Shown piece by piece: positions 1 through 64,000 of a DNA stretch of 64,000 bases. The DNA comes from a virus: the IMG/VR virus record IMGVR_UViG_3300010397_000041, positions 1 to 64,000 of that record; one strand, written 5' to 3'. Position numbers and translations under genes: made by a program. Within the stretch, counting starts at the first letter, position 1; every line of letters begins with the position of its first letter. The notes beneath the pieces are model-generated. The model ran no database searches and was not told where the DNA came from. It saw nothing but the letters and a program-made list of their open reading frames with translations.

Positions 1-2
1 AC

Positions 3-554
3 GACGAGGCGATCACGAGCCTCCTGATCTACATCACGGCCCGCGCGACCACACTTCTGCGCGACCGGCGGGACGGCCTTCATACCGGCACGATCGCCGG
101 GCTCCAGGAGATCGCGAGCCTGATCGACGAGGTGCTCGCCACCGCCGGGGCTGGACTGGGCGCCATCGTCGGTATCAGCCCGTCGCGGGCGGCGCTGGCC
201 GAAGCGCTCCCGAACACGGTCATCCGCGACCGTGAGGGCGACCACTGGACCCTCGACTCGGCCAGCCTGTGGCACTGCCCGAACGCGCCCCTCGCGATGA
301 CGATCGACGAGCTGAACGAGCAGTTCGGCCCTCTCACGGTCATCGCGCTTCCGGGCGGGCTGGTCGCCCAGCCCGATCCGTGGGTCGGCCACCCGCTGTG
401 GCAGATGTACGGCGGCGCGGACGCGCCCCGCTGCGCGGCCTGCCGCCGGCCGTACGCCCAGATCGAGGCCCGCGCCGGGATGACGACCTGCGAGCACTGC
501 CCGCCGCCCGCCAAGCCGACGGCCCCGGCCGACTTCCCAGGCGGTGCCGAATGA
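3..554 (+). CDS. Zinc-ribbon protein, 5' end outside window
   Basis: The frame is open from base 3 to the TGA at 552-554, so the gene starts left of the window; about 183 codons are visible. The N-terminal visible part is helical and alanine/leucine-rich. Near the C-terminus lies a CxxC pair (CAACRRPYAQ) followed about 20 residues later by CEHC, the spacing of a small zinc ribbon. Function is unknown. Its stop overlaps the ATG of the next gene (ATGA), placing it in the long plus-strand operon that ends in the FtsK-type translocase. Confidence 0.7.
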   Translation, partial: DEAITSLLIYITARATTLLRDRRDGLHTGTIAGLQEIASLIDEVLATAGAGLGAIVGISPSRAALAEALPNTVIRDREGDHWTLDSASLWHCPNAPLAMTIDELNEQFGPLTVIALPGGLVAQPDPWVGHPLWQMYGGADAPRCAACRRPYAQIEARAGMTTCEHCPPPAKPTAPADFPGGAE

Positions 555-1807
555 TCGTCGACTGGGAGGCTGCCCGCCTCCAGCTGCTGACCATCGTCCG
601 GACGGCGCTCGACGGCCACGAGTCCGGCGACGTCTCCGACGTGGTCGGCCGGATCGCCGGCATGCGGTCCGCGCTCGACGCCGCGATGGTGGCGCTCGGT
701 CGGGAGCCCAAGCCGGTCGCTGGCTGGTCGCTGGAGACGGCGCCCGCAGACTCGCTCGCCCAGCAGCTCGGCAGCCTCAGCGTCTGGCGCCGTGACCCGG
801 ATGGCCTCTGGTACCGGCCTGGCAGCGACGTCGGTTGTACGTCCGGTGAGCTGGCCACGATGGGCATGCGGCTGACGCACGTCCCGGTCGACGCCACGCC
901 CGCACCGTCTCCCTGGGAGGCCTGCCCGCATGACGGCGGTGACAACGGCCGCTGCCACGGCCGCGGCGCGCCCATCGTCATGACGCTGTTCGAGTCCGCC
1001 TACCTGCCCGATGAGGTCTTCGACAAGGCGTTGCGCAAGGCGCTCGCCAGCGAGCCCTCATGGCGGCTGCACAGCGACGAGGCAACGAACATCGAGTATG
1101 TCCGGCGCCTGTTCGACGAGATCGCTCGCGGTGCCGAGCCGTACGCGAACCGGCCGACGTCCGACTTCCCTACTCCACGACCTGCCGCTAAGCCTCTGGC
1201 GATGCCGGAGCTGGTCGACACGCCCGACCGTGCCGTCGCCGAAAGCCCCGAGGGGTCGGTCTGGCTGCGGTTGCCATCCCCCGCCCAGCCAGCGTTGCCG
1301 TGGGTGCTGGTCCGCGCCGGCCTCGATGTCGACGAGGCCGAAGGCCGGGCGATCAACTGGTCGCACGGCTCGCTGGCCGAGAAGGACGCGGTCGTCACAT
1401 CCATCCCCGCGGCCAAGAGGCAGGCCGCCGAGACGCCGGCCGACGACAGCGACGCCGGTCGGACGACGGCCAACGCGCACGCGGCGATCGGGCTCGTGAC
1501 CATGCTGAACGCGGCGATCCCAGGCGGCGTGGACGTCACCATCACCGCGTCGACGTACACGCCCTATCTCACCGTGCACGGCTCCGGCGGCGAGGCGACC
1601 GAGATATCGCGGCTCGCCGTGGTGCGGGCCGCAGCTCGGCTCGGCGGGAAGGTAGTCGCCCGGCAGCGGACGGCTGAGAAGCTGACCGTAACCGTCACTC
1701 TCGACATCGACGGGCGGCCGGCTGAGGTGATGCTCACCTGCGAGCCGCAGATCGACGTTGAGGCCCGCGCGTGGCTCGCCGAGCTGGGTGTTGAGGTGCG
1801 GTCATGA
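551..1807 (+). CDS. Hypothetical protein, 418 aa
   Basis: The ATG at 551 overlaps the previous stop (ATGA). An in-frame extension to 269 exists but would overlap the real upstream gene. The protein seems to have two parts: residues 1-140, ending in a Cys/His cluster (C125, H127, C135, H136) that could bind zinc, and a C-terminal part whose last 100 residues look like an alpha/beta fold (VDVTITASTYTPYLTVHG). No family was recognised. A fusion of two small genes is possible. It ends with ATGA overlap to the next gene. Confidence 0.7.
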   Translation: MIVDWEAARLQLLTIVRTALDGHESGDVSDVVGRIAGMRSALDAAMVALGREPKPVAGWSLETAPADSLAQQLGSLSVWRRDPDGLWYRPGSDVGCTSGELATMGMRLTHVPVDATPAPSPWEACPHDGGDNGRCHGRGAPIVMTLFESAYLPDEVFDKALRKALASEPSWRLHSDEATNIEYVRRLFDEIARGAEPYANRPTSDFPTPRPAAKPLAMPELVDTPDRAVAESPEGSVWLRLPSPAQPALPWVLVRAGLDVDEAEGRAINWSHGSLAEKDAVVTSIPAAKRQAAETPADDSDAGRTTANAHAAIGLVTMLNAAIPGGVDVTITASTYTPYLTVHGSGGEATEISRLAVVRAAARLGGKVVARQRTAEKLTVTVTLDIDGRPAEVMLTCEPQIDVEARAWLAELGVEVRS

Positions 1808-2352
1808 GGCCTGTCGAGTCGCTCGAACCCGCCAGCGCCACCGGCCCGTACGAGACGGAGCAGGACGCCGCGGCGGCGCCGATGCCACGCGAATGGGCCC
1901 GGCTCCGCTACGCCAACAGCCGCGAGGTGGTGGTACACGAAGCGCTTCTGGACGCTTGCCTCTCGGCAGGGATCAAGCTCGGCGCCTTCGACCGGCGGAT
2001 CGTCCGGTGGCTCTGTAACTGGGAACCGGCGACCGTCCAAGTCGTGATCGGCCTGATCCGTCGCGCGGCCCGCCGAGACGGCTGCACCCACCAGCGGGCC
2101 CAGGTCGAGGCCTACATCGGCCGGCCCGGCGCCGAAAACCCCGACAACCGCGGCCTGCCCTGGGAGGTCCTCCACCCGGAGCAGCGCGACCTCGACGGCC
2201 TCCACACCTACGTCGCGCTCGGCGCCTGCGAATGCGGACGGCGGGTCGTCTCGGTCCGTAGCTGGGAGCCGGCCGGCGGCACGCCGGCCTGGACGAGCCC
2301 GTGGACGCCGCTCGTCCGCGACGGCGAGGCAGCACGGCGGGAGAGAACGTGA
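1804..2352 (+). CDS. Hypothetical protein, 182 aa
   Basis: Unrecognised protein starting at the ATG that overlaps the upstream stop (ATGA). Residues 35-95 are predicted helical (ACLSAGIKLGAFDRRIVRWL), and a CECG motif lies near residue 140. No signal peptide or membrane segment is visible. It is a member of the coupled plus-strand operon. Confidence 0.65.
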   Translation: MRPVESLEPASATGPYETEQDAAAAPMPREWARLRYANSREVVVHEALLDACLSAGIKLGAFDRRIVRWLCNWEPATVQVVIGLIRRAARRDGCTHQRAQVEAYIGRPGAENPDNRGLPWEVLHPEQRDLDGLHTYVALGACECGRRVVSVRSWEPAGGTPAWTSPWTPLVRDGEAARRERT

Positions 2353-2639
2353 CGGCCGCCCAAGTGATCGGCCTTCGCTCGCGAATGCCACTCACCCAGG
2401 AGACGTGGCCGCTAGCACCGGGCATCCGGCCGCCGGGTCGGCCAGTCACGCGGCGCCCGAAGCCAGGTACGCCGCTGTGGCTGCGGATGACCGGGGAGTG
2501 GAGGCAGCCCGTTGCGGTAGCGCCCGACCGGCCGATGGACCCGGAGGCATGCCCAGTCGAGTGGATCGCGAAGAACAACGGAACGCCCGTGTGGGTCGTC
2601 CGCCCGTCCGCGATCCGGCTGCGGGACGTGGCGTCATGA
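2349..2639 (+). CDS. Small SH3-like protein, paralogue 1 of 3
   Basis: GTG start overlaps the previous TGA (GTGA); 96 aa. The core GTPLWLRMTGEWRQPVAVAP followed by a second strand WVVRPSAIRLRD matches the neighbours at 3324-3569 (GTALWVRVEGAWRQGIALGP) and 3566-3949 (GLAVWVPDAGRWRHGAILTQ). The three genes are therefore tandem paralogues of a small, probably all-beta (SH3-like) domain. Function is unknown. The SH3-like label is my inference from the strand pattern. Confidence 0.65.
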   Translation: MTAAQVIGLRSRMPLTQETWPLAPGIRPPGRPVTRRPKPGTPLWLRMTGEWRQPVAVAPDRPMDPEACPVEWIAKNNGTPVWVVRPSAIRLRDVAS

Positions 2640-2683
2640 GCCGGCAGAGCCGGCAGGTCCGGGCGCAGGCGGTCGCCCGGTGA
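2636..2683 (+). CDS. 15-codon coupled mini-ORF
   Basis: ATG overlaps the upstream stop (ATGA) and its own stop overlaps the next GTG (GTGA). It encodes the basic peptide MSRQSRQVRAQAVAR. Either it is a true micro-peptide, or a ribosome relay that keeps translation coupled between the genes at 2349 and 2680. Overlaps at both ends argue that it is translated. Confidence 0.4.
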   Translation: MSRQSRQVRAQAVAR

Positions 2684-3327
2684 CCGGCCCGCAGATCCGC
2701 ACGATGACCTGGGACACGGGGATCCCGCTCGGCGAAGGCCAGACCGCCCGGTTCCGCGCGCCGCTCGGCGACACCTACAGCCTGTTCCTCGACGAGGTCG
2801 GCCGGCTGCGCGCGGAGGAGGTCTTCCTCCGGGTTGGCCTCCCTGACGGCGGGATCCTTCGGCTTCTCCGGAACGGCCTGCCGCCGGTCCGGATGCGGAT
2901 GACGCACCGCGGCGTCGACGCGATGATCTTCGGTGAGCGGCCGCTGTTCTTCAAGTCCGTGAAGTGGGCGGGCTGGCAGGACAACCTGCGAGCCATAGCA
3001 CTCACCCTCCAGTCCCTGCGCGCCGTCGACCGGTACGGCTGCAACGACCGTGGCCAGCAGTACGAGGGCTGGGCGGCCGAACTCCCACCGAAACCCACCG
3101 TCCCGCCCGGCGACGCGGCGCTGCGGGTCCTCGCCGAGCGCGCCGGCGTCGCCCATGACCCGAACCTGCCCGTCGACGAGATTCCCGCGCTCTACCGGAA
3201 GGCCGTCCGCGGCGCCCATCCCGACATCGGCGGTTCCACAGCGGCGACCGACGCCGTCCAACGCGCACGCCGAACCCTCGAATCGCTCGGCCGGTGGCCC
3301 GGCCACGAGAAAGCGAGCACCCGATGA
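2680..3327 (+). CDS. J-domain (DnaJ-like) C-terminal protein
   Basis: GTG start in a GTGA overlap; 215 aa. The N-terminal 140 residues are unrecognised (beta-rich, with RFRAPLGDTYSLFLDEVG). The C-terminal 65 residues look like a J-domain: a helix leading to YRKAVRGAHPDIGG, which contains the HPD tripeptide needed to stimulate Hsp70 ATPase, then a final helix (AVQRARRTLESLG). Family knowledge: phage and plasmid J-domain proteins can recruit host DnaK to replication or assembly complexes. The target here is unknown. Confidence 0.65.
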   Translation: MTGPQIRTMTWDTGIPLGEGQTARFRAPLGDTYSLFLDEVGRLRAEEVFLRVGLPDGGILRLLRNGLPPVRMRMTHRGVDAMIFGERPLFFKSVKWAGWQDNLRAIALTLQSLRAVDRYGCNDRGQQYEGWAAELPPKPTVPPGDAALRVLAERAGVAHDPNLPVDEIPALYRKAVRGAHPDIGGSTAATDAVQRARRTLESLGRWPGHEKASTR

Positions 3328-3569
3328 CCACCCCGCCGATCCCGGCGACCCTGCCGTTGGACGGCCCTGCGCCCGGCCCCCCGCTCGACAGCGTCCCACC
3401 GGCCGGGACCGCGCTGTGGGTCCGCGTGGAAGGCGCCTGGCGGCAGGGGATCGCCCTCGGCCCAGCGCGGTCTAATCCGCGGCGTGTCGCCGTCGACGTC
3501 GCCGCAACGGCGGGCGTCCAGCGGTGGATCGTGCGGCTGGGCTACCTCCGGCTGAGGAGCCCGCGGTGA
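3324..3569 (+). CDS. Small SH3-like protein, paralogue 2 of 3
   Basis: ATG overlapping the previous stop; 81 aa. A Pro-rich N-terminus precedes the shared core GTALWVRVEGAWRQGIALGP and the terminal strand WIVRLGYLRLRS. It is paralogous to the genes at 2349 and 3566 and lies inside the coupled operon. Function unknown. Confidence 0.65.
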   Translation: MTTPPIPATLPLDGPAPGPPLDSVPPAGTALWVRVEGAWRQGIALGPARSNPRRVAVDVAATAGVQRWIVRLGYLRLRSPR

Positions 3570-3949
3570 CCGACTGGACGTTGCCCCAGCTCCTCGGTAT
3601 CGACCGGGCCGCCGTCGCCGCCGGGCCGTCATCCGGGTCGCCGTCCGGGCCGGTCGTGACCGGCAGGGCCGGCCTGCCCCTCGACGGGGCCGCCGCCATC
3701 CCGATCCGCCCCGAACGGCAGCCAGGCCCACGGCTACCCGCCGCACGGCCCGGTCTGGCCGTGTGGGTGCCGGACGCCGGCCGCTGGCGCCACGGCGCGA
3801 TCCTCACCCAGCCGCGGACGGTCAAGGGTGCGGGCGGCCCGAACGAGGGCACGGTGCGTGCCGTCGTCGAGTGGGTAGTCGACCGGACCGGCCGGCTCGC
3901 TGAGGCCTCGTACCCGATCAGCGAGCTCCGCGACCGGGAGGCGTCGTGA
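3566..3949 (+). CDS. Small SH3-like protein, paralogue 3 of 3
   Basis: GTG start in a GTGA overlap; 127 aa. After a 60-residue Pro/Gly/Ala-rich N-terminal part comes the shared core (AVWVPDAGRWRHGAILTQ) and a terminal segment ending ISELRD. This copy has the longest N-terminal linker and an insertion between the two conserved strands compared with the two upstream paralogues. Function unknown. Confidence 0.65.
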   Translation: MTDWTLPQLLGIDRAAVAAGPSSGSPSGPVVTGRAGLPLDGAAAIPIRPERQPGPRLPAARPGLAVWVPDAGRWRHGAILTQPRTVKGAGGPNEGTVRAVVEWVVDRTGRLAEASYPISELRDREAS

Positions 3950-4404
3950 CAGCGGCCGAGGACGGCCTGCTCGCCGCCGCCACCGAGTACCAGAAGGCCG
4001 CCGCCGACCTACGCGAGCGGATCCGCGACGCGCGGCTCGTCATCCAGGAGCTGCGCGATGTCCAGCGCGAGGCCGCCGACCAGGTCGCCAAGGTCCGGCC
4101 CGAGGTCGAGCGCCAGGTCAACGAGAAGGTCACAGCCGTCGTGAAAGCGCACCTGGACGCGCTCCAGAAGGAACTGAAGCCGTTCCAGGCCCAGGTACTC
4201 AAGAAGATCGATGAGCACTGGAAGGGCTACACGGACATCCTGCTCGGCCGGGCGCGGCAGACCCGGAAGCCCGGCCAGATGCCGATCGACGACATCGCCC
4301 GGCTGATCGCGCAGGAGCACGGGCACGGCCTGCCGTCGGTCATCGGCGACGTGCCAGCCGCGTTCGAGCGCCCTCCGCACCACCGCGAGGTGAAGCCGTC
4401 GTGA
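3946..4404 (+). CDS. Coiled-coil protein, tandem copy 1
   Basis: GTG start in a GTGA overlap; 152 aa. Almost entirely helical. It opens with TAAEDGLLAAATEYQKAAAD and then a long charged coiled coil to about residue 100. A small non-helical tail contains GLPSVIGDVPAAFE. It is clearly paralogous to the next gene (same opening, same tail motif V-x-G-N/D-V-P-x-A-F). Probably a structural or scaffolding partner; function unknown. Confidence 0.65.
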   Translation: MTAAEDGLLAAATEYQKAAADLRERIRDARLVIQELRDVQREAADQVAKVRPEVERQVNEKVTAVVKAHLDALQKELKPFQAQVLKKIDEHWKGYTDILLGRARQTRKPGQMPIDDIARLIAQEHGHGLPSVIGDVPAAFERPPHHREVKPS

Positions 4405-4898
4405 CGGCTCCTGAAGATGCCCTGCTAGCGGCCGCCGCCGAGTACCAGAAGGCTGCAGCCGACCTGCGCGAGGTCATCCGCGAGGGCCGCGAGGTCATCC
4501 AGGACTCGGACACCGCCCGCCGTGAGCTGACCGACGAGGTGAAGAACGCCCGCGCGGTCGGTGCCCGGCTCGTCGACGAGCTGGTCAGGCCAGCCATCGA
4601 GGACGCCATCGGGAGTCTGCGCCGCGAGCTGGAGGAGCAGGCAGGGCGCTGGCGGGCCTACGTCGAATCCGGCTTCAAGGAGGTCTCCGCGTTGCTGATG
4701 GGCCGTGTCAGCGAGGCGGCGCGCCGGGTCGCGGCGACGCCGGGCGCGACCGATCGGCCGCCGACAGTCGTCGGCAACGTGCCGTTGGCGTTCGTCGCCT
4801 CACCCGACACCGACCTTGCTTCGGCACGGCGGGACGCGCGTCGTGCCAGCGACCGCGACCAGCGTGCCGCCCGGCGCGCGTCGAGACGCACCACCTGA
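4401..4898 (+). CDS. Coiled-coil protein, tandem copy 2
   Basis: GTG start overlapping the previous stop; 165 aa. Opens with TAPEDALLAAAAEYQKAAAD, nearly the same as copy 1. The middle coiled coil has diverged, and the tail keeps PTVVGNVPLAFVA before a basic Arg-rich end (RDQRAARRASRRTT). A recent tandem duplication is likely. This gene ends the first coupled run; a 104-base gap follows. Confidence 0.65.
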   Translation: MTAPEDALLAAAAEYQKAAADLREVIREGREVIQDSDTARRELTDEVKNARAVGARLVDELVRPAIEDAIGSLRRELEEQAGRWRAYVESGFKEVSALLMGRVSEAARRVAATPGATDRPPTVVGNVPLAFVASPDTDLASARRDARRASDRDQRAARRASRRTT

Positions 4899-5002
4899 GA
4901 CGGCCGCCGCCCTGACCCCAACGACGAACCGGGGCGGCGGGGCTGACTACCCGGTGCCGGCACCGCCCCCGGCCGGCGCCGGGTGCGCACCCAAGGAGAG
5001 AC
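4899..5002 (+). promoter_or_regulatory. Intergenic gap with palindrome
   Basis: This is the first non-coding gap in the left operon. It holds a perfect 14-base palindrome CGGTGCCGGCACCG at 4952-4965, further GC-rich dyads, and a good ribosome binding site (AAGGAGAG) for the ATG at 5003. It may be a restart promoter or processing point. No -10/-35 pair is convincing. Confidence 0.35.
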
Positions 5003-5359
5003 ATGCCCGACATCCCCGACACCGTGCTGCCCGTCGCCGTCACTGCGACCGCCAGCGCACAGAGCGCCGACCGCGGCCACCCGGCCGTCATCCGCTTCTA
5101 CGAGCCCGAGACGGACGAGCCCCTCGCGCCGGCACCCTACGTCCGGCTCCGCTGGCAGCTCCACCGGCGCAGCAACAAGACCGACCCCCAGATCCGCGTC
5201 GCGCTGCCGTCCGGTACCGACGACCGCATCGGCGCGATCCTCGAGTTCTTCACTCCGCAGTTCGCCGCCCAGTTCGCCGCGCAGCTCACGGCGGTCGCCG
5301 AGGCTGCGGCGGCCACTCCTGTGCCCGCCAGCCTCGCCGACTACGAGCATCCGTTCTGA
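5003..5359 (+). CDS. Hypothetical protein, 118 aa
   Basis: ATG preceded by a strong AAGGAGAG site. The sequence alternates beta-type segments (HPAVIRFYEP, YVRLRWQLHR) with a C-terminal helical, Ala-rich part (FFTPQFAAQFAAQLTAVAEA). No family was recognised. First gene of the second coupled run; its stop overlaps the next ATG (TGATG). Confidence 0.6.
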   Translation: MPDIPDTVLPVAVTATASAQSADRGHPAVIRFYEPETDEPLAPAPYVRLRWQLHRRSNKTDPQIRVALPSGTDDRIGAILEFFTPQFAAQFAAQLTAVAEAAAATPVPASLADYEHPF

Positions 5360-5598
5360 TGGCGGCGACGACCGGCAAGATCGGCCGCGCGATGGCGGCT
5401 GCTGGCCAGCACTCGATCCGCGGCAAGACCCATCGCGAGCTGGAGGACCTCGCGCGCCGGCGGCTCGACGACGCGATCGGCAGCCCCATCTCACCCGAGT
5501 TCGACCTGATCTTCCTGGCCTACCTGTCCGAGGAAATCGGCCGCCGCCGCCGCAACATCCAAGCCAAGATCCGCCGCCAGAACGCCCGCACCACCTGA
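5359..5598 (+). CDS. Small basic helical protein, 79 aa
   Basis: Starts at the ATG overlapping the upstream stop. Helical, with RELEDLARRRLDDAIGSPIS in the middle and a basic C-terminal helix (RRRRNIQAKIRRQNARTT) that could contact nucleic acid. Function unknown. Confidence 0.55.
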   Translation: MAATTGKIGRAMAAAGQHSIRGKTHRELEDLARRRLDDAIGSPISPEFDLIFLAYLSEEIGRRRRNIQAKIRRQNARTT

Positions 5599-5615
5599 CG
5601 GACGAACGGAGCGAC

Positions 5616-5921
5616 ATGCAGACCGTCACTCACGACCGGTGCGGCGAACGTGCGCGGGTGTTCCGTTTCGGGACCCGCGCCGAGGGCTCGCTCGAGGCCC
5701 ACTGCACGACATGCCATGTCATGTGGCTCGTCCGCCACGCCGGCTGGCGCCACTGGCTGCGCTTGGGCGGCTGGCGGGTCGCGTTCGCGGTCTGGCACAT
5801 CCGCCACCCAGTTGCCGCGTGGCGCTCGCTGCGGCCCGACACGCGCGAGCGCTGCGCCACCTGCGGCATCCACGACGCCATCCCCGAAGACACCTGCAAC
5901 ATCCGCTGCGCCTGCGCCTGA
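5616..5921 (+). CDS. Zinc-binding protein with two Cys clusters, 101 aa
   Basis: ATG with GGAG upstream (ACGGAGCGAC). CTTCH near residue 30 and CATCG followed by CNIRCAC near the C-terminus give a plausible zinc-binding layout. A Trp/His/Arg-rich middle (WLVRHAGWRHWLRLGGWRVA) may be amphipathic or membrane-associated. Function unknown. Confidence 0.6.
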   Translation: MQTVTHDRCGERARVFRFGTRAEGSLEAHCTTCHVMWLVRHAGWRHWLRLGGWRVAFAVWHIRHPVAAWRSLRPDTRERCATCGIHDAIPEDTCNIRCACA

Positions 5922-6015
5922 CCCCCTGACGCCGGAAACCCCGGCCGGAGCTGCGAACTCCGAGCCGGGGCCTCCTGCGGCACCCAACATCCCGACCGAA
6001 CCGGGAGTGAGCACC

Positions 6016-6378
6016 ATGGCCACCCTGCCCGACCAGACACACCCTGACCAGACCCCACGCGAGACCGACTGGCAACTCCTCGACGACCTCCTGACTTCCC
6101 TGCGCGAATCCCTGCGCATCGTCGAGCGCCAGGGGCCCACCCGCGGCCTGTGCGCCGGTATCCAGGACACGATCGGACTCATCTCCCGCAGCGCCGCCAC
6201 GGCGAACGCCCGAGCCCGCATCGGCGAGCTCGTCATCGCCGCCGGCCGCGCCTGCGGCACCCAGAACCCGGCGATCCGCCGCGACCAGATCCTGCTCGCC
6301 CGCGAGGCACTCGCCCGCATCGACCTGGTCGTCATCACCAACAGGCTCGGCCTCCCCGCCCCGGCAGGTGGCTGGTGA
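6016..6378 (+). CDS. Helical hypothetical protein, 120 aa
   Basis: ATG preceded by GGGAGTGAG. Mainly helical: WQLLDDLLTSLRESLRIVER, then RIGELVIAAGRACGTQNPAI and REALARIDLVVITNRL. No recognised family. The 94-base gap before it is non-coding. It ends in a GTGA overlap with the next gene. Confidence 0.55.
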   Translation: MATLPDQTHPDQTPRETDWQLLDDLLTSLRESLRIVERQGPTRGLCAGIQDTIGLISRSAATANARARIGELVIAAGRACGTQNPAIRRDQILLAREALARIDLVVITNRLGLPAPAGGW

Positions 6379-6542
6379 GCCGCATCGACCCCGACCTCGA
6401 CCAGGCCCAGCAGCACCTCGACGAGCGGCGCGCGCTACTCCCCCGGGCGACGGGCGCCAACGCCGCACAGGTCCGCGCCGACATCGCCCGCCTCGAAGCC
6501 GCCCAGCAGCAGACCCAGCAGCCGCATGGAGGCACCCAGTGA
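6375..6542 (+). CDS. Short coiled-coil protein, 55 aa
   Basis: GTG start in a GTGA overlap. Entirely helical (DLDQAQQHLDERRALLPRAT, then AQVRADIARLEAAQQQTQQP). Coupled to both neighbours. Function unknown. Confidence 0.5.
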   Translation: MSRIDPDLDQAQQHLDERRALLPRATGANAAQVRADIARLEAAQQQTQQPHGGTQ

Positions 6543-6775
6543 GCTGGCGCACGATGCTCGACCAGCAGCTCGACGAGCTCCGCGAGGGCCGCGACGAAAT
6601 GGCGAAGATCACCCGTGAGGCGCAGGCCGACGCCGCGTCAGCCACCACGCGGCGCGGCCGGCGCCGAGGCGCCGCGGAGGTCGCCGACCTCGACGCCGAG
6701 CGGGGCCGCCACGACGCCGACATCCGCACCGTCCACGCCGAGCGGGCCCGCGACGACATGGACCCGGGACGATGA
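6539..6775 (+). CDS. Charged coiled-coil protein, 78 aa
   Basis: GTG start in a GTGA overlap. Helical and highly charged (LDQQLDELREGRDEMAKITR) with a basic patch TTRRGRRRG mid-protein. Function unknown. Coupled to the next gene by ATGA. Confidence 0.5.
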   Translation: MSWRTMLDQQLDELREGRDEMAKITREAQADAASATTRRGRRRGAAEVADLDAERGRHDADIRTVHAERARDDMDPGR

Positions 6776-7014
6776 ACTCCTACCTCAAACTCCTCAAGCA
6801 GCAGGCCGAGACGTTCCGTGCCCGGAGCGCCGAGATCGCCATCGAGGCCACCGAGGCCGCGGCGACCGCCGCCGATCCGAACGAGTCGCGCCGGACGAGG
6901 CGGGACGCCGCCTACACGGCCAAGGCGCGCGAGAAGCTCGCCCGCGCCGTCGGCAACGAGGCCCGGAAGCGCGAGGACATCCTCGCCATGGACGACAAAG
7001 AGCCAGACCAGTGA
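6772..7014 (+). CDS. Helical protein, 80 aa
   Basis: ATG overlapping the previous stop. Predicted helical throughout (LKLLKQQAETFRARSAEIAI, then KAREKLARAVGNEARKREDI). Function unknown. Third in a row of small coiled-coil genes, which may be partners in one complex. Confidence 0.55.
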   Translation: MNSYLKLLKQQAETFRARSAEIAIEATEAAATAADPNESRRTRRDAAYTAKAREKLARAVGNEARKREDILAMDDKEPDQ

Positions 7015-7229
7015 CGCGCCTTCTCGCCGCGGTGCTCGCGGTCGCCTGCCTGCATGCGCTGCCGGGCCTCCTCGCCGCCGTCGTGGCGCTGGTCCGCGCG
7101 CCGTCGGCCGCCGTCGCCCTGGCCGCCATCGTGGCGGCCGGGGCCGTCCTGGCATTCGCGGTCTGGTCGTACCGGGCCGACCCGCCGATGTGGGAGCCGC
7201 CCGAGCTGTGGTCGGGGAGGTTCGCGTGA
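7011..7229 (+). CDS. Small membrane protein, 72 aa
   Basis: GTG start in a GTGA overlap. Two hydrophobic stretches (about residues 4-27 and 32-52, containing AAVLAVACLHALPGLLAAVV and AALAAIVAAG-type segments) predict two membrane helices. A soluble tail (WSYRADPPMWEPPELW) follows. Its place in front of the FtsK-type translocase suggests a membrane accessory of that machine, as in Tra operons; this is inference. Confidence 0.6.
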   Translation: MTRLLAAVLAVACLHALPGLLAAVVALVRAPSAAVALAAIVAAGAVLAFAVWSYRADPPMWEPPELWSGRFA

Positions 7230-7450
7230 CCGCCAGCGACCTGCGCCGGACTCTCGCCGGCCGCGCGAACCGCCTCGCCGCGCAGGCCGAAGCGCTCCGG
7301 GATGCAGCCGGCCGCGACGCCGGCACGGACGCCGGCGAGCGGCTCGCCGGCGCCGCGTGGGCCAGCCAGCAGCGGGCCGAGACGCTTCGCGACGCGGCCA
7401 GCCGGGCCGGACAGCTCACGCACAGCCGCGGTGAGGCGGCTAGCCCATGA
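7226..7450 (+). CDS. Ala-rich helical protein, 74 aa
   Basis: GTG start in a GTGA overlap. Helical with heptad-like Ala/Leu/Arg pattern (LRRTLAGRANRLAAQAEALR) and a partial internal repeat: 'RLAAQAEALRDAA' echoes 'QQRAETLRDAA'. Function unknown. Confidence 0.5.
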   Translation: MTASDLRRTLAGRANRLAAQAEALRDAAGRDAGTDAGERLAGAAWASQQRAETLRDAASRAGQLTHSRGEAASP

Positions 7451-7878
7451 GCGGTATCCGCCGCGAGCACCGGCTGGTGCTCGCGATGCCCTGCCCAGTC
7501 GTCGACCTCCATGCCGAACTAGGCCACCTCGCCGACGGCATGCAGCTCGTCAATGTCGCGCTCGCCGCCGAAGACGACAAGCCGATCATCATCGATGACC
7601 TCACCACTGTCGTGCTGGTCGTCAAGTCGGGCACGCAGCGTGAGACGGCCGGCGAAACCGACGAGGAGCCGGTACCGGCGAGTACCGGCACCGCCGCCCC
7701 GGTACCGGCCGGTACCGGCGAGTACCGGCCCCGGACCGAGCTGGGCCGGCTCGCGCTCGAAGCCGAAAAGGCACATGCCGAGGGCATCGTCACCACCGGG
7801 GAGGAACTCCGCCAGCACCTCAACATCAGCAAGGAAGCAGCAGTCGTCTTCTGGCGTCACCTGGGCAAACCCGCGTGA
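7447..7878 (+). CDS. Hypothetical protein with C-terminal HTH-like segment, 143 aa
   Basis: ATG overlapping the previous stop. Three parts: a beta-rich N-terminal 65 residues (PIIIDDLTTVVLVVKSGT), a repetitive Pro/Val/Thr/Gly linker coded by repeated GGTACCGGC units, and a C-terminal helical domain (GIVTTGEELRQHLNISKEAA) that looks like a winged-helix or HTH DNA-reading unit. It sits immediately before the translocase gene and could be its DNA-binding adaptor. Function is not established. Confidence 0.6.
   Translation: MSGIRREHRLVLAMPCPVVDLHAELGHLADGMQLVNVALAAEDDKPIIIDDLTTVVLVVKSGTQRETAGETDEEPVPASTGTAAPVPAGTGEYRPRTELGRLALEAEKAHAEGIVTTGEELRQHLNISKEAAVVFWRHLGKPA
7668..7729 (+). repeat. GGTACCGGC direct repeats inside gene
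   Basis: A 22-base unit (GCCGGTACCGGC followed by GAGTACCGGC) occurs perfectly at 7668-7689 and 7708-7729, with a further GGTACCGGC between them. Each contains the palindrome GCCGGTACCGGC. The repeats code for a low-complexity linker. They may be only that, or they may double as a recognition site for the adjacent translocase. Confidence 0.6.
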
Positions 7879-10052
7879 GCGGGGCCGGCCCCAAGGAAGC
7901 GGCCGGCCAGGACGAGGCGAGTACCAGCCCGGTACTCGCCTCCGCCGACGTTGCACGGATCGTCGACGGCGAGGTCAGCCACCGGTCCGATCCGCGGCGT
8001 TGGCACTGGGCCGACCGGATCATCGTCATCGGCCGTCTCCGGCCCCGCGACCCCGACGACGCCAGCCCGGTACCCGGAATACGCCTCGCTCTCGTCACGC
8101 TCCGTGTCGTCTGGCGGGTCGGCCACGGTCATCGGGTCATCGCCGGCCGGGCGTGGGACGCCGCCACGCACGCCGCGATCCGCGAGCAGATCCGCTCCGC
8201 GCGGGCCGCTGGCGACCACGAGCGTCTCGGCGTGTGGATCGACCGGCACGGCGAGGCCAAGGCCGCCCGCCGGCAGCGGATCCGCGAACTCCCGGCCGTC
8301 GCCGGCGCGCTGACCGTCGGCGCGACCGCCGCCACAGCCGCGGCTGGGACCGCGGTCGGTGTCGGCGGCCTGGTCGTCGCGGCGCTGCACCCGGCCGGCT
8401 GGGGCTGGGACGACTGGTGGCACTTCTGGCACGCCGTCGTCAGCGCCGGCGCGACAGCAGTCGTGATTGTTCTCCGCGTCCTGCCCTGGGCGATCGTCCC
8501 AACCTGGGCGGCTGTCTTCTGGACGATCGGCCGCCTTGACGGACCCGTGCCCGGGTGGGCAATGGCCCCCGCCGAACTGGAGGAAGCACACAGCATGGTC
8601 ACCGCAGCCGGCCTCGCCGAGGCCCTCGCCCATCTCAGTATCCCCCCGCTGAACAAAGCGATCAAAGACGGCTGGCGGGTAGAGTTCTCCGTCCCGCCGG
8701 TCCGCGTCGGTAACCGCGGCTACCAGGTCGTGTTCTCCGTGCCGTTGGGTGTGACACCGGAAATGCTCGCCGACAAAAAGCCGGTACTGGCGCGGAATTT
8801 GTATCGGCATCCCACCGAAGTCTGGCCCGCCGCATCGGCACCCGGCTGGGTTGACCTTTGGGTGGCCGACCTGGGCGCCTCACAGCGGCCCGCCCCCGAA
8901 TACCCGCTGCTCCACGAAGGCACCGCGGATGTCTTCGAGGGCGTACCGGTCGGCGTCACCCAGCGCGGAGACCCGCTGCTGTTCCCGCTGGTCGGGGCGA
9001 ACTACTCCGCCGGCGGCCGAATGGGCCAGGGCAAGAGCAACCTGTGCCGGGTCATCATGCTCGGCGCCGCCCTCGACCCGCTCGCCCGCCTGCGGGTGCA
9101 TGTGTTCGCGGGCAACGGCGACTTCGACGCCTACGAGCCGCGCCTCGAGCTGTACAACCACGGCACCGACGAGACGGTCACCCGCGCCGGACTGGCCGAC
9201 CTGGAATGGCTGTACGAGGAGACCGGGCGACGCGAGGCCCGGCTCGCCGAGATCGGCGCGAAGAAAGTCACCCGCGGCGTTGCCGAGAAGTACCCGGATT
9301 TGGCACCGATCGTCGCGCTGTTTTCGGAATGCCATGAGCTGTTCGGCTGCACGAAGCCGCTTGACCCGGACGGGCCGAAGTCCGAGACGATCGGTAAGCG
9401 CGCCGGCGAGGTCGCGGTCAACACGCTGCGTCGCGCCCGCAAGACCGGGGTCGTCCTCGGCTTCGACACCCAGCAGGCCCGCGCCGACGCCATCCCCCCG
9501 AAAATCATCGGCCTTGTAGGGATCAACGCCTGCTTCTCCGTGAAGTCCTGGCGCGACAATGACGGTTTCCTGGGCGACGGCTCCTTCGCCGCCGGGATTC
9601 GGGCCACCGAGCTGCGGTTCAACATCGACCGGGGGACCTGCCTGGTCACCGGCGCTACAGCCGAGGTCTTCGAGATCGTGAAGACGCATTTCGTCGAGGT
9701 CGACGACGACTCCGGCTGGGACGCGGCCACCGAGGTCATCGAACGGGCGATGGCCGCGCTGAGCCCCGCTGTCGCCGCGACGCTCGGCGTGCCGATACCG
9801 GAGGCCGGCACTCGGGACCTGCTCGCGGACCTCGACGAGGCGCTGGGGACGGACGTGATCGCGAGCGCGGACGTGCCGGCGCTGCTGCGCGCGCTGGCAC
9901 CGGACTGGCCGGCGTACCGGTCGCTGTCCGGTGTGCAGCTGCGCGCGGACCTCGCCGACCTCGGCGTGAAGGTGCCCAGCACGGGGAACCGGTGGCCGCT
10001 GGACCCGGCTGTCGTCCGAGCGGCGCTCGCGCGGCGCGACGCGACCGAGTGA
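7875..10052 (+). CDS. FtsK/SpoIIIE-type DNA translocase (Tra-like)
   Basis: GTG start in a GTGA overlap; 725 aa. After a soluble N-terminal 140 residues come hydrophobic segments (about residues 145-180 and 190-220), then a region ending in a RecA-like motor. Walker A is GGRMGQGKSN near residue 385 and Walker B is IVALFSECHELF near residue 485. The C-terminal 70 residues (LRALAPDWPAYRSLSGVQLR) form a winged-helix-like DNA reader. Family knowledge: TraB/TraSA proteins of actinobacterial conjugative elements are single FtsK-like pumps that move double-stranded DNA between cells. Here it is the last gene of a long plus-strand operon. Transfer, segregation or packaging support are all possible. 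Confidence 0.85.
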   Translation: MSGAGPKEAAGQDEASTSPVLASADVARIVDGEVSHRSDPRRWHWADRIIVIGRLRPRDPDDASPVPGIRLALVTLRVVWRVGHGHRVIAGRAWDAATHAAIREQIRSARAAGDHERLGVWIDRHGEAKAARRQRIRELPAVAGALTVGATAATAAAGTAVGVGGLVVAALHPAGWGWDDWWHFWHAVVSAGATAVVIVLRVLPWAIVPTWAAVFWTIGRLDGPVPGWAMAPAELEEAHSMVTAAGLAEALAHLSIPPLNKAIKDGWRVEFSVPPVRVGNRGYQVVFSVPLGVTPEMLADKKPVLARNLYRHPTEVWPAASAPGWVDLWVADLGASQRPAPEYPLLHEGTADVFEGVPVGVTQRGDPLLFPLVGANYSAGGRMGQGKSNLCRVIMLGAALDPLARLRVHVFAGNGDFDAYEPRLELYNHGTDETVTRAGLADLEWLYEETGRREARLAEIGAKKVTRGVAEKYPDLAPIVALFSECHELFGCTKPLDPDGPKSETIGKRAGEVAVNTLRRARKTGVVLGFDTQQARADAIPPKIIGLVGINACFSVKSWRDNDGFLGDGSFAAGIRATELRFNIDRGTCLVTGATAEVFEIVKTHFVEVDDDSGWDAATEVIERAMAALSPAVAATLGVPIPEAGTRDLLADLDEALGTDVIASADVPALLRALAPDWPAYRSLSGVQLRADLADLGVKVPSTGNRWPLDPAVVRAALARRDATE

Positions 10053-10211
10053 GGTCAGCGCCGAGCCGAAGGGCGCGTCTGCGGGCGGATTTGTAGCCGC
10101 TCCGCAGGCCGCCCAGGCCAGCTAACTTGCCTCATTTCCGCAGGTCAGCGGGGGTGACGTTGCGCGGTGAGAAACGTAACTCGGATCTTGGTGGGCTAAC
10201 CGCCGGCGAAG
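10053..10211. terminator. Convergent gap, hairpin candidates
   Basis: Between the translocase (plus) and the GNAT gene (minus). The hexamer GGGCGG pairs with CCGCCC about 20 bases on, and an inner GCGG...CCGC pairs within it. No clean T-tract follows on either strand, so a terminator function is likely from position but weak from sequence. Confidence 0.3.
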
Positions 10212-10772
10212 CTATCGCGACGCATCCCAGACAGCCCGGTTGATCACATAGACGTTGTTGTCTCGCCATGGTCCGACGGTGGCGACCTCGCGGAAGGTCA
10301 TCCCGAGTGTGCGCGCTACGCCGTTCATCCCGGAGTTGGCCTGGTCGGTGACGGTGACCATCTCGTCGAGGCCGAGCGACTCGAATCCGAAGGCGAGCGC
10401 GGCCCGGACGACCTCGGTGCCGAGGCCCTGGCCCCAACGGTCCCGGCGGATCGAGACCGCGACTTCGACGCCGGGCCAGCCTTCGGCGTAGTAGGTGCCG
10501 CCGCGGCCGAGGAACTCGCCGGTCTGACGGTCCTCCAGTGCCCACATTCCGTGCCCCAGGATCGCCCACATGCCCGCGAGGTTCATGACCAGCCGTTCGG
10601 TGGCCGCGCGGTCGAACGTGCCGTTGAGATAGCGCATCGTCTCGGGGTCAGCGTTCATGGCCGCGTAGGGGTCGATGTCGCCGGCGCGCCACGCCCGCAG
10701 GATCAGCCGGTCGGTGATGACGGTAGGCACGGTGATGGTCGACGCCGTGCCGAAAGTCAGGCCACCGGTCAT
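10212..10772 (-). CDS. GNAT-family N-acetyltransferase (RimJ/RimL-like)
   Basis: 186 aa. Pattern of the GNAT fold: N-terminal strand TDRLILRAWRAGDIDPYAAM, then acetyl-CoA loop region RRDRWGQGLGTEVVRAAL (the R/Q-x-x-G-x-G/A signature), then the C-terminal GMNGVARTLGMTFREV segment typical of RimJ/RimL-type enzymes. It should acetylate an amine on a small molecule or protein N-terminus; the substrate is unknown. Its ATG overlaps the stop of the upstream XRE/TPR regulator gene (ATGA), so the two are co-transcribed. Confidence 0.8.
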   Translation of the reverse strand: MTGGLTFGTASTITVPTVITDRLILRAWRAGDIDPYAAMNADPETMRYLNGTFDRAATERLVMNLAGMWAILGHGMWALEDRQTGEFLGRGGTYYAEGWPGVEVAVSIRRDRWGQGLGTEVVRAALAFGFESLGLDEMVTVTDQANSGMNGVARTLGMTFREVATVGPWRDNNVYVINRAVWDASR

Positions 10773-12007
10773 GAGGCGGCTGCTGGGAGGGCGAGCCGCG
10801 GGCGGGCATCGAGCCGTTCCCGATAGTCACGGACCGGTCCGAAGTCGCTGAACGCGCGGAACGCGACATCCACGTCTCTGATCTTCGTCGTCACGGACGC
10901 TGTGGGCTGGACGTCCAGCATGTCTACGACACGACCGGCGAGGGCGGCTGCCTCCTCGGGCTCCGGGTCATCGCGTGCCAGCAGCGCCGCCGAGAGTCCC
11001 AGCAGCGCGTGCCCGTGCTCCTCGAAGCCGACTGCCGTACCACTGTCGTACGCGCGGATAGCGGCACGTGCGAGTGGTTCAGCCTCTCGGCCCGCGCCGA
11101 TCCGCGCGAGGACTCCAGCGGCGAACATGTCAGCGCTCGCCGCTGAGAACGGCGATGCGCCGGGCCGTGCAGGGCGATCCACGACCGCGCCGTTCATCCG
11201 ATCGAGCGCGGCCCTGGCACCGGTCGCATCGCCCATGGCAGCAAGTGCGCGTGCTTCGTAGGCGGCGAGCCGGGCGCGGGTGTAGTCGTTGTCTGCGACG
11301 GCCGCGCCCCGACGGGCCTCGTCGGCGGCGTCTTGGTAGGCGTGCCCGTAGAAGGCCAGGGTGGACATCATCTCGGCGACCGACGCTGTCAGGACGGGGT
11401 CGTCGACCTGCTCGGCATGGTCTCCAGCGAGTGTGAGGAACTGACGCGACGTCGGGGTGGCGCCGAGGTTGAACGACAGGCGGCACATCATGTACGCGGA
11501 GTAGCCCGCGATCTTCTCCAGCCGGGTCTGGGTCTTCGCCAGGACCTTCCCGCCGTCCAGGTGCCGTTTGGCTGACCGCCAGGTCTCGTACACCTCTTCC
11601 GCCATCACCGTGTGGGGTGTCGTCGTGAAGGCAGCGGCGTGCCGGTTCACGGCGTCAGTGAGTTCCCAGAGCGTCAACGCGTCCGGGCCGCTTCCCGCGC
11701 GGTCGCGTCGATCTCGGTAAGTCTTGGCGGCGAGTAGACCAGCCGCCCCGAACTCGAACAGCTCACGCCTGTCCGTGGGACTCACCTCCCCGACGACCGC
11801 TCGCCGCAGCTCGGCGAGCTCGCCATCAGTTCCATGATAATGATCTAGCTTGCTGATCAGTTCCGGCGAGGGAACGGGCTCAGTCGGAGACTCGGCTCGG
11901 CTGATGCCCGTCCGATCGTGCTGGATGCGCCGCGCCAGCGCCTCCTGACTCAGGTTTCCCCTCAGCTCACGAATCCGCCTGGCAAGTGTCGCGCGTGGTG
12001 AGTCCAT
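10769..12007 (-). CDS. XRE-family regulator with TPR-like sensor domain
   Basis: 412 aa from the ATG at 12007, which has GGGGGAG upstream; a longer in-frame start at 12073 is less likely. Residues 3-60 are an XRE helix-turn-helix (RRIRELRGNLSQEALARRIQ, then HDRTGISRAE). The remaining 340 residues are repeated helical hairpins of TPR type (for example SSKRHLDGG-like and AAYEARALAAMGDATGARAA). Family knowledge: such proteins in actinomycetes control neighbouring secondary-metabolite or cargo genes, often in response to peptide ligands. It is divergent from the TPR/radical SAM/methyltransferase genes and probably controls them. Confidence 0.8.
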   Translation of the reverse strand: MDSPRATLARRIRELRGNLSQEALARRIQHDRTGISRAESPTEPVPSPELISKLDHYHGTDGELAELRRAVVGEVSPTDRRELFEFGAAGLLAAKTYRDRRDRAGSGPDALTLWELTDAVNRHAAAFTTTPHTVMAEEVYETWRSAKRHLDGGKVLAKTQTRLEKIAGYSAYMMCRLSFNLGATPTSRQFLTLAGDHAEQVDDPVLTASVAEMMSTLAFYGHAYQDAADEARRGAAVADNDYTRARLAAYEARALAAMGDATGARAALDRMNGAVVDRPARPGASPFSAASADMFAAGVLARIGAGREAEPLARAAIRAYDSGTAVGFEEHGHALLGLSAALLARDDPEPEEAAALAGRVVDMLDVQPTASVTTKIRDVDVAFRAFSDFGPVRDYRERLDARPRLALPAAAS

Positions 12008-12344
12008 TCCACTCCCCCGGTCATTGTGCGCGGCGTGAACAACACACCACAGCACAACACAACACGGCTGCACGTCTCGTCACCGCCTCACCACTGCGTG
12101 AAGGTGTCCATGCCGGCAATGGCGCCGGCGGGAGCACGGAGAGCCAGGCAGGCGCCGATCCATGACATGCCGACGCGGCCGTGCAAGCAAGGCACCGAAC
12201 TAATCTCCCGGCCGGTACTCCGGCTGCGGGCGGTGCCAACCGGGTCGAGCGGCGGAAGCCGCCCCAACCCCTTCACAGGCACCGCGTTCGCCCGGGTGAT
12301 GACCCAACCTCGGGCGGACGCGGAACCACCGCGCAGGAGGCATC
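12008..12344. promoter_or_regulatory. Divergent regulatory region, 337 bases
   Basis: No gene is visible. Close to the regulator start (about 12035-12068) the plus strand is a run of AACAACACACCAC / CACAACACAACAC, that is repeated TGTGTTGT on the other strand, lower in GC than its surroundings. It is a reasonable operator for the XRE protein. The plus-strand gene has a near-perfect AGGAGG at 12333-12341. No sigma-70 hexamers are convincing. Confidence 0.45.
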
Positions 12345-13310
12345 GTGAACACCTCGCACCCCGCCGGCCCGGTGGCCGCTGCGGCCGTCGCCGCCCGCCT
12401 CGACAGTGCCGACACTCTCGACGCGCTCCGCCTCGAGCTGACGGCTCTCGCCGACGGATGGGAGACGACCTCGCCCGCCGTCGCCGCGCGTACGCTCTAC
12501 GACCTGGAGGCGCGGGCCCATGTCCTGTCCGCTGGGGTACGTAACGCGGACGCCGCCGCTGCCTGGGCGCATCTGCGCTGCCAGGTGTACGTCATGGAGT
12601 CGCAGTCGCTGATCGACCTTGGCCGGCCGCGGGACGCCTACCAATCGGCTGATGCCGCGCTGAAGCTCGCCGCCGCTTTGCACGACCCGGCGACTCAGGC
12701 GCATGCCGAGACGCTCGCCGCGACTGTCGCCCGGCAGGCCCACGCCCCCGCCAACCCGGCCCGTCTACTCACCGCGGCCTGTGACCGGGCTGGCGGCTCC
12801 TACGGTTCGGCGATCGCCCGCACCTGGCGTGCCGTCATCGTCGCGCGCAGCGGCGCTGTGGCCGGCCGGCAGCTCATGGACGCCGTGACCAGCGCCGAGG
12901 CCGCCGACCTCGGCACCGGCCGGACGGGGTTTGCGCTCGGCGGCTGGGATCCGGTCTGCCGGGACGCTCAGCTCGGCGCGGCGCTGGCAGCCACCGGCCT
13001 GCGCGGCCCGGCGCGTGAGCGGCTCGACCGGGCCGCCGCTGCCACCGGGCCCGGCGCCGACGGGACACTTGTGGCGCCGCGCCTGCACGCCCTAGTGCTG
13101 ATCTACCGGGCCCAGTCCGCAGCCGCCGCCGGCGACCTCGACGAGGCCCGACAGCTCGTCGGCCAGGCGTTCGCCGCCGCGGCCGGCCTCCCCTCGGCGC
13201 AGCTCGCTGCCGGCGCCCTGCGCATCGCGGTTCGAGCCGAAGCGCGCGGCGAGGACTGGAGCGACATCCGCGCCACCACGGACGGCATCGGGCTCGCTCT
13301 GTCCGCTTGA
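12345..13310 (+). CDS. TPR-like helical repeat protein
   Basis: GTG at 12345 after AGGAGGCATC; 321 aa. Composed of helical hairpins rich in Ala, for example YQSADAALKLAAALHDPATQ and AGDLDEARQLVGQAFAAAAG, the pattern of a TPR solenoid. It lacks the HTH of the divergent regulator but resembles its C-terminal part, so it may be a protein-interaction or sensor subunit. First gene of the plus-strand radical SAM cluster. The exact role is unknown. Confidence 0.7.
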   Translation: MNTSHPAGPVAAAAVAARLDSADTLDALRLELTALADGWETTSPAVAARTLYDLEARAHVLSAGVRNADAAAAWAHLRCQVYVMESQSLIDLGRPRDAYQSADAALKLAAALHDPATQAHAETLAATVARQAHAPANPARLLTAACDRAGGSYGSAIARTWRAVIVARSGAVAGRQLMDAVTSAEAADLGTGRTGFALGGWDPVCRDAQLGAALAATGLRGPARERLDRAAAATGPGADGTLVAPRLHALVLIYRAQSAAAAGDLDEARQLVGQAFAAAAGLPSAQLAAGALRIAVRAEARGEDWSDIRATTDGIGLALSA

Positions 13311-13314
13311 GACC

Positions 13315-13361
13315 CCCGCGCCCGCCCGAACGTCCGTAGTTGCCCAACGGGCGGGCGCGGG
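13315..13361 (+). terminator. 14-bp perfect stem between TPR and radical SAM genes
   Basis: CCCGCGCCCGCCCG at 13315-13328 pairs perfectly with CGGGCGGGCGCGGG at 13348-13361 (loop 19 bases), starting five bases after the upstream stop. No T-run follows, so it may be a Rho-independent terminator of the GC-rich type, an mRNA stabiliser or an attenuator in front of the radical SAM gene. Confidence 0.6.
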
Positions 13362-13443
13362 CCCTCCCACCCCTGGCGTCAGCTCCTGACACGGGAGGAC
13401 CCAGCTCGTATCCGAACAGTCACCTTCCGCCTGTCCTACCGTT

Positions 13444-13482
13444 ATGACGCCGCCAGGCCGCCCCAAAGGATTCGCCACATGA
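13444..13482 (+). CDS. 12-codon leader ORF coupled to radical SAM gene
   Basis: ATG at 13444 encodes MTPPGRPKGFAT and its TGA overlaps the radical SAM start (ATGA). It may be a translational-coupling leader. It is too short and plain to be proposed as the modified substrate. Confidence 0.3.
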   Translation: MTPPGRPKGFAT

Positions 13483-14483
13483 CCCTGATCGACGACCGGC
13501 CGTCCACGCTGCACCGCATGCAGCTGGAGCTCACCGGACGCTGCCCGCTCAGCTGCTCGCACTGTTTCACCTCGTCTGGACCGACCGTGTCACACGGCAC
13601 GATGACGACCGGAGACTGGCTGGCCGTCGTCGAGCAGGCCGCCGGCGTCGGCGCGAGGGCGGTGCAGCTCATCGGCGGCGAGCCGACGACCAGCCCCGCT
13701 TTCGTGCCGGTGCTCGAGCGTGCGTTGGATCTCGGCTTGGAGGTGGAGGTGTTCTCGAACCTCCATTTCCCCGCCCGGCTGTGGGAGTTGCTGGCCCGGC
13801 CGGGGGTGACGCTCGCAACCTCCTACTACGACGTCAACCCGGCAGTTCACGACCAGGTCACCAACCGACCTGGCAGCCACGCCCGCACCCGGTCGCGGAT
13901 CGTCGAGGCGCTCGCCCTGCAGGTCCCGATCCGGGTCGCGGTCATCGAGGTCGTCGACGGGCAGGACGTCGAGGCAACCCGGGCAGAGCTGGTCGCCCTC
14001 GGCATCCCCGAGACGCTGATCCAGGTCGACCGGATGCGCGGGATCGGCCGCGGCGCCGGCGGTGCGGCCTTCAACCCGGCCGAGCTGTGCGGATCCTGCG
14101 GCCATGGCCGGGCGGCCGTGCTGCCCGACGGGACGCTCGCGCCGTGCACGATGGGCCGGGCCCTGGCCGCCGGCAACGTCCGCACCGCCCCGCTCGACGA
14201 GCTGCTCGCCGGCGAGCTGTGGGCAGAGGCGCTGGCGCTGGTACCGCCAAAGCTGGCGACTCAGTGCTCGCCGAAGACCGACGGCTCGGACTGCGGGCCG
14301 CGAGAGCAGACCTGCACACCGGGAACGGAATGCCAGCCCGGAACGAGTTCCTGCGGGCCATCGAAGAACTTTGCTCTGCTCCCCGTTCACGCGGTGACAG
14401 GCTGCACGCCGCACGACGGGTCGGACTGCGACCCGTCCGGACAGACGGCCTGCGCGCCCGACTTCGACGACGCCGGCGCATGA
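13479..14483 (+). CDS. Radical SAM/SPASM-type protein with Cys-rich repeat tail
   Basis: 334 aa. CPLSCSHC gives the cluster-binding cysteines C22, C26 and C29 of the radical SAM CxxxCxxC motif. IGGEPTT (residues 65-71) matches the SAM-contacting GGE motif. A SPASM-like auxiliary-cluster region follows: C204, C207, then LPDGTLAPC (C223), GNVRTAPLDE and C263. The tail after residue 263 is unusual. CSPKTDGSDCGPREQTC (263-279) is repeated as CTPHDGSDCDPSGQTAC (309-325), with four more residues of the Cys-x-x-Gly/Pro type between them. Family knowledge: such enzymes modify ribosomal peptides. No separate precursor gene is visible, so the tail itself, or a distant peptide, may be the substrate. The stop overlaps the methyltransferase start. 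Confidence 0.8.
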   Translation: MTLIDDRPSTLHRMQLELTGRCPLSCSHCFTSSGPTVSHGTMTTGDWLAVVEQAAGVGARAVQLIGGEPTTSPAFVPVLERALDLGLEVEVFSNLHFPARLWELLARPGVTLATSYYDVNPAVHDQVTNRPGSHARTRSRIVEALALQVPIRVAVIEVVDGQDVEATRAELVALGIPETLIQVDRMRGIGRGAGGAAFNPAELCGSCGHGRAAVLPDGTLAPCTMGRALAAGNVRTAPLDELLAGELWAEALALVPPKLATQCSPKTDGSDCGPREQTCTPGTECQPGTSSCGPSKNFALLPVHAVTGCTPHDGSDCDPSGQTACAPDFDDAGA

Positions 14484-15634
14484 TGGCCGACGACGAGCCG
14501 TGGCGGCCGGACGCTCGCGGCCTGGCCGATACGGTGACCCATCCCGGGTCACGCTGGTGGCCGGTGGTCGCCGCAGTCCCCCGGCATGTGTTCGTCCCGG
14601 CCTGGTGGGTGTGGGGCGACGACGGCTGGTTCCTTCGGTACGGCCCGACCGGCGCCTACCAGAACCGGTCGCTGGTAACCCGTGTCGGCAAGGCCCACGC
14701 AGACTTCGCAGGCAAGGCGGACCGGCCGACGGGCGATCCGACGTCGTCGTCGACGGAGCCGGGGCTGCTGCTGACGATGTACCGCCACGCCCAGCTAGCC
14801 ACCGGGCTCGACATCCTCGATGTCGGCACCGGGTCCGGCTACGGGGCGGCGCTGCTCGCGACCCGGTACGGCGATGAGCGGGTCACGACGGTCGACGTCG
14901 ACCCTTACCTAGTCGAGGCGGCGGCCGGTCGGCTTGCCGACGTCGGACTGACGCCCGAGGTGGGGATTGTCGACGCGACCGGCCCGCTTCCCGGCAGCTT
15001 CGATCGGATCGTGGCGACCGTGTCGGTCCGGTCGATCCCCCCGTCGTGGCTGGACGCGCTGAGGCCCGGCGGCCGGCTCGTCACGACGATAAGCGGAACG
15101 TGGATGATCCTCACCGTCGCGAAGCAGGCGAACGGTGAGATCCGCGGCCAGGTCGCCCGCGACTGGGCCGGTTTCATGCCCACCAGGCACGGCGACAACT
15201 ACCCGCCGGCCGGCGTCGACGTCGACGACCTTCTGAAACGGGAGGGCGAGCAGGTCAGCGCCGGCTGCTACCCGGTCCTCGACATCGCCGACGCCTGGGA
15301 GCTGTCGACGATGCTCGCGATCGCCGCCGGCGTCGACATCGAGCACCGTTACATCCCGCCCGGCCCCGACGGCACGCACACGGCGCTACTGGCCCACCCG
15401 GACGGCTCCTGGGCCCGGGCTACCGCCATCGGCACAGCACAGCCACAGGTCCACCAGGGCGGCCCGCGCCGCCTGTGGGACGTCCTCGATCAGGTTCGGG
15501 ACGACTGGCTGCGCATGGGTATGGCACCGTGGATCGGCGCTAACGCCCTGGTGAGGCCGGACGGCGCCGTGGTCCTCGCGCGGGGCAGCTGGCGGGCAAC
15601 GATCCCCGCCGCCCCGAGACAGGCAAGAACTTAG
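14480..15634 (+). CDS. Protein-L-isoaspartate-type O-methyltransferase
   Basis: 384 aa from the ATG overlapping the radical SAM stop; a second ATG follows at 14483. Motif SSSTEPGLLLTMYRHA (PCMT-type substrate loop) precedes SAM motif I, LDILDVGTGSGYG, with D114. Motif LRPGGRLVTTISG also fits. The 150-residue C-terminal extension beyond the catalytic domain resembles that of methyltransferases encoded beside lanthipeptide/FxLD-type modified-peptide clusters (recognition from memory, not searched). The likely role is carboxyl methylation of Asp/isoAsp in a peptide also handled by the radical SAM enzyme. Confidence 0.8.
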   Translation: MMADDEPWRPDARGLADTVTHPGSRWWPVVAAVPRHVFVPAWWVWGDDGWFLRYGPTGAYQNRSLVTRVGKAHADFAGKADRPTGDPTSSSTEPGLLLTMYRHAQLATGLDILDVGTGSGYGAALLATRYGDERVTTVDVDPYLVEAAAGRLADVGLTPEVGIVDATGPLPGSFDRIVATVSVRSIPPSWLDALRPGGRLVTTISGTWMILTVAKQANGEIRGQVARDWAGFMPTRHGDNYPPAGVDVDDLLKREGEQVSAGCYPVLDIADAWELSTMLAIAAGVDIEHRYIPPGPDGTHTALLAHPDGSWARATAIGTAQPQVHQGGPRRLWDVLDQVRDDWLRMGMAPWIGANALVRPDGAVVLARGSWRATIPAAPRQART

Positions 15635-15885
15635 GGCAGGCGCCACCCGGGCCGGTGGGCGTCAAGCCATACCTCGACGTCGTCGCGATGCCACAGGCGG
15701 AGACGCTGGTGGTCGACGATCGGATCCGGGAAGCCCTTCGTCGATGCGACGCGCGCCGCGTACTCGCGGCTCACGCGCTCGCGGCGGCGGGAGCCCTGGC
15801 CGAGCAAGGTCCGGAACTCGTCGATGTCGACGGCATTGTCCAGCTCGGCGCGGGTGACGACGTCTCGCCGTGGCCAGTTCGGCAC
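15631..15885 (-). CDS. Small excisionase-like HTH protein
   Basis: 84 aa from a GTG at 15885. The order 'VSREYAARVASTKGFPDPIV' then 'LRLWHRDDVEVWLDAHRPGW' is that of MerR-like excisionase/AlpA winged helices, in which a recognition helix is followed by a short wing and an Asp/Val/Trp helix. It converges on the methyltransferase gene with overlapping stops. Likely a transcription or recombination accessory factor; the target is unknown. Confidence 0.6.
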   Translation of the reverse strand: MPNWPRRDVVTRAELDNAVDIDEFRTLLGQGSRRRERVSREYAARVASTKGFPDPIVDHQRLRLWHRDDVEVWLDAHRPGWRLP

Positions 15886-15929
15886 GCTGGCCGACGCTAG
15901 GTGTCCCGCTACATGAACGCCGTCCGTGG

Positions 15930-15958
15930 TTCCTGTACCGGAACAAACGCGCTACGGT
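15930..15958 (+). promoter_or_regulatory. Sigma-70-type promoter candidate
   Basis: TTCCTG at 15930-15935 and TACGGT at 15953-15958 are separated by exactly 17 bases, upstream of the coupled genes from 16034. The -35 lies inside the dyad GTTCC-N6-GGAAC, which could be an operator for a local HTH protein. Confidence 0.5.
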
Positions 15959-15978
15959 GCCCGCCAGGCCACGAAAAA

Positions 15979-16011
15979 GGCCCGCCCGGGGCGGCCACCC
16001 CGGAACGGGCC
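15979..16011 (-). terminator. Leftward Rho-independent terminator
   Basis: GGCCCG (15979-15984) pairs with CGGGCC (16006-16011), and an inner CCGGGG pairs with CCCCGG. On the minus strand the stem is followed directly by TTTTT, a classic terminator for leftward transcription. It lies in the leader of the plus-strand genes, so it may also act as a hairpin in that mRNA. Confidence 0.65.
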
Positions 16012-16033
16012 ACGACGCCGCGGGAGGCGCCGT

Positions 16034-16222
16034 ATGGACCACAGCATGCCCGATGTCCGGCCGCCGGTCGATGAGCCTCCGGCCGCGGAGCCGGCCGGGA
16101 GTGAATCCCTCGCGGTGATCGGCGGGGCCGTCGAGCCGAACGCCGATCTCGGCCCCTGGATCGAGCCGTGCCGGGACTGCATCCTGCGCTACTGGAACAC
16201 GCGCCGGGCCGGTGTCCAGTGA
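16034..16222 (+). CDS. Small Cys-containing protein, 62 aa
   Basis: ATG preceded by GGGAGG. N-terminal half is Pro/Glu-rich and probably disordered; the C-terminal part is WIEPCRDCILRYWNTRRAG, with a single CxxC. Function unknown. GTGA overlap with the next gene. Confidence 0.5.
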   Translation: MDHSMPDVRPPVDEPPAAEPAGSESLAVIGGAVEPNADLGPWIEPCRDCILRYWNTRRAGVQ

Positions 16223-16419
16223 GCCCGAACGAACTCGAACGGCACTTCGCGCACGCCCGGCTACGACTGCCCCGGGAGCGGTTCGTCCTGGTCCAGCTCG
16301 CCGGCGGCGAGCCACTGTCCGCGGTCATCTGCCCGACCGAACGGGCTGCGCGCGACGTCGCCGAGGCCGCCGGACTCAGCCCGACTGACTACCGGATCAT
16401 CCCGGGCCGGGACTTCTGA
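16219..16419 (+). CDS. Hypothetical protein, 66 aa
   Basis: GTG start in a GTGA overlap. The pattern helix-strand-helix-strand (ERFVLVQLAGGEPLSAVICP, then TERAARDVAEAAGL, then YRIIPGRDF) suggests a small alpha/beta fold. Function unknown. Confidence 0.5.
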   Translation: MSPNELERHFAHARLRLPRERFVLVQLAGGEPLSAVICPTERAARDVAEAAGLSPTDYRIIPGRDF

Positions 16420-16421
16420 CC

Positions 16422-16628
16422 ATGGACATCACGATCATCGGCAAGCCCACCGAGATACAGGCCGCCATCGACGCGCTGGACCTTCTGCTGGACGTCCGCA
16501 TGACGTCCGCACCCGAGCCGGCCGGCGACGGCCGCGTCCAGGTGCACGCCGTCGCCCTCGACCCGCAGGAACCCGGCTACGGGGCCGGCGAGCTGGGCAC
16601 CGACGAAATACCCGCGACAGGCGCGTAA
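16422..16628 (+). CDS. Hypothetical protein, 68 aa
   Basis: ATG two bases after the previous stop. MDITIIGKPTEIQAAIDALD and VRMTSAPEPAGDGRVQVHAV suggest a small ferredoxin-like alpha/beta fold. Function unknown. Confidence 0.5.
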   Translation: MDITIIGKPTEIQAAIDALDLLLDVRMTSAPEPAGDGRVQVHAVALDPQEPGYGAGELGTDEIPATGA

Positions 16629-16731
16629 GGCCGGCGCAGGCCGACAGCGCAGTCGGCCTGCGCCCTCACGACCCGCGGGCGTGCGGGATCCTCCTGACGG
16701 CCGCGTACCCAGGCGGTTACTCGCAGCGTGC

Positions 16732-16750
16732 TGTACTGCGGTGCAGTACA
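16732..16750. promoter_or_regulatory. Operator candidate TGTACTGC-N3-GCAGTACA
   Basis: A perfect 8-base inverted repeat with a 3-base spacer, 26 bases upstream of the start of the HTH gene at 16776. The position and symmetry are those of an autoregulatory operator. Confidence 0.6.
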
Positions 16751-16775
16751 ACGGTGCATTCCTACTGTCCGGCCG

Positions 16776-17117
16776 GTGGCGCTGGACCGCGATTACGTCA
16801 CCCTCGCCGAGATCGACATGCTCGTCGGGGTCGCTGAGCTGCGCATTTTCCTCGGCCTGGGCCGCGAGGGCGGCCAGCCTGTCAGCCGCTCCTACGCCGA
16901 GCAGGTCGTGAACGGGGCCCGGTTCCCTGCCCCGCTGATCCGCTACCCCCGAAAGGGCCGCCTCCACGTCCGCCTGTGGCTCCTCGGCCCGGTCCTCGCG
17001 TGGATGGATGTGAACAAGCCGTCCTGGAGGGGCCGCCTCCCGGCAGGCAGCGAACACTGGACACGGGAGAGGCTGATGGAGTTCGTCGACGCTCAGGTGT
17101 TCGCGCTCGACACCTAG
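16776..17117 (+). CDS. HTH DNA-binding protein, 113 aa
   Basis: GTG at 16776 chosen because the in-frame sequence upstream reads through the inverted repeat. The N-terminal part DYVTLAEIDMLVGVAELRIF with VSRSYAEQVVNGARFPAPLI resembles MerR/AlpA-like helix-turn-helix proteins; a C-terminal helix (ERLMEFVDAQVFALD) follows. Probably a regulator acting on the palindrome at 16732-16750. No promoter hexamers are convincing. Confidence 0.55.
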   Translation: MALDRDYVTLAEIDMLVGVAELRIFLGLGREGGQPVSRSYAEQVVNGARFPAPLIRYPRKGRLHVRLWLLGPVLAWMDVNKPSWRGRLPAGSEHWTRERLMEFVDAQVFALDT

Positions 17118-17157
17118 CGCCAACGTCGACGATGCCCCGGAGGCAGGTGTCAGGTCT

Positions 17158-17247
17158 CGGCCATCGATGGCCGCTGTACAGGGCGGAGCGCGAGGCCCGG
17201 AAATGGTGCGGGCCGGCGGGTTTGGTGGTTCTGGCGCCCGCCGGCCC
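17158..17247. repeat. Palindrome and hairpin in gap
   Basis: The 213-base gap 17118-17330 holds no gene. It has a perfect 16-base palindrome CGGCCATCGATGGCCG (17158-17173) and a perfect 11-bp stem GGGCCGGCGGG (17210-17220) / CCCGCCGGCCC (17237-17247). The second is terminator-like for the gene ending at 17117; the first could be an operator or recombination site. Confidence 0.5.
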
Positions 17248-17330
17248 TATGCCCCTTGCAAACCCAAGCCGGAGACCAGCCCGAGAAACCTCAGAGTAGC
17301 GCGCCGCGTCTCACGCCCGCCAGGGCAGAG

Positions 17331-17735
17331 TCAGGCACCCTGACCCGGCCGGGCCGCGTCCCACGCGACCAGGTCCCCCAACCGGTACAGCCCGGCATCG
17401 TCCGGCCGGGGGAAGTAGTGCCGCTCCCCCGCCGGCGGCCAGCCCGCGGCGGCCGCTCGGCGCGCGTACTGGTAGAGCGTTGACTGGCTGCGGTCCGTCT
17501 CGACCGCGTAGGCCGAGAGTGTCAGCCACCGGTCGGGGCCGCCGTCAGGGACGGGCCGCGTTGGCGCGCCCGCGATCCGGGGATGCGCCGCGAGCCAGCC
17601 GCGGATCGCCGTCTCGGTCCGCTGCCCGGCCGGCGGGAAGTCCTCGTACCGGAGGGGCCAGCCGCGGGCCGTCCGCTCCGACCGGCCAGCGAGCTCGGCG
17701 ATCTCGGCGAACGTCAGAGACCGCCCGTCGGTCAC
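17331..17735 (-). CDS. Protein with two HTH-like segments, 134 aa
   Basis: GTG at 17735 in a GTGA overlap. Two similar DNA-reading units appear: SLTFAEIAELAGRSERTARG (residues 6-25) and WLTLSAYAVETDRSQSTLYQ (about 70-90), each followed by a wing-like segment (EDFPPAGQ, HYFPRPDD). A tandem or dimer-like arrangement suggests binding to an extended or bipartite site. Probably a regulator or plasmid/phage control protein. Confidence 0.6.
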   Translation of the reverse strand: MTDGRSLTFAEIAELAGRSERTARGWPLRYEDFPPAGQRTETAIRGWLAAHPRIAGAPTRPVPDGGPDRWLTLSAYAVETDRSQSTLYQYARRAAAAGWPPAGERHYFPRPDDAGLYRLGDLVAWDAARPGQGA

Positions 17736-17953
17736 CCGTCGACGCCCTCGACAGCGTCGCCGAGGATCGCCGCCGCGGGCAGCATGCCGTCCGCGAACCG
17801 CGCGGCGACCTCGCGCGGGACGCGGAAAGCGAGTGGCACGCCACCGCCGGTGCCGGCGGTGATGAGGACCTGGCCGCCGGGCAGCGGGTAGGCCGCGAGC
17901 TCGTCGACGGCCGGCGCGATACGGGCGAGCTCCGTGAGCTCGGTTTTGTCCAT
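17732..17953 (-). CDS. Hypothetical protein, 73 aa
   Basis: ATG at 17953 chosen for its site GGAGAAGCTC; an upstream in-frame start at 17995 lacks one. A small alpha/beta protein with a Gly-rich turn (GQVLITAGTGGGVPLAFRVP). Function unknown. Coupled to the HTH gene downstream. Confidence 0.5.
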   Translation of the reverse strand: MDKTELTELARIAPAVDELAAYPLPGGQVLITAGTGGGVPLAFRVPREVAARFADGMLPAAAILGDAVEGVDG

Positions 17954-17995
17954 GAGCTTCTCCTGCAGGTGGTTGACGTGGCTGCTGGGTGGCAC

Positions 17996-18040
17996 GCCGG
18001 CCGCCCTGGGTGGGCGGCCGGCGCTGGCCCTGTTAGGGCC
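17996..18040 (-). terminator. Two adjacent hairpins between minus-strand genes
   Basis: GCCGGCCGCCC (17996-18006) pairs perfectly with GGGCGGCCGGC (18012-18022) around a 5-base loop. Next to it GGCCCT-gtt-AGGGCC (18026-18040) spans the stop codon of the upstream gene. Without T-runs they may act as attenuators or RNA stabilisers. Confidence 0.55.
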
Positions 18041-18314
18041 GGTCGGAATCGGTCGAGCGGAGCCGTTCCACCTCGGCGGCGGCGCCGGTCAGGCGCCGGG
18101 CGAGCGATGCTGCCCGAGTCTTGCCTGCGCGGCGCTGGGAGAACATCCCGATCAGCATGCGAGCCATGTCGCGTGCCTCATCGGGTGTCAGCCAGGCCAC
18201 GCGGGTCGGCAGGCCCTCTCCGTCGATGTAGGTGACTCGCACCATCCAGCGTCCGTCGTCCCAGGGGTCGACGCTGCGGGCTGCTGCGATCTCGACGCGA
18301 TCCGAATCGAACAT
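18033..18314 (-). CDS. Hypothetical protein, 93 aa
   Basis: ATG with strong site GAGAGGAG. N-terminal beta-rich half (GRWMVRVTYIDGEGLPTRVA) and C-terminal helices (PDEARDMARMLIGMFSQRRA). It shares its mirrored promoter and leader with the divergent gene at 18558. The motif of a short sheet followed by 'DEARDMA' resembles the partner's 'DVALDIAESLLG', so the two may be distant paralogues. Function unknown. Confidence 0.55.
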   Translation of the reverse strand: MFDSDRVEIAAARSVDPWDDGRWMVRVTYIDGEGLPTRVAWLTPDEARDMARMLIGMFSQRRAGKTRAASLARRLTGAAAEVERLRSTDSDRP

Positions 18315-18557
18315 CGGATCTCCTCTCTTGAGTTTTTAAGGGGCCCGGTTCGGGGTGCCACCCCCTTGCCGGTATGACTTACTTTAGCATGTCAGCATCT
18401 CACGTGAACACATGAACCCAACAATTAGGTTGGCCGATTCGTTGTTGGTATCGAGTGTCTTGTGGTCGATCGCCTATGCTAAAGTAAGTCATGTCGGAGC
18501 GGGGTGGCACCCAAACCGACAGCCCTTTACAAACTCAAGAGAGGAGAAGAAGTCCAC
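18315..18557. promoter_or_regulatory. Mirrored promoter/operator/leader between divergent genes
   Basis: A perfect 17-base inverted repeat, ATGACTTACTTTAGCAT at 18374-18390 and its complement at 18476-18492, lies 85 bases apart. Beyond each copy the transcribed leaders are also mirrored: GGGGTGGCACCC (18353-18364 and 18501-18512) and then AAACTCAAGAGAGGAGA (18319-18335 and 18531-18547), which includes the ribosome binding site. The spacer is AT-richer than the window and contains CCAAC-N6-GTTGG near 18425. TATGCT at 18475-18480 is a possible -10 on the plus side. Confidence 0.75.
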
Positions 18558-18761
18558 ATGGACGACTTCCTCGGATTCGGTTCCCTCGAATTTGCCATCG
18601 TCGAGTTCCCGGATGGGAAGTTCGGCGTCGGCATCGAGGCAACCGTGGGAGACCAGGTCTTCCGCATGCCGATGAGCATCGACGTTGCCCTCGACATCGC
18701 CGAATCGCTCCTCGGAGCGGCGAAGCTGGCCAAGCTGCGCAACATCGCTGGCCAGAACTGA
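18558..18761 (+). CDS. Hypothetical protein, 67 aa
   Basis: ATG at 18558 preceded by GAGAGGAGAAG, giving MDDFLGFGSLEFAIVEFPDG; the longer frame from 18504 would run through the ribosome site. A beta-hairpin part is followed by a helix (DVALDIAESLLGAAKLAKLR). Function unknown; expressed from the mirrored leader and closed by a strong hairpin. Confidence 0.6.
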   Translation: MDDFLGFGSLEFAIVEFPDGKFGVGIEATVGDQVFRMPMSIDVALDIAESLLGAAKLAKLRNIAGQN

Positions 18762-18772
18762 CCCACTCCCCA

Positions 18773-18801
18773 GCGGCCCCCGGCATCCAGCCGGGGGCCG
18801 C
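18773..18801 (+). terminator. 11-bp terminator stem
   Basis: GCGGCCCCCGG (18773-18783) pairs perfectly with CCGGGGGCCGC (18791-18801) around a 7-base loop, 12 bases after the stop of the plus-strand gene, in a convergent gap. No T-tract, as is common in high-GC genomes. Confidence 0.65.
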
Positions 18802-18854
18802 CCCAGGAAGTCGTCCAACCGCAGGGCCGCCCGGTGCCACCCGGGCGGCACAAA

Positions 18855-19091
18855 CTACCGGCGCGAACGGGACACGCGGAACGATCCGAGGCTCCGGAGC
18901 CGGACCGCGGCCTCGGCGACCTCCGGGTCCAGATCCGGCTCGTCCGGATCGACCCGCCGCACGTCACCGGCCGCCCCGGTCACCTCGACGAGCTTCGGGC
19001 CCGGGCCGATACCGGGCGGCAGCGGGGTGAACCGGGTGCCGCCGGCCGTGCCGTCTCGGCCGGTCCAGTCGTCGCCGAAACGATCAGCCAT
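18855..19091 (-). CDS. Hypothetical protein, 78 aa
   Basis: ATG at 19091 overlaps the stop of the upstream gene. Polar and Gly/Pro-rich (GGTRFTPLPPGIGPGPKLVE), then acidic (VDPDEPDLDPEVAEAAVRL) and a basic end. Function unknown. Confidence 0.45.
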   Translation of the reverse strand: MADRFGDDWTGRDGTAGGTRFTPLPPGIGPGPKLVEVTGAAGDVRRVDPDEPDLDPEVAEAAVRLRSLGSFRVSRSRR

Positions 19092-19287
19092 CGGTCTTCC
19101 CCTCGGGTTCCGGGCCTTGGGCGTCCATCGCGGCCCACGCTTTCGCGAACAGCTCGTCGGCCGCAGCGAGCTGCTCATCAGTCGCCCCGGGTAGGCGGCC
19201 CTGGCCGACCTCGCCGTCCTTGATCCAGATCGTTCCCCGCCAACGCGCCTCGACCGCCGCGGGCGTGGATTCGTCGTGGTCAGCCAT
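19084..19287 (-). CDS. Hypothetical protein, 67 aa
   Basis: ATG at 19287 preceded by GAGGAGG. N-terminal RWRGTIWIKDGEVGQGRLPG, then the helix TDEQLAAADELFAKAWAAMD. Function unknown. Overlaps the next gene. Confidence 0.45.
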   Translation of the reverse strand: MADHDESTPAAVEARWRGTIWIKDGEVGQGRLPGATDEQLAAADELFAKAWAAMDAQGPEPEGKTDG

Positions 19288-19298
19288 TGGCGGCCTCC

Positions 19299-19493
19299 TC
19301 AAGGCGAACTATGGGCACGGCCGCGTTCGACCGTTTTCACCGCCTGCCAGTTCACCATCTCCCAACCGTTCGGACGATCCCAATCGGTTACGGCATGCTG
19401 GCTGACCCACTGGCCGACTTGAGCGAAAGGCCGCGGGCCCAGGACCTCGTCAGGCGGCGTGGCCGGCAGCGTGCTGTCGATGAGGAGTTTCAT
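19299..19493 (-). CDS. Hypothetical protein, 64 aa
   Basis: ATG overlapping the stop of the upstream HTH gene. Ends in NWQAVKTVERGRA. This end resembles that of the right-arm protein at 63348-63542, whose 'LVNWRSVRTVL' could be a distant paralogue: both have 'VNW-(Q/R)-(A/S)-V-(K/R)-T-V'. Function unknown. Confidence 0.45.
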   Translation of the reverse strand: MKLLIDSTLPATPPDEVLGPRPFAQVGQWVSQHAVTDWDRPNGWEMVNWQAVKTVERGRAHSSP

Positions 19494-19768
19494 CGCGGCT
19501 CCAGTGATGCGCAGGTCTGCTGCGCGGCGGTCGGACGATCGGTCTTCGAGCTGTCACCGGCGCGCCAGCCCTTGCCGGGCCGGTTTTTCAGCCAGGCCTC
19601 GATCGTGTCTCGGCGCCAGCGAGGCACACGGGTATAGCGGGTGTCGTCAGGAGGCGGCATTCGGGGCGGATCGGCAGCCCGGTAGGCGCGCAGCGTCGAG
19701 GTTGCGAGGCCGGTCAGTTCGGCGATCTCGCCATAGCTGAGTAGGTCGTCGGGTCTGGGGTCGGACAC
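19490..19768 (-). CDS. Excisionase/AlpA-like HTH protein, 92 aa
   Basis: GTG at 19768. DDLLSYGEIAELTGLATSTL, RAYRAADPPRMPPPDD and RVPRWRRDTIEAWLKNRPGK form a standard MerR-type winged helix as in excisionases and AlpA regulators. It diverges from 19852 across a cluster of inverted repeats it may bind. First gene of a four-gene minus-strand unit. Confidence 0.7.
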   Translation of the reverse strand: MSDPRPDDLLSYGEIAELTGLATSTLRAYRAADPPRMPPPDDTRYTRVPRWRRDTIEAWLKNRPGKGWRAGDSSKTDRPTAAQQTCASLEPR

Positions 19769-19788
19769 GATGACGATGCTAGCGGTTG

Positions 19789-19846
19789 CGCTGCATCGTT
19801 GTTGTCCTTCCCTTGAGGAACGATGCAGCGTTAGCGCTGTATCGTG
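19789..19846. promoter_or_regulatory. Operator cluster (CGCTGCATCGTT sites)
   Basis: CGCTGCATCGTT at 19789-19800 is perfectly mirrored at 19819-19830, and a third, imperfect copy GCGCTGTATCGTG lies at 19834-19846, six bases before the start of the plus-strand gene. TATCGT within the last copy could be a -10. Three half-sites between divergent genes indicate a shared repressor site. Confidence 0.65.
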
Positions 19847-19851
19847 TAAGC

Positions 19852-20700
19852 ATGACGACGCCGCAGACCGCCAGCGACAAGGCCCGCAGCCTCCTCGCCA
19901 CGCCCGGCGCGGTCACCCTCCTGCGCGGCCACGGCGTTGCCCGCGTCTACACCGTCATCGGCCGGACCGGCACCTACCGGACCACCGAAGCGACCTGCGA
20001 CTGCCCGCGCGGCCTCAACGGCCTCGGCTGCTACCACTGCGAGGCGATCCGTCTCCACCACGCCGGCGAGCCGCTCGCCGCGCCAGCGCCGGTCGCCGAC
20101 GTGTGGGCGCTGCTCCCCGCCGTCGACGACGACCTCGAGGTCCCGACGCCGCAGGCGGACGAGGCGCTCACGGTCGGCCAGGCCGCCGCCCGGCTCGGCG
20201 GCCTCAAGCCGGACACGATCCGCCGCTACCTCGCCGCCGGCAAGCTGGCCCGCCTCGACGGCGGCGTCTCGGCGGCGAGCGTCGCCGCCTACGCCGAGGC
20301 CCGGGAGGCGAACATCACCCGCACCCGGTTCCGCAAGACCACCCCGGCGCCCAGCGCGGCGACCCAGGCGAAGCCTCGGGCGTTCTTCGCCCCGGCAGAC
20401 ATGCCGGCCGTCGAGGAGATCGAGGCGGAGGCGATCGCGTTCGACGAGGCCGCCGACAGCTACCGCGCTGGCGACAGGGGCAAGAACCGGGCCCGCAAGC
20501 TCCTCGACAAGGTCCCGGCCGGCCAGTACGGCCGGGCGCGCATCGAGTGGGTGCCGTCGAACACCAACCGGGCCGACTTGGACGCCATCGCCGCGATCTT
20601 CAAGGCCTACGACCTCGGCCCGGTCCCGATGAAGCGGGACCGCGACTCGCTGAAGGTCACGATCGCCGCCGCGCCGGCCGTCCAGCTGCGCGCCGCCTGA
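19852..20700 (+). CDS. SWIM-like zinc finger plus HTH protein, 282 aa
   Basis: ATG at 19852 (a frame from 19786 would read through the operators). Residues 30-75 contain TYRTTEATCDCPRGLNGLGC followed by YHCEAIRLH, close to the CxC...CxH pattern of SWIM zinc fingers. Residues 105-155 are an HTH (LTVGQAAARLGGLKPDTIRR, YLAAGKLARLDGG). The C-terminal part is unrecognised (FKAYDLGPVPMKRDRDSLKV). Likely DNA-binding; could be a replication or copy-control protein, but no initiator motifs are seen. Confidence 0.6.
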   Translation: MTTPQTASDKARSLLATPGAVTLLRGHGVARVYTVIGRTGTYRTTEATCDCPRGLNGLGCYHCEAIRLHHAGEPLAAPAPVADVWALLPAVDDDLEVPTPQADEALTVGQAAARLGGLKPDTIRRYLAAGKLARLDGGVSAASVAAYAEAREANITRTRFRKTTPAPSAATQAKPRAFFAPADMPAVEEIEAEAIAFDEAADSYRAGDRGKNRARKLLDKVPAGQYGRARIEWVPSNTNRADLDAIAAIFKAYDLGPVPMKRDRDSLKVTIAAAPAVQLRAA

Positions 20701-20736
20701 CGCCACCACAACACCGACCACCACGGAAGGCAGACC

Positions 20737-21246
20737 ATGCGGAAGGTCGACTACGGCCTGATCGTCATCGGAGACGCGGCGGTCCAGATCACGCGGTACA
20801 AGCCGGACGGCAAGAACTCGGGCCAGCTGTGCGACCTCGCGGACATCGCCCACGTCCAGGCCCGCATCGCCGCAGAAGCGACCGCCGCTGGCGACGAGCC
20901 GCGCTGGCTCGCCCTCCCCGGTGACCTGCCGACGCTTACCGAGGCCGGCGCGACATTCGGCCCGGCGGTAGTCAACCGGCCCTGTAGGAAGCCGGCCGAG
21001 GACCACCAGCGGGCAGCCCCGGCCTGGCTCGCCCAGCTCGTCGCGGCGCTTCACGCCGCCGGCTGGGACCCGGCCAACGACGACCTGATCGAACAGTTCG
21101 ACCCACACACGATCGACGTCAACACGGCCCGGATCGTCGCCAGCCCCGGCCGTGACCGGTGGACCGTCGCCGATGAGAGCGGCGCGACCGTCTACGACGG
21201 TCCGTCGCTCGCCGACGCCGCGGCGGCTGCCGTCGCCGCGTTCTGA
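20737..21246 (+). CDS. Hypothetical protein, 169 aa
   Basis: ATG after ACGGAAGG. Begins beta-rich (KVDYGLIVIGDAAVQITRYK), then helices (APAWLAQLVAALHAAGWDPA), and ends in a beta segment (RWTVADESGATVYDGPSLAD). Function unknown. Same transcript as the flanking genes. Confidence 0.55.
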   Translation: MRKVDYGLIVIGDAAVQITRYKPDGKNSGQLCDLADIAHVQARIAAEATAAGDEPRWLALPGDLPTLTEAGATFGPAVVNRPCRKPAEDHQRAAPAWLAQLVAALHAAGWDPANDDLIEQFDPHTIDVNTARIVASPGRDRWTVADESGATVYDGPSLADAAAAAVAAF

Positions 21247-21292
21247 CCGGCGCCCAGCCCGGCCAAGGCATACCCCCTCGAAGGAGATCTCC

Positions 21293-21721
21293 GTGGACCT
21301 GTCCGACCTGTTCGGCGAGCCGATCGACATCATCACGCGCGCCGACCTGCTCGACGATGGCCAGCTCGTCGCCGTCGACGAACAGACCACCCGCGAGCTC
21401 GGTATCCGGGTGCCCGTCGCGCTGACCCGCGCGGCGTGGGAGGACTGCGTGGCCTGGGACGACGAGGACACGCTGCGCAAGGTGCCGCAGGACGAGGGCG
21501 GTCGTCTGCGGGACGTGCTGGTCATGGCACGCGGTGCGGCCCGGAGGGCGGCCCGGTCCAGCACGGACAGGCCGATCGCGTTCACGGTGCTGCGGGTGCC
21601 GCGGACCGGCGGCGGACTTCTCGCCCGACCGGTCGCGCTGTCGCTGCTGCTGCACCAGGGCGACGACGGCGAGCCGGTGCTCACGATCAGCCTCGCCAGC
21701 GAGAACTGGCACCGCGACTGA
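21293..21721 (+). CDS. DUF6573-like phage protein, 142 aa
   Basis: GTG at 21293 preceded by AAGGAGAT. Opening DLSDLFGEPIDIITRADLLD, then RVPVALTRAAWEDCVAWDDE, DEGGRLRDVLVMARGAARRA and the end DDGEPVLTISLASENWHRD follow the order I recall for the DUF6573 family, common in actinobacterial phages and plasmids. Function unknown. Confidence 0.7.
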   Translation: MDLSDLFGEPIDIITRADLLDDGQLVAVDEQTTRELGIRVPVALTRAAWEDCVAWDDEDTLRKVPQDEGGRLRDVLVMARGAARRAARSSTDRPIAFTVLRVPRTGGGLLARPVALSLLLHQGDDGEPVLTISLASENWHRD

Positions 21722-21736
21722 TCCGGAGGATCGGTT

Positions 21737-22084
21737 ATGGCCAGGGCAACACCCGCGGCGAAGAGATCCGCACCCAAGGGGCGCTCCGCTCGCGGCTGGG
21801 ATAACGCACGGGTCGGTGACCTCGCCGTCGTAGAGATCGAGCGTGGCCTGCTTCGGCCCTACCGCGTCGCGCCGACGGTCATCGACGATTGGGGCAGCGT
21901 CCGCATCCAGGTCACAGACGCGGCCGGCACCCATGACGTGGGCGAGCTGACCAGGGGCTACGCGACCATCTGGACCGCGCCAGCCGCCGCGGTCGACGTC
22001 GACCGGGCGCTGAAGCTCGGGCCGTGGCCAGACCGGGCTGCAGCGGTGGCCGACCTCGGCCCGCTTCGTCTGCCCGCTGGCTGA
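21737..22084 (+). CDS. Hypothetical basic/beta-rich protein, 115 aa
   Basis: ATG after GGAGGATCGGTT. A basic N-terminus (ARATPAAKRSAPKGRSARGW) precedes a small beta-domain (VGDLAVVEIERGLLRPYRVA, WGSVRIQVTDAAGTHDVGEL). Function unknown. Confidence 0.5.
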   Translation: MARATPAAKRSAPKGRSARGWDNARVGDLAVVEIERGLLRPYRVAPTVIDDWGSVRIQVTDAAGTHDVGELTRGYATIWTAPAAAVDVDRALKLGPWPDRAAAVADLGPLRLPAG

Positions 22085-22327
22085 CGACAACCCAGGCTCC
22101 GGCGCGCAGGGCAGGCCGCGCAGTCATGTCCGTAGATTCACAGACTGTCCGTGGATTTACGGACGCCCCTGACCGCTTGGCCGCCGCGCACGCCCTCGGG
22201 GAGCCGCTGCCGGTCTACTCGTGGAGCAAACGTGCGCTGGTGTGTCCCAGGCCACCACCCAGTCAAACGCCTGTGCGAACCGTGACGATCCCTACCCTGT
22301 GTGCCACATCACCGCACGGGGGGATTC
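22085..22327. repeat. 243-base gap with TGTCCGTRGATT repeats
   Basis: Two direct copies of TGTCCGTRGATT at 22127-22138 and 22146-22157; the second is part of the dyad GTCCGT-ggattt-ACGGAC (22147-22164). The repeats suggest a protein-binding site controlling the gene at 22328. An open frame from ATG 22126 runs through here and on into that gene in another frame; I do not annotate it. Confidence 0.45.
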
Positions 22328-22858
22328 ATGGGCTACCACGCACCGCCAAGACCGGCCAGAAACTGGCGGAAGATCGCGCTGTGGACCACGGTCGGGCTGG
22401 TCGCGTTCCTGGCCTTCGCTGGCATCCTCGGCGCGCTCGCACCCAAGTCGCCGGCCCATCCGGCAGCGGAAACGACCAACCCGGTGCCGACGACCGCACA
22501 GACGACGGCACCCGTAGTCCAGGCACCGTCGACACCGGCACCCGTCGGCCATCCCTCATCCTCGAAGCCGGCCCGCGGCGCCACGGCCTCATCACACGCC
22601 GCGGCCGCGAACCCGACCGCATGGGAGACCGTCGACCCCTACGTCCAAGTCCAGAACGACGTAAAGACGTCGGACGGGGTGACCGTGCCACTCAGTCAGG
22701 TGATGTCCGTCTCCGAGGGCGCCTGTAAGCGATTCGCCGCCGGCGAGGACTATCAGCCAGTCGAAGCGTGGGGCTCGGCGCAACTGTCACGCTATCCGCC
22801 CGGCATCGGGTCGGACGTGGTCGACTTCGCCGAGGCGGACGTCTGCCCCGGAGGATGA
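22328..22858 (+). CDS. Membrane-anchored secreted-type protein, 176 aa
   Basis: ATG after GGGGGGATTC. Basic N-terminus followed by one hydrophobic helix (about residues 15-38, LWTTVGLVAFLAFAGILGAL), then a Pro/Thr/Ala-rich linker, then an outer domain of about 75 residues with two cysteines (VSEGACKRFAAGEDYQP and ADVCPGG) that could form a disulfide. Topology resembles small actinobacterial exported proteins. In a prophage it may alter the cell surface or immunity of the lysogen; that is inference. Confidence 0.65.
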   Translation: MGYHAPPRPARNWRKIALWTTVGLVAFLAFAGILGALAPKSPAHPAAETTNPVPTTAQTTAPVVQAPSTPAPVGHPSSSKPARGATASSHAAAANPTAWETVDPYVQVQNDVKTSDGVTVPLSQVMSVSEGACKRFAAGEDYQPVEAWGSAQLSRYPPGIGSDVVDFAEADVCPGG

Positions 22859-22884
22859 CGGGCAGGGCTTCGGCGGAAACGCCA

Positions 22885-22945
22885 AAACGACCCCCGGTCG
22901 TCTCTCCCGTCGTACGAGACGGGGAGAGACGACCGGGGGTCGTTT
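22885..22945. terminator. Very strong bidirectional terminator
   Basis: A near-perfect inverted repeat: left arm 22885-22911 (begins AAACGACCCCCGGTCG) and right arm 22918-22945 (ends CGGGGGTCGTTT), 24 contiguous pairs plus a one-base bulge, loop about 6 bases. It separates the plus-strand gene ending at 22858 from the minus-strand structural operon ending at 22964. AAA/TTT ends serve both directions. Confidence 0.85.
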
Positions 22946-22963
22946 GTGTGCGGGGCGCCGGGG

Positions 22964-23332
22964 TTACGCGGCGGCAGGCAGACTTGCCGCCGAGTCCGGG
23001 TCGCCGATGTGCCGAGCGATCACACCCTTGACCAGCGACAGCCCGGCCGAGATCAGCGGCATGTACTCGACCGGCACCGGCAGCGCGGTCACCACAACCG
23101 CGCTGACAGCCACTTCGGCCAAGGTCCAGCCACCGCGCTCCAGGGCGTGGACGAAACCGGACGGCGTCGGCGCCTTCTGGAACTTGCCGCCGACGACGCT
23201 CAGGACGGCGGCGATCGGCAGGACGTACCAGACGTGCGAGTCGTTGAGTCCGGTGACGGCGACGCCGAGGCCGGAGAAGCCGGCGGTCGCGAGGACCCGC
23301 CAGCCCAGATCCTTCAGGTAGGTAGTCGTCAT
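22964..23332 (-). CDS. Holin-like membrane protein
   Basis: 122 aa. Two to three hydrophobic segments: about residues 10-28 (VLATAGFSGLGVAVTGL), 33-48 (HVWYVLPIAAVLSVVGG) and 72-105 (EVAVSAVVVTALPV then PLISAGLSLVKGVIA). The end VKGVIARHIGDPDSAASL is the pattern seen in holins of many actinophages. It is the last gene of the late operon, next to lysozyme and protease genes. Role: timed membrane pore releasing the endolysin. Confidence 0.75.
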   Translation of the reverse strand: MTTTYLKDLGWRVLATAGFSGLGVAVTGLNDSHVWYVLPIAAVLSVVGGKFQKAPTPSGFVHALERGGWTLAEVAVSAVVVTALPVPVEYMPLISAGLSLVKGVIARHIGDPDSAASLPAAA

Positions 23333-23365
23333 CGGACGCGGCCTTCTCTCGGATGGTGGGATGTG

Positions 23366-23719
23366 TCAGCCGGCGGCCGGCGGGGTGACCGCGCCGTCGG
23401 CCTCGGTGACCAGACCGGCCAGCGCAGTGCTGTCCACGCCGACGGCGGTGTGGACTGTCCCGAGGCCGGATACTGCGGCGTCGATCGCGGCCTGGGCGGC
23501 CGGCGGAATCGCCCCACCCGCGGCCTGGAGAGCGGCGACGAGGGCACCGACGGCGGTGGTGAGCTGGGCGATGACGGCAGCCTCGGCGGACTCGTCGGCA
23601 GCGGCCTGGGTGACAGCGGCGGTCAGATCGTCAACAGTCGGCATGAGAGCTGTGATCCTTTCGGAGAGGTTGAGAATCGCCGCGGTGAGCGCGGCGAGCG
23701 GAGAGGGACGGCGAAACAT
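23366..23719 (-). CDS. Ala-rich helical protein of the lysis cassette, 117 aa
   Basis: ATG at 23719 preceded by GAGGAGG; the in-frame start at 23863 overlaps the protease gene. Helical (LAALTAAILNLSERITALMP, then TAAVTQAAADESAEAAVIAQ) with a terminal amphipathic stretch. Could be a lysis accessory or a coiled-coil tail/spike part; no family was recognised. Confidence 0.55.
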   Translation of the reverse strand: MFRRPSPLAALTAAILNLSERITALMPTVDDLTAAVTQAAADESAEAAVIAQLTTAVGALVAALQAAGGAIPPAAQAAIDAAVSGLGTVHTAVGVDSTALAGLVTEADGAVTPPAAG

Positions 23720-23729
23720 CCGGGCCTCC

Positions 23730-25007
23730 TCAGGCGGCGGCCCGGTGGTAGCCGCGGGCTGACGCCCAGACCCGCAGAGCGCGGGCGACTGCGGCGGACT
23801 CGCCGAAATGGGTTTCGTGGGCCCACGTGTGGACGTGCTGCCACAGCACCGCATCGGCGTCATTCGCCGGCGGCGGGGTCGGAGTCGGCACCGGCGCCGG
23901 CGGGGGCACAGGGGCGGGCGTCGGCGACGGTGTGGGTGCGGGGGTGCCGGTCAGCGCAGCGGCCAGCGCGGTGCCGATGACCACGCCCATCCCGGACGAC
24001 TCGTCGTAGCCGGTGGACGGCGGGTAGACGTCGCCTGCGCCGCCGGACGTGATGTCGGTGCAGACGGGGTGGCCGTAGAGCACCGATGCGAAGACGGCGA
24101 ACTGGTCCGGGGTGACGCCCAGCTCGGCGAGCAGGGCGATCAGGCCGGCATATACCGGCGCGATCCCGGACGTGCCGCCCGCGACGGCCGGCTGCCCGTC
24201 AGCGACGATCTCAAAGCCCGTCACAGGGTCGGCGTTACCGGCCACGTCCGGTACGGCCCGCATGGTGAGCCCGAGCGCGGCCTGCCACGGCGGGGCCGGA
24301 AACACGCTCGACACGCCGCCGCCGGTGGCCGACGACGCGCCGTCATCCCAGACCGTCTCCGACAGCCGGCCACCGGCCGAGTCGAGGATGAGCCGGGTAC
24401 CGCCGCAGGCGATCACATGCGGGCTGGAGCAGGGGAAATCGGCGACCGGGCCGCTGGTGCCGTCGTTCATGCCCGCGTCGCCGGCCGCGCAGCACACGAG
24501 GATCCCCGCCGCCAGGGCGCGGGCGAACACGGCGTCGAACCGCTGCATCCTCGCCGGCGGCCACGACGAACCAGGACCGCCCCACGAGCACGACACGACG
24601 CAGGCACCGGAGGCGAGCGCGGCCTCGAACGCGGCGAGGAACCCGTCGTCGGTGTTGTCGGCGAAGATCAGCTCGATGTCGGCGCCGGGCGCGACCGCGG
24701 CGACGGCCTCGACGTCCAGCATGACCTCGACGTTGGCGCCACCCGGGTCCGGCGTGATCGTCGCACCGTTGACCCTGGTGACCGTCACCGACGGCGGGGT
24801 GATCCCGGTCTGGGCGCAGAACTGCTCGAAGTCGGCGGACGAGAACGCTCCACCGAGCTCGACGATCGCGACCTTCTGACCGGCGCCCGTCAGCGCGCGC
24901 CCATCCGCCCTCGTGGTCGGGAACTGGTAGGCGCGGGCGGCCTGGGCGAACGTGAGCGGTGAACCGCCCGCCGCGAGAGGGCGGACCAGATACGGCGTTG
25001 CGATCAT
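23730..25007 (-). CDS. Sedolisin-type serine-carboxyl peptidase (S53)
   Basis: 425 aa. The sedolisin catalytic set is visible: E94 and D98 in NVEVMLD (spacing of four as in the family), D177 in AAGDAG (oxyanion Asp) and nucleophile S280 in GGTSGIAP. The C-terminal calcium loop pattern is present too (DITSGGAGDVYPPSTGYDES). There is no pro-domain and no signal peptide, unlike free-living sedolisins. A Pro/Thr linker (about 355-385) leads to a small helical tail (LWQHVHTWAHETHFGESAAV). Placed between the GH25 lysozyme and the holin, so it may help lysis or be carried on the virion tail. The activity is predicted from residues only. Confidence 0.85.
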   Translation of the reverse strand: MIATPYLVRPLAAGGSPLTFAQAARAYQFPTTRADGRALTGAGQKVAIVELGGAFSSADFEQFCAQTGITPPSVTVTRVNGATITPDPGGANVEVMLDVEAVAAVAPGADIELIFADNTDDGFLAAFEAALASGACVVSCSWGGPGSSWPPARMQRFDAVFARALAAGILVCCAAGDAGMNDGTSGPVADFPCSSPHVIACGGTRLILDSAGGRLSETVWDDGASSATGGGVSSVFPAPPWQAALGLTMRAVPDVAGNADPVTGFEIVADGQPAVAGGTSGIAPVYAGLIALLAELGVTPDQFAVFASVLYGHPVCTDITSGGAGDVYPPSTGYDESSGMGVVIGTALAAALTGTPAPTPSPTPAPVPPPAPVPTPTPPPANDADAVLWQHVHTWAHETHFGESAAVARALRVWASARGYHRAAA

Positions 25008-25064
25008 GCTCTGGGGCCTCCAAGGCGCACGAAAGACGGGCGGGAGCCGCGAGAAGACGGGCTG

Positions 25065-26120
25065 CTAGGTAGCTGGCTTGGCGACGAGGGTGAGTCCGGC
25101 GAGCGCGGCCGACAGCCCGTCCAACCGGGCCAGTACCGGTGTCAGGTTGGCGCCGCCTGCCGTCGACACAGGTAGCGCCTTCACCTCGGCGACGAGCGTC
25201 GCCAGCTGCTGGCCGAGGGTGTTCAGCGCGGTGAGAACCCCACCCGCGGGCGTCAGCTGGCCGGCGACCTGTCCGAGTCCGGCGGAGATCGCATCGGACC
25301 TGGCGGCCAGCGACGGATCTCCGGGATTCCAGCCGAGCGCGGCGACGAGCGCTTCCACCGCGTTGAACAAGGTCTGCTCGAGCGCGAGGATCGCCCTCTC
25401 GGTGGCCGCCCACGCGGTCTGACCGGCGCCGGTCCCTTCGTTGAGAACCCCGCGGAAGATGGCGGCGATCTGTTGGGATGTCGGGTCGTCGAGCACGAGT
25501 TCTCCCAAGGCGAGCCATTCGGTGACGATCCGGGAGGCGTCACAGACCGCCGGTACGCCTGGGATCCGCGCGGTGTCGGTGTACTGCCTGGCGGCGACCT
25601 GTGTGCGTGTCCAGCCGGGCGGCAGCGGCATCACCGCGTCCGGCACGGGGCCGTAGTTGGCGATGTGCAGCCGCCGCCATCCGGGAGGCAGCATCGCCGC
25701 GGTCAGACCGGCATCAGCCAGGTAGGAGCTGTAGCTGTAGATCAGGCCGGAGCTGTAGCCGTGCTGCACCATCCGGCCGCAGAAGTCGACCGCGTGCTGC
25801 GCGGCTGAGCCTGTCCCGGCTCCGTCTTCGGTGTCCAGGACCACCCAGTCACGGCGCGGGTCGGCGCCGCCAGCCGCCTCGACGACCGAAACGAAATGGT
25901 CCGCTTCGGTGGCGCCGGCCGACAGGGAGGGCCGGGCGTAGTGATAGGCGCCCCGGTGCAGGCCGAGCGATCGTGCCTGCCGCCACCAGCCGGGAAACTC
26001 GGGGTCGGGCCAGGTGGCGCCGTCGGTCGCAAGGATCCATAGCCGGTCGGCGCCGGACGCGGTGTAGGCGCTGAGATCGATGCCGGCCTGATAGTTCGAG
26101 ATGTCGGCGAATGCGGCCAC
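25065..26120 (-). CDS. GH25-type lysozyme (endolysin)
   Basis: 351 aa from GTG after CGAGGAG. Residues 1-200 follow the GH25 muramidase pattern: FADISNYQ (D6), LHRGAYHYARP, then WVVLDTED (D96, E98), and a final beta strand region. The C-terminal 150 residues are helical and Ala/Leu-rich (ALEQTLFNAVEALVAALGWN; LTALNTLGQQLATLVAEVKA) and probably multimerise or dock the enzyme. It cleaves the glycan strands of peptidoglycan, for host lysis or entry. Confidence 0.8.
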   Translation of the reverse strand: MAAFADISNYQAGIDLSAYTASGADRLWILATDGATWPDPEFPGWWRQARSLGLHRGAYHYARPSLSAGATEADHFVSVVEAAGGADPRRDWVVLDTEDGAGTGSAAQHAVDFCGRMVQHGYSSGLIYSYSSYLADAGLTAAMLPPGWRRLHIANYGPVPDAVMPLPPGWTRTQVAARQYTDTARIPGVPAVCDASRIVTEWLALGELVLDDPTSQQIAAIFRGVLNEGTGAGQTAWAATERAILALEQTLFNAVEALVAALGWNPGDPSLAARSDAISAGLGQVAGQLTPAGGVLTALNTLGQQLATLVAEVKALPVSTAGGANLTPVLARLDGLSAALAGLTLVAKPAT

Positions 26121-26136
26121 GGCGACTCCTCGAGCG

Positions 26137-27621
26137 TCAGGCGAGCATCTGAGGGCCGGCCTTGACCTTCGGAATCGTCACGCCCGCGAGGCCGGCGACG
26201 ACCGTGTTGCCGCTGATCGTGTTGTTCGCCGGGCCGCCGCTCCAGTTGCCGGCGACCTGTCCGGGGGGCACGTCACACCAGTTGCCCGTGACGCTGCTGT
26301 TCATGGACCGGCGGGCGTCGGCCCGGTCGGGTCCGGACTGGTCGACGTAGATGGTGATGCTCGCAGGGCTGCCGGCCGGCCCGTTGCCCCACACGAAGTT
26401 CCCGGTGACGCCGTCATTGTTGGACGACTGGAGGACAATCCCGGCCGCGCGCCACGGATCGAGGTGCGCACCCTTACCGTTGCCGGCGATCAGGTTTCCG
26501 AGGAACCGATTGTTCCCGCCCGTCTCGTCGATTATCCCCGTACCGAAATTGCTGTAGATCAGGTTGCCGGTGAACGTGTTACCCGTGCCCGGCGAGGCCG
26601 TGACGTGGTCGCCGCCCAGGCCGCAGGACACATCCATCCACAGCCCCGGGCCGCCGATGCCGCCGTATGGCACGCCATTGGGATTGCTCTTGTGGATCAG
26701 GTTCCCGACCCACATGGCGCCGGTCATCAGCGCCATCTTGTTGCCGCCGTCGTCACCGGGTCCGGTGTCGACCGAGGCGGAGGTGAAATTCGCGTACAGC
26801 TGGTTGTATCGGACCACTGATCCGGCGCCGCCGCCCATCAGGCCGTGCGCCTGGTTGTGGTGGACCGTGCAGTTTTCGATCAGGGACTGGTCGCCGAGAT
26901 CGAACGCGGAGTAGCTGGTCGTCAGTTCACAGTTCGCGATGTGCCAGCCGGCCGCGCCGGGGCGGCGGCCCCGGCCCTGTGTGTCGATGGCCCCGTAGTA
27001 GTAGCCGGCCGGGCTCATCCCGTTGCAGTTGCGGATCGTCATATTGGCAATGACGACGTTGGTCCGGCTCGCGTCGGCGTTCGTCCACCACACGTTGTCC
27101 GTGATCGTCGAACCGGCGGCGTCGCCCCAGAACTGCTGCCCGGCCCGCGGATAGACCGCATAGCCGCCCGGGTAGACGGCTCCGGGTGCCAGCTGGAACA
27201 CGGTGCCGGGCGCTGCCGCCTGCGCATAGTTGTTGATGTTCGCGCCGGCTGGGATGGGTGTCGCGCCGGTCGGGATCGGCAGCGGCGCGGGCATCAGCAC
27301 CCGGTCCGGCCAAGCCGACAGGTTGGTCAGATCGGTCATGCCGCCCCAGTAGACGCCATCCGGGGGCGGAGTCGATCCGCCCCCGGAGCCGCCAGACCCG
27401 CCCGAACCACCGGTACCGCCCGAGCCCGAACCGCCGGGCTGCGGCACCTGCGGGCCGGGCAGCCACAGCACCGACGACCCCTCGGCGACCACCCACACCG
27501 TGTCGCCCACCGAAGGGGCAGCCGCGCCGGCTGCCGCAGAGACGGCGGCTTGAGGGGCGATCTGCACCGACGGCCGACCCTGCGAGTCAACAGACACGAC
27601 CTTGCCCTGAAAGACGCTCAC
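26137..27621 (-). CDS. Right-handed beta-helix tail spike/fibre
   Basis: 494 aa from GTG. Residues 1-55 look like a small baseplate-type beta-domain (VFQGKVVSVDSQGRPSVQIA; GDTVWVVAEGSSVLWLPGP). A Gly/Ser linker (about 62-85) follows. From residue 130 on there are many short repeats of the kind SLIENCTVHHNQAHGLMGGG, NTFTGNLIYSNFGTGIID and RFLGNLIAGNGKG, the coils of a pectate-lyase-like beta-helix. Likely binds or degrades a surface polysaccharide. No catalytic residues can be assigned safely. Confidence 0.8.
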   Translation of the reverse strand: MSVFQGKVVSVDSQGRPSVQIAPQAAVSAAAGAAAPSVGDTVWVVAEGSSVLWLPGPQVPQPGGSGSGGTGGSGGSGGSGGGSTPPPDGVYWGGMTDLTNLSAWPDRVLMPAPLPIPTGATPIPAGANINNYAQAAAPGTVFQLAPGAVYPGGYAVYPRAGQQFWGDAAGSTITDNVWWTNADASRTNVVIANMTIRNCNGMSPAGYYYGAIDTQGRGRRPGAAGWHIANCELTTSYSAFDLGDQSLIENCTVHHNQAHGLMGGGAGSVVRYNQLYANFTSASVDTGPGDDGGNKMALMTGAMWVGNLIHKSNPNGVPYGGIGGPGLWMDVSCGLGGDHVTASPGTGNTFTGNLIYSNFGTGIIDETGGNNRFLGNLIAGNGKGAHLDPWRAAGIVLQSSNNDGVTGNFVWGNGPAGSPASITIYVDQSGPDRADARRSMNSSVTGNWCDVPPGQVAGNWSGGPANNTISGNTVVAGLAGVTIPKVKAGPQMLA

Positions 27622-27648
27622 GGCGCACCTCCGACTGGGCGCACAAAA

Positions 27649-27674
27649 AGCCGGATTCCTCGCGGCATTCGGCT
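27649..27674 (-). terminator. Terminator candidate, T5 tail
   Basis: On the minus strand AGCCG...CGGCT forms a short stem followed directly by TTTTTG, between the gene ending at 27761 and the spike gene starting at 27621. The stem is only 5-6 bp, so it may be a partial terminator. Confidence 0.4.
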
Positions 27675-27760
27675 CGGAGTTGGGTGGTTTAGCGCTGCGG
27701 AACAGTGCAGGTCAAAGGGCCTGCCGGGTAGGAGCGAGCAGGCGGACCGGGGTGCCCCAG

Positions 27761-28336
27761 TCACCGGCGGCCATATCGGGCCGCGCAATCGGTCGGCCGA
27801 GGAAGCGCGGCGAGGTAGTCGGTGTATGCCATCGTCTCCGCGTCGAGGTAGGCGATCACGGGGCCGAGCTGGTCGGCCGCCGGCGAGCGCCGCATCGAGG
27901 TCGCGAGCGCCGCCGTGTCGTCCCGCAGCTTCGTGTTCTTAGTCCGCAGGTCGGCGTCGGAGGCATTACGCGCCGCGCAGCCCTCCAGAAGGCCGGCGTG
28001 AACCCGGGCGAACTGCCGGCCGATCTCTCGCTGGTTCGCCCGGTAGCGCAGCAGGCCACCCGTCAGGAGACCGAGCACAACGGCGACCGCCACGACGACG
28101 GCGAGACCAATCCGGAACCGGCGGCGCACCGCGGCCCGGTCTGCGTCCAGTGCGGTCTTCGGCGCCGCCTCGTCCTCGACGCGCTTCACCTCGGCGGCTT
28201 GCTCGTCGAGACGGCGGCCGTGTTCGGCGAACTGCTCGCGGGCCTGGTCGATGGAACGTCGGAGAGCTCCGGTGTCGCCAGCGAGCCGGTCGACGGAGGC
28301 GCGCAGCTCGGCGAGGTCGCCGGTCGGCTCGGTCAT
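27761..28336 (-). CDS. Coiled-coil protein with one membrane helix, 191 aa
   Basis: ATG overlapping the previous stop. Residues 1-70 form a coiled coil (ASVDRLAGDTGALRRSIDQA; EQFAEHGRRLDEQAAEVKRV). About 75-98 is a membrane helix (IGLAVVVAVAVVLGLLTGGL), and 95 further residues are outside. Topology is like spanin or lysis-regulator proteins, but no family match is claimed. Two cysteines lie in the outer part. Confidence 0.6.
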   Translation of the reverse strand: MTEPTGDLAELRASVDRLAGDTGALRRSIDQAREQFAEHGRRLDEQAAEVKRVEDEAAPKTALDADRAAVRRRFRIGLAVVVAVAVVLGLLTGGLLRYRANQREIGRQFARVHAGLLEGCAARNASDADLRTKNTKLRDDTAALATSMRRSPAADQLGPVIAYLDAETMAYTDYLAALPRPTDCAARYGRR

Positions 28337-28500
28337 CGCCGTTCTCCCCCCAGTTCTTGCTGGCCGAGTAGGGCGCGGAGCTGGCCGATCTGCTGGTCGA
28401 GCCGTTCGCGGACCTCGCCGGCACGTCGCAGTAGCTCATCCATGACGCGCAGGCGCTCCGCCGTCGCGGCGGGCAAGGGCGGGCGGTCCGCGAGAGCCAT
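28333..28500 (-). CDS. Small coiled-coil protein, 55 aa
   Basis: ATG at 28500; both ends overlap neighbours (ATGA type). Helical throughout (LRVMDELLRRAGEVRERLDQ, QIGQLRALLGQQ). Function unknown; likely a partner of the two membrane coiled-coil proteins beside it. Confidence 0.55.
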   Translation of the reverse strand: MALADRPPLPAATAERLRVMDELLRRAGEVRERLDQQIGQLRALLGQQELGGERR

Positions 28501-28850
28501 CACGACGCGTTCGCCCTCCGGTTGAGCGCGGCGACGTATTCGCGCGAGATCTCCGCGGTGCGGACGAGGGCGGGAACAACCTCGGCGCGGACGAAATTCT
28601 CGGCCTGGTCGAGCTTGGCCCGCAGGGCGATGATCTCGGCGTCCTTCGCGGCGATGACCTGGTCTTTCGCCGCGATCTCGGCGTCGTGTGCCGCGTCCTG
28701 TCGGGTCACGACCCAGTAGGGCACCAGCACCCGGAACACGATCATCGCGATGGCGAGACCGGGGATGCCGTAGCCGAGGAGCTGGGCGAGGAGGTCGGGC
28801 GGATCGTTGGCCGCGGCCGCGGCGAGTGCCAATACGGACGCGGGCATCAT
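28500..28850 (-). CDS. Membrane protein with C-terminal coiled coil, 116 aa
   Basis: ATG at 28850 (or 28847); the frame is open upstream to 28880. One membrane helix (about residues 22-42, LLGYGIPGLAIAMIVFRVLV), then a strong coiled coil with the repeat 'AAKDQVIAAKDAEIIALRAK'. Together with the two next genes it forms a set of membrane/coiled-coil proteins between the tail and the spike genes. A second holin-like or spanin-like function is possible. Confidence 0.55.
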   Translation of the reverse strand: MMPASVLALAAAAANDPPDLLAQLLGYGIPGLAIAMIVFRVLVPYWVVTRQDAAHDAEIAAKDQVIAAKDAEIIALRAKLDQAENFVRAEVVPALVRTAEISREYVAALNRRANAS

Positions 28851-29107
28851 CGGCGACTGGCCTCGTTCCGCTCGTCGCAATCACAGGCGGACCGCCTGCG
28901 GTGGTGGCGCGCGGCTTCCGGTCGTCGCGACAGGAGGCCCGGTCAGGGGCCGGCCGGATGTGGTGAGGTCGCGTCGTGGCGGCAGCGGACAATCACTCGC
29001 TCGTCGGCGGATACCAGCGACGGCTGGTGACGGGGGGTCCATGCGCCGCAGGGTTTGCCTCTAACCTGCCAGGGCCGCGGTGGATCCGGTCGGGGTCGAG
29101 GATCGGT
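28851..29107. other. Gap without convincing gene
   Basis: About 255 bases between the distal tail gene and the membrane gene. Short minus-strand open frames exist (17 and 53 codons), but their codon GC bias is poor and they lack ribosome sites. GGGCCGGCCGG-like palindromic stretches are present. Nothing else seen. Confidence 0.4.
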
Positions 29108-31483
29108 TTAGGTCGGTAGGACTGGCGACAACTGGCAGGTCACTTTCCACGACTGCGACCCCGGCTCCACCATGATCGAATGGGACAGCGCGTCGACGTA
29201 GCCGTTGAACGTCCAGCTGGGTGCGCCGAGCGGGCGGACCACCACCCGATTCAGGTCGGAGATGTCCATCAGGAGTGCGGGGGTAAAAAGCTGCGTCGGG
29301 TTAGCCGACGGTTCAAACTGGAAAGCGGCCAGCCTGCTCCGCGGATCTTTATACTGGCGCAGCAACAGGTTCGCCCGGTTCTGTGCTTCCGAGGTGAGGG
29401 CGACTTTGATGGTCGCCGTATAGGTGCGAGACAAATACTGCTGCGCAGACGTGGCGTTAGTCACCCGGAACTGGGGGCCGCCGTCTTGGGTGATGCTGAC
29501 CGTGTTGTAGATGTACGTCGGATCGTCATCAATCTGCAACGAGTCCAACTGGTACGGCAGGCCCGCGGTCGGGTCGAAAATGTTTTGCGGCGTGCTTTGG
29601 CCTGGCCGCCACTGGTTGTCCTCGAAACAGGGCGACCCGTCGGCCAGCGAGTAGACCTGGCCGTGTTCGGCGTCGCCCTGGTCCTGGGCGGCGTCCAAGG
29701 CCGACTGACCTGCCAGCCCCTTGAGCCCGTAGCTGTTGGACGCGGAGGCCACCGAGCCGGCGAACACCAGTCCGCCCATGATGCTGCGATAGTTGAACGG
29801 CCATCCCCAGTAGTTCAACACCCGGGCGAACCGCTCACCGGTGGTCTCACTCGCATAGCCGCCGTTCACACCCACCTGGGCGTGGGCCTGAATCCGGGCC
29901 AGTGGGAGCACCTGGTTGTAGAACGCGACATGGCTGACAAAGCCCTGGTAGACGTTGTTGGCGGAGCTGCCGAGCCAGTCGCCACCGACAACAGTGTGTG
30001 CGACCGTGGAGCCAAGCGACGGTGTTCCGGTGTACAGCTGGGTAAGCGACACGCCGTAGGTGCTGTAGTAGAAGGTCACCGTCCCGCCCGCAGAGACGGT
30101 GACGCACAGATAGACGCCGAGACCCAGGCCCGGGAAATACGCCCCCGGACTGGTGTAAACGGTAGTCCCACCGACAACCAGCCGAATGGTGTTCGTTGAC
30201 CCGGCCCCGATGACGATTTCAATGCCAGTCGGCGATCCGCCCGAGGTGAGGTGGCAGAACAGTGGCCCGTTGGTCGTTGCTGTCGACCCGTCCTGCGCGG
30301 CGAACAGTTCGACTGTGTAATCCTGGCCGTGGACAAGGTTCGCCCCGGTCGCCGACGAGAAGTCGAGCACATCGCCGTGGGACGACGACACCCCGGACGG
30401 GTTCATGTTCACCGACGACGCGCCATCGTAGATGATCGACGGTCCGCCGAACTGGGAGAAACCCGGGAACGGGGATGACGAGACGAATGTGGACGTGGCA
30501 CCGGCGGCGACAATGTCGCCGCCCTGCGGTGTCGACGCCGCCTCGTCCAGTGGGTAGAAGCTCACCGGGTTGTCGAGGAGAACTTCCTCCTCATAGGTCG
30601 TCCGCAGTTCCCCCTGGGACAGGGCGGCCAGCGAGTCGACACAGGTGATCTGCGGCAGTGACAGTGCCGGGTCCTGCCAGGTCTGCGGCCATCTCTCGAC
30701 GAACCCAGCCCACAGCGGGTAGGTGTTGCCCTGCCAAATCGCCTTGATCCGAATCGGGACGATCGGGGCAAGATTCGGATAGTAGGGTCCCGAGGTGTTG
30801 TTCGGATCAAACCTGCCACCCGTGTTGTCCACGGTGAGCGTCGCCGTGCCGGCCTCGAAACGCCCCAGCTCGTACTGCCTCGACGACCGGGTCAGATCCA
30901 AACTTCGGACGTATCGGCTGATGTCTGTCCAGCCGAACCCGGACGCTGGCGACACCGTCGTCACCACGGCGGCAAGCGAATGCAGCTCACCGCCCGAGCA
31001 GCCCAGCCACGTGACGAGGAGTTGCAGCCGCGACGCGCCGAAGCCCGCCGTCGAGGTGATCGTGACCGTGGTCCAGCTCGACGTCCCGTCGAGAAACCCC
31101 ACCGACGTCGAGTTGATGAGGGTCACGCCTGCGGCGTCGTACCACTGGGCGACCGCAGACCCGAATCGGCCCACGGAACCGGCCCGTACCCGCAAGGTGA
31201 TCGTGTACTGCCCGGTGGGGACGACTGTCCCCGGATCGGTATCGACACCAACGGTCATGTTGCCGTTGCTGGCCGCGCCGACGAGGAGACTGTTCCGGTA
31301 GGGCAGTGGTGCGAAGTTCGGGTTCAGCAACAGGTTGGCGTTGCCGCCGTTCTGCCAGTTGCCGATCGACCGGGCGAAGGTGGCGCTGTCGCCGCAGATC
31401 GGCGGGTAGGTCAACGGGCTCGCCGGGTCCAGGCTGAACGCGCACTCGACGGTGATCTGTGGCCAGGTCGCTGACATGGCCAC
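29108..31483 (-). CDS. Distal tail / tail-tip protein with lectin-like domains
   Basis: 791 aa. Middle and C-terminal parts (about 205-330 and 560-790) look like a distal-tail/baseplate hub (DISRYVRSLDLTRSSRQYEL; ATLTVDNTGGRFDPNNTSGP), a pattern common in Gram-positive siphophages. Residues 50-190 form a carbohydrate-binding-like jelly roll (YTITLRVRAGSVGRFGSAVA). Residues 320-520 resemble a concanavalin/LamG sandwich (VSFYPLDEA, YTVELFAAQDGSTATTNGP, VSHVAFYNQVLPLARIQAH). It lies directly downstream of the tape measure gene as expected. Likely connects tail tube and spike and contacts the host surface. Confidence 0.75.
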   Translation of the reverse strand: MAMSATWPQITVECAFSLDPASPLTYPPICGDSATFARSIGNWQNGGNANLLLNPNFAPLPYRNSLLVGAASNGNMTVGVDTDPGTVVPTGQYTITLRVRAGSVGRFGSAVAQWYDAAGVTLINSTSVGFLDGTSSWTTVTITSTAGFGASRLQLLVTWLGCSGGELHSLAAVVTTVSPASGFGWTDISRYVRSLDLTRSSRQYELGRFEAGTATLTVDNTGGRFDPNNTSGPYYPNLAPIVPIRIKAIWQGNTYPLWAGFVERWPQTWQDPALSLPQITCVDSLAALSQGELRTTYEEEVLLDNPVSFYPLDEAASTPQGGDIVAAGATSTFVSSSPFPGFSQFGGPSIIYDGASSVNMNPSGVSSSHGDVLDFSSATGANLVHGQDYTVELFAAQDGSTATTNGPLFCHLTSGGSPTGIEIVIGAGSTNTIRLVVGGTTVYTSPGAYFPGLGLGVYLCVTVSAGGTVTFYYSTYGVSLTQLYTGTPSLGSTVAHTVVGGDWLGSSANNVYQGFVSHVAFYNQVLPLARIQAHAQVGVNGGYASETTGERFARVLNYWGWPFNYRSIMGGLVFAGSVASASNSYGLKGLAGQSALDAAQDQGDAEHGQVYSLADGSPCFEDNQWRPGQSTPQNIFDPTAGLPYQLDSLQIDDDPTYIYNTVSITQDGGPQFRVTNATSAQQYLSRTYTATIKVALTSEAQNRANLLLRQYKDPRSRLAAFQFEPSANPTQLFTPALLMDISDLNRVVVRPLGAPSWTFNGYVDALSHSIMVEPGSQSWKVTCQLSPVLPT

Positions 31484-31492
31484 CCCTGCCGG

Positions 31493-33892
31493 TCAGGCGA
31501 TCTGCAACCCGTTGTTGATGTTGCGGCGTTGGTTGCGCAAAGCCTGTTTCTGCACGATCCGGAACAGGGTCACACCGTCGACCTGGACGACAATGTCCGG
31601 CGGCTGCTGAGACCCGCGACTCCCCCCGCCGCTGGTCGCCGAGCCCCAGGATGAGGCGGAGCCGACCCAGCCGCCCGATGCCTTCCCGCCGGCGAGGATC
31701 GATCGGGTCTGGCTGGCGGTGTGGATGTAGGCCGAGCCGCCGAACACCGCCAGCTCCGGGCCGCGCTCGCCGACCAAGACGGCGCGGCCGACCGGTGGGG
31801 AACCTCCCTCGGCGAACGGCAGGATCTTGTTCGCTTTGCCGATGATCCCGCCGACTTTGCCTGCCGCGGTGGAGATCAGACCGATCCCTTTACCGATCAC
31901 ATCGAAAATCGGTTTCAGGAACTTCCACGCCACATCGACCGTGTCCTTGATCCCGCGCCACAGGAGATCCCAGCCGGCTTTGAACAGTCGCAGCTGGGCG
32001 CCGATGAACAGGTCGAGTCCGGTGCCGATCAGATGGAACGTCGGCCCGAGCAGGTTTTTCCACGCCCAGGAGACGACCGAGCTTAGAATGTTCCAGCCGA
32101 TCCGCCAGGCGCCCACAAACAGCCGCAGCGCGAAACCGAGGATCACATCGAACGCGGCGGCGATCAGATGAAACGTCGGGCTGATGACGGTCCGCCACGC
32201 CCACAGCACCGTCGGAATGATCATCGCACGGAATAGCCAGATCCACATGGCGGCTTGCAGACGCAGCGGGATCAGTAGAATGTTAAGCCCGGTAGCGATG
32301 CCGCGAAAGACGGGTTGGAGAAAACGCCAGGTGGCCTGCGCCGCGTCGACGATCTGCTTGTGGAAAAATCGCCAGGCCAGCAGGAAAGGTGCTAGCGGCA
32401 AGATCAGGATCGCGGCGACGATCTCCCAGTTTTTCTTCAGCCAGCCAATCGTGTCCCGCCAGCCGACCTTCATCCAGCCCCAGAAATCCGACAGCCAGCG
32501 TTTCACCGTCGACCAGTGCTTCACAATTTCGTAGATCGCCACACCCAGGGCCACAACGGCGGCGATCACCAGGAACACCGGGTTCACAGCGAACGCCGCC
32601 TCGGACTCCTCTCCGGCCAAGATGAAGTCTTTGGCCGCCAGCAGCACGGCCTTCCCCATCTGGGCGGCACTCTTGGCGACATTCGCCATCCAGACGACGA
32701 TCGACAGGGCCATCAGCGCGCCGATCGCGGCGACCAGACCCTCGGTGATGTTCTTGTGACGGGCGAACCAGTCCCCGAGGGCCGTCAACGGCGGGATCAG
32801 TTTGTTTCCGATTTGAATGCCCAGCGACTCGGCCGAAGCCTTCAAACGGTCGACTTTGTTCTTGAAAGTGTCCTGAGTGGCCGCCCACGACGCGGCGAAC
32901 TGATTACCGCCCCTGTCGACTTCCTCATACTTGTTCTGCAACTTGTCGTACTGGTCCATGAGCACATTGACGCCAGTGCCCGCCTTCTTGCCGAACATTG
33001 TCGTCAATACGGCGCCAGCCTGGGTGCCGGTGATCCCAGCCTTCTGCAGTCGGTCGTGCAGGTCGGTCAGCGCCTTGTTCAGGCCACCGGTCTGCATGTC
33101 TTTCGCCAGGGTCTTGCTGGTCAAGCCAAGCGCGGCGAGCTGCTCGCGCGCCGCCTTACCGGCCGCAGGTGTTGCCAGCGCCTGCACGGACATCCGCAAC
33201 GCGGTACCAGCGGCAGCACCGCGAATGTTGTTGTCACCGAAAAGCGCCAACGCGGCCGAGGCGTCGCGCATCGACAGGCCGTAGCCCTTGATGACCGCGA
33301 TCATGCCGCCGCCCATCGCGTCGGCAAGGTCTTGCATGTGCATGTCACCGGCGCCGACGGTGGCGTTGAGCATTCCCATCGCCTTGTCAAGGTTCTCGTC
33401 GCCAGGTATCTGGGCGGTCATCGCGGCGCCGAGCGCGTTGGTGACGTCGACCAGGTTCGCGCCGCCGATCTTGGCACCTTCGGCGGACGTTTTGAGCAGC
33501 GCCATTGCCTTGGCGCCGGTCAGCCCTGTGCCGGCGAACTGCGATTCGATGTGGTAAAGCGCCTCGGCCAGCGAGTCGGGGCCTTCACCGACCTGCCCGG
33601 CGAGTTTGAGGACGCCGTTGGACAGGCCCTTGATCTGGTCCTGTGCCACACCGGCCTGGGTGTGAATCATCTCCATGGAGGCGTCGAAGTTCATCGCCAG
33701 ATGAACCGACTCGGCGCCTACACCGGCGAGGGCCAGGGCGCCGACTTTGCCGAAGGTGGAGAAAGCCTTGTTCATCGCGCCGAGCCGGCCCTCGGACTCG
33801 GAAATGCCCTTGGAAAGCTCGGCCGTATCGCCCACAAACTTGATCAGTACCGGCGGGAGGAGGCCTCCGAACTCACCCATGGGCCCCGCCAC
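31493..33892 (-). CDS. Tail tape measure protein (TP901-type core)
   Basis: 799 aa from GTG 33892; an ATG at 33880 is an alternative. Residues 60-260 match the TP901-1 tape measure core (NFDASMEMIHTQAGVAQDQI; ALGAAMTAQIPGDENLDKAM; MRDASAALALFGDNNIRGAA). Residues 385-650 are hydrophobic segments that insert in the host membrane, and the tail contains FAEGGSPPVGRAVLVGERGP. Its length sets tail length: by the usual rule of about 0.15 nm per residue, a tail near 120 nm. Confidence 0.9.
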   Translation of the reverse strand: MAGPMGEFGGLLPPVLIKFVGDTAELSKGISESEGRLGAMNKAFSTFGKVGALALAGVGAESVHLAMNFDASMEMIHTQAGVAQDQIKGLSNGVLKLAGQVGEGPDSLAEALYHIESQFAGTGLTGAKAMALLKTSAEGAKIGGANLVDVTNALGAAMTAQIPGDENLDKAMGMLNATVGAGDMHMQDLADAMGGGMIAVIKGYGLSMRDASAALALFGDNNIRGAAAGTALRMSVQALATPAAGKAAREQLAALGLTSKTLAKDMQTGGLNKALTDLHDRLQKAGITGTQAGAVLTTMFGKKAGTGVNVLMDQYDKLQNKYEEVDRGGNQFAASWAATQDTFKNKVDRLKASAESLGIQIGNKLIPPLTALGDWFARHKNITEGLVAAIGALMALSIVVWMANVAKSAAQMGKAVLLAAKDFILAGEESEAAFAVNPVFLVIAAVVALGVAIYEIVKHWSTVKRWLSDFWGWMKVGWRDTIGWLKKNWEIVAAILILPLAPFLLAWRFFHKQIVDAAQATWRFLQPVFRGIATGLNILLIPLRLQAAMWIWLFRAMIIPTVLWAWRTVISPTFHLIAAAFDVILGFALRLFVGAWRIGWNILSSVVSWAWKNLLGPTFHLIGTGLDLFIGAQLRLFKAGWDLLWRGIKDTVDVAWKFLKPIFDVIGKGIGLISTAAGKVGGIIGKANKILPFAEGGSPPVGRAVLVGERGPELAVFGGSAYIHTASQTRSILAGGKASGGWVGSASSWGSATSGGGSRGSQQPPDIVVQVDGVTLFRIVQKQALRNQRRNINNGLQIA

Positions 33893-33905
33893 TCTGCGTC
33901 GGAAA

Positions 33906-34328
33906 CTACCGGTAGAAGGTTTTCGCGAAGGCGGCGAGTGCTGCTGTCTGCGCGGGACCGGCCATCACGATCGCCCGTGCGGGTTCCACGTAGGGACGTG
34001 GTGGCAGTCGCCGGTAGCCGAGTTCCTGCGCCCGCGCGTAGACCATTGTCGGGCCGACCTCGACATAGGCCGGCCGTGAGTCCTTGTGCGGCTTGACGAT
34101 GATCGATCGGCGCAGAGATCCGGACACGATCGCGGGCGGTTCCCCGGGTGGGCTCGGAGTCGGGGTGCCTTTCGGATGGCTGTACCGCGACAACTGCCTT
34201 TTGATCTCGGTTTCGCCGACATGGGCTGCTGCGGTCGCCGCGGCCAGCCCGGCGGCTTCAGCCTGGGCACCGAGCCGTTCCAACGCCCGCAGTGTCGCCT
34301 CCATCGAGATGACGAGTCCGCCGGCCAT
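33906..34328 (-). CDS. HK97 gp10-like tail completion protein
   Basis: 140 aa from ATG 34328 (ATGA overlap with the chaperone frame T). The pattern AIVSGSLRRSIIVKPHKDSR, TMVYARAQELGYRRLPPRPY, VEPARAI fits the gp10 family ('tGxLr.Si...YA...EfG...RPyl.PA'). Its place after the chaperone and before the tape measure is unusual; it normally lies between connector and tail terminator genes. Likely caps or completes the tail or connector. Confidence 0.75.
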   Translation of the reverse strand: MAGGLVISMEATLRALERLGAQAEAAGLAAATAAAHVGETEIKRQLSRYSHPKGTPTPSPPGEPPAIVSGSLRRSIIVKPHKDSRPAYVEVGPTMVYARAQELGYRRLPPRPYVEPARAIVMAGPAQTAALAAFAKTFYR

Positions 34329-34588
34329 CAGCCATCCCCCTGGCGGGCCTGCTCCATGTCGCGGCGCTGCCGCCGTTCCCGGCCCTTGTCGAGCGCAAGG
34401 GCGGCGTGCCGCATCTGATCCGCGAGGGGCAGCGGCAGCGCATCCACCTCGTTCGGCGTCCAGCGCCAGCGGTCGGCGAACCACACGTAGTCGGCGGCCT
34501 CGACCAGCCAGCCCGGCAACGGATGCTGACCGGGCCCCAGGTCGTAGCCCTCAGCGACCTGGCTTAGGCGGCTGAGGGCACGGAAGGG
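34328..34588 (-). CDS. Tail assembly chaperone, -1 frame extension (T part)
   Basis: An open frame with good codon GC bias but no start of its own continues in the -1 frame across the stop of the gene at 34564-35019, giving ALSRLSQVAEGYDLGPGQHP and ADYVWFADRWRWTPNEVDAL, then a charged helical tail. This is the layout of the conserved G-GT tail chaperone frameshift. The slip must occur before 34564. The closest candidate is CCCCTTC (minus strand, 34589-34583), which is not a canonical heptamer. The GT fusion would span 34328-35019. Confidence 0.65.
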   Translation of the reverse strand, partial: PFRALSRLSQVAEGYDLGPGQHPLPGWLVEAADYVWFADRWRWTPNEVDALPLPLADQMRHAALALDKGRERRQRRDMEQARQGDG

Positions 34589-35019
34589 GACTGCGGATCG
34601 GAGCTTGGCTCCGTGTCGAGCTCCGCCGTCACGATCTCCATGACGGGGGCGAGGCGGCGCTCGATCGGGTTCGAGACGAGCATGTTCAGCTCGTCGAGCT
34701 CGTCGTCGGACAGGTCGCGGGGAATCGGCAGCGGCGTGCCGTCAGCGCGGGTCAGCGACCAGGCGACGACCCAGAGGCGGAAGACCGCATCCAGGCTGGC
34801 GATGCCAGCACCAGTTGTCACCTCGTCGTCAACCTTTGACAGGTCGCCGTCGGCCTCGGCCACAGCCCGGGCGGCGCCACGAGACGCTGACATGATCTTC
34901 TTGCGGTCGCCGCGGGTGACGCGGTAGGGGTCGCGGATGTCGGCCCACTGATCTGGGCCGAACTCCCTGGTGGTGGGCAGGGGGACACGGACCAGTGCCG
35001 CATGCTGGGTGTTGGACAA
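34564..35019 (-). CDS. Tail assembly chaperone (G part)
   Basis: 151 aa. I chose TTG at 35019 because GGAGG lies six bases before it and coding bias begins there; an open frame extends to 35463 without support. The protein is polar and helical (ISDPYRVTRGDRKK-like start of the core, VWRLWVVAWSLTRADG-type segment) and ends in a short acidic tail. Located between major tail and tape measure genes as in all long-tailed phages. It coats the tape measure protein during assembly and a fraction is extended by -1 frameshift. Confidence 0.75.
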   Translation of the reverse strand: MSNTQHAALVRVPLPTTREFGPDQWADIRDPYRVTRGDRKKIMSASRGAARAVAEADGDLSKVDDEVTTGAGIASLDAVFRLWVVAWSLTRADGTPLPIPRDLSDDELDELNMLVSNPIERRLAPVMEIVTAELDTEPSSDPQSPSVPSAA

Positions 35020-35091
35020 AGAGGCCTCCGACGGTAAGGCGGTCGAGACCCGCCCCCGGGGGGACCACACAGCCGGGGCGGGAAACAGAAG

Positions 35092-35113
35092 AGGCCCGCA
35101 CACCGGCGGGCCT
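35092..35113 (-). terminator. Terminator after major tail gene
   Basis: AGGCCCGC and GCGGGCCT form an 8-bp stem around a 6-base loop, followed on the minus strand by TCTTCTGTTTC. It lies between the major tail protein stop and the chaperone start and would raise major tail mRNA relative to downstream genes. Confidence 0.65.
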
Positions 35114-35141
35114 TGGGAAGGGGCTGCGGCGCAGGCGCCGG

Positions 35142-36359
35142 CTACTGGTAGGTGCCGGTCGGTGTAGCCGACTGCAAAGTGACCTTGATCGGGGAGTAGC
35201 CGCCGCTGGCCCCGGCGTCGGACGTGTTGGCGTCCGCTTCCAGGTCGGTTTCGACGGTGAGGTAGGTGCCGCCGCGTCCGAGCTTCGTGTTCTTGTAGAC
35301 GCACTTGGACATGTGCAGCTTCACCTGCACCAGCGCACTTCCAGTCCCCTCGGTGAAGTTGATGTCGACCGACGGGATCGTGACGTTCAAATAGCGGCGG
35401 ACCTCGGTCTCGTCCGCGGCGATGAACGTCAACTTGCCGGTGACCTCGACCGGGCCGAGCCACACGTTGTAGGGGCCCTGCGCGCCGTCGGTCGTGTGCT
35501 GGACCTTGACGTCGCGTTTGATGCTGATCTCACCCGACTCGGTGTACTGCACCGCCGAGCCGCCGAGCGTGACCACACCGGTCCACACCGGGATCGGTGT
35601 GGTGGTGGATGTCCAGGACGCGGTCGGCTTGGTGACGATGCCGCTGGGCCAGCCCGTCAGCTTGACGGTGTAGGTGAGAAGACCCTCACTGTTAAACGTG
35701 ATCGTCAGTTCGCTGACCACATGCCCCGGGTAGGCGCGGGCAGTGTTCGATCCGGCGAGGCCGGACTGGTAGTCGGTGACGGTGAGCGTCTCGGGCTGGC
35801 CGCCGCCGTAGTTCCCCGCAGAGTTCTTGATCGCGAACGTGTGGGTGTACGGAGCCGACCCACCCGAGCTCGTGTAGTCCCCGAGCAGCGCGCCCAGCCA
35901 GAAGCCGAACGACTCGGGGAACACGTCACCGGAGGCGCCGTACTCGCCGTGGATGACACCCGGCACCGTGCCGTAGTTGACGACCTCCGACCCCCGATAG
36001 CCGGTGTCCTTCAGCAGCGTCAGGTTGTCGAACGGCTCCGGCGGCTTCACCGGGATGAACATCGACGGGGCGTCGGCCGCCGCGGTCACCACGACCAGCA
36101 CCCCCGCCGTGTGGGCGTTGGCCAGCGCCGAGCAGGTGATCGTCGTGCCGGCGATCGCAGAGTAGGCCACCGTCTCGGTGAGCGTTCCCGCGGACGACGG
36201 GTCGTAGATCGTGATGAAGCCGGATGCCGGCCAACTCGTCGTGTCCGACACGACGATCGACGTCGCCGCCGCCGACACGGAGGTAGTCAGCAGCGACTTG
36301 TACTTGTCGAGCGCGACGCCGATATAGCTGAGATTGGATGCCTGGCCTGGCGCGCCCAT
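35142..36359 (-). CDS. Major tail (tube) protein
   Basis: 405 aa. The core fold of siphophage tail tubes is suggested by FIPVKPPEPFDNLTLLKDTG, YTHTFAIKNSAGNYGGGQPE, SELTITFNSEGLLTYTVKLT and ISIKRDVKVQHTTDGAQGPY. Residues 23-95 carry an inserted beta-module (SVSAAATSIVVSDTTSWPAS ... ALANAHTAGVLVV) that recurs in the connector gene at 37766. Followed by a terminator, as expected for a highly expressed gene. Confidence 0.85.
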   Translation of the reverse strand: MGAPGQASNLSYIGVALDKYKSLLTTSVSAAATSIVVSDTTSWPASGFITIYDPSSAGTLTETVAYSAIAGTTITCSALANAHTAGVLVVVTAAADAPSMFIPVKPPEPFDNLTLLKDTGYRGSEVVNYGTVPGVIHGEYGASGDVFPESFGFWLGALLGDYTSSGGSAPYTHTFAIKNSAGNYGGGQPETLTVTDYQSGLAGSNTARAYPGHVVSELTITFNSEGLLTYTVKLTGWPSGIVTKPTASWTSTTTPIPVWTGVVTLGGSAVQYTESGEISIKRDVKVQHTTDGAQGPYNVWLGPVEVTGKLTFIAADETEVRRYLNVTIPSVDINFTEGTGSALVQVKLHMSKCVYKNTKLGRGGTYLTVETDLEADANTSDAGASGGYSPIKVTLQSATPTGTYQ

Positions 36360-36553
36360 CAGCCCTCACCACCCTCGGAAACAGGCGCCGGAACCTCGAG
36401 GGGCTCGGCGGGGTCAGACCCGTCGGCGGGCTGCCAGCGATGCGGATCGGGCGCGGCCGCCAAGTCGACGACGTCACCGGGTCGTGCGGTCAGCGAGAGG
36501 TCCGGGTAGTAGCGCTCCAACCCGTCGGGCGGGTGGTAACGGAAGGCGGGCAC
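36359..36553 (-). CDS. Small neck/tail protein, 64 aa
   Basis: Overlaps the major tail start (ATGA). Begins PAFRYHPPDGLERYYPDLSL with Pro/Asp-rich middle and acidic end. Such a short 'YYPDL' protein is common between connector and tail genes in actinophages; function unknown. Confidence 0.6.
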   Translation of the reverse strand: MPAFRYHPPDGLERYYPDLSLTARPGDVVDLAAAPDPHRWQPADGSDPAEPLEVPAPVSEGGEG

Positions 36554-36610
36554 GGCGACGCGGCCCCTCCCTTCGGGCTCGTAATGGTGGGAGGGGCTGG
36601 CTGACGGTGG

Positions 36611-36790
36611 CTACCCGCCGGCGAGGAAGCTGTCGAAGGCGCGAGCCCAGCCGATGACTACATCGGAGGTCGCCGAGCGGGCCGCCTGGTGTTCGCCAAG
36701 CCAGTCCAACGCCCGGTCGAGCGCGGCCAGCCTGCGCAGTTGCTCGGGCGGCAGGTCTGGGTAGACGTCGCCGGGCTCGTCGTCATCCAC
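36611..36790 (-). CDS. Small acidic helical protein, 59 aa
   Basis: GTG at 36790 to TAG at 36611-36613. The product starts VDDDEPGDVYPDLPPEQLRR, then helix LAALDRALDWLGEHQAARSA. Codon GC bias is strong, so I consider it real. Likely a tail or connector partner; function unknown. Confidence 0.5.
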   Translation of the reverse strand: MDDDEPGDVYPDLPPEQLRRLAALDRALDWLGEHQAARSATSDVVIGWARAFDSFLAGG

Positions 36791-36796
36791 CGGGCA

Positions 36797-37210
36797 TCAC
36801 GTCTTCTTTTTGCGTCGGGTGCTCTTGCGACGATGAGCGGGCTTCTTGTGGTGAACGCCTTTTCGCCGCGGTTTGTGAGATCCCCTGTGATGGTGTTTCA
36901 GCCCGCGTCGCCTGTGTTCGTGAATCCCCTTGCGGCGGTGGATCGGATGTTTCAGGTGCCGGTGGCCACCCTTACGGCGATGGACGACCGTCCGGCGGTG
37001 CTGGTGGCGTAGGCCACGGCGACGGGTACCGCGTCGTCTCGATGCCCGTGTCCCTCCGCGGTTCCGCTTCGAGTTTTTGATCTCTTTGCGGACATGGAAG
37101 GAGCGGCGGAACGACTTGCCCGGGTTTCGGTTGCGGGACCGGAAGCCGCGGATATGCAGGCCCTTGCGGGCATGATGTCGGACGACGCGGACCCGGTAGT
37201 CGCGGGCCAT
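36797..37210 (-). CDS. Extremely basic His/Arg/Lys-rich protein, 137 aa
   Basis: ATG overlapping the previous stop (ATGA). By my count 39 Arg, 17 Lys and 20 His in 137 residues, with only three acidic residues. The C-terminal two thirds repeats an irregular 'H-R-R-K-G-x-H' theme (VHRRKGGHRH, IHRRKGIHEH, HKPRRKGVHH). The N-terminal 45 residues are less repetitive (ARDYRVRVVRHHARKGLHIR). It lies in the neck/tail gene block, so it may bind DNA in the head or neck, neutralise packaged DNA, or bind anionic host polymers. No known family recognised. Confidence 0.65.
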   Translation of the reverse strand: MARDYRVRVVRHHARKGLHIRGFRSRNRNPGKSFRRSFHVRKEIKNSKRNRGGTRASRRRGTRRRGLRHQHRRTVVHRRKGGHRHLKHPIHRRKGIHEHRRRGLKHHHRGSHKPRRKGVHHKKPAHRRKSTRRKKKT

Positions 37211-37752
37211 CAGGAGATCACAAGCTCGGTGGCGGTTGTGACCATGTCGACGCGCACGTAGAACCGGTTGTCCTTCACATCCGGCTCACCTGGGCTGATG
37301 TCGATCTCCTCGCCCGCTGTCGAGATCGTGTCGAACTTCCGGCCGCCGGTGCCCCATGTCCGGTCCAGCCGGGTGCGGGTGACCAGAGAGTCGAGGAACG
37401 TGTCGAAGTCGGCCATCGCGGCCTCGGTGCGTTGCTGCCGCGAATGAAACTCGATCTCCAGGTAGATCGTGTAGTCGATCTGCTTCTCGCCGCCCGGCGC
37501 GATGCCGTCGACACCGCCGCCACCGAGCGCCCGGCGTCGCTCCTTGGAGTGGACGAGATGCACGGTGCAGACCGCGCCGCTGACCACACCGGAGCCGGGC
37601 CAGAAGTCGTCGTCGTTGATCGAACGCGGGGGCGCGGTCCACAGGGTGCCCATGAACTGGACGGCGGAGTCGCGGTACATCGTCGGCCGGGTCGGCTGGG
37701 CCCGGCCGCCGAACCAGGTGGCGGTCGCCGCGCGGACGGTGGTGCGGGACAT
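37210..37752 (-). CDS. Tail terminator / neck protein, 180 aa
   Basis: ATG 37752. Position after the connector and before the tail tube, and a mixed alpha/beta pattern (AVCTVHLVHSKERRRALGGG; QIDYTIYLEIEFHSRQQRTE; FDTFLDSLVTRTRLD; NRFYVRVDMVTTATELVIS) agree with phage tail terminator-like proteins that cap the tail at the neck. The assignment rests on position and fold pattern only. Confidence 0.6.
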   Translation of the reverse strand: MSRTTVRAATATWFGGRAQPTRPTMYRDSAVQFMGTLWTAPPRSINDDDFWPGSGVVSGAVCTVHLVHSKERRRALGGGGVDGIAPGGEKQIDYTIYLEIEFHSRQQRTEAAMADFDTFLDSLVTRTRLDRTWGTGGRKFDTISTAGEEIDISPGEPDVKDNRFYVRVDMVTTATELVIS

Positions 37753-37765
37753 GACGCCTCCCGGC

Positions 37766-38920
37766 TCAGATCGCCACGCGGGCGTACCGCTCGAGGATTT
37801 CCGCGGCCGCGGCTTCCATGGCCTCCATGTCCGGGCCGAGGTCCTTGTCGAGCGCGGCCGTGCCGGTGTCCGAGGACTTGCGGACGTAGACGGTCGCTAT
37901 CTGCCCGACGGCGATCTTGATGTCGAAGGGGAGCGTGCCTATCCCCGTGCCGGCGCTGTGCGCGTTGACGGTGCCCACGGCGAGCGGCACCGTCCCCGGC
38001 CCGACCGCCGGTGTCCAGGTGGAGGCGACGGTGACCTGCTCCTCGACACCTGGGTCGGTGATGCGCAGCTGCTCACCGGGCTGGATCCCGGTCGTGTCAG
38101 CGAGGATCAGACTCGTCACGCCCGCGGTCGCCGCCGACGTGAGCGCGGAGATCGGGTAGCCGGCGATGTAGTCGAATTCGACGGCGACCGTGCCGCCGGA
38201 CGGCGGGCCGAACTGGAATCCGCCCATCCAGCTGCCCGACGGCGACAACGGGATGATCATCGCCCCGTCTTCGACCCACAGCGCGCCCGGTGTGACCGTG
38301 GTCGCCGGCCCGCCGACGGCCGCCGAGTAGGCGACCCGCGTGCAGGAGATCGGCGGCACATGACCGGAGGTCTGCCGGGGATGTAGCCGTAGGCAGCCGT
38401 CGCGGCCGATCCGCGCTGTCTCATGCTCGGCGAGCACCTGGTGGGCGCCGAGCTGAATGTTGCAGTAGTTGTCCGCCCACCTGCTCGCGCGCAACAAAAT
38501 GTTCGCGAGCTCGCTGTCGTTCGCGGCCGCGGACGCGTTGGCGATCAGATCGTCGAAGTTCACACCGGTCGGCATCGCGCGGAACTCGGCGTTGGTCAGG
38601 TAGCTACCCGGCCAGCCGAAGATCTGCCCGGCGTCGCTGCCGACCGACGACGGGAGAACATCGAACTGGCCCTCGTAGGCCGTGTTCGGCAGCGTCGAGA
38701 CCGCGTGATAGCCGTAGTGCCCGGACGCCGGCGGCAGCCAGTCGACGTGGCAGGTGCCGGTAGCGTCGTGACTGACTGCCGGTGTCTGCGTCGTCCCGTC
38801 GGGGAGTTTGACAGTGACGACCATCGTCGCCGGGTCGATCGGCTGCCCGGTCGTCGGATCGGTGACGACGAACGGGCCGAGGCGGACCTCCTGGCCAAAC
38901 GGGTAGGGCGTCGTCGACAT
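37766..38920 (-). CDS. Head-tail connector with inserted beta-modules
   Basis: 384 aa. Residues 1-90 form an Ig-like beta-domain (GPFVVTDPTTGQPIDPATMV; GHYGYHAVSTLPNTAYEGQF). Residues 100-250 are helical with NAEFRAMPTGVNFDDLIANA and ILLRASRWADNYCNIQLGAH, typical of head-tail adaptor proteins. About 255-325 is the same module as in the major tail protein (ATAGVTSLILADTTGIQPGE ... VNAHSAGTGI). The C-terminal helix TAALDKDLGPDMEAMEAAAA closes it. Likely docks on the portal and forms part of the neck. Confidence 0.7.
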   Translation of the reverse strand: MSTTPYPFGQEVRLGPFVVTDPTTGQPIDPATMVVTVKLPDGTTQTPAVSHDATGTCHVDWLPPASGHYGYHAVSTLPNTAYEGQFDVLPSSVGSDAGQIFGWPGSYLTNAEFRAMPTGVNFDDLIANASAAANDSELANILLRASRWADNYCNIQLGAHQVLAEHETARIGRDGCLRLHPRQTSGHVPPISCTRVAYSAAVGGPATTVTPGALWVEDGAMIIPLSPSGSWMGGFQFGPPSGGTVAVEFDYIAGYPISALTSAATAGVTSLILADTTGIQPGEQLRITDPGVEEQVTVASTWTPAVGPGTVPLAVGTVNAHSAGTGIGTLPFDIKIAVGQIATVYVRKSSDTGTAALDKDLGPDMEAMEAAAAEILERYARVAI

Positions 38921-38938
38921 CGGCGCCCCACCCGTCTG

Positions 38939-41137
38939 CTACTGATCCAGTCCGGTCATCGACCCTGCAGGCGAGTCGCCGCCCGTCATCCCGCCCGCCG
39001 CCATGTCTCCGCCGGTGACATGCGCCCACAGCGGATAGACCCGCGGCATGACGAGCTGCTGCCCGCGCCGCCACGGCCGCGACGGCGCGCGCCGCGTGGC
39101 GATCACCGGGGGTGGCACCCAGATACCGCGCGGTCCCTGCGGCCACGGCGGCTCGGCGAACCTGCCCCTGCGGGGCCGGGCCGCAACCGGCCGCCGCGAC
39201 GATGGCCGCGGCACCGGGCACGGCGTTGACCACGTGGGCTCGGCGAACCGACCCCGCCGGGACCGGACCGTGCCCGGTCGCCGCGACGCCATCGGCGACG
39301 GCGGCCAGGGGGCCGTCCCGCCGAACGGGCCGCCGAGGAACCGTCCGCGGCGGACCGGGCGGACCGCAGGCCGCCGGCTGGTCGTGTTGCCCGGGGGGAA
39401 CAGCGGACCAGGAGGCGGGATGTCGAAGACCCGTGCCCGGCGGACTACCCGGACCGCGGGCCGCCGGGACGCCGACGGCGACGATGGGACTGGTGGGATG
39501 ACCTGCGGTGGAACCGTTTCGGCGAACCGTCCCCGGCGGGTGGGCCGGGATGGTGCCCGCCGGGTTGCGGCGACCGCCGGAGGCAGCCACAGACCCTGCA
39601 ACCCTTGCGGCCAGGGCGGTTCGAATGAATGCCCGCGCCGCAGCTTCGGCGCCCACCTTGGCCGGTTGCCCGCCGGCGCGACCGCCGGTGGCAGCCACTT
39701 GCCCTGAGTGCCCTGCGGCCACGGCGGGGAAGCGACCTTGCCTCGGCGAGGCAGCGGGAACCAGCGGGGACGGAACCCGGCCGGGTCCGAGATCCCCGGA
39801 AACGGCTGGGTTTGTAGGCCCTGTGGCCACGGCGGCGACCAGCTGGCCCCACGCCGCAACTTCGGCGCCCACCGCGGGCGGGAGCCAGGCTGGTCGTAGA
39901 TCCCGGGGTACGGCTGCGACTGGACGCCCTGCGGCCAGGGAGGCTGGAAGAACCGGCCGCGTGGCTTCGGCTGCCAGCGGGGTTTCGACCCGGGCTGGCT
40001 GGTGAAGCTCGGCCACGCCTGCCCGGTGTTGCCCTGCGGCCACGGGGGCTCGAACAGCCGGCCTCGGCGGGTCGGCCGGGCAGGAGCCCGCCGCATCGCG
40101 ATGGTCGCCGGTAGGAACGTGCCGATCGGCGCCGGCGGGACCGCGATGATCTGCCCACGCCGGGTCGGACGTGCCGGGGCCCGTCGGGCGGGGATCGACT
40201 GGCCGACCAGAGCCGGTGGGGTGAGCGCCGGCCACGGCGGCTCAAACAGCCGGCCCCGGCGGGGCAGCGGGAACCAGCGTGGATGAGTGCCGGCCTGCCG
40301 CGTCTGGTCGGGCAGCCACCCACCGCGGGTCGCCTGCGGCCACGGCGGCTCGGCGAACCGGCCTCGGCGGGTCGGCCGGGCCGGCTGATGCCGGGCCGTG
40401 ACCGACGGCGGAGGGAACGGGACCGGCGGATACCACGGCGGCTCGGCGAACCGGCCGCGGCGGGGACGCGGGAACCAGCGTGGATGGCTGCCCGCCTGGG
40501 CGGTGACGGTCGGCCAGCGCTGCCCAACCGGGCCCTGGGGCCACGGCGGCGACCAGCTGGCCCCGCGGCGGAGCTTCGGCGCCCACCGCGGGCGGGAGCC
40601 AGGCTGGTCGTAGATCCCGGGGTACGGCTGCGACTGGACGCCCTGCGGCCAGGGCGGATCGAACCGGTGGCCACGGGCGATCCGCGGCGCCCAGCGGGGC
40701 CGGTAGCCCGCTGGCTCCGTGAAGCTCGGCCACGCCTGGCCCCGGGTGGCCTGCGGCCACGGCGGCTCAAAGGTCTTGCCACGTCGCAGCTTCGGAGCCC
40801 ACCGCGGCCGCGACCCCGACTGGTCGTAGATCCCCGGGTACGGCTGCGACAGCGGCCCCTGCGGCCACGGCGGGTCGAACGACCTGCCCCGCCGAAGCTT
40901 CGGCGCCCACCGCGGCCGCGAACCGGCCGGCTCGATGAACGACGGCCAGCTCTGCCCGGTGTTGCCCTGCGGCCAGAAGTCGAAGTACCGGCCCCGGCGA
41001 GGACGCGGGAACCAGCGGGGACGGCTACCGGCTTGCTTCGGGTCGGTGGGCCACGCCTGGCCTTGATTGGCCTGGAGGAGGTTGGGCTCGAACCTCTTGC
41101 TGCGACGCGGCCAGGCGCCGCGCCAGCGCCGCAGCAT
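38939..41137 (-). CDS. Arg/Pro/Trp 21-repeat protein, 732 aa
   Basis: Built almost wholly of about 21 tandem repeats of 28-36 residues. A consensus unit begins RWAPKLRRGRSFEPPWPQG and continues with a variable segment such as QSQPYPGIYDQPGSRP. The first half has PGIYDQ/FTEPAG linkers; later units shorten to RPTRRGRFAEPPWPQ and lose Trp. The C-terminus is Met/Gly/Asp-rich (TGGDMAAGGMTGGDSPAGSM). Strongly basic, with regular Trp, Pro and Arg and no long hydrophobic stretch. It has a ribosome site (GGGGGTAG) and good codon bias, and fills the place between decoration genes and connector. No family recognised; a role in head decoration, neck/DNA contact, or host adhesion is open. Confidence 0.8.
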   Translation of the reverse strand: MLRRWRGAWPRRSKRFEPNLLQANQGQAWPTDPKQAGSRPRWFPRPRRGRYFDFWPQGNTGQSWPSFIEPAGSRPRWAPKLRRGRSFDPPWPQGPLSQPYPGIYDQSGSRPRWAPKLRRGKTFEPPWPQATRGQAWPSFTEPAGYRPRWAPRIARGHRFDPPWPQGVQSQPYPGIYDQPGSRPRWAPKLRRGASWSPPWPQGPVGQRWPTVTAQAGSHPRWFPRPRRGRFAEPPWYPPVPFPPPSVTARHQPARPTRRGRFAEPPWPQATRGGWLPDQTRQAGTHPRWFPLPRRGRLFEPPWPALTPPALVGQSIPARRAPARPTRRGQIIAVPPAPIGTFLPATIAMRRAPARPTRRGRLFEPPWPQGNTGQAWPSFTSQPGSKPRWQPKPRGRFFQPPWPQGVQSQPYPGIYDQPGSRPRWAPKLRRGASWSPPWPQGLQTQPFPGISDPAGFRPRWFPLPRRGKVASPPWPQGTQGKWLPPAVAPAGNRPRWAPKLRRGHSFEPPWPQGLQGLWLPPAVAATRRAPSRPTRRGRFAETVPPQVIPPVPSSPSASRRPAVRVVRRARVFDIPPPGPLFPPGNTTSRRPAVRPVRRGRFLGGPFGGTAPWPPSPMASRRPGTVRSRRGRFAEPTWSTPCPVPRPSSRRPVAARPRRGRFAEPPWPQGPRGIWVPPPVIATRRAPSRPWRRGQQLVMPRVYPLWAHVTGGDMAAGGMTGGDSPAGSMTGLDQ

Positions 41138-41153
41138 GGACTACCCCCGACAC

Positions 41154-41186
41154 CGTCGGCGACGACGAGATTCTTCCTCGCCGACG
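41154..41186 (-). promoter_or_regulatory. Leader hairpin before repeat gene
   Basis: CGTCGGCGA (41154-41162) pairs perfectly with TCGCCGACG (41178-41186), ending about 17 bases before the start codon of the repeat protein on the transcribed strand. It may stabilise the mRNA or limit initiation. Confidence 0.5.
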
Positions 41187-41222
41187 CCGCCCTGCGAGTG
41201 GCCAGCGACTACAAAGGGTGAT

Positions 41223-41720
41223 CTACTCTTCCCACTCCGCGCTGAGCGTGTACAGGTGCGCCGTGGGCAGCGCGTTGCCGACGTTGATGAACGCGATGCC
41301 GTTCGCGGTACCCGACGCGACGATCAGCTCCTCCAGCAGCTCGAACGGCAGGTCGACGCCGCTCTGCGAGTTGAACGACACCTCGTACAGGTACGGCGCG
41401 GTCCACGTCGCGGTGGGTACGGTCGACCAGGCGGTGTCCAGGCCGGTGATCTGGCTGGCCGCAGTGTTGGGGTCGAGCTTGTTCCCGGTGCTGGTCGCGG
41501 TCGCGGTGCCGCGGGCGGTGGTACGAACCAGGGCAATGGTGAGCTGCTGCGAGGTCGGCGCGCCGGTACCGGCGCGGACGCCGATCGTGAGCCGGCGCAG
41601 CTTGTAGCCGGCCGACGCACCGGCCTGGAGGCTGCCGAACAGCGCGTTGGCCGTGCCGCCGGACGGGGCGGTCGCGACGATCGCCGTCGCCGACTCCACG
41701 GTGATGTTGTAGCGGGCCAC
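41223..41720 (-). CDS. Beta-rich decoration-type protein, 165 aa
   Basis: GTG at 41720 with AAAGG upstream; the open frame beyond it runs through a terminator and is rejected. Begins VARYNITVESATAIVATAPS, followed by LRRLTIGVRAGTGAPTSQQL and WTAPYLYEVSFNSQSGVDLP. All-beta and soluble, with no membrane segment. In phages, proteins of this type between capsid and connector genes often decorate the head; the function here is inferred from position. Confidence 0.65.
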   Translation of the reverse strand: MARYNITVESATAIVATAPSGGTANALFGSLQAGASAGYKLRRLTIGVRAGTGAPTSQQLTIALVRTTARGTATATSTGNKLDPNTAASQITGLDTAWSTVPTATWTAPYLYEVSFNSQSGVDLPFELLEELIVASGTANGIAFINVGNALPTAHLYTLSAEWEE

Positions 41721-41747
41721 CTGAAAGCCTTTCTCGAAACAGGAAAA

Positions 41748-41771
41748 GCCCGCCGGATGGTCCGGGCGGGC
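41748..41771 (-). terminator. Rho-independent terminator
   Basis: GCCCGCC (41748-41754) pairs with GGCGGGC (41765-41771); on the minus strand the stem is followed by TTTTCCTGTTTC. It lies between the decoration genes at 41800-42513 and 41223-41720. Confidence 0.75.
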
Positions 41772-41799
41772 AAACGTGCAGGGAACGGCCTCGGTGGGC

Positions 41800-42513
41800 C
41801 TAGAAGAAGCTGTTGTACTGGCCGGTGATCGGCGGGACGACCACACCGCCATAGGGGCCGGGGTATGTGGTGTCTGTCCAGACGACGTCGTCGATGTTGA
41901 CTGTCGTGTTTGAGGCGCCAGTCGGCATGCCCACGCGAAGCTGGCTGATTGCGGACGACGAGCCGGTGTTCGTGGCCCCGCTGTTCAGGGTTTCGGCTGG
42001 GTTGGTCCCGTCCGGCGCGGTGAAAATCTTGAGAGTCGCCGAGCCGTTGGTGCCGGTGCCAGCGGTCGCGCCGAGCTCAAACCTGTACCAGGTGGACGTG
42101 GACAGCGTGGTGGTGCTGGTCGTCGAACCGGTCGTGCCGTTCCACAGCAGGGTGATGGTGCCGGCCGAGTTGAGGCGGATCCCCGCGATGTTGGTAATAC
42201 CACCGGACATCAACGTCGCGATGACAATGTTGCTGCTCAGCGACGATGGGAGCAGGGCGTACACCCGGCAGTAAGTGGTGGTGGCCGAGACGCCGGAGGT
42301 CCAGGCGCAGTACGGCGAGCCACTGACCCCTGTCGTCGCGTACTGGCCGCTCAGCGTGCCGTGGGCGGCGAAGGTGGAGTCATATTTGGCGGTGCCGATG
42401 GTTGTGGAAACCGTGTTCCACTGGTTGTCGCTGGCGCCTGAGTTGGACGTCGAGATCGCAGTTCCGGAGGACTGGCCGGATTCGTAGGAGTTGGTGAGGG
42501 TCGCCACCGGCAC
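41800..42513 (-). CDS. LamG/concanavalin-like decoration protein, 237 aa
   Basis: Thr/Ser/Gly-rich jelly-roll pattern: YATTGVSGSPYCAWTSGVSA, YCRVYALLPSSLSSNIVIAT, ITNIAGIRLNSAGTITLLWN, TSTWYRFELGATAGTGTNGS and the terminal VNIDDVVWTDTTYPGPYGG, all typical of concanavalin-like sandwich domains. Likely exposed on the capsid surface and binds glycans. The end (TGQYNSFF) may dock on the head. Confidence 0.7.
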   Translation of the reverse strand: MPVATLTNSYESGQSSGTAISTSNSGASDNQWNTVSTTIGTAKYDSTFAAHGTLSGQYATTGVSGSPYCAWTSGVSATTTYCRVYALLPSSLSSNIVIATLMSGGITNIAGIRLNSAGTITLLWNGTTGSTTSTTTLSTSTWYRFELGATAGTGTNGSATLKIFTAPDGTNPAETLNSGATNTGSSSAISQLRVGMPTGASNTTVNIDDVVWTDTTYPGPYGGVVVPPITGQYNSFF

Positions 42514-42545
42514 CGACCATCCTTCTCAGGCCAGTTCCCGGACAG

Positions 42546-42812
42546 TCAGCTCACGATGCGGATGATCGTGTCCGTGTCCGGGTCGACCTCGACCGACAGC
42601 GGGCCGTGCTCGGTATCCACCGACGCGGAGGTGTAGCCCGAGTGCGGGACCAGCCCGGCGATGGACTGGCCCACCGCAGGATTGGCCGGGTCGAACGGCG
42701 GCGGCGGGGCCGGCGGTATCGGGGCTGGTGGCGGTGTTGGGGCTGGCGGCGTCGGTTTCGGGGTGGCGGCGGCGCGGGGCTGCCGCGCCGTCGCCGTGTT
42801 GGCCCCGGCCAT
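42546..42812 (-). CDS. Pro-rich small protein, 88 aa
   Basis: ATG at 42812 overlaps the previous stop (ATGA). Residues 15-55 are a Pro/Ala linker (PKPTPPAPTPPPAPIPPAPP). A small C-terminal domain ends DTEHGPLSVEVDPDTDTIIR. Likely an appendage connector or adaptor; unknown. Confidence 0.55.
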   Translation of the reverse strand: MAGANTATARQPRAAATPKPTPPAPTPPPAPIPPAPPPPFDPANPAVGQSIAGLVPHSGYTSASVDTEHGPLSVEVDPDTDTIIRIVS

Positions 42813-43675
42813 CAGGTGACGATGACCAGCGGAATCGTTCCGACGGTCGTCGCGCCGGTGATCGTCGCCGGGGCGGTGGTCGTCAGCGATGAACCTGACG
42901 TCTGCGCGAGGATCTTGTTCCCGGCGATGACCGCCGCCGACGCCCCCGCACCGGCCCGGCCGGTGCCGGCGAGCGACGGCGGAGTGGTCGCCTTCACCAT
43001 GATCGCCGCGTAGTACACGGCCGTCGTGGTGATCGTCTGCGGGGTGGTGAGCGCGACGGTCTTCGCTGTCTCCGCCGCCCACGCCGTCGACGTCTGGTCC
43101 GCGGTCTGCGCGAGCAGCGCCGGCGTCGCGGCCGAGCTGTACAGGGCGAACCACCAGTTGGTGGGCGTGCCCGCCGCCGTCGCACCCGAGACGAAGGTCA
43201 AGTTCGTGACGACCGTTCCGGCGGGCAACCAAATCGCGACCGACGTCATCACCTGCGTCGTCAGCGCGGCCAGATCCGTCCCCGCCTGGCTACGCGCCAG
43301 GTTGCTGTAGTTCACGCCAGCCGGTGACCCGTCGAGGGCGTACGCCTGCTGGGCCGCATAGGCCGCCGCGAGACCACCGGCCGCGTTCAGCGGCGCGTCG
43401 ATCGGCAGGTAGATCCCGACCGGGTAGTTGGCCGCGATCAGAATCGAACCGTTGTACAGGTCGACCGCGGCGACGCCGTTCGTCGCGAACTCGGCGAACC
43501 CCGAGCCGTCCGTCGTGAACTGGCCCGACGAGGACAGCACGGTGGTCAGCGTCGGATCGGTGTACAGGGTCACCGTCGTGCTGGTGCCAGGGACCTTGGC
43601 GGTGAGGGTCGTCGACCGGATCGGGTTGACGCCGTCCGGCGCCACGACGCGGGCGAAACGAAAAGCGGTGGCCAT
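42812..43675 (-). CDS. Beta-structured head/appendage protein, 287 aa
   Basis: ATG with GAAGGAGA upstream. The N-terminal 100 residues (STTLTAKVPGTSTTVTLYTD; GSGFAEFATNGVAAVDLYNG) look like a small beta-domain found in phage appendages. A helical linker (GGLAAAYAAQQAYALDGSPA) leads to a C-terminal sandwich (SVAIWLPAGTVVTNLTFVSG; TTAVYYAAIMVKATTPPSL). Probably an outer-capsid fibre or decoration. Confidence 0.65.
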   Translation of the reverse strand: MATAFRFARVVAPDGVNPIRSTTLTAKVPGTSTTVTLYTDPTLTTVLSSSGQFTTDGSGFAEFATNGVAAVDLYNGSILIAANYPVGIYLPIDAPLNAAGGLAAAYAAQQAYALDGSPAGVNYSNLARSQAGTDLAALTTQVMTSVAIWLPAGTVVTNLTFVSGATAAGTPTNWWFALYSSAATPALLAQTADQTSTAWAAETAKTVALTTPQTITTTAVYYAAIMVKATTPPSLAGTGRAGAGASAAVIAGNKILAQTSGSSLTTTAPATITGATTVGTIPLVIVT

Positions 43676-43677
43676 CG

Positions 43678-43929
43678 TCAGTTCTCCTTCGGGTTGTCGC
43701 GCCCGCAGCGGGAACAGCGACGAAACAGCGACTTGAAGCCGCAAGGGCACGGAAAGCCGGCCGCGCGCGTCACGCCGCCGACATCGGCAGGGAAAGCGCC
43801 CTGGTCGCGAAGCATCCGAATGTGCCGCCGGTCTTCCACATCGAACGTGCGGCCGTTGTAACGGGCCGTGCCGGTTTCGGTGCGGACGTCGATGCCCCTG
43901 CAGGCGCCGTCGGGTACGGCCATGCGCAT
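43678..43929 (-). CDS. Zinc-ribbon protein in the head module, 83 aa
   Basis: MRMAVPDGACRGIDVRTETG, then C-terminal CPCGFKSLFRRCSRCG, a CxC...CxxC cluster that probably binds zinc. The final DNPKEN is acidic. Role unknown; encoded between decoration genes and probably co-expressed with them. Confidence 0.6.
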   Translation of the reverse strand: MRMAVPDGACRGIDVRTETGTARYNGRTFDVEDRRHIRMLRDQGAFPADVGGVTRAAGFPCPCGFKSLFRRCSRCGRDNPKEN

Positions 43930-43932
43930 CGG

Positions 43933-44214
43933 TCAGCTCCCGGGGGCGTAGGCGTAGGAAATGGTTCCGGTGCCGGCCGACGTGGCGACCAGCTTGGCGC
44001 CGCCGAGCAGCCAGGACACGGGCACGCCGACGGGCAGCACAAACCCGGTCGGACAGGTCGGGCCGGTCAGGGTGACCGCGGTCGTGCCGGCGATCAGCGT
44101 CACCGCGCCCGCGAGCCCCGGCGCCGGGCGGATGTTCTCGACCGGGATCGACACCCCGCCGACCGTGGCTGTGACGTTGCCGGTGACGAACGGCGGGGTT
44201 GGGGCGGCGACCAT
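43933..44214 (-). CDS. Small beta-rich head protein, 93 aa
   Basis: Overlaps the previous gene's stop. Sequence of short strands and turns (NVTATVGGVSIPVENIRPAP; AGAVTLIAGTTAVTLTGPTC; GGAKLVATSAGTGTISYAYA). Resembles phage decoration or stabilisation domains. Function inferred. Confidence 0.55.
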   Translation of the reverse strand: MVAAPTPPFVTGNVTATVGGVSIPVENIRPAPGLAGAVTLIAGTTAVTLTGPTCPTGFVLPVGVPVSWLLGGAKLVATSAGTGTISYAYAPGS

Positions 44215-44534
44215 CAGAGGCTCACGTTCGCCGCGGTCTGCACGATCGTCGTCAGCGCCGAGATCTGCCCGGCCACGTCGGCGGTCAGCGCCGGGTAGGC
44301 GCAGCCTGAGACGTCTACGTGGATGTCGACGCCGACCTGGCTGCCGGTGAGCCGCAGGATCGACGTCATCTTCGACGAGGTGAGATAGCCGGTGATCTGG
44401 GTGAGGACGGCGGCGACGCCGGCCGCTGTCAGGTTGAACGAGTTCCGGGCGCCCAGGGAGATTTCGACGACACCGGTCGACCCGGGTGACGTTTCGATCA
44501 GATATGGGCTGCCGGGGATGGCGTAGGTCGCCAT
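44214..44534 (-). CDS. Small head protein, 106 aa
   Basis: ATG 44534, separated from the major capsid stop by a terminator. Beta-rich start (YAIPGSPYLIETSPGSTGVV), then helices (TAAGVAAVLTQITGYLTSSK) and a strand (VGVDIHVDVSGCAYPALTAD). Probably a capsid cement or decoration protein. Confidence 0.55.
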   Translation of the reverse strand: MATYAIPGSPYLIETSPGSTGVVEISLGARNSFNLTAAGVAAVLTQITGYLTSSKMTSILRLTGSQVGVDIHVDVSGCAYPALTADVAGQISALTTIVQTAANVSL

Positions 44535-44560
44535 GATGCCCCTTTCCGGGGAAACGCCGA

Positions 44561-44594
44561 CGGCCCGCGTCTCGCAGGAGCAGGACGCGGGCCG
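44561..44594 (-). terminator. 11-bp stem after major capsid gene
   Basis: CGGCCCGCGTC (44561-44571) pairs perfectly with GACGCGGGCCG (44584-44594) around a 12-base loop, 20 bases after the capsid stop on the transcribed strand. Without a T-run it would act as partial terminator or 3' stabiliser. Confidence 0.6.
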
Positions 44595-44613
44595 CCGGGA
44601 ACGGGAAGGGGTG

Positions 44614-46398
44614 TCAGCTCGTCGGCTGAATCCCGACGATCATCGACGAGCGGTCGGGGGCGTACGCGGCCATCGTCGACGTCCAGTACACGGACGTGTC
44701 GTACGACATCTGCATGACGGGCCAATCGATGCTCATGTAGTCCTGTGGGCCGCGGATCTCCCAGCAGTTCGCGACGTTCACCCCGGGAACGGTGATCGAC
44801 GACTGGAGGACGACGGCGTTACCCTGCGGCATCCAGGGGTGCACCTTGATGTCGACGGAGCGGCCGGTCGTCTCGTTCACGATGCTCGTGACGACGCTGC
44901 CGAGCTTGACGCCCATCAGCTGGTCCTCGGAGATCTCCAACCTGTAGTTGGAGGCGGACTGGCCGCGCAGCGTCGAAGAGATCTGATGCCTGTCCTGACC
45001 CGACAGCCAGATCTCCTCGGGATCCGCCTTCGTCGCCGCGTAGGTCGCGGCGAACGCGGCCTGGAACTCGGCACCCGGGCTTGCCGTGGAGAACGGGGCG
45101 TTGAGCCGGCCGACGTAGCCGGTGGTGGCGGCCTGCGACCAGATCCACGGGATGATCCCGTCGTAGTTGTCCGGCCGGGCCGACACACCGTCACCGGTGG
45201 CGAGGTTGACGGTCGCGCCGCCCTGGATCGGCCAGGCGGCGACGGTCGCCGTGGCGAGGCTTCCCGAACCGGGGGTACCGATCGCGCCCTGCAGGGTGAG
45301 GGTCTGCGTCGGGGTGCGGCCCGCGGACTGGTTGCTCGGAAACGCCGGGCCGACGTACAGGTAGCGGCTCGCGTCCCCGGGGTCCGAGGCGCCGGTGGAG
45401 ACGAACACCTTGTAGCCGGTGGTCCCGGTCACCGGGTTCGGGATGGTGATGTCGACGACCTGGCCGGCCGAGACTGCGATACCCGAGGACGCGGACGACG
45501 CCTGCGAGACGCCGAACTCGCCGCTTTCGGCGACGACGCGGACGTAGACGTTGCTGGTGAACCCGGTCAGCGCCGTCTCACCGGTCGCCGCGTTCCGGGC
45601 CGCGCCGGTCGGCGTGCCCGACGGGGCGGCGACGAGGCCGCTGTACCCCTGCAGGGTCCCGCGGCCGTAGAGCATCACCCGCTCCTCGGCCAGCATCGAG
45701 GCGTAGAGCGTGGCCATGCGGCTCAGCTCGCGAGTGTCCTGGAATCCCATCGCGCTGAAATAGGTCCAGAACGACTGTTCATCGCTGGCGCCCATCTGCA
45801 CATAACTGAGATTGGTGTCGTCACCGGCGTAGCTGATCTTCTGCGGGCGGTTCCACCACAGCGGGTTCGCCGAGCCCGGGTTCGCGAAGTTGACCTGGGT
45901 CGGATCGGTGAATCCGGGGTTGAACGCGCCCAGCCCGCCGGTTCCGGAACCGGAAATACCGGTCACCCTCTTGTAGCGGTATGAGGTGCCCATTCCCTGC
46001 GTGCGGGGGAACTTGTTCCTCATCGGCGTCAAGATCGGAGCGAGGAGCAGCGCCGGGGCACGCAGGTCGAAGCCGACGAGACCACCGGGCACGGGCGACG
46101 TCGGGGTGATGTCCTTCTGCAGCCAGTCCGCGCCCAACTGCTGGGCGACCGCCGCCTCGACCGCCGCCATCTTGTCCGCGGACACGCCCAGGTTGCCGTA
46201 CGCCTTCGTCAGAACCTGACGGGCGTTGCCGCGGACCGTCGGGACTAGCGCCTTGTTCATGACGTCGAGTTCGACGTCACCACGTTGCGTGTTCGGCGTC
46301 GTCTCGACCGCCATCCGGAAATCAGCGGCGGCCTTGACCAGGTCGGCGTCGGAAAGCTTCGCGCCGAACAGCTCGCGCAGCAGCGTCGTCGAACTCAT
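44614..46398 (-). CDS. Major capsid protein (HK97-like) with Ig/FN3-type insertion
   Basis: 594 aa from ATG 46398 (AAAGAGG upstream); an open frame to 46563 is ignored. Head-type features: N-terminal helical region (LVKAAADFRMAVETTPNTQR), PILTPMRNKFPRTQGMGTSY, WTYFSAMGFQDTRELSRMAT, LMGVKLGSVVTSIVNETTGR, and a C-terminal IDWPVMQMSYDTSVYW. Residues 250-410 (VYVRVVAESGEFGVSQASSA; ITIPNPVTGTTGYKVFVSTG) are a fibronectin/Ig-like insertion, probably a surface protrusion of the shell. Followed by a hairpin and preceded by a terminator. Confidence 0.8.
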   Translation of the reverse strand: MSSTTLLRELFGAKLSDADLVKAAADFRMAVETTPNTQRGDVELDVMNKALVPTVRGNARQVLTKAYGNLGVSADKMAAVEAAVAQQLGADWLQKDITPTSPVPGGLVGFDLRAPALLLAPILTPMRNKFPRTQGMGTSYRYKRVTGISGSGTGGLGAFNPGFTDPTQVNFANPGSANPLWWNRPQKISYAGDDTNLSYVQMGASDEQSFWTYFSAMGFQDTRELSRMATLYASMLAEERVMLYGRGTLQGYSGLVAAPSGTPTGAARNAATGETALTGFTSNVYVRVVAESGEFGVSQASSASSGIAVSAGQVVDITIPNPVTGTTGYKVFVSTGASDPGDASRYLYVGPAFPSNQSAGRTPTQTLTLQGAIGTPGSGSLATATVAAWPIQGGATVNLATGDGVSARPDNYDGIIPWIWSQAATTGYVGRLNAPFSTASPGAEFQAAFAATYAATKADPEEIWLSGQDRHQISSTLRGQSASNYRLEISEDQLMGVKLGSVVTSIVNETTGRSVDIKVHPWMPQGNAVVLQSSITVPGVNVANCWEIRGPQDYMSIDWPVMQMSYDTSVYWTSTMAAYAPDRSSMIVGIQPTS

Positions 46399-46426
46399 GG
46401 AAATGCCTCTTTCGGGCATACGAAAA

Positions 46427-46452
46427 GCCCGCCACCCTGCGGGAGGACGGGC
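46427..46452 (-). terminator. Terminator before major capsid gene
   Basis: GCCCG (46427-46431) pairs with CGGGC (46448-46452), with an inner CCC-gca-GGG; on the minus strand the stem is followed by TTTTCG. It sits in the 82-base gap between protease/scaffold and capsid genes. A leaky stop would need a new promoter for the capsid or permit readthrough. Confidence 0.6.
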
Positions 46453-46480
46453 CTCGAATGTGGTCTGGGGGGATGCGCCG

Positions 46481-48466
46481 CTATGCGGCGGCGGGCGGGT
46501 CCAGCGCGTCGAGCTGCCGCTGAATCTCGGCCCGCATCGCCGGGTCGGCGCCGGGGGCGTCACGCATCGCGCGCAGCACGCCCTTCTTCACGTCCGCCTC
46601 CGCTGTCTTTGCGAGCTCGGCGGGCGACACCGGAGGCTGCACTCGCGTCCTGGCAGGGCCGCCCGGCCTCGGCGTCTCGTGCAGCGTGGCCTTCACCTCT
46701 GCCAGCCCCTGCGCGAGGGGCTCCATGGCCTTCGTGATGGCGTCGCCGAACTGCGCCGCGAGGTCGGCACTCACCCGTGCGGTGATCGCCTTCGTCAGCG
46801 TATCGGTGTCGGTGGTGCTGGCCGCCTTCGCCATGTCAGGCTCGGCGGGGGTCTCGGTGCCGGCCTCGCCGGCGTGGGTCGCGGCCGCGGCCGCGGCCGC
46901 CTTCTTCAGGCGCTTCCGCATCTTCTTCGCGGCCTTTTCGGCGGCAGCCTTCATCAGGTCGGGGGTGCCGGCCTTCTCGGCGCCGTCCTCGGTCGGCTCG
47001 GACAGCGCGCCGGCGTCAGGCTCGGTCATGTGCTTGATCTCCATGGCTTCGTTCCTCATGAACCAGGTCACGAGCTCCGCCGCCTGCGCGAGCAGCGCGA
47101 TGTCCGCCACCTCGCCGAGCTCGCCGAGGAACAGGCCCATCGCCTCGGAGCGGATCAGGCACGCCAGGCCCTGGATGACGGCCTTCGCGGCCGCGATGTC
47201 GTCCATCTCGGACGCGGCCGCGGCGTTGTCGGTGAGCTGCAGCCCGCCTTCGTCGCCGTCGTCGGCCTTGACCACGTCGGGCGCCGTAGCCTTCTCCTTC
47301 GGCTTGGTGGAGCCGGGCCAGTCGGCGGGCAGCAGGTCCGTCGCGTCGAGGGCCTTTGCGCGATCGGTGATGTGCTTCTTCGCGGCCGCCGGGTCCTTCG
47401 CACGGCCGAACGCCTGGATCGCGTCGTTGAGCTGGGCCCGGTTCTGGATCGGGAACCCGCCCGACGGCATCGCCTCGCCCGCGGCGGCCGCGTCCTCGCG
47501 CTCGCCGGCGGTGAACTTCCGCTTCTCGAGCTCGGTGGCGACCGCCTTGATCAGCGTGTCGAAGTCGGGCTCGACGGCCTTGCTCGAGGACTTCGCGCTG
47601 CCGGTGTCGTCGGCGTCCTCGCTGTCGGGCTTGCCGTCCCCGTCGTCGTCCTCATCGTCCCGGTTGTGGACACCGTCGCCGTCAGGGTCGGAGCCGCCCT
47701 GGCCGCCGTCCTCCGATTGGAAGGGCTTGGCCTTCCGGCCACCGAACTTGCCGGCCTTCTTCCGCTTCGCCAGCGTCTCCGGATCCGCGGCGTCCGGGTC
47801 GTCAGGGTTGGCGACGACGGAGGGGGCGGTGAGCTGGTCGACCAGGGCGGCGGTCATCGGCAGCACCCGACCATCCGAGGTCTTGAGCAGCATCTGTGGG
47901 CCGGGCGCGACAGGGACCGCATCGACCGCCTTCTCGACCTCGTCGCCTTCGACGAACTCGGGGCTGTCGACGAGGTCGAGCGAGCCGGTCGCCTTGTTCA
48001 GCGCGGCCATGCGAAACAGCGCCGACGGCAGCGAGGGCCGGTCGACGGCGCTGACTTCGATCACGTCGCCCCGGCAAACCTTCCCGTTGGGCGCGTCGGT
48101 GGCCTTGGCAAGGCCGTAGTTCGCGACACCGACCGAGAATCCGGTCAGGATTCCGTGCTCGATCTTCGCTTCGGCGACCGGGTCGACGATCTTCGCCCGC
48201 ATGTGCCACGAGTGGTCGTCGGTCTCCCAGACCTCGACCGCCTTACCAATCGGCCGTTGGGCCGAGTGGCCCTCGCGGACATTCCCACCTGACGGCCCGT
48301 GCATGTACGCCGGGATCGCGGCCTTGAGCCACGTCGGGTCCATGCGCTGGCCGTCGGAGTCCAGGTCCGGGCCGGTGAACTTGCCCTCTACCCAGAGGAT
48401 GCCGGCTTCGTCGCGTTCCTTGCGCAGGAACGGGGTGTAGATGTCCAGACGCTCAGCAACGGGCAT
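46481..48466 (-). CDS. Prohead protease (XkdF-like) fused to scaffold, with TSP3-like acidic repeat
   Basis: 661 aa, ATG after GAGGTGG. Residues 1-150 are XkdF/prohead-protease-like (DIYTPFLRKERDEAGILWVE; H67 in VREGHSAQRPIGK; S111 in GILTGFSVGV). Residues 200-300 are a linker including a thrombospondin-type-3-like calcium motif (DPDGDGVHNRDDEDDDGDGK, 260-279). Residues 300-500 are helical, and the last 130 residues form a coiled scaffold-like part (ITARVSADLAAQFGDAITKA) ending in a Pro-rich and Asp/Ala tail. Family knowledge: the protease self-cleaves and removes scaffold from the prohead. The calcium motif inside this protein is unusual. Confidence 0.75.
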   Translation of the reverse strand: MPVAERLDIYTPFLRKERDEAGILWVEGKFTGPDLDSDGQRMDPTWLKAAIPAYMHGPSGGNVREGHSAQRPIGKAVEVWETDDHSWHMRAKIVDPVAEAKIEHGILTGFSVGVANYGLAKATDAPNGKVCRGDVIEVSAVDRPSLPSALFRMAALNKATGSLDLVDSPEFVEGDEVEKAVDAVPVAPGPQMLLKTSDGRVLPMTAALVDQLTAPSVVANPDDPDAADPETLAKRKKAGKFGGRKAKPFQSEDGGQGGSDPDGDGVHNRDDEDDDGDGKPDSEDADDTGSAKSSSKAVEPDFDTLIKAVATELEKRKFTAGEREDAAAAGEAMPSGGFPIQNRAQLNDAIQAFGRAKDPAAAKKHITDRAKALDATDLLPADWPGSTKPKEKATAPDVVKADDGDEGGLQLTDNAAAASEMDDIAAAKAVIQGLACLIRSEAMGLFLGELGEVADIALLAQAAELVTWFMRNEAMEIKHMTEPDAGALSEPTEDGAEKAGTPDLMKAAAEKAAKKMRKRLKKAAAAAAATHAGEAGTETPAEPDMAKAASTTDTDTLTKAITARVSADLAAQFGDAITKAMEPLAQGLAEVKATLHETPRPGGPARTRVQPPVSPAELAKTAEADVKKGVLRAMRDAPGADPAMRAEIQRQLDALDPPAAA

Positions 48467-48524
48467 GGTGAAACCACCTCGCGGGTGTTAGACCAGCCGC
48501 GCGAGGGGCTGGGAGAATGGAGAG
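48467..48524. promoter_or_regulatory. Divergent gap with inverted repeat
   Basis: The only divergent gap in the structural region. CCTCGCG (48477-48483) pairs with CGCGAGG (48500-48506). GGAGAG directly precedes the plus-strand ATG. Confidence 0.4.
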
Positions 48525-48854
48525 ATGAGCGACGACAGCCCGCAGTACGAGCCACTCGCGGCCGGCGGCGCAGTGAAAGCGACTGCCTACCTGCCCGACT
48601 TCGATCGGTGTGAACTCGCCATCGCCAACCCGCAGATCAGTGACCGGGGTGTGGTCGATGGCGGCCGGCTCGTAGAGGTCTCGCTACCGAAAGACATCGC
48701 GGCGAAGCTGACGCCCGGCCTGCTGCATGGGCTGTCGGTTGGGCAGACCGCTGATCGGGTCATCCCGCATTGGAACCGCACATCGATGCCGATCGACGCG
48801 CCAGCGCTCGGGATGCTGACAGATACCGACGAGCCGGAGACGGATCAGCCGTAG
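48525..48854 (+). CDS. Plus-strand gene inside the minus-strand operon, 109 aa
   Basis: ATG with GGAGAG immediately upstream. Product MSDDSPQYEPLAAGGAVKAT, then CELAIANPQISDRGVVDGGR, LPKDIAAKLTPGLLHGLSVG and acidic end. Better codon GC bias than the antisense frame. It converges on the minus gene at 48845 with overlapping ends. Function unknown; could be a moron-type cargo gene expressed in the lysogen. Confidence 0.55.
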   Translation: MSDDSPQYEPLAAGGAVKATAYLPDFDRCELAIANPQISDRGVVDGGRLVEVSLPKDIAAKLTPGLLHGLSVGQTADRVIPHWNRTSMPIDAPALGMLTDTDEPETDQP

Positions 48855-49111
48855 AGCATCCCGAGTAGCGCCGGATACTCCCCGCCGGTCGGTGCAGGTT
48901 CGGTCTCGGCCGGGCCCAGCGCGCGCTCGACCGCGTCGACGAGCCGGCCGAGCTCCCGCACCCGGCTGAGCGTCGGCCGGTCGGTCAGCGCGGTGGCCGC
49001 GACGGTCAGCAGCGCGTCCGCCAGCGGGACGGCCAGCGGGCTGGGGTCCCGCTGCAGTGCGATGCGGGCCTCGTGGACGCGGGCGCCGAGATCGTCAGGA
49101 TCCGCCCGCAT
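48845..49111 (-). CDS. Hypothetical helical protein, 88 aa
   Basis: ATG at 49111 (overlaps the previous stop by 17 bases). Helical core (DDLGARVHEARIALQRDPSP; TLSRVRELGRLVDAVERALG) and a Pro/Glu linker. Function unknown. Confidence 0.55.
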   Translation of the reverse strand: MRADPDDLGARVHEARIALQRDPSPLAVPLADALLTVAATALTDRPTLSRVRELGRLVDAVERALGPAETEPAPTGGEYPALLGMLYG

Positions 49112-49535
49112 CGGCGCTCTCCTCGGACTCGGGGGCGTCGAGGCGCATCTGCTTGTCGCGCGCTGCGATCTCCCAGCGGGAGAAGGCGGTATAAACGTCG
49201 CGCTCGTCCTTCCACCCGTCCGATGGGAAGACCATCGCCGGAATCGACGGGTCCCTGCAGAGCACAGCGGCATAGACCCGGTGCTGGCCGTCTATGCCGA
49301 CCATAGAGCCGCTTTTCCGGACTCCGACGATCACCCGCTTGGACTGACGGTCGGCCTCGGACAGTTTCATCAGCGCAGCGACCTTGTCAGGGTCGAGTGG
49401 GCGCTGGCTGTGGACCCGGTCGAACATGATCAGCTGAGGGTCCAGGTAGACCGGCGACAGCTCGTCGTCGTCGAGGCCCAGGTCGGCGGCGGTGTACGTC
49501 GTCGGGTGGTTGTGTTCGCCGTCCTGGTCAGCCAT
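49095..49535 (-). CDS. ParB-like domain protein, 146 aa
   Basis: ATG 49535. Residues 25-110 fit the ParB/sulfiredoxin-like fold: VYLDPQLIMFDRVHSQRPLD, VAALMKLSEADRQSKRVIVG, GSMVGIDGQHRVYAAVL, in which GxDGQHR matches the Gly-x-x-Arg/His-arg motif of ParB proteins (CTPase/nuclease-like). Family knowledge: phage ParB-like domain proteins are often found near terminase genes. Role is unknown. Confidence 0.7.
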   Translation of the reverse strand: MADQDGEHNHPTTYTAADLGLDDDELSPVYLDPQLIMFDRVHSQRPLDPDKVAALMKLSEADRQSKRVIVGVRKSGSMVGIDGQHRVYAAVLCRDPSIPAMVFPSDGWKDERDVYTAFSRWEIAARDKQMRLDAPESEESADAGGS

Positions 49536-49908
49536 CGGCGGGCACCGGGTCGCCGAGGAACGTCACCGTGTTGCCGGCCCTGACGGACCGCTGGTCCGCT
49601 TCGGGGATGTCCAGCGGTGGCATGTCCAGCGCAGCGCGCGCCTCGTTGACCGTCATCCGTCCGGTTCCGACCTCGGCCGCGAGTCGGCGGTCCTCGAACT
49701 CGTGCCAGGCACGCCACTGGGCGTCCGACATGGGGACGAGCGAGTAGGCGATCTGGTTCTGATCGTCCGGGTTCGGCAGGGTGACGATCAGGTCGACGGT
49801 GACAGCCGTGCGGTTGGGCCACGCGATAGTGAGAGTCACCTCGCCGGGGGCGACGGCTATCCCGGTTGGCCGAACCGGCGAGACGCTGATCTCAGGCAGG
49901 TCAGACAC
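49528..49908 (-). CDS. Protein with portal-like wing/clip tail motif, 126 aa
   Basis: GTG 49908, overlapping the upstream stop; ends overlapping the ParB-like gene. The C-terminal 45 residues (VGTGRMTVNEARAALDMPPL then VRAGNTVTFLGD) match the portal's own KGGRRTLNEARDEMGLPPL ... YGRGVLFLDGQ. The N-terminal 70 residues are beta-rich. This suggests a duplicated portal segment or a portal-interacting mimic. Confidence 0.6.
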   Translation of the reverse strand: MSDLPEISVSPVRPTGIAVAPGEVTLTIAWPNRTAVTVDLIVTLPNPDDQNQIAYSLVPMSDAQWRAWHEFEDRRLAAEVGTGRMTVNEARAALDMPPLDIPEADQRSVRAGNTVTFLGDPVPADG

Positions 49909-50242
49909 GGGGACCTCCGAAGCCGGGGCCGTTGCGCAGCCTCTGCCGTTGGATCTCTTGCCACAGCCGCTGGCCGTCGATGTGAACCGGTGTGCCGTCG
50001 GGGAGGGAACCGATCGGGGCGCGCCGCTGGATCGCGTCGACCTTGGCGTGCAGCGCGGCGAGGGCCTGCTCGTGGGCGTCGTGGCGAGCGTGCAGCTCGT
50101 CGCGATGCCGGGCGAGGTGTACACGCATCCGCCAGACGGCGAGGGCGCCGGCGGGGGCCGCCCAGATCGCCGAGGCGATCAGGTTCGACCAGATGCCGCC
50201 AGCCGGCCACGCGAAGAACACGTCGAGAAGATGCACAGGCAT
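49901..50242 (-). CDS. Membrane coiled-coil protein, 113 aa
   Basis: ATG 50242 after GTGAGGAG. One hydrophobic segment (about residues 7-30, FFAWPAGGIWSNLIASAIWA) then coiled coil with His-rich heptads (HRDELHARHDAHEQALAALH). C-terminal part has PIGSLPDGTPVHIDGQRLWQ. Function unknown; may be a phage membrane or holin-like protein placed in the head cassette. Confidence 0.55.
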   Translation of the reverse strand: MPVHLLDVFFAWPAGGIWSNLIASAIWAAPAGALAVWRMRVHLARHRDELHARHDAHEQALAALHAKVDAIQRRAPIGSLPDGTPVHIDGQRLWQEIQRQRLRNGPGFGGPRV

Positions 50243-50252
50243 CTCCTCACGG

Positions 50253-50528
50253 TCAGAACCTGGCGCCAGGCGGGGCGTCGCTCTCAAGGTCGAACACGGG
50301 TGGGGATCCGGTCGGGGTCATGCCCTTGCTGGCCAGCCAGAGGAACACGGTCGGCTCGTCGTCGAGGGCGAGCGGAACGCGCGGCCCGGTGGCGGTATAT
50401 CGGACGAGGACGCCGCGGGCAGCTTCACGGCGAGCGCGGATGGTGACGGGCTCCGGCCAGTCGACAGGGCCGCCGTCCCAGCGCAGCGTGCGATGCCGCC
50501 CGTACAACTCCCCCGCCATCTCCCACAT
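50253..50528 (-). CDS. Hypothetical protein, 91 aa
   Basis: ATG 50528. Beta-rich pattern (RHRTLRWDGGPVDWPEPVTI; RGVLVRYTATGPRVPLALDD; EPTVFLWLASKGMTPTG). Adjacent, five bases, to the MuF-metallopeptidase stop; could be an immunity or accessory partner of it. Function unknown. Confidence 0.5.
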   Translation of the reverse strand: MWEMAGELYGRHRTLRWDGGPVDWPEPVTIRARREAARGVLVRYTATGPRVPLALDDEPTVFLWLASKGMTPTGSPPVFDLESDAPPGARF

Positions 50529-50532
50529 GCCT

Positions 50533-52344
50533 TTACAATACCGCCCAAAGGCCGAGAATGAAATACAGATAATCCTCGTCCTGCGCGAGCATCATCGGGT
50601 CATCTGATGATCCGATAAGCATTTCCGAGCCCATCGACGCGACTTCCCAACCGTCCGAGGGCGAGTCGCTGTAAACCCTGCCGATGTAGGGGTCTTTGAA
50701 CTCGTCGGGGCGGGACATTTCGTCCGCGTCGTAGGGTTCAGGTGACAGCGCCCGCATGGACCTTTTACGGCCCAACCGGGTCCACGTTCGGACACCATCG
50801 ACGAGGTGGCTGTTCCGGTCGGCCCAGAACACCCATTGGGCGCCGACGATACCTGGCACGGCCCACTCCATCATGTGGGCCAGCTCGTGAACCGCGATCA
50901 CGTCGCTGTCCATCATCGCAACGACGATCTTAGGGGTTTTCCCTTTCGCGCCAGCCGAGAAGTAGGCCCGGCCGCGCTGCTTCATTGCCGCGCGGAGCGG
51001 TGCCTTGTCGGAGGCGCGCCGCACCCAGTCTGACGGAAAATGGCGCAGCATCCGGGAGATCCGTCGCTGTGCCGCTTCGGCCGACGACTCGGTGAAGGCG
51101 ATCTGGCCGCCCATGGGCCGCAGGTCACCGAGGACTTGAAGCCGGACGTCGGCCAGACGGCCGGAGATCTGGTCACGGCGCTGCTCGGCGGCTTGCAGGT
51201 CGTCCAACGCCCGCTCGTATCGCTGGCGCAGGTCGTCGACGTGCGCCTGATCGGGCGTCGCCTCAGCGGCGGCCTGCTCGAGCTGGTCGCCGAGACGTTC
51301 GGCGTCGGCTTCCAGTGCCGCGATCCGCTGGGCCAGCGCTTCCTGTTCGGCGAGCTGCACCGCCAGTCTCTGCCGCGCTTCCTGTTCGATCTGCTTTCCG
51401 ACGTCGCGCAGGACGTTGACCTTCGCGATCGACGCTTGGTCGGGTAGCCCCTGGGTGTCGGCGTCGTACACCGGTTTGCCGTCTTGGAGGATCGTGCCGA
51501 TCCGCTCCGGGTCGCCGATCTCGCTTCGGGCGTTGTTCACAGCGTCCTGGAGCCGCCCTGTCGACCTGTGGGGGGTCGGCGACGCGGCTGGGCGGGGGCT
51601 GTCGACGGCGTCGGGTGGCATGCTGGCATGCCGCGGCGTCGGCTCGTCCGCCAGGCCCGTCTCGTCGTCGGCCGTCTCGTCGTCGGACTCTGCGCCGGCG
51701 TCGTCCTCGGCGATGTCGTCGTCTTCGAGATCGTCGGCGGCGTCCAACTCGCCGCCGGCTTCGCCGTCCAGGCCGAAGTCGGACAGGCTGTAGCCCATCG
51801 AGGTCAGATCCGCCGGGGTCAGGTAATCCGCCGTTACTGCGCACCGGCATTTCGGATGGGTCGGCGGCCAGCCATTAGGTGGTTCATCGTTCACGGGGAT
51901 CGGCCCGGCGTCCTCGTTCTCCTGGCAAAGAGCACACACGCGAAGATCGTTGGAGCTGAGCACCGAGGCGGCGGGGAATCCTGCATCCCGGTAGGACGCG
52001 AGACTGGCCGCCGTCATCGCCCGGGCCATCTCAGTGGTGGCAACCATCTCCGCCCACGCCGGGTCGTCCAAAACTCCTTGCAGCGTGCGGGCAAGCTCGT
52101 CAGACGAAGCGCCGCGGGCAACAGCGTCCGACACAGCGCCTGACAGCTTGTCGAGCCGGTTGTCTTCGATCGAGGCGAGCAGGCTCCCGCGTTGCGCGGC
52201 CCGGTCGGACCAGGAGGCGTCGCGGCCTACGGCCTGGGCGATGAGCTGGTCCTGCTGGCGGGCGAGACGTGCGGCTGGCTCGTGGCCCGGCGTCCAGCTG
52301 TCCCAGTCGATCGAGGACTCGACGATGGGCGCGGCCACGGTCAC
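50533..52344 (-). CDS. MuF-type minor head protein fused to zinc metallopeptidase
   Basis: 603 aa, GTG start. Residues 1-180 are the MuF-like head morphogenesis domain: helical N-terminus, VATTEMARAMTAASLASYRD, VLSSNDLRVCALCQENEDAG, PPTHPKCRCAV. Residues 180-260 are a Glu/Asp-rich linker. Residues 290-400 are coiled coil. The C-terminal 220 residues contain VIAVHELAHMMEW (HELAH 486-490, an HExxH zinc motif) and downstream WEVASMGSEML, whose Glu is a candidate third ligand. MuF-toxin fusions are known in temperate phages: the MuF domain carries an effector inside the virion, to be released at infection. The target protein here is unknown. Confidence 0.8.
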   Translation of the reverse strand: MTVAAPIVESSIDWDSWTPGHEPAARLARQQDQLIAQAVGRDASWSDRAAQRGSLLASIEDNRLDKLSGAVSDAVARGASSDELARTLQGVLDDPAWAEMVATTEMARAMTAASLASYRDAGFPAASVLSSNDLRVCALCQENEDAGPIPVNDEPPNGWPPTHPKCRCAVTADYLTPADLTSMGYSLSDFGLDGEAGGELDAADDLEDDDIAEDDAGAESDDETADDETGLADEPTPRHASMPPDAVDSPRPAASPTPHRSTGRLQDAVNNARSEIGDPERIGTILQDGKPVYDADTQGLPDQASIAKVNVLRDVGKQIEQEARQRLAVQLAEQEALAQRIAALEADAERLGDQLEQAAAEATPDQAHVDDLRQRYERALDDLQAAEQRRDQISGRLADVRLQVLGDLRPMGGQIAFTESSAEAAQRRISRMLRHFPSDWVRRASDKAPLRAAMKQRGRAYFSAGAKGKTPKIVVAMMDSDVIAVHELAHMMEWAVPGIVGAQWVFWADRNSHLVDGVRTWTRLGRKRSMRALSPEPYDADEMSRPDEFKDPYIGRVYSDSPSDGWEVASMGSEMLIGSSDDPMMLAQDEDYLYFILGLWAVL

Positions 52345-52599
52345 CTACCCGGGCAGCAGCTCGCGGGACGACACCCGCACCTCGCCGGTGCTGTGGTCCT
52401 TCTCCAGCCAGACGCCGACCTTGCGGCCCTCAAAGTCGGCCGGAGCATCGTCGTCCTCGACGACCGTCGTTCTGCTGGCATGGCCGCCATCGGCCGGGCC
52501 GTGCCAGCGCGGGCCGGCTTCGATGAAGCGGAAGCCGGCGGGGAGTTGCAGGTCCTGGTCGAGGATCACTTCGGCTACGTCGACGAGGTACCGGGTCAC
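52345..52599 (-). CDS. Hypothetical protein, 84 aa
   Basis: ATG 52599 or GTG; ends at the MuF start. Beta-rich with LVDVAEVILDQDLQLPAGFR and KVGVWLEKDHSTGEVRVSSR. Lies between portal and MuF genes, a position usually filled by small structural proteins. Function unknown. Confidence 0.55.
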   Translation of the reverse strand: MTRYLVDVAEVILDQDLQLPAGFRFIEAGPRWHGPADGGHASRTTVVEDDDAPADFEGRKVGVWLEKDHSTGEVRVSSRELLPG

Positions 52600-52659
52600 A
52601 GGTCACCTCAGTGGTGCGTGCTGGCGCCGGGACCGCCTCAAGGACCGGCGCCAGCACGG

Positions 52660-52926
52660 TCAGTCGGCCGGCGGCGTCCACCCCAGTTGGATCAGCGCTT
52701 CACGGGTCGTATCGGGGAGGACCACCCGGGCCTCGTCGACCTGGACGTCGACCGCGCCGAGCAGGACCAGATCGACCGTCAGCGTGGGCAGCTGCTGCGG
52801 GTCTGGAGCCGCCAGGGTGAAACCGACAGCCGCATCGGCGAGGTCGATGTCGTCGTCGACAACCAGCCGGCCGCCGGGTTTGCCCGGTCCGGGCAGGTGG
52901 ATGCGGGCGCGATGCTGGTTGGCCAC
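52660..52926 (-). CDS. Hypothetical protein, 88 aa
   Basis: Starts MANQHRARIHLPGPGKPGGR. Strand-rich middle (VGFTLAAPDPQQLPTLTVDL; LVLLGAVDVQVDEARVVLPD) and a C-terminal REALIQLGWTPPAD. Function unknown; part of the portal-MuF block. Confidence 0.55.
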   Translation of the reverse strand: MANQHRARIHLPGPGKPGGRLVVDDDIDLADAAVGFTLAAPDPQQLPTLTVDLVLLGAVDVQVDEARVVLPDTTREALIQLGWTPPAD

Positions 52927-52936
52927 GGCCGCCTCC

Positions 52937-53470
52937 TTAGAAGATGCTGCGGCCGCCGCGTGGCGCGCCGGGCGCTTCTCTCATCAGCTGGTCGAGGCCG
53001 CGTCGCTCCCGGTGCCGTTTCCGGTGCTGCCGATCGTCCTGGCCGCCCGGCGTCGCTGCCTTGACCGCCGGTGCCGGCTGGTGGTGCAGCCTCGGCGGAT
53101 CGAGCGGCACAGGCTTCGGCGCGGCTTTGGCCTGCGCTCGCCGCACTGCGTCGTCGGCCGCCAGTTCCCCGGCCGCCCAGCCGGCCCGGTAGCAGTCCCT
53201 CAGAGCCGGGCCCAACGCGCCTTTGCGGGCGTGTTGGTCGAGGATCAGCCGGATCTCGTGCCGCAGGATCTGCGGGTCGGTGGTCGTCCCGCCGGGCCAG
53301 CGGGCCGCGAGGACGCGGGCGACGGCTTCCGGGTCAATAAGTCGGCTGGCAGCCTGGGATACCCGCTCGGCGTAGCGCGGGTTCAGCGCGTCGTGCGCCT
53401 GGAAGCCGATCCACTGCGCCCGCTCCCTGGTCAGGTCGCGGGCTTGCGGCTCGCCCCCCGCCACCACCAC
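52937..53470 (-). CDS. C-terminal part of portal gene in another frame
   Basis: A GTG-started frame (177 aa) overlaps the end of the portal by 137 bases. Removing one G from the G6 run at 53454-53459 joins the portal to this frame (GGGGGEPQARDLTRERAQWI). Its content, helical with YRAGWAAGELAADDAVRRAQ, resembles the C-terminal region I recall in actinophage portals. I think it is the real C-terminus of the portal, split by an assembly error. A separate, coupled gene is the alternative. Confidence 0.55.
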   Translation of the reverse strand: MVVAGGEPQARDLTRERAQWIGFQAHDALNPRYAERVSQAASRLIDPEAVARVLAARWPGGTTTDPQILRHEIRLILDQHARKGALGPALRDCYRAGWAAGELAADDAVRRAQAKAAPKPVPLDPPRLHHQPAPAVKAATPGGQDDRQHRKRHRERRGLDQLMREAPGAPRGGRSIF

Positions 53471-55643
53471 CAGCCTTCGCCAGCTCGGCTACGGCCGCTT
53501 TGGCTCTCAGGGCGGCGAGCCCCGGCTGGTTGTCCTGCACCATGACGTTCAGTTCGCGGGCCAGCTGCTCCGGCACTGCAGTGAACGTGAACGCGCGGGA
53601 CCTGCCACCCGACTTCTCCAACCGGGTTGCGTAGCGGGCGAACGCACCCAGCTCGGCCGCGACCGCCTTCGCCTCGTCCTTCGGACGGTGCGGAAAGCCA
53701 TCCTCGGCCAGCCCGTAGGCCAGACAGCCCGGCTCGCCGTCCGTGGGGACGAACCGGTGCTGGATGTCCTGGGCGTCGCCGGCGGTGCCGTCGATGCCCT
53801 GCGCCTGGCGGGCCGCCTCGCCAGCCTCCTGGAAGGCCTGCGTGGTGGCGGTCTTGGCTACGGCCGTCTTCTGGCCCGAGCCGTCCGAGGCGGACGCCGG
53901 CTTGGGCGGCGCAGCTTCCTCGCCGGCGTCGGAATCGTCGCCGGAGTCGTCGTCGGATTCTTCGGACTCGTCGGCCTGCTTCCCGCGGGCCGGTCGCTGC
54001 GCGGGCGCGGCTTGGAAACCCGCGACGGCGGCCTGCGAGCCGGCCCTCGCCGCGGCCCCCTGCGCCTCCTGGATCGCCTTCTGGCCGTCGAGGAACAGGA
54101 CGCCGCGGCCGTAGGCGACGAACGGCTCGTCGGCTTCTTCGATCGGCAGCGGCGGCAGGCCCATCTCGTCGCGGGCCTCGTTCAGCGTCCGCCGGCCGCC
54201 TTTGACCTGCGTGTCCAGCACCGCATCGGCCGATGCCTGGTCTTCTTCCTCGAGGCCGAGGAATTTGAACTCGACGGCGGGGTGGACACCGAGGTAGCGG
54301 TGGTTGATGTCGTTGAAGATCGCGGCGAGCCATTTGCACCACGGGTGGATCAGCTTGCGGTACTGGATGTTCTCCTGGCCCTCGTGGTAGCTGCTGCCCC
54401 CCAGGCCGCCGGACTCGATGAAGCCGATCTCCGCCGGGGTGACACCGAACGCGGCGGCGATCAGCTTGACCAGGAACAGGTCGTACTCGGGCTTGTACTT
54501 CTGCGCGTTGTCCGTGAAGGTTGCCAGCTTGCCGCCGGGCAGGCCGATCTGGATCCGCTGCCGTTCGGAAAGGTTCCCCGACAGCGTGTTGTTGATCTCG
54601 GCGCGCCAGCGGCGGACCTCGGCCGGGGTCATACCCTTCGCCGACTCAGGGACCTCGAGGAACGCCATCGGCAGCGACGAGGCGTCGAACTCCTGGGTCA
54701 GCCAGTCGGCGCGTTTCAACCACAGGTTGATCTCGATCAAGGCTTTTTCGACGGGGCTGATGCCGTAGGGCGAGATGGTACGGACCTCGCGGCGGCAGTA
54801 AATCAGCTCGTCGGCGGTCAGCCCGCCGTCGATCGTGCCGTCCTTCCCGATCGCCGCGGTGAACTCGCCACGAGGGAAGCCGTACATGATCTGCTGGAAC
54901 GCGGGATCGGGCGGCAACGGCCGCCGGCCGCGGTTGTCCAGAAGCGGCTTCACGAACTCGCCTGCGATGATCTCGCAGGCCAGGTCGTTGCCGTACGACC
55001 AGCGCGGATTGATCGCCAGCGCGTCGAGGACCAACGACTCTTCGAGCGCCATCCCGAGCCAGTCGACGAAGTTGTAGCCGCCGAACCGGTCGGGCCGCTT
55101 CCAGAACGCACGCGCCTTCGCGATGTCCGGTGCGAGCTTCTCCCGCAGCGCCGACTTCGCCTGGACCTTGCGGATCCCGTCGAGTTCCATCGCGGTGGTG
55201 ACGGCATCCTCGGACACGGTGGTCGCCCAGTCGAGCCCGCAGATCTCCGATTTGATCAGGGAGATGCAGTAGCGGACGATCCCGACGTCGGCTGCCTTCC
55301 GCAGCGTCTCGAACGGCACATGCCGCCGTTCACCGCCGGGGACGTTCCAGCCGACCGGATATTCCCAAACCCTGGGGTCCGTGCGGCCGTCGGGGCGAAG
55401 CGGGTCGATCGCGTACGGCCCGGGCGGGGTGAGCGGGCCGAACGGAGCCGTGTAAGGAAGTTCGCGGGGCAGCGGCTCGTAGGCGCCGATCGCCACACCC
55501 GACTGCACCGCGCCCGCCGCGGCCGCGGCCGCCTGCGCGGACATGTCCCGGGTCTGACCGCCGGCGGCACGGGCCGCCGCCGCGTACGACGCCTTGTCGA
55601 GCTGGCGGCGCTTACGGTTGCGGGCACGGCTGCGAGACGACAC
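53334..55643 (-). CDS. Portal protein
   Basis: GTG at 55643 with GAGGTGG upstream (769 aa); an open frame to 55805 is unsupported. Features of the HK97-type portal core: NLAKADWLTQEFDASSL-type helices, AEVRRWRAEINNTLSGNLSE, LVKLIAAAFGVTPAEIGFIE, SSYHEGQENIQYRKLIHPWC and the wing/clip part TLNEARDEMGLPPLPIEEAD. The C-terminal part (ELGAFARYATRLEKSGGRSR; ELNVMVQDNQPGLAALRAKA) is the extension known in actinophage portals. After the G6 run the frame has poor codon bias. A dodecamer forms the DNA channel at the head vertex. Confidence 0.85.
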   Translation of the reverse strand: MSSRSRARNRKRRQLDKASYAAAARAAGGQTRDMSAQAAAAAAGAVQSGVAIGAYEPLPRELPYTAPFGPLTPPGPYAIDPLRPDGRTDPRVWEYPVGWNVPGGERRHVPFETLRKAADVGIVRYCISLIKSEICGLDWATTVSEDAVTTAMELDGIRKVQAKSALREKLAPDIAKARAFWKRPDRFGGYNFVDWLGMALEESLVLDALAINPRWSYGNDLACEIIAGEFVKPLLDNRGRRPLPPDPAFQQIMYGFPRGEFTAAIGKDGTIDGGLTADELIYCRREVRTISPYGISPVEKALIEINLWLKRADWLTQEFDASSLPMAFLEVPESAKGMTPAEVRRWRAEINNTLSGNLSERQRIQIGLPGGKLATFTDNAQKYKPEYDLFLVKLIAAAFGVTPAEIGFIESGGLGGSSYHEGQENIQYRKLIHPWCKWLAAIFNDINHRYLGVHPAVEFKFLGLEEEDQASADAVLDTQVKGGRRTLNEARDEMGLPPLPIEEADEPFVAYGRGVLFLDGQKAIQEAQGAAARAGSQAAVAGFQAAPAQRPARGKQADESEESDDDSGDDSDAGEEAAPPKPASASDGSGQKTAVAKTATTQAFQEAGEAARQAQGIDGTAGDAQDIQHRFVPTDGEPGCLAYGLAEDGFPHRPKDEAKAVAAELGAFARYATRLEKSGGRSRAFTFTAVPEQLARELNVMVQDNQPGLAALRAKAAVAELAKAGGGGGGRAASPRPDQGAGAVDRLPGARRAEPALRRAGIPGCQPTY

Positions 55644-55665
55644 GGGGCCACCTCGCGCGCCTTGG

Positions 55666-55848
55666 TTAGTCGTGCCGCGGACAGCCGCCCATGACCACCA
55701 GGCCGTAGGTCGGATGCCAGTGGCAGCCGCATCCCAGGCCGCGGCGAAGCCACACGTGGGCGATGAACAGGAAGCGCCGCGGGCCGGGCCTGTACCCGGC
55801 CTCACGCCAGAGGGGACGCATGAACCGGACGTAGCCGATCAAAGTCAC
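55666..55848 (-). CDS. Small His/Cys protein after terminase, 60 aa
   Basis: GTG at 55848 in a GTGA overlap with the terminase stop. Starts VTLIGYVRFMRPLWREAG; the C-terminal half has LGCGCHWHPTYGLVVMGGCP, with Cys and His that may bind zinc. Function unknown. Confidence 0.55.
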   Translation of the reverse strand: MTLIGYVRFMRPLWREAGYRPGPRRFLFIAHVWLRRGLGCGCHWHPTYGLVVMGGCPRHD

Positions 55849-57479
55849 AGGGTCCGCCTCCAACCCTGCGCGGATTCGCCCCCGCCGAACCAGGCCGACA
55901 TGTCGACCGCCGCAGGCTCCCGCGCTTCGGGCGGCGGCTGCTGGTGCGCGTTGGCGTCGGATTCGGCGATCAGCTGGTCCATGAAGCTGGCGAAATCACC
56001 CCGCAGATCCACGAAGGCGAGGATGAGCGCGTCGGCGTTGTCGGGCGACCGGCCGAGCCGCTCCCGTTGATCGTCCTTCGGCTCGACCTGGATCTGCCCG
56101 CGGCTGTTCGGATGCCACTTCGCGGTCAGCAGCTGATTGCAGGCGTCGTCAGGATTCTCCGCGCCCGACTGCCACACACCGTCAGCGTTGTAGACGGCCG
56201 GGGAGAGGTCCCACGCCTGCTGCTCGGACTGGAGCCGGCCAACCTCCCACCAGATCTCCGACCGCAGGTTCGCGAACCGCTTCGAGTCGGTTGCCTGCTG
56301 GCCGACGTTCACCCCGGTCACCGTCGCCGTGTGGGTGCCGTCGCCGCGGAGCTCCTTCAGCCGGTCGGCTACGCCGGCGCCGATACCGATGCTGTCGACG
56401 TTGACGGCCGTCGCCCCGGTGATCTCAATCGCTTTGAGGACCAGGCGGACGACGGACATGGTGTCGTCGTCGCGGTCCCGCCACTCCCGGCCGACCATCC
56501 GGCCGCGCCGCTCCCGGATCACAGTCTCATCGCCGCCGCCACCGACGTCGACACCGAGGACAACCGGGGTGAGCTCGTCCGGGGTGTACTCGCGGTCGGT
56601 GGGCTGCCGGCACTTCGCCAGGTCAGAGGAGCGCACGACCTGATCGGAGGCGTCCAGCGGGAACTCGCCGAGAACCTTCTCGAACCAGAGCGGAGAGCCC
56701 TCACCCCAGTCGGCGCGCTTCTCCTCCACCCACGTCTTCGAGACCAGCGCGCGGCGCAGCAGATCCGGGACCCGTTCGCCGGTCAGGTTCGGCGTGTCGA
56801 ACGCGGAGATGGTGATGACGTGCCAGCCCGAACCGGGACGGCAGACCTGCGCGAATTCGCTGGAAGGGTCGGCAGGGTTGCCGATCGCCAACAGGGCGCA
56901 GCCCTCGTTGGTCATGAGCGCGTCGGCGGCGGTCCACAGCCAGCCGGGGATCCCGCTCGCCTCGTCCAACGCAACCAGAACGCCGTCGGGGGCGTGGATG
57001 CCCTGAAAGGCGGTGCGGCCCTGCTCCGTGTCGGGCGGTTTCCGGCCGAAGCCGATCAGCTCTTTGCCGAGCTTCCACTCCGTGGTGAGCACCCGGCCGG
57101 GTAGGGGCGTGCCACGTTCCGCGGCGACCGCCGCGGCCTGGCCGATGTAGCGCCACAGGATCGCCTGGACCTGGGCAGCCGACGGCGCGGTCGTGACCGC
57201 GAACGCCTGACCGGGAGTCCGGGTCGCAAGCCAGTGGGCCACGACCCGAGAGGCAGTGTGGGACTTTCCGCAGCCGTGTGCCGACTTGACCGCGACCTTA
57301 CGGTGCCTGGTCAGCGCGGTGACGATCTCAACCTGCTTGGACCACAGATGCTCGCCGAGCACGTCCGACACCCACAGCGCGGGGTCGGTGCGGTACTGCT
57401 GCTGGCGGGCCTCGCTGTCGAGCCGGTCGAGAGCGGCGAGCAGGTTGGATGACAGCCGGTCGGGCAGCGCTACCACCAT
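55845..57479 (-). CDS. terL: Terminase large subunit
   Basis: 544 aa, ATG 57479. ATPase: Walker A VKSAHGCGKSHTAS (about residues 64-76), Walker B VLVALDEAS (D172, E173) and a downstream AIGNPAD. Nuclease domain: LGVDVGGGGDET (D311) and AVNVDSIGIGAG (D362) with DNADALIL near residue 505 completing the acidic RNase H-like triad. It packages DNA into the prohead and cuts it. Small subunit and portal genes flank it. Confidence 0.92.
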   Translation of the reverse strand: MVVALPDRLSSNLLAALDRLDSEARQQQYRTDPALWVSDVLGEHLWSKQVEIVTALTRHRKVAVKSAHGCGKSHTASRVVAHWLATRTPGQAFAVTTAPSAAQVQAILWRYIGQAAAVAAERGTPLPGRVLTTEWKLGKELIGFGRKPPDTEQGRTAFQGIHAPDGVLVALDEASGIPGWLWTAADALMTNEGCALLAIGNPADPSSEFAQVCRPGSGWHVITISAFDTPNLTGERVPDLLRRALVSKTWVEEKRADWGEGSPLWFEKVLGEFPLDASDQVVRSSDLAKCRQPTDREYTPDELTPVVLGVDVGGGGDETVIRERRGRMVGREWRDRDDDTMSVVRLVLKAIEITGATAVNVDSIGIGAGVADRLKELRGDGTHTATVTGVNVGQQATDSKRFANLRSEIWWEVGRLQSEQQAWDLSPAVYNADGVWQSGAENPDDACNQLLTAKWHPNSRGQIQVEPKDDQRERLGRSPDNADALILAFVDLRGDFASFMDQLIAESDANAHQQPPPEAREPAAVDMSAWFGGGESAQGWRRTL

Positions 57480-57545
57480 CGGTCACGCTCCGTCGACCAC
57501 AACCGCCATCCGTGATCTTAATCCAGGGGTTATGGCTACGAAGCG

Positions 57546-58109
57546 TCACGCCGCTGTGAGATGCCGGCGCGCGGACTCGATGAACGCCTGCCGCTGCTCC
57601 GGCGACATGCCGATCTGCGGGTCGTTGAGCACGGCACGCAGGAAATCCTCGAGGAGGCTCGTTTCCCGCTCGGCCATCTGGACTCGCCGTTCCTCGATGC
57701 CGGCGGCGAGCGCCAGCCGGGCGAAGTTCGCCGCCCGGTCGCGCTCCTCGGACTCCAGCTGCGCGAGGCCGCGGATGTACTCGCCCTGCGCGCCACCCTC
57801 GCCGAACGCGACACCGACGGTCGCCTTCTCCAGTCCCAGCTCTTCGACCTTCTCCTGCAGCTCGGCGGCGTAGACGTTGGCGCGGCGTGCGGCCTGGGAC
57901 AGCAGACGCAGGAGCGTCTCCCCGGGGTCGACTTTTTCGTCGGTGATACCCCAGTCGGCGAGTTCGGCGCGGACAGCGGCTTTGTTGGCGACTTGCGGCG
58001 CTGCGGCGCCGTGTTTCCAGCAGACGGTGGCACCTTTGACGGCCCACTGGGTGCAGCGCTTCTTCGTGGATTTCGCGATCGCAATGCATTTGCGTCGTTG
58101 CACTGCCAT
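57546..58109 (-). CDS. Terminase small subunit (probable)
   Basis: 187 aa from ATG 58109; an in-frame TTG at 58121 is possible. The N-terminal zinc-knuckle-like CIAIAKSTKKRCTQWAVKGA then VCWKHGAAAPQV is a known opening of actinophage small terminases. The rest is helical: ALLRLLSQAARRANVYAAEL-type helices and a terminal helix with MAERETSLLEDFLRAVLNDP. Directly upstream of terL. Role: binds the packaging site and recruits TerL. Confidence 0.75.
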   Translation of the reverse strand: MAVQRRKCIAIAKSTKKRCTQWAVKGATVCWKHGAAAPQVANKAAVRAELADWGITDEKVDPGETLLRLLSQAARRANVYAAELQEKVEELGLEKATVGVAFGEGGAQGEYIRGLAQLESEERDRAANFARLALAAGIEERRVQMAERETSLLEDFLRAVLNDPQIGMSPEQRQAFIESARRHLTAA

Positions 58110-58179
58110 GGGGTTGTCCAACGTTCTGTGGGTCGGTCGGTCGGCTGGCTGCCGGGAGAGGTCGAAGTTCCCGGCGGTG

Positions 58180-58341
58180 CTACTGGCAGGCGGCGCGGTG
58201 GGCGTCGATCTGTCGGCGTACCGCGGCCGTGTCGAGCTCGGCCGACAGTGCCACTTGCGTGCCGCGCGGCGGGCCCCAGGTCACTGGGATGTTCACAGTG
58301 ACGGTGTGGCCGCAGTCGAGATGCAGGTCGAGGTCGAGCAC
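58180..58341 (-). CDS. Small protein, 53 aa
   Basis: GTG at 58341 to TAG at 58180-58182. Product begins MLDLDLHLDCGHTVTVNIPV and ends AAVRRQIDAHRAACQ. Codon GC bias is strong and it fills the gap between neighbours. Two Cys and His suggest metal binding. Function unknown. Confidence 0.5.
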   Translation of the reverse strand: MLDLDLHLDCGHTVTVNIPVTWGPPRGTQVALSAELDTAAVRRQIDAHRAACQ

Positions 58342-58372
58342 GGCGGGCAGAGCGACCCTGCGGGATGCCTGC

Positions 58373-58642
58373 CTACTCGACGTCGTTGGCGGCGCGGGGG
58401 CCGTCGGCCAGCCGCTTGTACTTCTCGGCGGTCGTGTGGCCGTCCCAGTCGTTCGGCTTGACCTTCAGCGAGTCCGGGAACAGTTCGACGTCGGCTTGGG
58501 CTATGTGCCAGCACATCTGCCCACCCGGTCCGTGGATGCAGATCACCGGCCAGTCGGGTTCGTCCGGATCGACGGCCCAGTGGGCGTCGTACAGCCGGGC
58601 GAGATGGGCGACGAGGTAGGCACGCTCGCGGTAAATGTCCAC
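58373..58642 (-). CDS. Conserved-looking phage protein, 89 aa
   Basis: GTG start. Begins MDIYRERAYLVAHLARLYDA, then VICIHGPGGQMCWHIAQADV and VKPNDWDGHTTAEKYKRLAD. The 'WDGHTTxEKYxRL' ending recalls small actinophage proteins. Function unknown. Confidence 0.65.
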   Translation of the reverse strand: MDIYRERAYLVAHLARLYDAHWAVDPDEPDWPVICIHGPGGQMCWHIAQADVELFPDSLKVKPNDWDGHTTAEKYKRLADGPRAANDVE

Positions 58643-58645
58643 GGG

Positions 58646-58861
58646 TCAGTCCAGATCGTGGGAGGCGGCGCTGGGGGCGAGATGCGCGAGCGGCGCCAGG
58701 TCGGCGAAGCGCCACAGCGACGGGATGCGCTGGTGGCCGCGTACTACAGGTTTGATGCCCTCTCGGGCCAGCAGCTTGTGTGTAGCGCGGCAGCGGTTCG
58801 CCGTCGACCGGCCGAGCCAGGCTGTGATCTCCCAGATATCAACAAGCCCGGTAGGCCGCAT
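58646..58861 (-). CDS. Small HTH protein, 71 aa
   Basis: ATG 58861. VDIWEITAWLGRSTANRCRA then THKLLAREGIKPVVRGHQRI forms a helix-turn-helix with a following wing (LWRFADL), like MerR/excisionase-type DNA-binding proteins. May regulate the early genes or assist terminase. The target is unknown. Confidence 0.65.
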   Translation of the reverse strand: MRPTGLVDIWEITAWLGRSTANRCRATHKLLAREGIKPVVRGHQRIPSLWRFADLAPLAHLAPSAASHDLD

Positions 58862-58904
58862 GGCGACCTCCGGGCAATCTCGTGGCTCCCTGCCATTATG
58901 CGCC

Positions 58905-59150
58905 CTACGCTGTCGACTGCAAGCATGCGGTTGATCGCGGCGCTTCGCGGCGGCAGCGGGAGCACAGGTGCCGGGCCCGTCGTCGGACCATGACCGCGCA
59001 GTCGTCGAGTTGCGCGCCGCAAACGGTGACCACGGGGCCGATAGGAATCGTGTTCCAGCCGGCCGGTTCGGGTGGCGGGTCGGCGATCAGGGTGAGGTGT
59101 AGCTGCTGCTCGAGGCGGCCGCGGAGCACGGCCCGAAGCTGGTCAGGCAT
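58905..59150 (-). CDS. Zinc-ribbon protein, copy D of duplicated module, 81 aa
   Basis: ATG at 59150 overlaps the upstream stop by eight bases. The C-terminal half, GPVVTVCGAQLDDCAVMVRR followed by HLCSRCRREA, has four cysteines in zinc-ribbon spacing. It corresponds to VGPVRTACGIGIPSAVLTRR / ACSRCRRETA in the gene at 59405, so it is a truncated relative. Confidence 0.6.
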   Translation of the reverse strand: MPDQLRAVLRGRLEQQLHLTLIADPPPEPAGWNTIPIGPVVTVCGAQLDDCAVMVRRRARHLCSRCRREAPRSTACLQSTA

Positions 59151-59412
59151 CGTCGCCGAGTAGTGCGGCCAGCTTCCCGTGGGCCACCGAGGTTTCCAAC
59201 GGTACGACCGCCCTGCCCGCGAGGATCGCCTTGCCGAGGGAAACCGCAAACTCGCGGGCTGCGACCTCGACAGCGAGGAGCTGGCCGAGCCATCCGTACT
59301 CCGGGCCGATGGCGTGGTCGGACAGCTCCTGGAGCCATTCCGCGCCTGGCCGTCGGTGGTCGCGTTCTCCGGGCATGCCGCACAGCTCGTACCAGTCCCC
59401 GCTGTCACCCAT
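59143..59412 (-). CDS. Helical acidic protein, copy C of duplicated module, 89 aa
   Basis: ATG at 59412 overlaps the upstream stop. The segment IGPEYGWLGQLLAVEVAARE matches VGAEYGPYGRLLAIEAAARE in the gene at 59956-60430, and the ending HGKLAALLGD matches HEKLAVLLGE. It is a paralogue lacking the long tail of that gene. Function unknown. Confidence 0.6.
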   Translation of the reverse strand: MGDSGDWYELCGMPGERDHRRPGAEWLQELSDHAIGPEYGWLGQLLAVEVAAREFAVSLGKAILAGRAVVPLETSVAHGKLAALLGDDA

Positions 59413-59959
59413 CGAGGGGGCCTGCCCTCTTCCCGGCGCTCGGCTGTGCAGCACGGAGCATCGCCAGGAACTCGCCGCGGGTCTCGGCGCCGTGCGTGTT
59501 CCGGCCGTGCAGCCACAGCGCGTTCTCGACTCGCCGCTCGTAGAGCAGGTCGACGGCGCCCGGCAGGCCAAGCTCTGCGGCGTACGACGCGAGGTTGGGG
59601 GGATGTTCGTACTCCCAGCCGCACAGCGGGCAGATCGACACGGTCGCGCCTGGCCGGTGCCGGTGGATCTGACCCGGCATGCCGGCGGTCTCACGGCGGC
59701 AGCGGGAGCATGCGCCCTTGGATCGGCGGCGGGTCAACACCGCGGAGGGGATCCCGATGCCGCAGGCGGTGCGGACCGGGCCGACCGCGCGGTCCCGGTT
59801 GGCGATCAGGATGTCCGAGGGCCAGCGAGGATTGGGATCGTCCATGTTGGCCGGGGCTTTCGCGGCCAGGTGGGCTGACAGCCAGGTGAGGTGGATCTGT
59901 CGGCGACGGTCGGCCGCGTACGGCCGGCAGACCGCGCGCAGGACGAGGAGTTCGCTCAC
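59405..59959 (-). CDS. Zinc-ribbon protein, copy B of duplicated module, 184 aa
   Basis: GTG 59959 overlapping the upstream TGA. Two Cys clusters: ACGIGIP ... GACSRCRRETAG (about residues 75-100) and ICPLCGWEYEHP (about 115). The C-terminal half is helical (SYAAELGLPGAVDLLYERRV). Related to the gene at 58905 in its first cluster. May act in nucleic-acid binding during early infection; unknown. Confidence 0.6.
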   Translation of the reverse strand: MSELLVLRAVCRPYAADRRRQIHLTWLSAHLAAKAPANMDDPNPRWPSDILIANRDRAVGPVRTACGIGIPSAVLTRRRSKGACSRCRRETAGMPGQIHRHRPGATVSICPLCGWEYEHPPNLASYAAELGLPGAVDLLYERRVENALWLHGRNTHGAETRGEFLAMLRAAQPSAGKRAGPLDG

Positions 59960-60430
59960 CCGTTTCTCCCGGTGCCCCTGCAGCGGTCGACGCAGTCCGA
60001 CGACACATAGCAGCCGCCGTCGAGGTCGAAGCTGGACGGCGGGGCGATCCAGCAGGGGTGACGGCGGACACGCAGGATCGAAGTCGGGTGCGTCTGAGGA
60101 TTGCGCGGGCTGGGCGTGCGCCTCGCCGAGCAGTACGGCGAGCTTCTCGTGGGCCTCGGCCAGCCGTTCGTGCAGCTTCTCGCCGTCAGCCCCAGCGTGG
60201 GTGTCGATCTCCCAGGCGGACCAGTACGGGGAGACCGTCTCATCGTCCACTAGGGGAGCGACCGCGGCGGCCAGCTCGCGTGCTGCGGCCTCGATGGCGA
60301 GCAGTCGGCCATAGGGCCCGTACTCGGCTCCAACGAGATGGTCTTCCGCGAAGTGCTCGACGTCGTCCTCGGCGAAGTGGGATCGGGGAAACCAGTCCCG
60401 GCAGAGCGCACACGACTCGCCCTTGACCAT
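59956..60430 (-). CDS. Acidic zinc-site protein, copy A of duplicated module, frameshifted
   Basis: ATG 60430. Residues 1-100 are clear: MVKGESCALCRDWFPRSHFA, then VGAEYGPYGRLLAIEAAARE and DGEKLHERLAEAHEKLAVLL. Codon bias then moves to the +1 frame around the GGGG run at 60055-60058 (plus-strand view), continuing CPPSPCWIAPPSSFDLDGG and CYVSSDCVDRCRGTGRNG to the stop at 59956. Removing one G of that run restores one continuous protein of about 158 aa. I read this as a one-base assembly error. Confidence 0.6.
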
Positions 60431-60433
60431 CGC

Positions 60434-60850
60434 TCAATTCCCCGTTCGCAGACGCAGCCACCGGGCCCGGTAGTCCGGGTGGTGTTCCCAGATCTTCATG
60501 GCGGTCCGTACGTCCATGCAGGGGTAGGCGGCCCATTCGCAGCCACGGCAGCGGACCCAGATTTCGTCGTCGTCGTGGACAGCGCCCGGCCCGTGTGGAC
60601 GCAGGATCGTCGCGAGGGCCTCGGTGACCTCCACATCAAGCTGGGCGGGGGTACGGGCGGTCAGCTCGGCGAGACGGGCTTCGAGGAAGGCGGCAAGGTC
60701 GGCCTTCTGAGCGGCGAAGCGGACCGCACGGGCCCGGGGCTGCGGGTAGCAGGCGTGCCAGGTTGCGCCGCCTTCCCGTGCCGCCGCGGCGTCGGCGATA
60801 CGCACCAGCTCGTCGCAGCGGGCGACGATCGCGGCGCGAAGGTCAGGCAC
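60434..60850 (-). CDS. Hypothetical protein with Cys pair, 138 aa
   Basis: GTG 60850 overlapping the upstream stop. Helical first half (RAAIVARCDELVRIADAAAA; ADLAAFLEARLAELTARTPA), then VRCRGCEWAAYPCMDVRTAM and IWEHHPDYRARW, a CxxC...C...HH arrangement that suggests zinc binding. Function unknown. Confidence 0.6.
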   Translation of the reverse strand: MPDLRAAIVARCDELVRIADAAAAREGGATWHACYPQPRARAVRFAAQKADLAAFLEARLAELTARTPAQLDVEVTEALATILRPHGPGAVHDDDEIWVRCRGCEWAAYPCMDVRTAMKIWEHHPDYRARWLRLRTGN

Positions 60851-61259
60851 GACGCCGCCCCTCGAACCCCGCGACCACCCGGGCAACGTTCGCGTCGATC
60901 ACGGCCCGCGTCTCGGCGACACGCGCCAGGTCCGGCGGTGGCACCTCGACGCCCAGCGCGGCGTGGATCTCCTGCCACAGGCCAGACTCCGTCAGGTCGA
61001 TGCCGACCTGTTCCCACGGTGTCGGGCCGACGAGCGCCGTCCAACGGGCGATGCGGAGCACCGCCGAGTCACAGCCCATCGACCACACCCCGTTGGCCGC
61101 CAGGTTTCGGGCCGCGGACAGGTCGTGCCACAGGCAGATCAGTTCGGTCCGGGCGGCTTCTTCCCAGCCGGATGGTTCGTCCGCGAGCTCGGCCAGCGCC
61201 CGGGCGGCGGAGGCGCGTGCCTCCCGCTGGGCGGCGGCCAGGCTGCCGGGCTCAGCCAT
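60843..61259 (-). CDS. Helical hypothetical protein, 138 aa
   Basis: ATG 61259. Helical throughout (AAQREARASAARALAELADE; WEEAARTELICLWHDLSAAR; NLAANGVWSMGCDSAVLRIA; ARVAETRAVIDANVARVVAG). Coupled on both sides. Function unknown. Confidence 0.6.
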   Translation of the reverse strand: MAEPGSLAAAQREARASAARALAELADEPSGWEEAARTELICLWHDLSAARNLAANGVWSMGCDSAVLRIARWTALVGPTPWEQVGIDLTESGLWQEIHAALGVEVPPPDLARVAETRAVIDANVARVVAGFEGRRRA

Positions 61260-61605
61260 CGGTGTTCACCTCCAGCCGGGCCGCGGCATCGGCCATCGGC
61301 TCACACGGCCACGAATCCACCCAGGCGTATCGGGCGCGTCGGCGACCTGCTTGGCGATCGCGGTCAGGGCCTTCGCGATGCTGCGCGCCGTTCGGCGGTT
61401 GAATCCGGCGGCGATGCGCATGGCGGCGAGGACAGCGGCGTCGGGGAGGTCTTCGGCTTCGGCGGTGAGCACCGGGTCGACGCGGCCGAGGACCTCGAAG
61501 TCGCCTCGGCAGCCGCAGGGGGATGTCGGCGGCCTTCCGCACTCGGGCCGGGTTCCCGTCGGCGATCCAGGCGGCGAGCGGCGCGCCGAGCGTCGGAGTG
61601 TTCAC
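61252..61605 (-). CDS. Hypothetical protein split by two homopolymer shifts, 117 aa
   Basis: GTG 61605 starts VNTPTLGAPLAAWIADGNPA in one frame. Codon bias then moves to a second frame at the G5 run 61518-61522, giving CGCRGDFEVLGRVDPVLTAE and IAAGFNRRTARSIAKALTAI, and returns to the first at GGG 61332-61334 for YAWVDSWPCEPMADAAARL. One base removed at the first run and one added at the second gives a single protein of about 117 aa. Two compensating real shifts are much less likely. Confidence 0.6.
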   Translation of the reverse strand: MNTPTLGAPLAAWIADGNPARVRKAADIPLRLPRRLRGPRPRRPGAHRRSRRPPRRRCPRRHAHRRRIQPPNGAQHREGPDRDRQAGRRRARYAWVDSWPCEPMADAAARLEVNTDG

Positions 61606-61706
61606 CGCTGCCACCGGTCCCGCTCGAAGTAGACGCCGAGGGTGAAGCCGAGCAGACCGGAGGCGAGGGCGGCCAGCACGATGATCAGGATGGTGCTCGC
61701 GGTCAT
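61602..61706 (-). CDS. Single-helix membrane peptide, 34 aa
   Basis: ATG 61706 to TGA 61602-61604. Product begins MTASTILIIVLAALASGLLG and ends YFERDRWQR, one membrane helix with a basic tail. GTGA/ATGA overlaps on both sides support translation. Such micro-proteins in early phage operons are common; function unknown. Confidence 0.55.
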   Translation of the reverse strand: MTASTILIIVLAALASGLLGFTLGVYFERDRWQR

Positions 61707-62155
61707 GATGTTGACTCCGCTGCGAGCAGGAACCGCATCGCCTCGTCGCGGCGGAACCCTGCCTGCAGGTGCGCGGCGAGCGTCTCGTACCGGGCCCTCG
61801 CAACCGGGTCAGGAGGCAGGGCTGTCGGCCCGGTGACGACCGCCGTGGCTGACGGCAGCCAGTTGCACGTCAGGATCGGCACACCCCGGCCGGTAAGCGG
61901 ATGGGCCACCGTCTCGATAAATGCGGGCTTGTTCAAAGCATCGTCGTAAGTCCGAGGCGGCCGGACCGCGACGGCAAGCACCGTTTGCGCCGTCGACGAC
62001 ATGTAGATCCCGGCCGGTTCGCCACCCCAGTCCCGGACAATCGTTTCCAGGGCGTCGAACAGCCGGTCTGGTGCTGCGACCCTACTGACGTCGATTTGGC
62101 GGAGTTCGCCGGTCTCGCCGTCGGCCCAGTAGATGTGGGTCAGGTCGCCGGTCAT
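61703..62155 (-). CDS. Hypothetical protein, 150 aa
   Basis: ATG 62155 overlaps the upstream stop (ATGA). Starts MTGDLTHIYWADGETGELRQ; a beta-rich core (YMSSTAQTVLAVAVRPPRTY; GRGVPILTCNWLPSATAVVT) and a C-terminal helix (ARYETLAAHLQAGFRRDEAM). Function unknown. Confidence 0.6.
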   Translation of the reverse strand: MTGDLTHIYWADGETGELRQIDVSRVAAPDRLFDALETIVRDWGGEPAGIYMSSTAQTVLAVAVRPPRTYDDALNKPAFIETVAHPLTGRGVPILTCNWLPSATAVVTGPTALPPDPVARARYETLAAHLQAGFRRDEAMRFLLAAESTS

Positions 62156-62955
62156 GAGGCCTCCGCGAGGCGCATCGTCAGCGCGTGCAGCTGGTCGTTG
62201 CCGAGGCGCCAGGCGTGGCGCATCGACCGGTCGTTGACCCGGCAGCTGACGGGTGGATTCCCCCAGCACCAGGGGCAGTCGGGGTTGCGCGCGTCTCCGC
62301 AGCCGCCGGTCTGGGTTTCGGGGTCTCCGAGGCAGAGCATGCGGCAGGACGGATAGTTGTGATCGTCGTGGCAGCCGTTCGGGCCGCCGGTGCCGCAGTA
62401 GATCAGCCCCGTATCCGGGGAGATCATCAGCGAGGGTTGTTTGCAGGCGTCGCACGTCGCCGCCGCGAGGCGCAGCGGGTAGGGCGCGCGGATCAACCCG
62501 AGTTCGATCTTTGTCCGACCGTGGTAGGAGCGAAGGTCGGCGAGGACTTCCTCGCCGAGGGGATGGTCTGCCGCGAGCTCAGGGAGTAGGGCCAATGCCC
62601 GGTCGAATGGGATCGCGAGGGCCCTGACCCGCCGGCCGTCGGGGGTTCGGCCGCGGTCGAGTGCCGGGTGGACGACCGGCAGCCAGTAGGTCACGGCCTT
62701 GCGTATCTCGCTCGCGAGGGACAGCGGGTAGTCGTCTGTCGGCGGCTGCGAATGCGGCTTCGACGACGAACCCGATACCTGCTCGACGACAGGTCGCTGC
62801 TCGTACTTCTCGGCGAGGCGGTCGAGGAGGCTTGGGTGCGCTTTCTTCCCGGGCGCCAGTTGCTCGGCCGGCGGGTCGTCTCGGTGTTTGAACTCGACGT
62901 GTTGTTCGTGGAGCAGTGCCCGAAGTTCTTCAGCGATCGCGTCGTTCGCTGTCAC
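62152..62955 (-). CDS. Cys/His-rich zinc-binding protein, 267 aa
   Basis: GTG 62955 (VTANDAIAEELRALLHEQHV); the longer frame to 63213 is Pro-rich and unsupported. Middle helices (LASEIRKAVTYWLPVVHPAL). The C-terminal 100 residues contain ATCDACKQPS, GGPNGCHDDHNYPSCRMLC and NPDCPWCWGNPPVSC, at least eight cysteines in ribbon-type spacing. Likely a nucleic-acid or protein-binding zinc domain; early phage genes of this type are frequent but uncharacterised. Confidence 0.65.
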   Translation of the reverse strand: MTANDAIAEELRALLHEQHVEFKHRDDPPAEQLAPGKKAHPSLLDRLAEKYEQRPVVEQVSGSSSKPHSQPPTDDYPLSLASEIRKAVTYWLPVVHPALDRGRTPDGRRVRALAIPFDRALALLPELAADHPLGEEVLADLRSYHGRTKIELGLIRAPYPLRLAAATCDACKQPSLMISPDTGLIYCGTGGPNGCHDDHNYPSCRMLCLGDPETQTGGCGDARNPDCPWCWGNPPVSCRVNDRSMRHAWRLGNDQLHALTMRLAEAS

Positions 62956-62995
62956 GGTTCCGACCGTACCCGGACCATCGGGACGCCCGGTGGCC

Positions 62996-63304
62996 CTAAC
63001 GGGACGAATCGGGTGGCGTGTCGCCGGGCCGGACGGCGCGCAGCGGCCGGCCGGCGGGCGGCTGGGCTGAGGGGTGCCCGACGGCGGCGGCGGTGTCGGC
63101 GGCAACGTTGCGGGTCGCGTCGCGCCACGCTTCCTTGATGGCGCCCCAGGCGTCGCCGATGGCGGACATCGCGCGGCTGGCGAGGGCGGTCGAGAGCCGG
63201 TTGGCGTCGTCATCGGTGATCTTGCGGCGGTCGATGCGGGTGACCAGCTCGTCGACGAGGAGCGCGGTCGGCAGGTTGTCGAGGTCGGGCGGCGCGCTGG
63301 TCAT
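62996..63304 (-). CDS. Hypothetical protein, 102 aa
   Basis: ATG 63304. Residues 8-60 are helical (LPTALLVDELVTRIDRRKIT; ALASRAMSAIGDAWGAIKEA). The C-terminal 30 residues are Pro/Ala-rich. Function unknown. Confidence 0.55.
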   Translation of the reverse strand: MTSAPPDLDNLPTALLVDELVTRIDRRKITDDDANRLSTALASRAMSAIGDAWGAIKEAWRDATRNVAADTAAAVGHPSAQPPAGRPLRAVRPGDTPPDSSR

Positions 63305-63347
63305 GTGGATCAGCATGCCGTACCCGGCAGGTCGCGGCGCGAGTACG

Positions 63348-63542
63348 TCATGGCGGCGCCGGCCGGGGGGCTGGGCCGACCAGGACGGTCCGGACTGAGC
63401 GCCAGTTCACGAGCATGCCGCGGCCGTCGGCGAGGTGCAGCAGTTCGACTTCGCTGCGGGCGAGTGCCTGCGCGACGCGGCGGTGAAGCTCGTCGGTGTC
63501 GGTGTCTCGGGGAATTCGTACGGCTCGCCCGCCGCGAGTCAT
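63348..63542 (-). CDS. Hypothetical protein, 64 aa
   Basis: ATG 63542. Starts MTRGGRAVRIPRDTDTDELH; helix RRVAQALARSEVELLHLADG and ending NWRSVRTVLVGPAPRPAPP. Related by its 'VNWxxV(K/R)TV' ending to the gene at 19299-19493. Function unknown. Confidence 0.55.
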   Translation of the reverse strand: MTRGGRAVRIPRDTDTDELHRRVAQALARSEVELLHLADGRGMLVNWRSVRTVLVGPAPRPAPP

Positions 63543-63578
63543 GGCCGGTTGCTCCGCTCTCTGACGACGGTTCGGAGG

Positions 63579-64000
63579 TCAATTCACCATGTCGACAAAC
63601 CGGCTGTAGTGCCCTTGGAATGCCACGGTGATCGTGCCGGTCGGGCCGTTGCGGTGCTTGGCGACGATCAGATCGGCCTCGCCGGCCCGCGCTGACTCCT
63701 TCTCGACCATGTCTTCGCGGTACAGCAGGATCACGATGTCCCCGTCCTGCTCGATCTGGCCAGAATCACGCAGGTCGGCCAGCGTCGGGCGCTTGTCCGC
63801 GCGCAGGTCGGAGGCCCGGTTGAGCTGGCTGACGACCACGACTGGGATCTCCAGCTCCATCGCGAGCGTCTTCAAGCCGCGGCTGATCTCGCTGATCTCC
63901 TGGACCCGGTTGTCGCGGCGGCCCGCCGTCATCAGCTGCAGGTAGTCGACGAGCAGCAGTCGCAGGTCGTTTCGCTCGTAGAGACGCAGCGCCGCAGCGC
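63579..64000 (-). CDS. dnaB: DnaB-type replicative helicase, C-terminal part
   Basis: Open from the window's right edge to the stop at 63579, so only the last 140 residues are seen. Walker B LLLVDYLQLM, then EISRGLKTLAMELEIPVVVV, SQLNRASD and GQIEQDGDIVILLYRED, the exact order of DnaB motifs 3 and 4. It unwinds DNA at the replication fork for element replication. No primase or initiator is visible in the window. Confidence 0.9.
   Translation of the reverse strand, partial: AAALRLYERNDLRLLLVDYLQLMTAGRRDNRVQEISEISRGLKTLAMELEIPVVVVSQLNRASDLRADKRPTLADLRDSGQIEQDGDIVILLYREDMVEKESARAGEADLIVAKHRNGPTGTITVAFQGHYSRFVDMVN

Follow-up and report, generated by a model that had tools for sequence, protein, structure and literature searches.

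A radical SAM protein with a Cys-X-Pro tail that may be its own substrate, and its actinobacterial relatives with interchangeable partner enzymes

Which substrate is served by a radical SAM (rSAM) enzyme that is encoded next to a PAMT-type methyltransferase, with no precursor peptide gene nearby? Lee et al. described in 2023 a set of 249 such two-gene rSAM+PAMT clusters for which no precursor or substrate was found (PMC10787088). The window analysed here, a stretch of 64,000 nucleotides within a virus record of 92,425 bases (IMG/VR record IMGVR_UViG_3300010397_000041, positions 1 to 64,000), carries a pair that probably belongs to this orphan kind, since it has the same make-up of two genes, one of them a PAMT-type enzyme, without a nearby precursor. 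The original prediction had proposed that the Cys-rich tail of the rSAM protein may itself be the substrate. Our analysis supports this proposal and adds to it that the type of tail matches the partner enzyme and holds a residue suited to the chemistry of that partner.

The rSAM/SPASM protein (334 residues; positions 13479 to 14480, plus strand, with the stop codon reaching 14483) consists of a folded body and a C-terminal tail. The body (residues 1-258; 13479 to 14252, plus strand) combines an rSAM core with a shortened SPASM region. Radical_SAM was matched over residues 17-157 above the gathering score of Pfam (1e-11), with the CxxxCxxC of an rSAM barrel at Cys 22/26/29, and SPASM (PF13186) was matched over residues 204-263 (5.5e-5; 23.8 bits against a cutoff of 21.5). 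The full set of seven SPASM cysteines is absent, the body having only Cys 204/207/223 and the tail cysteines showing no positional conservation. In the AlphaFold2 model, pLDDT mostly exceeds 90 over residues 10-258 and stays under 50 over residues 266-334. The best solved match of the body is SkfB (profile, 5e-24; Foldseek, 2e-13), followed by SuiB, EpeE and CteB, all of them RiPP maturases. SkfB aligned with the body only from its residue 112, and no N-terminal RRE domain is present in the window protein, whose rSAM core begins by residue 14. RRE leader-binding domains are common, though not universal, in rSAM/SPASM RiPP maturases. A tethered substrate would make such a domain unnecessary, a reading consistent with the lack of N-terminal room for one.

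The tail (residues 263-334; 14265 to 14480, plus strand) is a putative fused core peptide. The original observation held: the reading frame is real, the tail has eight cysteines (263, 272, 279, 285, 292, 309, 317 and 325), and a tail of this kind proved to be a trait of the family. Two units of 17 residues lie exactly where they had been placed: unit 1 (residues 263-279; 14265 to 14315, plus strand), CSPKTDGSDCGPREQTC, with Asp268 of a D-G step as the candidate residue, and unit 2 (residues 309-325; 14403 to 14453, plus strand), CTPHDGSDCDPSGQTAC, with Asp313, again of a D-G step. They have in common C-x-P, DGSDC-x-P and a closing Cys, and are one residue out of register, the first Cys being five residues from the Asp in one and four in the other, such that an ungapped comparison matches at 3 of 17 positions. 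The exact repeat between them is the 5-mer DGSDC; when the tail was shuffled 2000 times, such a repeat was reached in 9 cases. We regard the recurrence of this motif in the sequences of independent homologues as more decisive than the shuffle test. Duplicated tail units were likewise seen in the homologues L037, L058 and L095.

The partner, a PCMT-type (PAMT-like) O-methyltransferase of 384 residues (14480 to 15634, plus strand), is encoded directly downstream, the start of its gene overlapping the stop codon of the rSAM gene (ATGA). Its nearest named family is TIGR04188, that of the graspetide methyltransferases (PMC8939145), which matched residues 22-351 (E=1.1e-66); with 225.7 bits, the match falls below the curated cutoff of 380. 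A PCMT core was recognised by Pfam at residues 93-225 (4.5e-15). The enzyme thus has the architecture of RiPP-type PAMTs, a PCMT fold with a C-terminal extension in a chain of more than 300 residues, as the TIGR04188 match reaches beyond the PCMT core. Unlike the graspetide systems, the pair has no ATP-grasp ligase gene among its annotated or clustered neighbours. We searched all six frames for a separate precursor, defined by three clustered Cys-X-Pro, and found none in the window, elsewhere on the 92-kb record or at the homologous loci collected up to that point, in agreement with the original prediction that none is visible near the pair. The search returned rSAM tails, broken copies of tails and chance frames rich in Arg, Pro and Ala, and nothing else. 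No recurring family of proteases or exporters was seen among the clustered neighbours of the homologues.

The record contains portal, Mu F, tail-tube, minor-tail and lysin genes, which makes the pair cargo carried by a phage or phage-plasmid; a DNA search of the phage collection gave no match to a close relative. Elsewhere in the family, a copy on a 126-kb plasmid of Streptomyces anulatus (L010) has a phage portal gene at a distance of about 1 kb, and a copy with a 2OG partner (L014) sits beside an integrase in a prophage of Mycobacterium abscessus. A role in anti-phage defence was considered and rejected, there being only a weak likeness of the rSAM core to prokaryotic viperins and of the PCMT core to mad2. 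Upstream of the pair, the window encodes two divergent NsdA-like TPR regulators (10769 to 13310), one with and one without an HTH, and a 725-residue protein (7875 to 10052, plus strand) with a weak similarity, below the cutoff, to FtsK/SpoIIIE; its presence together with phage structural genes is reminiscent of phage-plasmids or integrative elements. Downstream are a tRNA-Asn (gtt) gene (17999 to 18086, plus strand), possibly an attachment site or a phage tRNA, and a subtilase-family protease gene (23730 to 25007, minus strand) that adjoins the GH25 lysin gene (25065 to 26120).

Homologues were collected from GTDB genomes, plasmids and phages. They come from Actinobacteria and amount to 178 rSAM genes, about 170 of them intact; tail statistics were taken on 170, broken, run-on or short ones being left out. 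The tails are 19-90 residues long with 0-12 cysteines, and 169 of the 170 hold at least one Cys-X-Pro. This arrangement accounts for 778 of 803 tail cysteines (97%), against 9 of 1172 body cysteines (0.8%), at a tail Pro frequency of 0.173. The proposal had called for core-like hypervariability, and this stood for the architecture of the tail, that is for the number of Cys, their spacing and the length, but not for its sequence: pooled over close pairs, dN/dS is 0.22 in the tail and 0.25 in the body, with no sign of diversifying selection, and a core hypervariable in the short term is not supported. Tail codons under purifying selection like that of the body indicate that the tail is a functional coding part of the gene.

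Three apparently tail-less copies proved not to be counter-examples. In L065 and L066, a frameshift has moved the tail, still complete, to another frame, and the prophage copy L014 has a clear Cys-X-Pro tail, GPNCNPQCTPQTICAPTHCVPVRGHCGPNEP, past its annotated end (L014:2800-2956) and after one in-frame TGA, which may be a nonsense mutation, a site of readthrough or the boundary of a separate peptide. In L193, the rSAM protein, a Cys-X-Pro tail and a PCMT_B-type methyltransferase form one open frame up to the end of the contig, as either a natural fusion or the product of a lost stop. One class of Streptomyces copies lacks a second enzyme and hardly varies in its tail, CTPPQFLPxCGPCGPCVPSVxHCDP; at L147, L148, L149 and similar Streptomyces loci, the nearly invariant tail reads CTPPQFLPMCGPCGPCVPSVGHCDPREA, again without a modifying partner, and at L147 and L149 the rSAM gene is followed by a small protein of about 117 residues with a conserved CLPGEPQECG.

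The gene directly downstream differs among the 178 rSAM genes: PCMT_A in 69 (the window included), an APH1 kinase in 37, an AAA ATPase with an APH2 kinase in 22, PCMT_B in 16, a 2OG-Fe oxygenase in 5, APH2 alone in 3, mixed sets in 4 and no recognised partner in 22. APH1 (kinase-1) gave no match in the Pfam search; it retains the kinase residues K, E, DxxxxN and D, and its predicted fold is that of an aminoglycoside phosphotransferase (AlphaFold2 mean pLDDT 91; Foldseek 8e-8). Within the PCMT_A-linked members, whose bodies are about 50% identical, the motif D[GS].DC, from a set of motif classes that were partly defined after inspection of the data and whose counts are descriptive, occurs in 56 of 67 tails, against 1 of 103 other tails and a shuffled expectation of 0.8%. 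The sole exception, L169, is a decayed gene that has lost both CxxxCxxC and its partner, and of the 11 PCMT_A tails in which the exact motif is missing, most retain an Asp that precedes Ser or Gly. All 39 intact kinase-1 tails have a hydroxyl residue two positions ahead of their last Cys, Ser in 37 of them and Thr in 2. Kinases require a hydroxyl residue. PCMT-type enzymes, for their part, target an Asp that a small residue follows, the TxDGC core of lanthipeptides being an example (PMC10787088); D[GS].DC would offer such an Asp if the tail were the substrate. Judged by their sequences, the tails suit the chemistry of their partners, with an Asp and a small residue for the PCMT-type enzymes and a hydroxyl for the kinase.

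We analysed how tails and partners are distributed over a tree built from the bodies only. PCMT_A members do not form one group: the bodies of L051 and L077 are nested in PCMT_B (99/92), although they have a PCMT_A partner and a DGNDC or DGRDC tail resembling those of L042 and L050, and a single clade for the PCMT_A bodies was rejected with a p-AU of 0.017, an optimistic value since the rows were picked after the first tree. Independent tail-partner pairs number three on supported branches of a 96-row tree, where they are concordant nearly always, and two, mostly uninformative, in a 170-row tree; they are too few for partner swapping to count as strong statistical proof, and we rejected it as such. 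The tail, as the 3' end of its gene, adjoins the partner gene; a single crossover can therefore move both, and this physical adjacency means that linkage accounts for part of the matching. Their joint movement shows that they stay associated; it does not show modification of one by the other.

We consider it likely that the tail is a core peptide fused to its enzyme, on which the rSAM domain acts first, in cis, and the partner second. The rSAM domain would act on the Cys-X-Pro units of its own tail or of the tail of another copy, probably installing thioether rings, by analogy with SkfB, the nearest solved relative, which is a thioether-forming sactipeptide maturase. The methyltransferase would then esterify the Asp of the D-G or D-S step in D[GS].DC (Asp268 and Asp313 in the window protein), and the ester might go on to an aspartimide or isoaspartate, as happens when PAMTs act on peptides already cyclised; this order is proposed because most PAMTs require a cyclised or hairpin substrate (PMC11285071). 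Finally, the tail would be freed by a protease, or would function while attached. In the homologues, the same body carries different tails, paired in each case with a particular second enzyme: a kinase for tails with Ser/Thr-X-Cys, an AAA ATPase with a kinase, or a 2OG oxygenase. The lack of a conserved protease or exporter among the clustered neighbours, the similar dN/dS of tail and body, the Streptomyces copies with a nearly invariant tail and no partner, linkage and the small number of independent pairs count against this reading.

Several of these points bear on other explanations. The tail could instead be a metal- or cluster-binding extension of SPASM, with its cysteines holding extra Fe-S, zinc or a redox function and the methyltransferase acting elsewhere, as it is located where full SPASM domains bear further cluster Cys and the body retains only Cys 204/207/223; moreover, type II pamtide precursors are zinc ribbons, too, with an Asp at their centre (PMC10787088), and the partnerless, nearly invariant Streptomyces tails would be expected of such an extension. 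The original prediction had named conserved cluster ligands as what would overturn it, and the tail cysteines do not behave so: their number runs from 0 to 12, spacing and length vary, disorder is predicted and the motif classes track the partner. Ligands at fixed positions are thus disfavoured by the sequences, and we hold this explanation to be unlikely. The fit between tail and partner and their swapping together would also be explained if the tail were an arm for docking or regulation that brings in the partner, the substrate itself lying elsewhere; yet an arm leaves unexplained why PCMT tails hold D-G/S-x-D-C, why the kinase-1 position is only ever a Ser or Thr hydroxyl and why nearly all tail cysteines lie in Cys-X-Pro, and no common substrate gene was found near the loci searched, which makes it rather unlikely.

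Both remaining explanations seem to us less probable still. One body reused with different tailoring enzymes, and the absence of a precursor, agree with a tail that serves, in the manner of pearlins, as a carrier for the assembly and later release of a small molecule, but there is no peptide aminoacyl-tRNA ligase or releasing protease among the clustered neighbours, and PCMT and APH chemistry suit residues already in the tail; we think this very improbable. D-G steps of disordered chains isomerise readily, and the tail is predicted to be disordered, such that the PCMT might be a mere repair enzyme for an isoaspartate-prone tail without a biosynthetic role. The methyltransferase, however, is of the long RiPP-linked type and not a housekeeping PCMT, and the sister tails that go with a kinase, an oxygenase or an AAA ATPase would have to be explained in some other way, which leaves repair as the least probable of the explanations weighed.

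A self-modified tail would set the family beside known systems without placing it in any of them. In the borosins (OphMA), the enzyme carries at its C-terminus the core peptide that it modifies (PMC11285071), an architecture like that of the window protein with its putative core; borosin enzymes are alpha-N-methyltransferases, whereas here the enzyme is an rSAM protein that does not qualify as one, and a second enzyme is co-encoded. Imiditides and pamtides (PMC10787088, PMC13001092) likewise combine a PCMT-type enzyme with a conserved Asp beside Gly or Ser in a Pro/Gly/Asp-rich or Cys-rich peptide. Their precursors are separate genes, whereas here the peptide is part of the rSAM enzyme, and no tail-like ORF occurs outside the rSAM gene at the loci searched. 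SkfB, SuiB, CteB and other SPASM RiPP maturases share the rSAM core and SPASM fold with the window protein; SkfB, SuiB and CteB act on a separate precursor whereas the window protein is putatively its own substrate, and SkfB has about 90 extra N-terminal residues, the window protein retaining only three SPASM Cys. The family thus resembles the borosins in logic, and is neither a borosin, its chemistry being different, nor a pamtide as defined, since there is no separate precursor. In the open-access papers that our search covered, we found no report of an rSAM enzyme with a fused core or of a self-modifying rSAM precursor, and the text available from Lee et al. (PMC10787088) mentions neither the tail as a substrate nor sister systems with a kinase, an oxygenase or an AAA protein.

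The family is real and widespread, and the simplest reading makes it an rSAM system that is its own substrate and whose partners are interchangeable. With some reservation, we favour a broader view of these actinobacterial proteins as a self-modifying rSAM family in which the tail would be a swappable substrate cassette matched to the second enzyme, both moving together between bodies: an rSAM counterpart of the borosins that would supply the substrate missing from the orphan rSAM+PAMT pairs. That substrate may lie inside the rSAM gene and so have been missed by searches for precursor ORFs, and genome mining would gain from inspecting the ends of modifying enzymes for core peptides. If this is true, enzyme and substrate could be had from one two-gene construct, making cyclisation and aspartimide chemistry accessible by co-expression, and the family would offer natural pairs of a tail and a second enzyme, whether methyltransferase, kinase or oxygenase, on one scaffold.

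What the first reader, a model, noticed from the sequence alone, without database searches (positions are those of the whole stretch)
38939..41137. 21-unit Arg/Pro/Trp repeat protein in the head-neck block
Seen: about 21 tandem 28-36 residue units with consensus start RWAPKLRRGRSFEPPWPQG, strongly basic, with one or two Trp and many Pro per unit. Units degrade towards the C-terminus, and linker types (PGIYDQPGSRP, FTEPAGSRP) recur out of order, which suggests unequal crossing-over. I do not know such a family. Its place between decoration genes and the connector, and its charge, suggest a virion part contacting DNA or an anionic surface.
Basis: partly seen in the sequence, partly recalled or inferred. 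Interest (0 to 1): 0.85.

Follow-up and report, generated by a model that had tools for sequence, protein, structure and literature searches.

The report
Virus surface cassette with Arg-Pro-Trp repeats
A virus of probably soil-dwelling actinobacteria carries a very basic protein made of 21 similar units that belongs to an apparently undescribed family, found next to a gene for a likely shell-decoration-type protein and usually near a swappable gene of sugar-binding type, and it probably helps the particle display parts that stick to its host.

Summary
In detail: 38939-41137(-) encodes 732 residues (21% Pro, 15% Arg, 42 Trp, pI 12) with 21 unit starts, far above shuffles, and is translated (third-position divergence, dN/dS about 0.35, ribosome-site-like sequence). 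It belongs to a family. With the neighbouring gene (41223-41720, '...EWEE', predicted jelly-roll) as bait I examined 43 loci (window, 37 IMG/VR, 5 genomes): 32 have a downstream ORF whose N-terminus contains RRWR (30 of them with 1-19 units by profile), 3 have units without that cap, 8 have none by profile. The cassette lies before the head-tail adaptor (17 loci), after the tape measure (2, cap fused to tail-block proteins) or before the terminase (2); in one locus similar units flank a LamG domain. That argues against a neck-specific or DNA-contacting role and for a virion-surface one. Unexpectedly, the gene upstream of EWEE usually ends in a C-terminal tag of SQYxGFF type, on domains that look unrelated. 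I propose a surface display/adsorption cassette with the array as an extended, multivalent, cationic strap or stalk. Virion presence and binding partners are inferred, not shown. No Pfam, PHROG, NCBIfam, PDB-sequence or cultured-phage match was found (repeat queries are partly masked).

The parts
38939..41137 (-). 732-aa Arg/Pro/Trp repeat (RPW) protein, 21 unit starts
41081..41137 (-). N-terminal cap MLRRWRGAWPRRSKRFEPN; RRWR present in all 32 capped members; by eye it aligns with a repeat unit (first unit)
41144..41148 (-). GGGGG, ribosome-binding-site-like; SD-like words in 29 of 32 capped members against 17% of random 14-mers of the loci
40574..40654 (-). copy 1 of the exact 81-bp internal duplication
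39860..39940 (-). copy 2 of the exact 81-bp internal duplication
38939..39025 (-). C-terminal Gly/Thr tail with a pattern of about 10 residues (AHVTGGDMAAGGMTGGDSPAGSMTGLDQ); other members also end in short-repeat tails (by eye)
41223..41720 (-). EWEE protein, 165 aa from GTG, upstream partner gene, predicted jelly-roll-like beta-sandwich (pLDDT 89)
41800..42513 (-). 237-aa protein (LamG-like to my eye, no Pfam or PHROG hit) ending in the tag variant ITGQYNSFF
41803..41829 (-). C-terminal tag ITGQYNSFF; a variant: it fits the pattern but not the strictest SQY pattern
37766..38920 (-). head-tail adaptor, next gene downstream
   Evidence: phrog_442, E 1.2e-5

Best explanation
The RPW protein is a virion-surface component of a movable late-gene display/adsorption cassette of actinophages. 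The cassette has three parts: a variable, sometimes lectin-like protein with a C-terminal tag of SQYxGFF type; a conserved jelly-roll-like protein (EWEE); and the RPW protein. Shown: real translated gene, family, gene linkage, variable unit number, several late-operon positions, fusion of the cap to tail-block proteins, tag on differing domains. Inferred: the array is an extended, polyproline-like cationic strap or stalk whose RRGxFxxPPW units act as repeated low-affinity docking sites. The sites would hold tagged or jelly-roll partners to the particle and/or stick to anionic actinobacterial wall polymers through Arg and Trp.
For: Purifying selection and a ribosome-site-like sequence. EWEE bait: 32 of 43 loci have a capped ORF downstream, 3 more have units without the cap. 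The bait makes this linkage partly circular, but the three contigs found without it also have EWEE upstream of the RPW ORF. Head position: adaptor downstream in 17 of 43 loci (6 of the 18 loci hit supplied the profile; phrog_442 confirmed for the window, L007, L013, L037). Tail position: L033 and L053 follow tape measure genes; the L053 cap is fused to a minor tail protein, the L033 cap to a phrog_5313-type protein. Terminase side: L021, L022. Similar units by eye flank a Laminin_G_3 domain in L028 and lie between other parts in L031, L051, L015. EWEE model pLDDT 89; best solved-fold neighbours a phage 7-7-1 tail fiber (Z 8.1) and the KHP40 trimeric cement protein (Z 8.0). Tag: 26 of 42 loci by the pattern; 26 of 26 of these are capped against 6 of 16 others (Fisher 5e-6); the G270 locus, read afterwards, has it too. 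AlphaFold2 finds no fold in the array (pLDDT 41), as expected for an extended chain. Precedent: mycobacteriophage Douge carries glycan-binding domains on capsid, tail tube and baseplate (PMC13033339, passages).
Against: No proof of presence in virions and no binding data; the partner of the array is unknown. 8 of 43 loci lack the ORF by profile: L025 and L049 end within 1.1 kb; L019, L028, L042, L051 have looser units by eye and L020 is a close copy of L019; L046 has unrelated repeats. In L034 the array is replaced by unrelated repeats although a tagged protein is present, so the array is not needed for the tag. The tag association is post hoc and the loci share ancestry. A jelly-roll Z of 8 is borderline. 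A low AlphaFold2 score from 8 sequences is weak evidence for any state.
Confidence: 0.45

Rival explanations
1. Direct adhesin: the units themselves bind teichoic acids or other anionic wall glycans by Arg/Trp multivalency, and the neighbouring genes are merely other adhesins.
For: Arg far above Lys (112 against 12), regular Trp/Phe, pI 12; lectin-type neighbours (Laminin_G_3 in nearby genes of L007, L013, L029, L045).
Against: The units seem more conserved than a loose electrostatic binder needs (inference); single-unit and cap-only forms exist (L022, L034, L053).
Confidence: 0.22
2. Capsid or tail strap/cement: an extended chain laid in grooves of the virion lattice for stability, without a role in adsorption.
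For: Extended composition; periodic conserved motif; jelly-roll partner resembling a cement protein at borderline Z.
Against: Unit number from 1 to 19 by profile in corresponding genes; also found in tail blocks and beside lectin-type domains. The window MCP-like protein is near neutral (pI 7.8).
Confidence: 0.15
3. Passive stalk: only the cap and the C-terminal tip matter; the array is a length spacer.
For: The array is replaced by unrelated repeats after the same cap in L034; array length varies.
Against: dN/dS 0.25-0.54 in nine of ten pairs, 0.74 in the tenth; a conserved RRGxF...P core in diverged members.
Confidence: 0.1
4. DNA-contacting internal or head-completion protein.
For: Charge +99; upstream of the adaptor gene in 17 of 43 loci.
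Against: Tail-block and terminase-side copies and fusions to tail and lectin-type proteins; Arg/Pro/Trp with almost no Lys is unlike the packaged basic proteins I know (recalled).
Confidence: 0.06

Closest known systems
Jelly-roll cement/fiber proteins (Helicobacter phage KHP40 trimeric cement 7dou, Agrobacterium phage 7-7-1 tail fibers 9rkv)
   Same: The EWEE partner has a similar predicted fold (VIA Z 8.0, rmsd 2.6, 105 aligned; Z 8.1, rmsd 2.5, 102 aligned) and lies among structural genes
   Different: No sequence match in PDB; borderline Z; the RPW protein itself gave no confident model to compare
Actinophages decorated with glycan-binding domains (mycobacteriophage Douge, PMC13033339, passages seen)
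   Same: Accessory surface domains on head and tail of an actinophage that bind wall glycans
   Different: Folded Ig-like and carbohydrate-binding domains; in the Douge text 'proline-rich', 'arginine' and 'disordered' occur 0 times
Laminin_G_3 / ConA-like lectin domains (PF13385)
   Same: Matched by genes near EWEE in L007, L029, L045 (directly upstream), by one two genes further upstream in L013, and inside the L028 protein
   Different: The window neighbour 41800-42513 itself gives no Pfam hit
Proline/arginine-rich antimicrobial peptides (PR-39, Bac7, indolicidin; recalled)
   Same: Arg/Pro/Trp composition
   Different: 732 residues, phage late operon, period of about 30-36; no sequence test against these peptides was made

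Membership tests
Described protein families (Pfam, PHROGs, NCBIfam) | Profile match to the RPW protein | tested here: not met
   0 families at E<=1: Pfam on the window protein; PHROGs on it and on 9 members; NCBIfam on 9 members. PADLOC was not run
Collagen-like phage fiber | Gly every third residue (G-X-Y) | tested here: not met
   9.8% Gly; longest run of Gly at every third position is 2
Jelly-roll cement/decoration protein (for the EWEE partner) | Jelly-roll fold | tested here: inconclusive
   pLDDT 89 beta-sandwich; VIA Z 8.1 and 8.0 to a phage fiber and a cement protein, the rest below 8
Jelly-roll cement/decoration protein (for the EWEE partner) | Binds the capsid surface | not testable with these tools
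   Needs virion structure or pull-down
Phage virion surface/adsorption protein (for RPW) | Encoded among late structural genes | tested here: met
   Adaptor, MCP, tape measure, minor tail or terminase genes nearby in several loci
Phage virion surface/adsorption protein (for RPW) | Fused to a known tail or lectin-type domain in some relatives | tested here: met
   L053: RRWR cap (no units by profile) plus minor tail phrog_1885; L028: looser units by eye plus Laminin_G_3
Phage virion surface/adsorption protein (for RPW) | Present on the particle | not testable with these tools
   Mass spectrometry and labelling needed
Internal DNA-binding head protein | Confined to the head block | tested here: not met
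   Tail-block and terminase-side positions

The most novel reading that the evidence does not exclude
A plug-in display system: differing passenger domains (LamG lectins, other beta-sandwich-like proteins, a possibly Rossmann-like protein in L047) carry one portable C-terminal tag of SQYxGFF type that docks them onto a common jelly-roll plus cationic RPW strap. Phages could then exchange host-binding domains by swapping one tagged gene, much as a scaffoldin displays dockerin-tagged enzymes, and move the whole cassette between head and tail.
Probability: 0.28. Interest if true: 0.85.

Novelty: new variant of a known kind. Interest (0 to 1): 0.64.

Why it matters
If right, it defines a family of surface proteins of viruses of actinobacteria with an unusual Arg/Pro/Trp repeat, and a conserved short tag that may let a phage exchange host-binding domains. 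It would make host adsorption in poorly sampled actinophages directly testable and give a sequence handle (EWEE plus tag plus RRWR cap) for finding such cassettes in metagenomes.

Tried and rejected
Spurious-ORF reading: rejected (codon-position bias, dN/dS, start-site conservation), although overlapping ORFs of 543 and 445 aa lie on the same strand. DNA-contact/neck reading: lowered (see rivals).

Cultured phages: tblastn of P0001, P0007, EWEE (window and L014 versions), L022 and L034 proteins gave no match in 50,697 records (E limits 0.01, 1, 0.01, 10, 10, 0.01); a control with the window terminase gave 668 records at E<=10. BLAST masks low complexity, so the repeat queries are weak tests; the EWEE queries are better ones. 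The L053 protein matched 9 Streptomyces records, from query residue 98 on at the earliest, so its cap was not covered. The unit profile A6 in 345 genomes gave nothing and also missed genomes in which the EWEE search had found the cassette, so it is uninformative. Coruscant (a Foldseek hit) was not followed beyond passages of PMC7650747. hhalign joined 20 groups of tagged proteins into 16 at probability 80 or more; profiles of 1-3 rows are insensitive, and many may be one diverged beta-sandwich superfamily. Literature: seven searches whose listings and abstract starts showed no such family; the library is open-access only.

Rows dropped: loci that repeat a contig already counted were left out; 43 = window + 37 + 4 + 1. 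The tag table has 42 loci (L062 not included). The pattern is broader than SQYxGFF; the 'loose' class was set by eye after seeing the list.

Full report
Observation. The frame 38939-41137(-) is a 732-residue ORF of very unusual composition: P 21.0%, R 15.3%, W 5.7%, K 1.6%, pI 12, about +99. It has 21 unit starts on the RRG-type anchor, 29-36 residues apart. The two halves align at 724 against at most 193 in 200 shuffles. An exact 81-bp duplication lies in units 5-6 and 12-13, while 13 of 21 units match the homologous array of L001 best in the same order and 8 do not.

Is it a gene? Against L001, 441 of 632 aligned residues are identical, with codon-position differences 141/123/259, dS 0.70 and dN 0.24. 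Ten family pairs give dN/dS of 0.25-0.74. An SD-like word precedes the start in 29 of 32 capped members, against 17% of random 14-mers from the loci.

Where it lies. The window holds a siphophage-like late block: terminase large subunit (phrog_2), portal (PF04860), a MCP-like protein (phrog_13692 without named function, and a SU10_MCP match below its cut-off), head-tail adaptor phrog_442, minor tail phrog_290 and tape measure. The window is part of a 92,425-base virus record.

Relatives. A scan with the protein itself gave two loci; a pattern scan gave 7 stretches, of which the 4 on three contigs carry the family. All three contigs also have an EWEE gene upstream of the RPW ORF, so that linkage does not rest on the bait alone. 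The EWEE gene was the better bait: 7 loci, then 37 IMG/VR loci and 4 genome loci (Candidatus Frankia meridionalis, Acrocarpospora catenulata, a Micromonosporaceae MAG, Planotetraspora) with an alignment of ten. In the order of the Acrocarpospora genome 3 of 345 genomes matched, two of them already known; in that of the Frankia genome 1 of 35, the known one. The family looks rare in sequenced hosts.

Linkage. Of 43 EWEE loci examined, 32 have a downstream ORF whose N-terminus contains RRWR, 3 have units without that cap (L023, L031, L062) and 8 have none by profile. Of the eight, L025 and L049 end within 1.1 kb; L019, L028, L042 and L051 show looser units by eye, L020 is a close copy of L019, and L046 has other repeats. 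Of the 32, L034 and L053 have the cap but no units by profile, L021 scores weakly, and L040 and L044 are cut by the contig end. The ORF follows EWEE by 3 to 1157 bases, sometimes with a gene between. Among ORFs of the loci then held, the unit profile at E<=0.01 hit only such ORFs or copies of them. L022 is the minimal form: cap, one unit and a short tail in 82 aa. By eye the cap aligns with a unit (RRWxxxxxRRxxRFxPP), so it is best seen as unit 1.

Position and fusions. An adaptor profile hits 18 of 43 loci, downstream in 17 and upstream in L035; 6 of the 18 supplied the profile. L033 and L053 have tape measure genes upstream; the capped ORF of L053 is a minor tail protein (phrog_1885, residues 133-450), and that of L033 matches phrog_5313, a family without named function (residues 434-1062). 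L032 has the cassette after a weakly recognised tape-measure end and a phrog_5313 protein. L021 and L022 are followed by a terminase large subunit (phrog_38). In L028 R/P units by eye flank a Laminin_G_3 domain; in L031, L051 and L015 units lie between other parts. A part that moves between head, tail and operon end and fuses to tail and lectin-type domains is most simply a surface part.

Partner structure. EWEE from 34 sequences models at pLDDT 89 as a beta-sandwich. Foldseek against PDB gave mostly viral capsid jelly-rolls with low TM; BFVD gave mostly uncharacterised viral proteins, TM up to 0.74. VIA-align ranks a phage 7-7-1 tail fiber (Z 8.1) and the KHP40 cement protein (Z 8.0) first; values near 8 can reflect a common arrangement. 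The RPW protein models at pLDDT 41 without secondary structure from 8 sequences, which fits an extended or disordered chain but proves none.

Tag. The gene upstream of EWEE usually ends in a short C-terminal motif, typically (I/V)SQYxGFF. The pattern fits 26 of 42 loci; a looser class set by eye has 33. Capped downstream ORFs: 26 of 26 with the tag against 6 of 16 without (Fisher 5e-6); loose 31 of 33 against 1 of 9 (3e-6). Both tests ignore ancestry and were framed after seeing the data. The G270 locus, fetched afterwards, ends in KPLSQYTGFF. A stricter SQY pattern, which the window's own GQYNSFF does not meet, is met by 30 of 1794 ORFs of at least 120 aa in the loci held. They are 22 distinct genes at 21 loci, each upstream of an EWEE gene whose end lies within 1.2 kb, L029 having two in a row. 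Without their last 18 residues, 34 tagged or loosely tagged proteins fall into 20 groups at phmmer E<1e-3 (11 clusters, 9 singletons), 16 after hhalign. Pfam recognises Laminin_G_3 in L029 and L045 and in the L007 protein, and nothing above its cut-off in the other eight of ten tried. Many may be one diverged superfamily (inference), but LamG, the DFNRADG type of L043/L052 and L047 look distinct. A tag conserved on different domains suggests a docking signal.

Mechanism and limits. I commit to a surface display/adsorption cassette in which the RPW protein is a multivalent extended cationic strap or stalk (0.45). Whether its units hold partners, bind wall polymers or both is open. L034 shows that the tag can exist with the cap alone, so the tag's partner may be EWEE or the cap rather than the array. 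Mycobacteriophage Douge, whose surface domains bind wall glycans (PMC13033339, passages only), is the nearest functional precedent; in PMC13252515, on baseplate accessory proteins of other mycobacteriophages, the word 'proline' occurs 0 times (passages only).

Novelty. No family model or solved-chain sequence matched, and cultured phages gave no match, with the masking caveat for repeat queries. I file it as a new variant of a known kind (phage surface/adsorption modules); the display-system reading would be a stronger claim and needs binding data.

Noticed in passing
41803-41829 and the gene upstream of EWEE in related loci: C-terminal tag of (I/V)SQYxG(F/Y)(F/Y/H) type on proteins that look unrelated; the strict form was found only at this gene position in the loci held.
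   Followed up: partly
36797-37210 (-): 137-aa extremely basic ORF (charge +54, rich in Arg, Lys and His) between the neck genes and the minor-tail-type gene; no PHROG or Pfam hit.
   Followed up: no
L002:5899-6990 and L017:4755-5753: Two RPW proteins share a nearly identical C-terminal part including the whole tail but differ in their N-terminal units, suggesting recombination inside the array.
   Followed up: no
L034:5565-7370 and L046:5478-7337: Array position filled by unrelated repeats (SVSDSALASDAVARA type after the cap in L034; an ASVSAGGAVTR-like type without RRWR cap in L046).
   Followed up: partly
L029:3646-4984: Two consecutive genes both ending in SQYTGFY.
   Followed up: no
L031:6129-10505: ORF of at least 1458 aa alternating beta-type stretches with RPW-like units.
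   Followed up: no
L036, L037, L038, L039, L045 (RPW C-termini): Shared C-terminal repeats of VDAYxGTV type ending in CGR, a different tail type from the window.
   Followed up: no
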